The notes beneath the pieces were generated by a model that did not search any database, was not told the origin of the DNA, and worked only from the letters and a program-made list of their open reading frames with translations. The position numbers were made by a program, and so were the translations under genes. A stretch of DNA of 6,327 nucleotides from Candidatus Fermentibacterales bacterium (GTDB lineage: Bacteria; Fermentibacterota; Fermentibacteria; Fermentibacterales; JAFGKQ01): NCBI GenBank assembly GCA_016928495.1, contig JAFGKQ010000213.1, positions 1 to 6,327 of the forward strand, written 5' to 3'. This document shows, piece by piece, positions 1-6,327 of the stretch. The first letter of the stretch is position 1, and the number at the start of each line of letters is the position of its first letter.

Positions 1-73
1 CCACGGCCGTCATGCCGGCCTCGTGCACCGGCACCAGCACGGGCCTCGAGTACTCTGCGGGGAAACGATCCAT
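1..73 (-). CDS. Start of an unrecognised gene, cut by the window edge
   Basis: Only the first 24 codons are visible, reading MDRFPAEYSRPVLVPVHEAG and then MTAV. The ATG at 73-71 is chosen because AGAGGT (complement of 82-87) lies 8 nt upstream, a good Shine-Dalgarno sequence and spacing, and the frame stays open to the window edge. The gene follows the S26-like protease with an 89-bp gap, on the same strand, so it may be the next member of the peptide-modification cassette. The fragment is too short to assign to a family; it has no signal peptide and no cysteines. Identity is unknown, but the existence of a gene here is fairly likely. Confidence 0.55.
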   Translation of the reverse strand, partial: MDRFPAEYSRPVLVPVHEAGMTAV

Positions 74-135
74 CAGGAACTACCTCTGCGCTTCCTGGTC
101 CCGGGCTGTGTTGGCTTCTCCGGTGGTATCAACAC
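73..135 (-). CDS. Possible 20-residue ORF between the protease gene and the next gene
   Basis: A GTG at 135-133 opens a 20-codon frame reading MLIPPEKPTQPGTRKRRGSS. It ends in a TGA at 75-73 that overlaps the next gene's ATG by one base (TGATG), the same junction type seen between the second radical SAM gene and the kinase gene. A purine run (GGGGGA) lies about 6-7 nt upstream of the GTG and could act as a weak ribosome binding site. The peptide is basic, proline-rich, lacks cysteine, and ends in two serines. It could be a short leader-like or precursor peptide, a translational coupler, or chance. A 21-codon open frame in GC-rich DNA is weak evidence, so confidence is low. Confidence 0.15.
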   Translation of the reverse strand: MLIPPEKPTQPGTRKRRGSS

Positions 136-162
136 GGAGTATCCCCCGGATGTTCCCCTGCG

Positions 163-585
163 TCAAGATCGCGGTCGGCGCCTTCGTGCAAGAAGCGAGA
201 GGATGCGGGCCGCAAGCCTGACCGCGCCGTCGGGGAGCCACAGAGGGAGCCACGCCGCTCTTCCGGGCACGCTCCTCCACCTGCCCCGCCTGAGCACGGC
301 CGTCACCAGCAGGCACGGCGTGTCCGAGGGCACGGGCCTGTCCGGCCCCGATCGGTCGCCCGCCGTGATGGCCAGCCTTCCGCTCCCGGCCTCGGGACCG
401 ACAATCCTGGCCAGCCTGTGGATCCTGTTCCCCCCGTCCTGCCTGAAGACGACGACCGAGCCGGGCTCGACCCGTCCTATCAGAGCGGGCCGGCCTTTCA
501 GAAGGTCTCCGTGGCCTATGGCCGGCCACATGGATGTGCCCTCGCTGTAGACGAGAACACGGCCCGGCGCTGAAGGGCGGCTCAC
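163..585 (-). CDS. Signal-peptidase-like S24/S26 protease with a Ser/His active site
   Basis: A 140-residue protein of the S24/S26 peptidase fold, probably the processing protease of the cassette. The nucleophile motif is EGTSMWP (residues 15-21, Ser18), followed by GDLL (26-29), the beta segment PGSVVVF (41-47), NRIHRLARI (53-61) and AGD (75-77). In bacterial signal peptidase I the general base is lysine. Here the matching position is His56, as in SipW-like, archaeal and ER-type enzymes. There is no clear N-terminal membrane anchor; the C-terminus has an amphipathic or hydrophobic stretch (about 111-133) and an Arg-rich tail. The GTG start overlaps the kinase stop as GTGA, implying translational coupling. 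In this company it most likely trims a leader peptide or processes an exported product (inference). A generic S24-type regulator is less likely because no DNA-binding domain is present. Confidence 0.8.
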   Translation of the reverse strand: MSRPSAPGRVLVYSEGTSMWPAIGHGDLLKGRPALIGRVEPGSVVVFRQDGGNRIHRLARIVGPEAGSGRLAITAGDRSGPDRPVPSDTPCLLVTAVLRRGRWRSVPGRAAWLPLWLPDGAVRLAARILSLLARRRRPRS

Positions 586-1109
586 GAGCGGGCCAGCTCC
601 TCCAGCGGGGCCGAAGGGTCCTCTTCCAGGGGCCAGCGGAAGATCACACAGCGGGTCCGCTCGACGATCCGCCCGGCGTTCGTGAGGTCCCTCACGGATT
701 CAGGAGAAGCCGTTCCGGGCGTCCAGAGACTGCGGAAGAGCCTGTACAGGGCATAGGTCTTCCCCACCTCCACCAGAGCGATCGGTCTGCCCTTCTCGAG
801 GAAGCAGACGGCGGCCAGGGGGGCGCACTTGACCTCGAGCGGGCGCCCGAACAGCACCTGGAAGCCCATCGTCGCCAGAGCGTCTATCCTGCCGTCTTCA
901 CGGATGATCAGAGCGGTCTCGTCGTCACCCATCGCCTGATGCCCCATGACGTGCAGCCTCCCGGCCAGGGTGCTCTTGCCGCCTCCGGATGGCGCCAGGA
1001 AGAGAAGCGCCCTGCCCGCGACCAGCGCGCTCGAGGCGTGAACCAGGAGGCCTCTGCCCCGCAGCGCTGCCATCTGGGCCCTGGCGGCCCTGCTGGTTCT
1101 CTCCGGCAT
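582..1109 (-). CDS. HPr-kinase-like P-loop protein (ScmC-like)
   Basis: A 175-residue protein matching the C-terminal kinase core of HPr kinase/phosphorylase. It has the entry motif LLVHASSALVAGRA (21-34), Walker A APSGGGKST (39-47), and the acidic GDDE motif (61-64) that corresponds to the magnesium and catalytic region of HprK. It lacks the N-terminal domain of true HprK, and no HPr/PTS gene is near, so a role in catabolite control is unlikely. HprK-like proteins are known in RiPP clusters; in some lasso-peptide systems they phosphorylate a serine of the precursor. Here it sits between a radical SAM enzyme and a protease, so a peptide kinase or ATP-dependent accessory role is inferred. The ATG (1109-1107) overlaps the upstream TGA as TGATG. 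The cassette resembles SynChlorMet, where ScmC has this fold (recalled from TIGRFAM, not searched). Confidence 0.8.
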   Translation of the reverse strand: MPERTSRAARAQMAALRGRGLLVHASSALVAGRALLFLAPSGGGKSTLAGRLHVMGHQAMGDDETALIIREDGRIDALATMGFQVLFGRPLEVKCAPLAAVCFLEKGRPIALVEVGKTYALYRLFRSLWTPGTASPESVRDLTNAGRIVERTRCVIFRWPLEEDPSAPLEELARS

Positions 1110-2173
1110 CACCGCGGGACCAGCCTCGTGGGAGGGAAGAGACCTGCCTCGTCGGCGACAGCACAGAACGGGCTCGGGGAGTCGAGCCTGCCCGTGAGGC
1201 AGTAGTTCTCGGCCAGGCAGTAGCCCATACAGGCATTCCTGAGGAGACACCTGGAGCAGATGCCCCGCAGCCGATCAGGCACGGTCTCACGGATGCTGCG
1301 GAGAAGGGTGGAGCCACTCCAGACGGCATCCAGGCCTTCCGACCTGGCGTCCCCGGCGACGAGCGAGGGCTCTATCAGCCCCACGCCGCACGGCGACGCT
1401 CTCCCGTCGGGCAGGAGACCCAGGTTGGTGGTGACCGAGCAACTCCCCGCGAACGGGAGCCTGCCTGCCGCGATGAACGCCGGCGGGATGGAGAAGTGGA
1501 CCGAGCGGGAGTATCGTCGCTCGATCCAGGCGTTGAGCTGGATCGTAGCCTTCACCTCTTGCACGGAATAGGCTCTGCTGCGAAGACCGGCCGCTCTGCC
1601 CAGAGGCCCGAGGCTGTTGAACTTGAGCGACGACGCGCCCAGGGACTCCGCCCTGGAGGCCACGCTGTCCAGCCAGATGCCGTCCGTGCCGAGCAGCATG
1701 GATATGACCTGGAACGGAACGGAGAGGTCCCGGAGCATGCCGGCGAACGAGAGGGTTCTCTCGAACGCGCCCTGCCTTCCCCTGAAGCGGTCATGCTCCT
1801 CCTTCCGCCAGGAGTCCAGGCTCAACGACACGTGATCGGGCGGATGCGATCGCCAGAGATCGGCCAGGCCGTCGGGAACAACGGTGCCGCTGGTCTCGAC
1901 GTATGTCGAGAGCCCCCTTCGAGCCGCCTCGTAGTAGAGGTCCGGGAAATCGCTCCTGATCAGCGGCTCTCCTCCGGTGAACTTCACGCTCTCGAGACCC
2001 AGCCCGAGCGCCTGGTCCAGGAGATCGCCGAACTCCGCGGGAGTCAGCTCCTCCCTGTCTCTCGGCCAGGTCCTGAACCCCCCCCGTCTCGACGTGGAGT
2101 CCACCCAGCAGTGTGCGCAGGCCAGGCTGCAGCCCCGGGTGACGCTGTAGTACAGGCAGGTCAGCGGCGTCAT
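1109..2173 (-). CDS. Radical SAM/SPASM peptide-modifying enzyme (ScmF-like)
   Basis: A 354-residue radical SAM enzyme with a SPASM domain. The N-terminal CSLACAHC motif gives C15, C19 and C22, which bind the SAM-cleaving 4Fe-4S cluster. FTGGEP (65-70) binds the SAM amino group, and LSLD (117-120) is a typical barrel strand. The C-terminal SPASM motif is complete: C245-X11-G-X4-C262, then C306-X2-C309-X5-C315-X3-C319 and a later cysteine (C325 or C337), enough for auxiliary clusters. SPASM enzymes typically modify ribosomal peptides or protein side chains by radical chemistry. The N-terminal phrasing (LYYSVTRGC..HCW, DQALGLGLESVKFTGGEP) closely recalls the ScmF family from memory. ATG (2173-2171) overlaps the upstream radical SAM stop as ATGA, with AGGGGGA upstream. 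The substrate is unknown. Confidence 0.93.
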   Translation of the reverse strand: MTPLTCLYYSVTRGCSLACAHCWVDSTSRRGGFRTWPRDREELTPAEFGDLLDQALGLGLESVKFTGGEPLIRSDFPDLYYEAARRGLSTYVETSGTVVPDGLADLWRSHPPDHVSLSLDSWRKEEHDRFRGRQGAFERTLSFAGMLRDLSVPFQVISMLLGTDGIWLDSVASRAESLGASSLKFNSLGPLGRAAGLRSRAYSVQEVKATIQLNAWIERRYSRSVHFSIPPAFIAAGRLPFAGSCSVTTNLGLLPDGRASPCGVGLIEPSLVAGDARSEGLDAVWSGSTLLRSIRETVPDRLRGICSRCLLRNACMGYCLAENYCLTGRLDSPSPFCAVADEAGLFPPTRLVPR

Positions 2174-3237
2174 TCCCCCTGCCGCCCACCTTCGATGTAG
2201 CTCTTCAGGCAGTCCAGCCTCGGAGCGCCGAAAACCTGATCACATACCGGCGCCGCTGCGAACCACTGGACCGGACAGCCCGGCTGGCAGACATCGAACC
2301 AGGCGCATTCGGCACAGGGGCCTTCCCGGGCTGCTGACCTGGCCTCCACGATCGCCCTGAACTCCCTTGCAGCAATGCCGCTCAGGATGTCCTCGAGGCT
2401 ATCACGCAGGATGTGCCCGAGGATGACGTGGGGAATGTGGTCGCAGGGGGCAACGGAGCCGTCCGGCAGGATGACCAGTCTGTCCAGGCCTGCTCCGCAA
2501 GGCAGTCCACGCGGCCTTCCGCCGCCCGCCTCGACCTCCAGGGCGTATTCCTCCATGCGCAGCGCCGTGCCGGTCACGAAGCCGGGCCGGGCGCGGGCAA
2601 GCCTGAGCACCTGCCTGCCTATCTCCCTTCTCTCGCGGAGTGGAATGGCAAGCCCGCTCTCAGAGCCAGGGCCGGCTTCCACGAAGTAGTTGAGCCTGAT
2701 CCACCGCGCCCCGCTCTGCCGGGCCAGCTCGACCGTCTCCTCGAGCCTGTCCCGGTTCAGGGTCACGACAGTGCAGTAGAACCCGAAGGGAACGCCGAGG
2801 TCTCGAAGCCTGCCGGTACCGCTCATGGCCTTCGAGAAAGCCCCGTCGCCCCTGATGGCGTCGTGCGTGGATGAGTCGGGGCCATCCAGACTGGTCATGA
2901 CGCAGTCCAGCCTCGGGAGCGATTCGGCAAGGGCTTCCGCGCTCCGTTCCGAGAGCAGTGTTGCGTTCGTGTTCAGATAGAGCCGGAAGGGCATCCGGGA
3001 CAGCATGCGCCAGAGCTCGGGGAAGTCCTCCCTCATCAGCGGTTCTCCGCCCGTGACCGTGACCTGGAGGACCCTGAGCTCCGCGAGGCTCTCGAAGACG
3101 CTTCTCCAGCCTGCAAGGTCGAGCTCCCCCGGAAGCTCTCCGTGGCTGAGCACCGAGCAATGCGGGCAGGATAGGTTGCATCTGCCGGTCACCATTACGC
3201 TCAGGCTCCTGGGAGCGAGGCAGGCCGGCACCGCCAT
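2170..3237 (-). CDS. Radical SAM/SPASM peptide-modifying enzyme (ScmE-like)
   Basis: A 355-residue radical SAM/SPASM protein, the first of two in tandem and clearly divergent from the second. CNLSCPHC supplies C20, C24 and C27 for the radical cluster; TGGEP is at 62-66 and TSLDG at 115-119. The SPASM set is C247-X12-G-X4-C265, then C308-X2-C311-X5-C317-X3-C321 and a final cysteine at C332 or C343, so both auxiliary-cluster motifs look intact. It follows the PqqD-like gene with a 10-nt gap; PqqD-like proteins deliver the precursor leader to such enzymes. The ATG at 3237 is used here, but GGAGG lies almost against it, while GTG two codons later (3231) is at ideal spacing, so initiation may be at Val3. 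An upstream in-frame extension would overlap the PqqD-like gene and has no family support. Confidence 0.93.
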   Translation of the reverse strand: MAVPACLAPRSLSVMVTGRCNLSCPHCSVLSHGELPGELDLAGWRSVFESLAELRVLQVTVTGGEPLMREDFPELWRMLSRMPFRLYLNTNATLLSERSAEALAESLPRLDCVMTSLDGPDSSTHDAIRGDGAFSKAMSGTGRLRDLGVPFGFYCTVVTLNRDRLEETVELARQSGARWIRLNYFVEAGPGSESGLAIPLRERREIGRQVLRLARARPGFVTGTALRMEEYALEVEAGGGRPRGLPCGAGLDRLVILPDGSVAPCDHIPHVILGHILRDSLEDILSGIAAREFRAIVEARSAAREGPCAECAWFDVCQPGCPVQWFAAAPVCDQVFGAPRLDCLKSYIEGGRQGE

Positions 3238-3247
3238 TCCTCCGGCT

Positions 3248-3520
3248 CTAGGATGCGGGGCCCCGGAGCAGGCCCGCTTCGTCCAGGTCGGACAGGAAGG
3301 CATCGAGGTCCGCCTCGATGCTCTCCTCTCCCGGGTATCGCCTCAGGAGCTCCTCGAGTATGCTCTTCCTGGTCGTGCCCGGCTCTATGAGGGCACAGAT
3401 GCCCCAGGCGACTCCCTCCACCACCCGGACATCACCGGTGTCGACATCGAAGAGGATAGCCCCGCCCGGCTCTTCCCTGAAAACGACGTTGGGAGCGAAC
3501 TCCAGTACCCTCTCCGCCAT
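3248..3520 (-). CDS. PqqD-like RiPP recognition element protein (ScmD-like)
   Basis: A 90-residue stand-alone PqqD-type winged-helix protein, the peptide chaperone that binds a RiPP leader and presents it to radical SAM partners. The family pattern is visible: a beta segment GGAILFDVDTGDVRVV (19-34), the hydrophobic WGICALIEPGTT segment (39-50), a helix SILEELLRRYPG (53-64) and a C-terminal helix DLDAFLSDLDEAGLL (71-85). Its length matches the family (about 90 residues). The ATG at 3520-3518 is preceded directly by AGGAGGAGGA. It is the first gene of the minus-strand operon, transcribed from the divergent promoter region. Longer readings would run through that promoter into the opposing gene and are rejected. 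Confidence 0.9.
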   Translation of the reverse strand: MAERVLEFAPNVVFREEPGGAILFDVDTGDVRVVEGVAWGICALIEPGTTRKSILEELLRRYPGEESIEADLDAFLSDLDEAGLLRGPAS

Positions 3521-3530
3521 TCCTCCTCCT
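3521..3530 (-). promoter_or_regulatory. Strong ribosome binding site of the PqqD-like gene
   Basis: The complement reads AGGAGGAGGA directly before the ATG at 3520. It offers two overlapping AGGAGG registers, one leaving a 4-nt spacer, and fixes the start of the first cassette gene. Confidence 0.7.
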
Positions 3531-3538
3531 CGGGGGCG

Positions 3539-3568
3539 TTGACCTCCGGGGCGTCCCTGTCGGATAAT
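3539..3568 (+). promoter_or_regulatory. Sigma70-type promoter of the secA-side operon
   Basis: TTGACC (3539-3544) and GATAAT (3563-3568) each match the sigma70 consensus at 5 of 6 positions and are separated by 18 bp. Transcription would start near 3575, just ahead of the Shine-Dalgarno sequence at 3580, giving a very short leader. This also rules out the ATG at 3569 as a start codon. In GC-rich DNA such a match next to a divergent gene pair is unlikely to be chance, but it is not proof. Confidence 0.6.
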
Positions 3569-3591
3569 ATGGGCCACCTGGAGGTGATCAA
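3564..3591 (-). promoter_or_regulatory. Candidate divergent promoter of the radical SAM cassette
   Basis: On the minus strand TTGATC (complement of 3586-3591) and TATTAT (complement of 3564-3569) are separated by 16 bp. The -35 matches 4 of 6 consensus positions and the -10 matches 5 of 6. Its -10 overlaps the plus-strand -10, so the two promoters would compete for RNA polymerase. The predicted start near 3557 leaves a leader of about 36 nt before the PqqD-like gene. It is weaker than the plus-strand promoter. Confidence 0.4.
3580..3589 (+). promoter_or_regulatory. Near-perfect Shine-Dalgarno sequence deciding a GTG start
   Basis: GGAGGTGATC is complementary over ten bases to the usual 3' end of bacterial 16S rRNA. 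The GGAGG core ends 8 nt before GTG 3593. This selects the GTG rather than the ATG at 3569, which lies upstream of the site and inside the -10 element. Confidence 0.75.
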
Positions 3592-3592
3592 C

Positions 3593-4003
3593 GTGATCCT
3601 GAAAAAGGCGCCCTCTTGTCTCCTGGCTCAGGCCATGGCCCTTCTCCTGCTCGTGCCCGGCCTGTGTCAGGCCTTCCCCGGCCTCGAGCCATCCGGTCTG
3701 ACCCTGTACGACAACAGCGGCAGCAAGTGGTTCGTTCCGACAATATCCCACCGCGTCTATCTCGGGTATACTACGGGTTCCAGCGGCAGCTGGTCCACGG
3801 GGGCCTACACCGGAGTCCTCGGCTTCGACCTGACCACCAACCTGAGGGCCGAGCTGAGCCTTGGCGTCGCGCAGCATCTGCTGTTCTCGCGGGGCTCCGA
3901 GGCCAGGGAGTTCATGGGTGAGGTGCTCCTGGACTGGAGACCGGTCGAGAGCCTTCGGCTGCAGCTGAACATCGGCGGGGTCATCCCGGACAGGACGCCC
4001 TGA
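3593..4003 (+). CDS. Small secreted protein with beta-strand-like segments
   Basis: A 136-residue exported protein of unrecognised family. The GTG start gives a textbook signal peptide: MILKK, then a hydrophobic core AMALLLLVPGL (14-24), with likely cleavage after Ala27 (CQA). The mature part alternates polar and non-polar residues in short stretches (HRVYLGYTTG, GAYTGVLGFDL, RAELSLGVAQ, GEVLLDW, LRLQLNIGG). This fits four or five amphipathic beta strands, as in small outer-membrane or periplasmic beta proteins. It does not end in the aromatic residue usual for outer-membrane barrels, and is short for one. It is the first gene of the plus-strand operon. The next gene begins in the -1 frame at or near its stop, so the two are probably translated together. 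Cys25 is not in a lipobox. Confidence 0.7.
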   Translation: MILKKAPSCLLAQAMALLLLVPGLCQAFPGLEPSGLTLYDNSGSKWFVPTISHRVYLGYTTGSSGSWSTGAYTGVLGFDLTTNLRAELSLGVAQHLLFSRGSEAREFMGEVLLDWRPVESLRLQLNIGGVIPDRTP

Positions 4004-4974
4004 CCGGGGGAGAGGTAGCCGCGTACTCCCTGGTTCTGCTGTTCCCGCTTCTCGCCGCTCTGGTCCAGGGCTCGTCTTCCTCATGGGAGTCGCTCTTCGA
4101 GCAGGGAAGGATCGCAGAGGGCGCGGAGGACCTCGCGTCGGTCGTGCGCTCCGACTCGCTCAGGGCCTCGTGCTACATGCTCTGGAGGCTCGCCTGGGCG
4201 TGGAACCTCCTCGAGGAGCCGGACAGCGCTCTCGGACCGGCTCTCCGGGCGTGGTCGGAGAGGCCTCAGTCGGAGCTCTACCTGGGCGAGTACCTGAGGG
4301 CTCTCTACAGGCTGGGCAGGTTCCGGGAGATCCTGGACCTGGAACCGCTGCTGAGGGACGGGAGCGGAGGATATTGCAGGTACGTGATGGCGAGAGCGGA
4401 GCGAGAGCTGGGGCTTCCCCGGGTCTCGACGCAGGCTCTGCTGCAACTGCTTGCCTCGGATCGGGACTCGGTTGCGGCGGACGCAGCTCTCTGGCTATCC
4501 ATACTCCTCGAGACCGAGCTGGAGCCGGACAGCCTGCTGGCTCTCGCCCTGCTTGCAGCCGGCCCGGGGCCGCCCGGCAGCGACATGCCCTCGACGAGGC
4601 TGGCCGACGCCTACATGGAGATGGGCATGCTCGGGGAGGCTTCGGCGCTGCTCTCCGCCATCCGCCTATCGGGCTGTTGCGGTTATCACTACTGGGTATG
4701 CGCGTCCGAGCTTGCCCGAAGGGAACTGGACCACGAGAGAAGGATATGGGCGTGCAGGAGGGCGGTGGAGTGCAGGCGCGTCCCGGCCACCCTGAGGAGC
4801 CTCGCATGGGCGCTGTACTCCGGGGGCAGAGCCGCTCTACGGGATGGCGATCTCGCTCTCGCTCTCTCGAGGCTTCGCGAGGTCTCCTCGATTCCGGAGG
4901 CTCCCGATGATATCGCTCTGGAAGCCGACTCTCTGGCGGCGCTGGTTGAGGCCTTCGCTTCTCCCGGCAGCTAG
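4000..4974 (+). CDS. Exported helical-repeat (TPR-like) protein with a non-canonical start
   Basis: An alanine-, leucine- and arginine-rich protein of helix pairs resembling tetratricopeptide/Sel1-type solenoids, for example the stretches starting LYLGEYLRALYRLGRFREIL, RLADAYMEMGMLGEASALL and LAWALYSGGRAALRDGDLAL. It probably acts as an extracytoplasmic scaffold; the partner is unknown. Codons 4024-4080 encode a clear signal peptide or membrane anchor (YSLVLLFPLLAALVQG). Yet the frame contains no ATG, GTG or TTG between the in-frame stop at 3919 and GTG 4144, which lies after that segment. I take CTG 4000 as the start: it overlaps the upstream TGA as CTGA and has AGGA at 3992-3995. CTG 4030 or a frameshift from the previous gene are alternatives. 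A conventional gene caller would start at 4144. From CTG 4000 the protein is 324 residues. Confidence 0.65.
   Translation: MTGGEVAAYSLVLLFPLLAALVQGSSSSWESLFEQGRIAEGAEDLASVVRSDSLRASCYMLWRLAWAWNLLEEPDSALGPALRAWSERPQSELYLGEYLRALYRLGRFREILDLEPLLRDGSGGYCRYVMARAERELGLPRVSTQALLQLLASDRDSVAADAALWLSILLETELEPDSLLALALLAAGPGPPGSDMPSTRLADAYMEMGMLGEASALLSAIRLSGCCGYHYWVCASELARRELDHERRIWACRRAVECRRVPATLRSLAWALYSGGRAALRDGDLALALSRLREVSSIPEAPDDIALEADSLAALVEAFASPGS
4896..4900 (+). promoter_or_regulatory. Ribosome binding site of the YfiM-like gene inside the upstream gene
   Basis: GGAGG sits 6 nt before ATG 4907, within the coding sequence of the helical-repeat gene. It supports a start that overlaps that gene by 68 nt. 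The alternative TTG 4946 has no comparable site. Confidence 0.55.
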
Positions 4975-5389
4975 CCTTCTGCTGATCCTCGTGGCGGGCA
5001 CCGCCGCTCCCAGGCCCCCGTGGCCCGGGAGCTCGGGGAAGCCTGTCGACGGGGATAGTGGCGCTGGCGTTTTCCTGAGCCGGAGTCACTACGTCAGCGC
5101 CGGCCTGACGGATCAGGAGAGCCCCGGTGCGGCCCGCAGCGACAGGCAGGCTCACCGGAGGCTTGCCGGCGCCATGCTGGTCCTGGTCTTCCGGATGCTG
5201 GTAGATTCGGGTTGCGGGGAGGCGGAGGCCCTGGCAGCGGCCAGCGCCGTATGCGCGGCTTCGGGCCTGCTCAAGGAAATACTCGACGGGGCTGCCATCG
5301 GCGGCTCCGGCTTCGACATCGGAGACCTGGCCGCCGACGCTGTGGGAATAGCGGCGGGAGTCGGGCTCCTGTGTGACCGGGAGAGGTGA
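4907..5389 (+). CDS. YfiM/DUF2279-like exported protein
   Basis: A 160-residue protein with an Arg/Trp-rich N-terminus, a hydrophobic signal segment ([17 protein letters not shown], about 18-34), and a mature part resembling the YfiM/DUF2279 family. Family-like signatures are [13 protein letters not shown] (56-68), matching the DK..H...S..LT block though the usual Asp-Lys is replaced, and LKEILDG (122-128) with GSGFD (133-137) and [12 protein letters not shown] (140-151), matching the KE..D...GSG..D...D..G block of E. coli YfiM. The biochemical role of YfiM-type proteins is unknown. Unlike E. coli YfiM this copy has no lipobox cysteine, so it is probably a soluble periplasmic or membrane-anchored protein. 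It overlaps the upstream gene by 68 nt, and secA begins 5 nt after its stop. Family assignment is from pattern memory. Confidence 0.65.
5383..5389 (+). promoter_or_regulatory. Ribosome binding site deciding the TTG start of secA
   Basis: GAGGTGA overlaps the stop of the preceding gene. The GAGG core ends 8 nt before TTG 5395, while the overlapping GTG at 5386 would sit inside the site itself. The TTG gives the usual SecA opening M-L-G-K. Confidence 0.65.
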
Positions 5390-5394
5390 GCGGA

Positions 5395-6327
5395 TTGCTC
5401 GGGAAGCTATCGCGGCTGTTGCTGGGCGACAGGCAGCGCAAGAACATCTCAGCGCTGCAGCCATACGTGGCTCCCATCAACGATGAGCACTCCGGGCTGC
5501 TGACACTGACGGACGAGCAGCTTCGGGAGCGGACCGCTCTCTTCCGCAGACGTCTGGCTGCAGGCGAGACTCCTGATGACATCATGGTCGAGGCCTTCGC
5601 GACGGTGAAGGAAGCATGCCGCAGGATGGTGGGCAGGAGCTGGCAGGTGACCGGCCATGACCTGGAATGGAACATGGTCCCGTTCGACGTTCAGCTCATC
5701 GGAGCCGTCGTCCTTCACCAGGGCAGGATCGCCGAGATGGCGACGGGCGAAGGCAAGACCCTCGTCGCGGTAATGCCGCTCTACCTGAACGCCCTGGTTC
5801 TGTCCGGAGAGTGGATCGCGCGGGCCTCGGAGCTGTGGGGCGACGACCCCTCGGGCTGGACCTTCGAGCCGATTCCCCCACCCTCGGAGGATGGTGGCCA
5901 GCCGATTCCGGTCGGAGCGGGAGCGCACCTCGTAACCGTCAACGACTACCTCGCGCTGCGCGACTCCCAGTGGATGGGCAGGATCTTCGAGATGCTCGGC
6001 CTGACGGTTGGCTGCATCCAGACCGGCATGACGCCGGACGAGAGGCGCGCCCAGTACGACTGCGATGTCACCTACGGCACTAACAACGAGTTCGGCTTCG
6101 ACTACCTGAGAGACAACATGGCGGTCAGGCTCCGGGACCGCGTGCAGCGGGGGCACCACTTCGCGATAGTCGACGAGGTGGACAGCGTGCTGGTGGACGA
6201 AGCGAGGACGCCCCTGATCATCAGCGGTCCGGTGGGCAGGACGTCCAACAGGTACAAGGAGTACAGGAACGCCATAGCCGGGCTGGTGAGCAGGCAGAGG
6301 GACCTGGTCAGCCAGATCGTGGCCAGA
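5395..6327 (+). CDS. secA: Preprotein translocase ATPase SecA, N-terminal part
   Basis: SecA is the ATP-driven motor that pushes unfolded preproteins through SecYEG. The first 311 residues are present; the rest lies beyond the window. Visible landmarks are [14 protein letters not shown] (97-110), Walker A TGEGKT (117-122), [10 protein letters not shown] (181-190), the hallmark [17 protein letters not shown] (226-242, with Tyr227 after Thr226) and [20 protein letters not shown] (259-278), which holds the DEVD Walker B (260-263). An insertion of about 38 residues, rich in Pro, Gly and acidic residues, separates LNAL (131-134) from HLVTVNDYL (178 onward), where E. coli SecA has only about five residues. 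TTG 5395 is chosen over GTG 5386 by its ribosome binding site and the M-L-G-K start. It is the last visible gene of an operon whose other members are all exported proteins. Confidence 0.97.

Follow-up and report, generated by a model that had tools for sequence, protein, structure and literature searches.

A likely SynChlorMet-type RiPP operon from a diverged clade of Candidatus Fermentibacterota, with its precursor gene cut off by the contig end

On which peptide, if any, do the radical SAM enzymes of this locus act, and to which known system do they belong? The window (the whole stretch of DNA analyzed, a contig of exactly 6327 bases from a Candidatus Fermentibacterales bacterium) carries genes for a PqqD-type protein, two radical SAM/SPASM enzymes, an HprK-like kinase, and an S26-like protease, a set that the original prediction had taken for a variant of SynChlorMet. 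At the level of sequence, we establish the parts and how they are ordered, as well as a precursor that co-occurs with the cassette, and the locus is very likely a RiPP operon whose enzymes act on this precursor; that it is a SynChlorMet-type operon in a diverged clade, working by the mechanism proposed below, is a likely reading that we hold with good confidence. The main idea of the prediction, the type of cassette, stands, whereas its trusted-cutoff check does not, nor do its views that there was no obvious precursor, that the protease was added, and that the set has no identified substrate.

All five genes are found at the predicted positions on one strand (Table 1), and the predicted joins of 1 to 4 bases are present at all but one junction: the ScmE- and ScmF-like genes overlap by 4 bases, the ScmF-like and kinase genes by 1, and the kinase and protease genes by 4, with the PqqD and ScmE-like genes separated by a 10-base gap. 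The cysteine motifs of the two radical SAM/SPASM enzymes are complete, as had been read, each enzyme carrying both the radical SAM CxxxCxxC and the SPASM cysteines. A GTG at 1250 was rejected as the kinase start (it would overlap the ScmF-like gene by 142 bases, and relatives' kinases begin at the ScmF stop). Between the cassette and secA, on the plus strand (3569 to 5389), lie three conserved genes; they encode a short protein that looks secreted, a TPR protein, and a small membrane protein.

Table 1. Genes of the cassette in the 6327-base window
Feature	Position	Strand	Remarks
PqqD-type RiPP recognition element (ScmD-like)	3248..3520	-	Pfam PF05402, 39.2 bits vs cutoff 23.4
ScmE-like radical SAM/SPASM enzyme	2170..3237	-	Alternative start 3303; best NCBIfam match ScmE
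ScmF-like radical SAM/SPASM enzyme	1109..2173	-	Best NCBIfam match ScmF
HprK/P-fold kinase (ScmC-like)	582..1109	-	Motifs H24, GGGKST, DD
S26B-like serine protease	163..585	-	GTG start; no N-terminal membrane segment; Ser18, His56, Asp77
Truncated precursor-peptide gene (ScmA-like position)	1..73	-	ATG at 73; 24 codons, MDRFPAEYSRPVLVPVHEAGMTAV; runs off contig end

The NCBIfam models have trusted cutoffs of 100 bits for ScmD (TIGR04248), 125 for ScmC (TIGR04249), and 400 each for ScmE (TIGR04250) and ScmF (TIGR04251), and none of these, on which the original prediction had staked its check, is reached in the window. ScmF is the top model for the window's ScmF-like enzyme at 225.7 of 400 bits and ScmE for the ScmE-like enzyme at 149.5 of 400, so that the unrelated radical SAM families envisaged as a refutation do not provide the best hits; PqqD scores 22.7 of 100 bits against ScmD and the kinase 22.7 of 125 against ScmC, and HprK and signal-peptidase models also match the kinase and protease weakly. 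These best matches, the weak ones to ScmC and ScmD, and the conservation of the five-gene set bear out a SynChlorMet-like RiPP cassette. In a tree of 99 ScmF sequences, the window's type forms one clade (support 100/99) that is found here only in Candidatus Fermentibacterota. The window's ScmF is its most diverged member (branch 1.92); because this is the longest branch, its exact place within the clade is unsure, and the protein could have drifted in function. Since the trusted cutoffs fail, we treat the cassette as a sister clade of SynChlorMet that works like one and do not class it as SynChlorMet.

The likeness nonetheless extends to the whole gene content: SynChlorMet (TIGR04248 to TIGR04252, e.g., in delta proteobacterium NaphS2) likewise combines PqqD, two radical SAM/SPASM enzymes, the HprK-like ScmC, an adjacent S26-like protease, and precursors with a (Y/W)xxP leader and CxxG repeats, the window's own core being out of view. 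Its kinase, however, has about 290 to 317 amino acids against about 175 in the window's type, and its protease has a C-terminal extension that the window's type lacks. The window's cassette further differs in its separate clade, its gene order D-E-F-C-protease-A, and the scores of all its proteins below trusted cutoffs, and the precursors of its clade differ in a conserved C-terminal tail ending in GL and in fewer CxxG motifs.

Contrary to the claim that no precursor was obvious, one is present but truncated by the contig end. It starts 89 bases past the protease stop, in the same position as in relatives' cassettes (most of which have the precursor directly downstream of the protease), with a Shine-Dalgarno-like AGAGG upstream and a YxRPxL leader motif. 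The precursor family was obtained by clustering genes adjoining relatives' cassettes, namely, short ORFs right after the protease, and a profile of 12 relatives' precursors, with the window left out, matches the window's minus strand from 79 to 2 at an E value of 5e-4 and also picked up further copies; a genome-wide E value of 4.6e-5 came from a profile that included the window's leader and hence is not independent, as the 5e-4 is. Complete Fermentibacterota precursors have 61 to 92 amino acids and share FPxxYxKPxLxxI (containing the YxKPxL leader), GWxAxC, CxxG motifs (usually at least two), and a conserved GL at the C terminus. The window's leader is without the GW that relatives have at the same place, and its CxxG motifs are unseen because its core lies beyond the contig end: no other contig of the genome shares its first 100 bases, and a search of that genome for the CxxG DNA pattern gave a result barely above its control. 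Against Pfam, no precursor scores over a cutoff (there is only a weak DUF5972 leader match), and five Fermentibacterota precursors gave nothing notable against NCBIfam, where ScmA emerged only with a wider set. The C-terminal tail of the clade's precursors, approximately LxNPxxxxxGL, was not seen in other phyla and is perhaps a follower or a protease site.

The order of the five genes, D-E-F-C-protease, is found again in about 20 genomes of the order, so the arrangement is not due to chance, and the conservation of the five-gene set that had been put forward as a check is observed. Relatives' cassettes often adjoin secA and its neighbors, which flank the window's cassette too. Across 42 genomes of the order, whose cassettes were typed by eye on the basis of gene order plus kinase and protease matches, 22 have both cassette and precursor, one (G033) has the cassette only, one (G038) has the precursor only, and 18 have neither (Fisher p of 1e-9). 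The G038 precursor (C39:3166-3420) has an internal stop and no detected cassette of the window's type and is perhaps a relic. In one genus, another cassette type (L075 and L077) occupies the slot between the secA and penicillin-binding protein genes that elsewhere (L059-L072) holds the window's type.

Several genomes of the order, the window's included, hold a second, different cassette. That of the window's genome lies on C153 (L055), has an ScmF and an ScmE over their cutoffs (549.3 and 578.3 bits, respectively), and places by its ScmF beside Chlorobiaceae sequences in the tree. From 676 to 3445, this locus (G000:C153) consists of PqqD, ScmE, ScmF, and then a 60-amino-acid ORF that has four CxxG motifs behind a WxxP leader, with neither a kinase nor a protease adjoining. 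Further pairs of PqqD and radical SAM genes in the same genome, L056 (G000:C73) and L057 (G000:C25), are apparently not of the window's cassette type.

Clusters of this kind, whose peptides carry repeated Cys-x-x-Gly motifs, are present in many bacteria and methanogens. Scanning 84,980 named genomes yielded 80 loci with ScmF relatives, spread over many phyla and methanogens and including NaphS2, which we take to be one of the genomes on which SynChlorMet was defined; kinase matches occur in 63 and protease matches in 45, and 39 loci are complete, with all five gene types. At 50 of the 80 loci there are ORFs that combine an aromatic-xxP leader with three or more CxxG motifs; five rounds of shuffling all 80 gave none. 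Of 58 such ORFs, 56 have a cassette gene within 500 bases, and 56 share the strand of the nearest one. Every one of the 39 complete loci has a precursor candidate: the scripted rule gave 34, and the other 5 came from the Fermentibacterota profile or from relaxing the rule and judging by eye; the scripted candidate of L182, which resembled a sugar-kinase fragment, was dropped from the count for complete cassettes. Precursor cores contain from 2 to about 20 repeats of C-x-x-G-[ST]-x-[AP]-x3, with a modal Cys spacing of 10; CxxG was a selection criterion of the scan, whereas A/P at +6 and Cys at +10 were not. A Delongbacteria candidate (L167:2990-3736) has about 236 amino acids and 20 CxxG motifs, and L160 encodes two candidates with 14 cysteines each (7324-7704 and 8938-9309) and two kinases in its cluster.

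These loci bear on two further points. The protease had been regarded as an addition, but its presence in 45 of the 80 loci, across phyla and in NaphS2, where it lies directly 3' of the kinase, makes it an ordinary member of the set, and we reject a lineage-specific addition. The statement that the Scm set has no identified substrate is outdated, as NCBIfam already models an ScmA precursor (TIGR04252, cutoff of 35 bits): in NaphS2, all four Scm proteins score over their cutoffs and the precursor matches the ScmA model at 69.1 bits. This model falls short of the window's clade, with no match over the cutoff in the 42 genomes of the order and 1 of 20 precursors at an E value of 0.028. A literature search, with subscription journals mostly outside its coverage, returned no paper on SynChlorMet, on ScmE/ScmF in the sense of this cassette, or on ACGX/CXXG together with radical SAM.

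Characterized systems resemble the cassette in part. Phosphorylated lasso peptides (paeninodin, BsfA/BsfK) share a YxxPxL leader, a PqqD-type element, and an HprK-like kinase (PMC10368454), but the window has radical SAM enzymes and an S26-like protease in place of a cyclase and B2 protease, and neither lasso cyclase C nor the B2 protease was found among its proteins with Pfam and NCBIfam. Its kinase has the HprK/P fold (model pLDDT of 89.7; best PDB matches, HprK/P) and, with H24, GK, D62, and D63 kept in the alignment, the H, GxGKS, and DD residues that matter in the lasso-peptide kinase BsfK (PMC10368454). Ser18, His56, and Asp77 of the protease, which correspond to the signal-peptidase boxes, are invariant in 36 of 36 sequences, and its model (pLDDT of 86.3) has weak fold matches to LexA (E of 2e-3), SipA, and signal peptidase, up to 4e-2. 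The StsA/StsB/StsC system of Actinomycetota has in common a SPASM maturase and a PqqD-type element that binds a WxxP leader (PMC12710340); the StsB model matches the window's ScmE at 90 bits and the StsA model brushes two precursors (E of 0.009), but these scores are far below cutoffs, and the window has two maturases, a kinase, and an S26-like protease. GeoRSP likewise has PqqD and SPASM proteins, with the window at 85.8 of 400 bits (TIGR04303), below the cutoff.

We propose that the stand-alone PqqD would bind the YxxPxL leader and hand the peptide on to the ScmE/ScmF pair; binding of W/Y-xxP leaders is known for recognition elements of the PqqD type, as tested for the sactipeptide StsA (PMC12710340), and YxxPxL is the form used by lasso-peptide leaders (PMC10368454). 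The enzyme pair would then act on the Cys-x-x-Gly motifs in the core, where the likeliest reaction would join the Cys sulfur to the alpha carbon of Gly and so form four-residue thioether rings. Thereafter, the HprK-fold kinase would phosphorylate the peptide on a hydroxyl residue, its leader would be cut off by the cytoplasmic S26B-type protease, and the product would be exported, probably by the ABC transporter encoded near some relatives' cassettes. Thioether rings are our first guess because streptosactin has a Cys31-Gly34 thioether, the C-x-x-G spacing (PMC8172795), although its enzymes and precursor family differ and the likeness here is in the CxxG motif only. Motif and precedent together suggest such Cys-Gly chemistry for the pair at a little under an even chance.

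Other chemistry by the radical SAM pair (C-C crosslinks, epimerization, Gly oxidation, or decarboxylation, with the cysteines free or metal binding) is a serious contender, if a less than even one. SPASM enzymes catalyze many reactions, and the StsB, WgkB, PqqE, NirJ, and AhbD models match at comparable secondary scores; two enzymes suggest two reactions, and a C-to-G ring alone does not account for the conservation of A/P at +6 and of C at +10. Favoring the ring is the Gly at +3, which fits the streptosactin link and dominates in other phyla (0.88 of Cys, against 0.16 for Gly overall, a contrast partly selected by the scan). That the operon yields a cofactor and not a secreted peptide is improbable: PqqD and SPASM enzymes do resemble the PQQ and mycofactocin systems, and the system is widespread in bacteria and methanogens, but a repeat number varying from 2 to about 20 is unlike an invariant cofactor precursor, and ABC transporters and nucleotidyltransferases are encoded close by in some relatives. 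Heme-pathway or other non-peptide radical SAM enzymes (AhbD, NirJ, or sulfatase maturing) with short ORFs as chance neighbors are a very remote prospect, for although the AhbD and NirJ models reach about 65 to 125 bits, they are outscored by the ScmE and ScmF models (an AhbD/NirJ-type identity is rejected for the window's enzymes), the cassette includes PqqD, its occurrence goes together with that of the precursor, and no shuffle contained an ORF that has a leader plus three CxxG motifs.

Returning to the RiPP operon, we suggest tentatively that the SynChlorMet relatives overall may be one large uncharacterized RiPP class of bacteria and methanogenic archaea, in which a (Y/W)xxP leader would precede up to about 20 C-x-x-G-[ST]-x-[AP]-x3 units, each of which the radical SAM pair would convert to a four-residue Cys-Gly ring before the peptide is phosphorylated and then cleaved by a dedicated S26B-type protease; the window's clade would be a distinct subclass. 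With a precursor family for this clade and a rule for finding precursors beside ScmE/ScmF pairs, what the two enzymes do becomes directly testable, and the system also links radical SAM peptide modification with an HprK-fold kinase and an S26B-type protease. Its product is probably a small, chemically modified peptide, and it is present in uncultured phyla and methanogens, from which, to our knowledge, few modified peptides are known.
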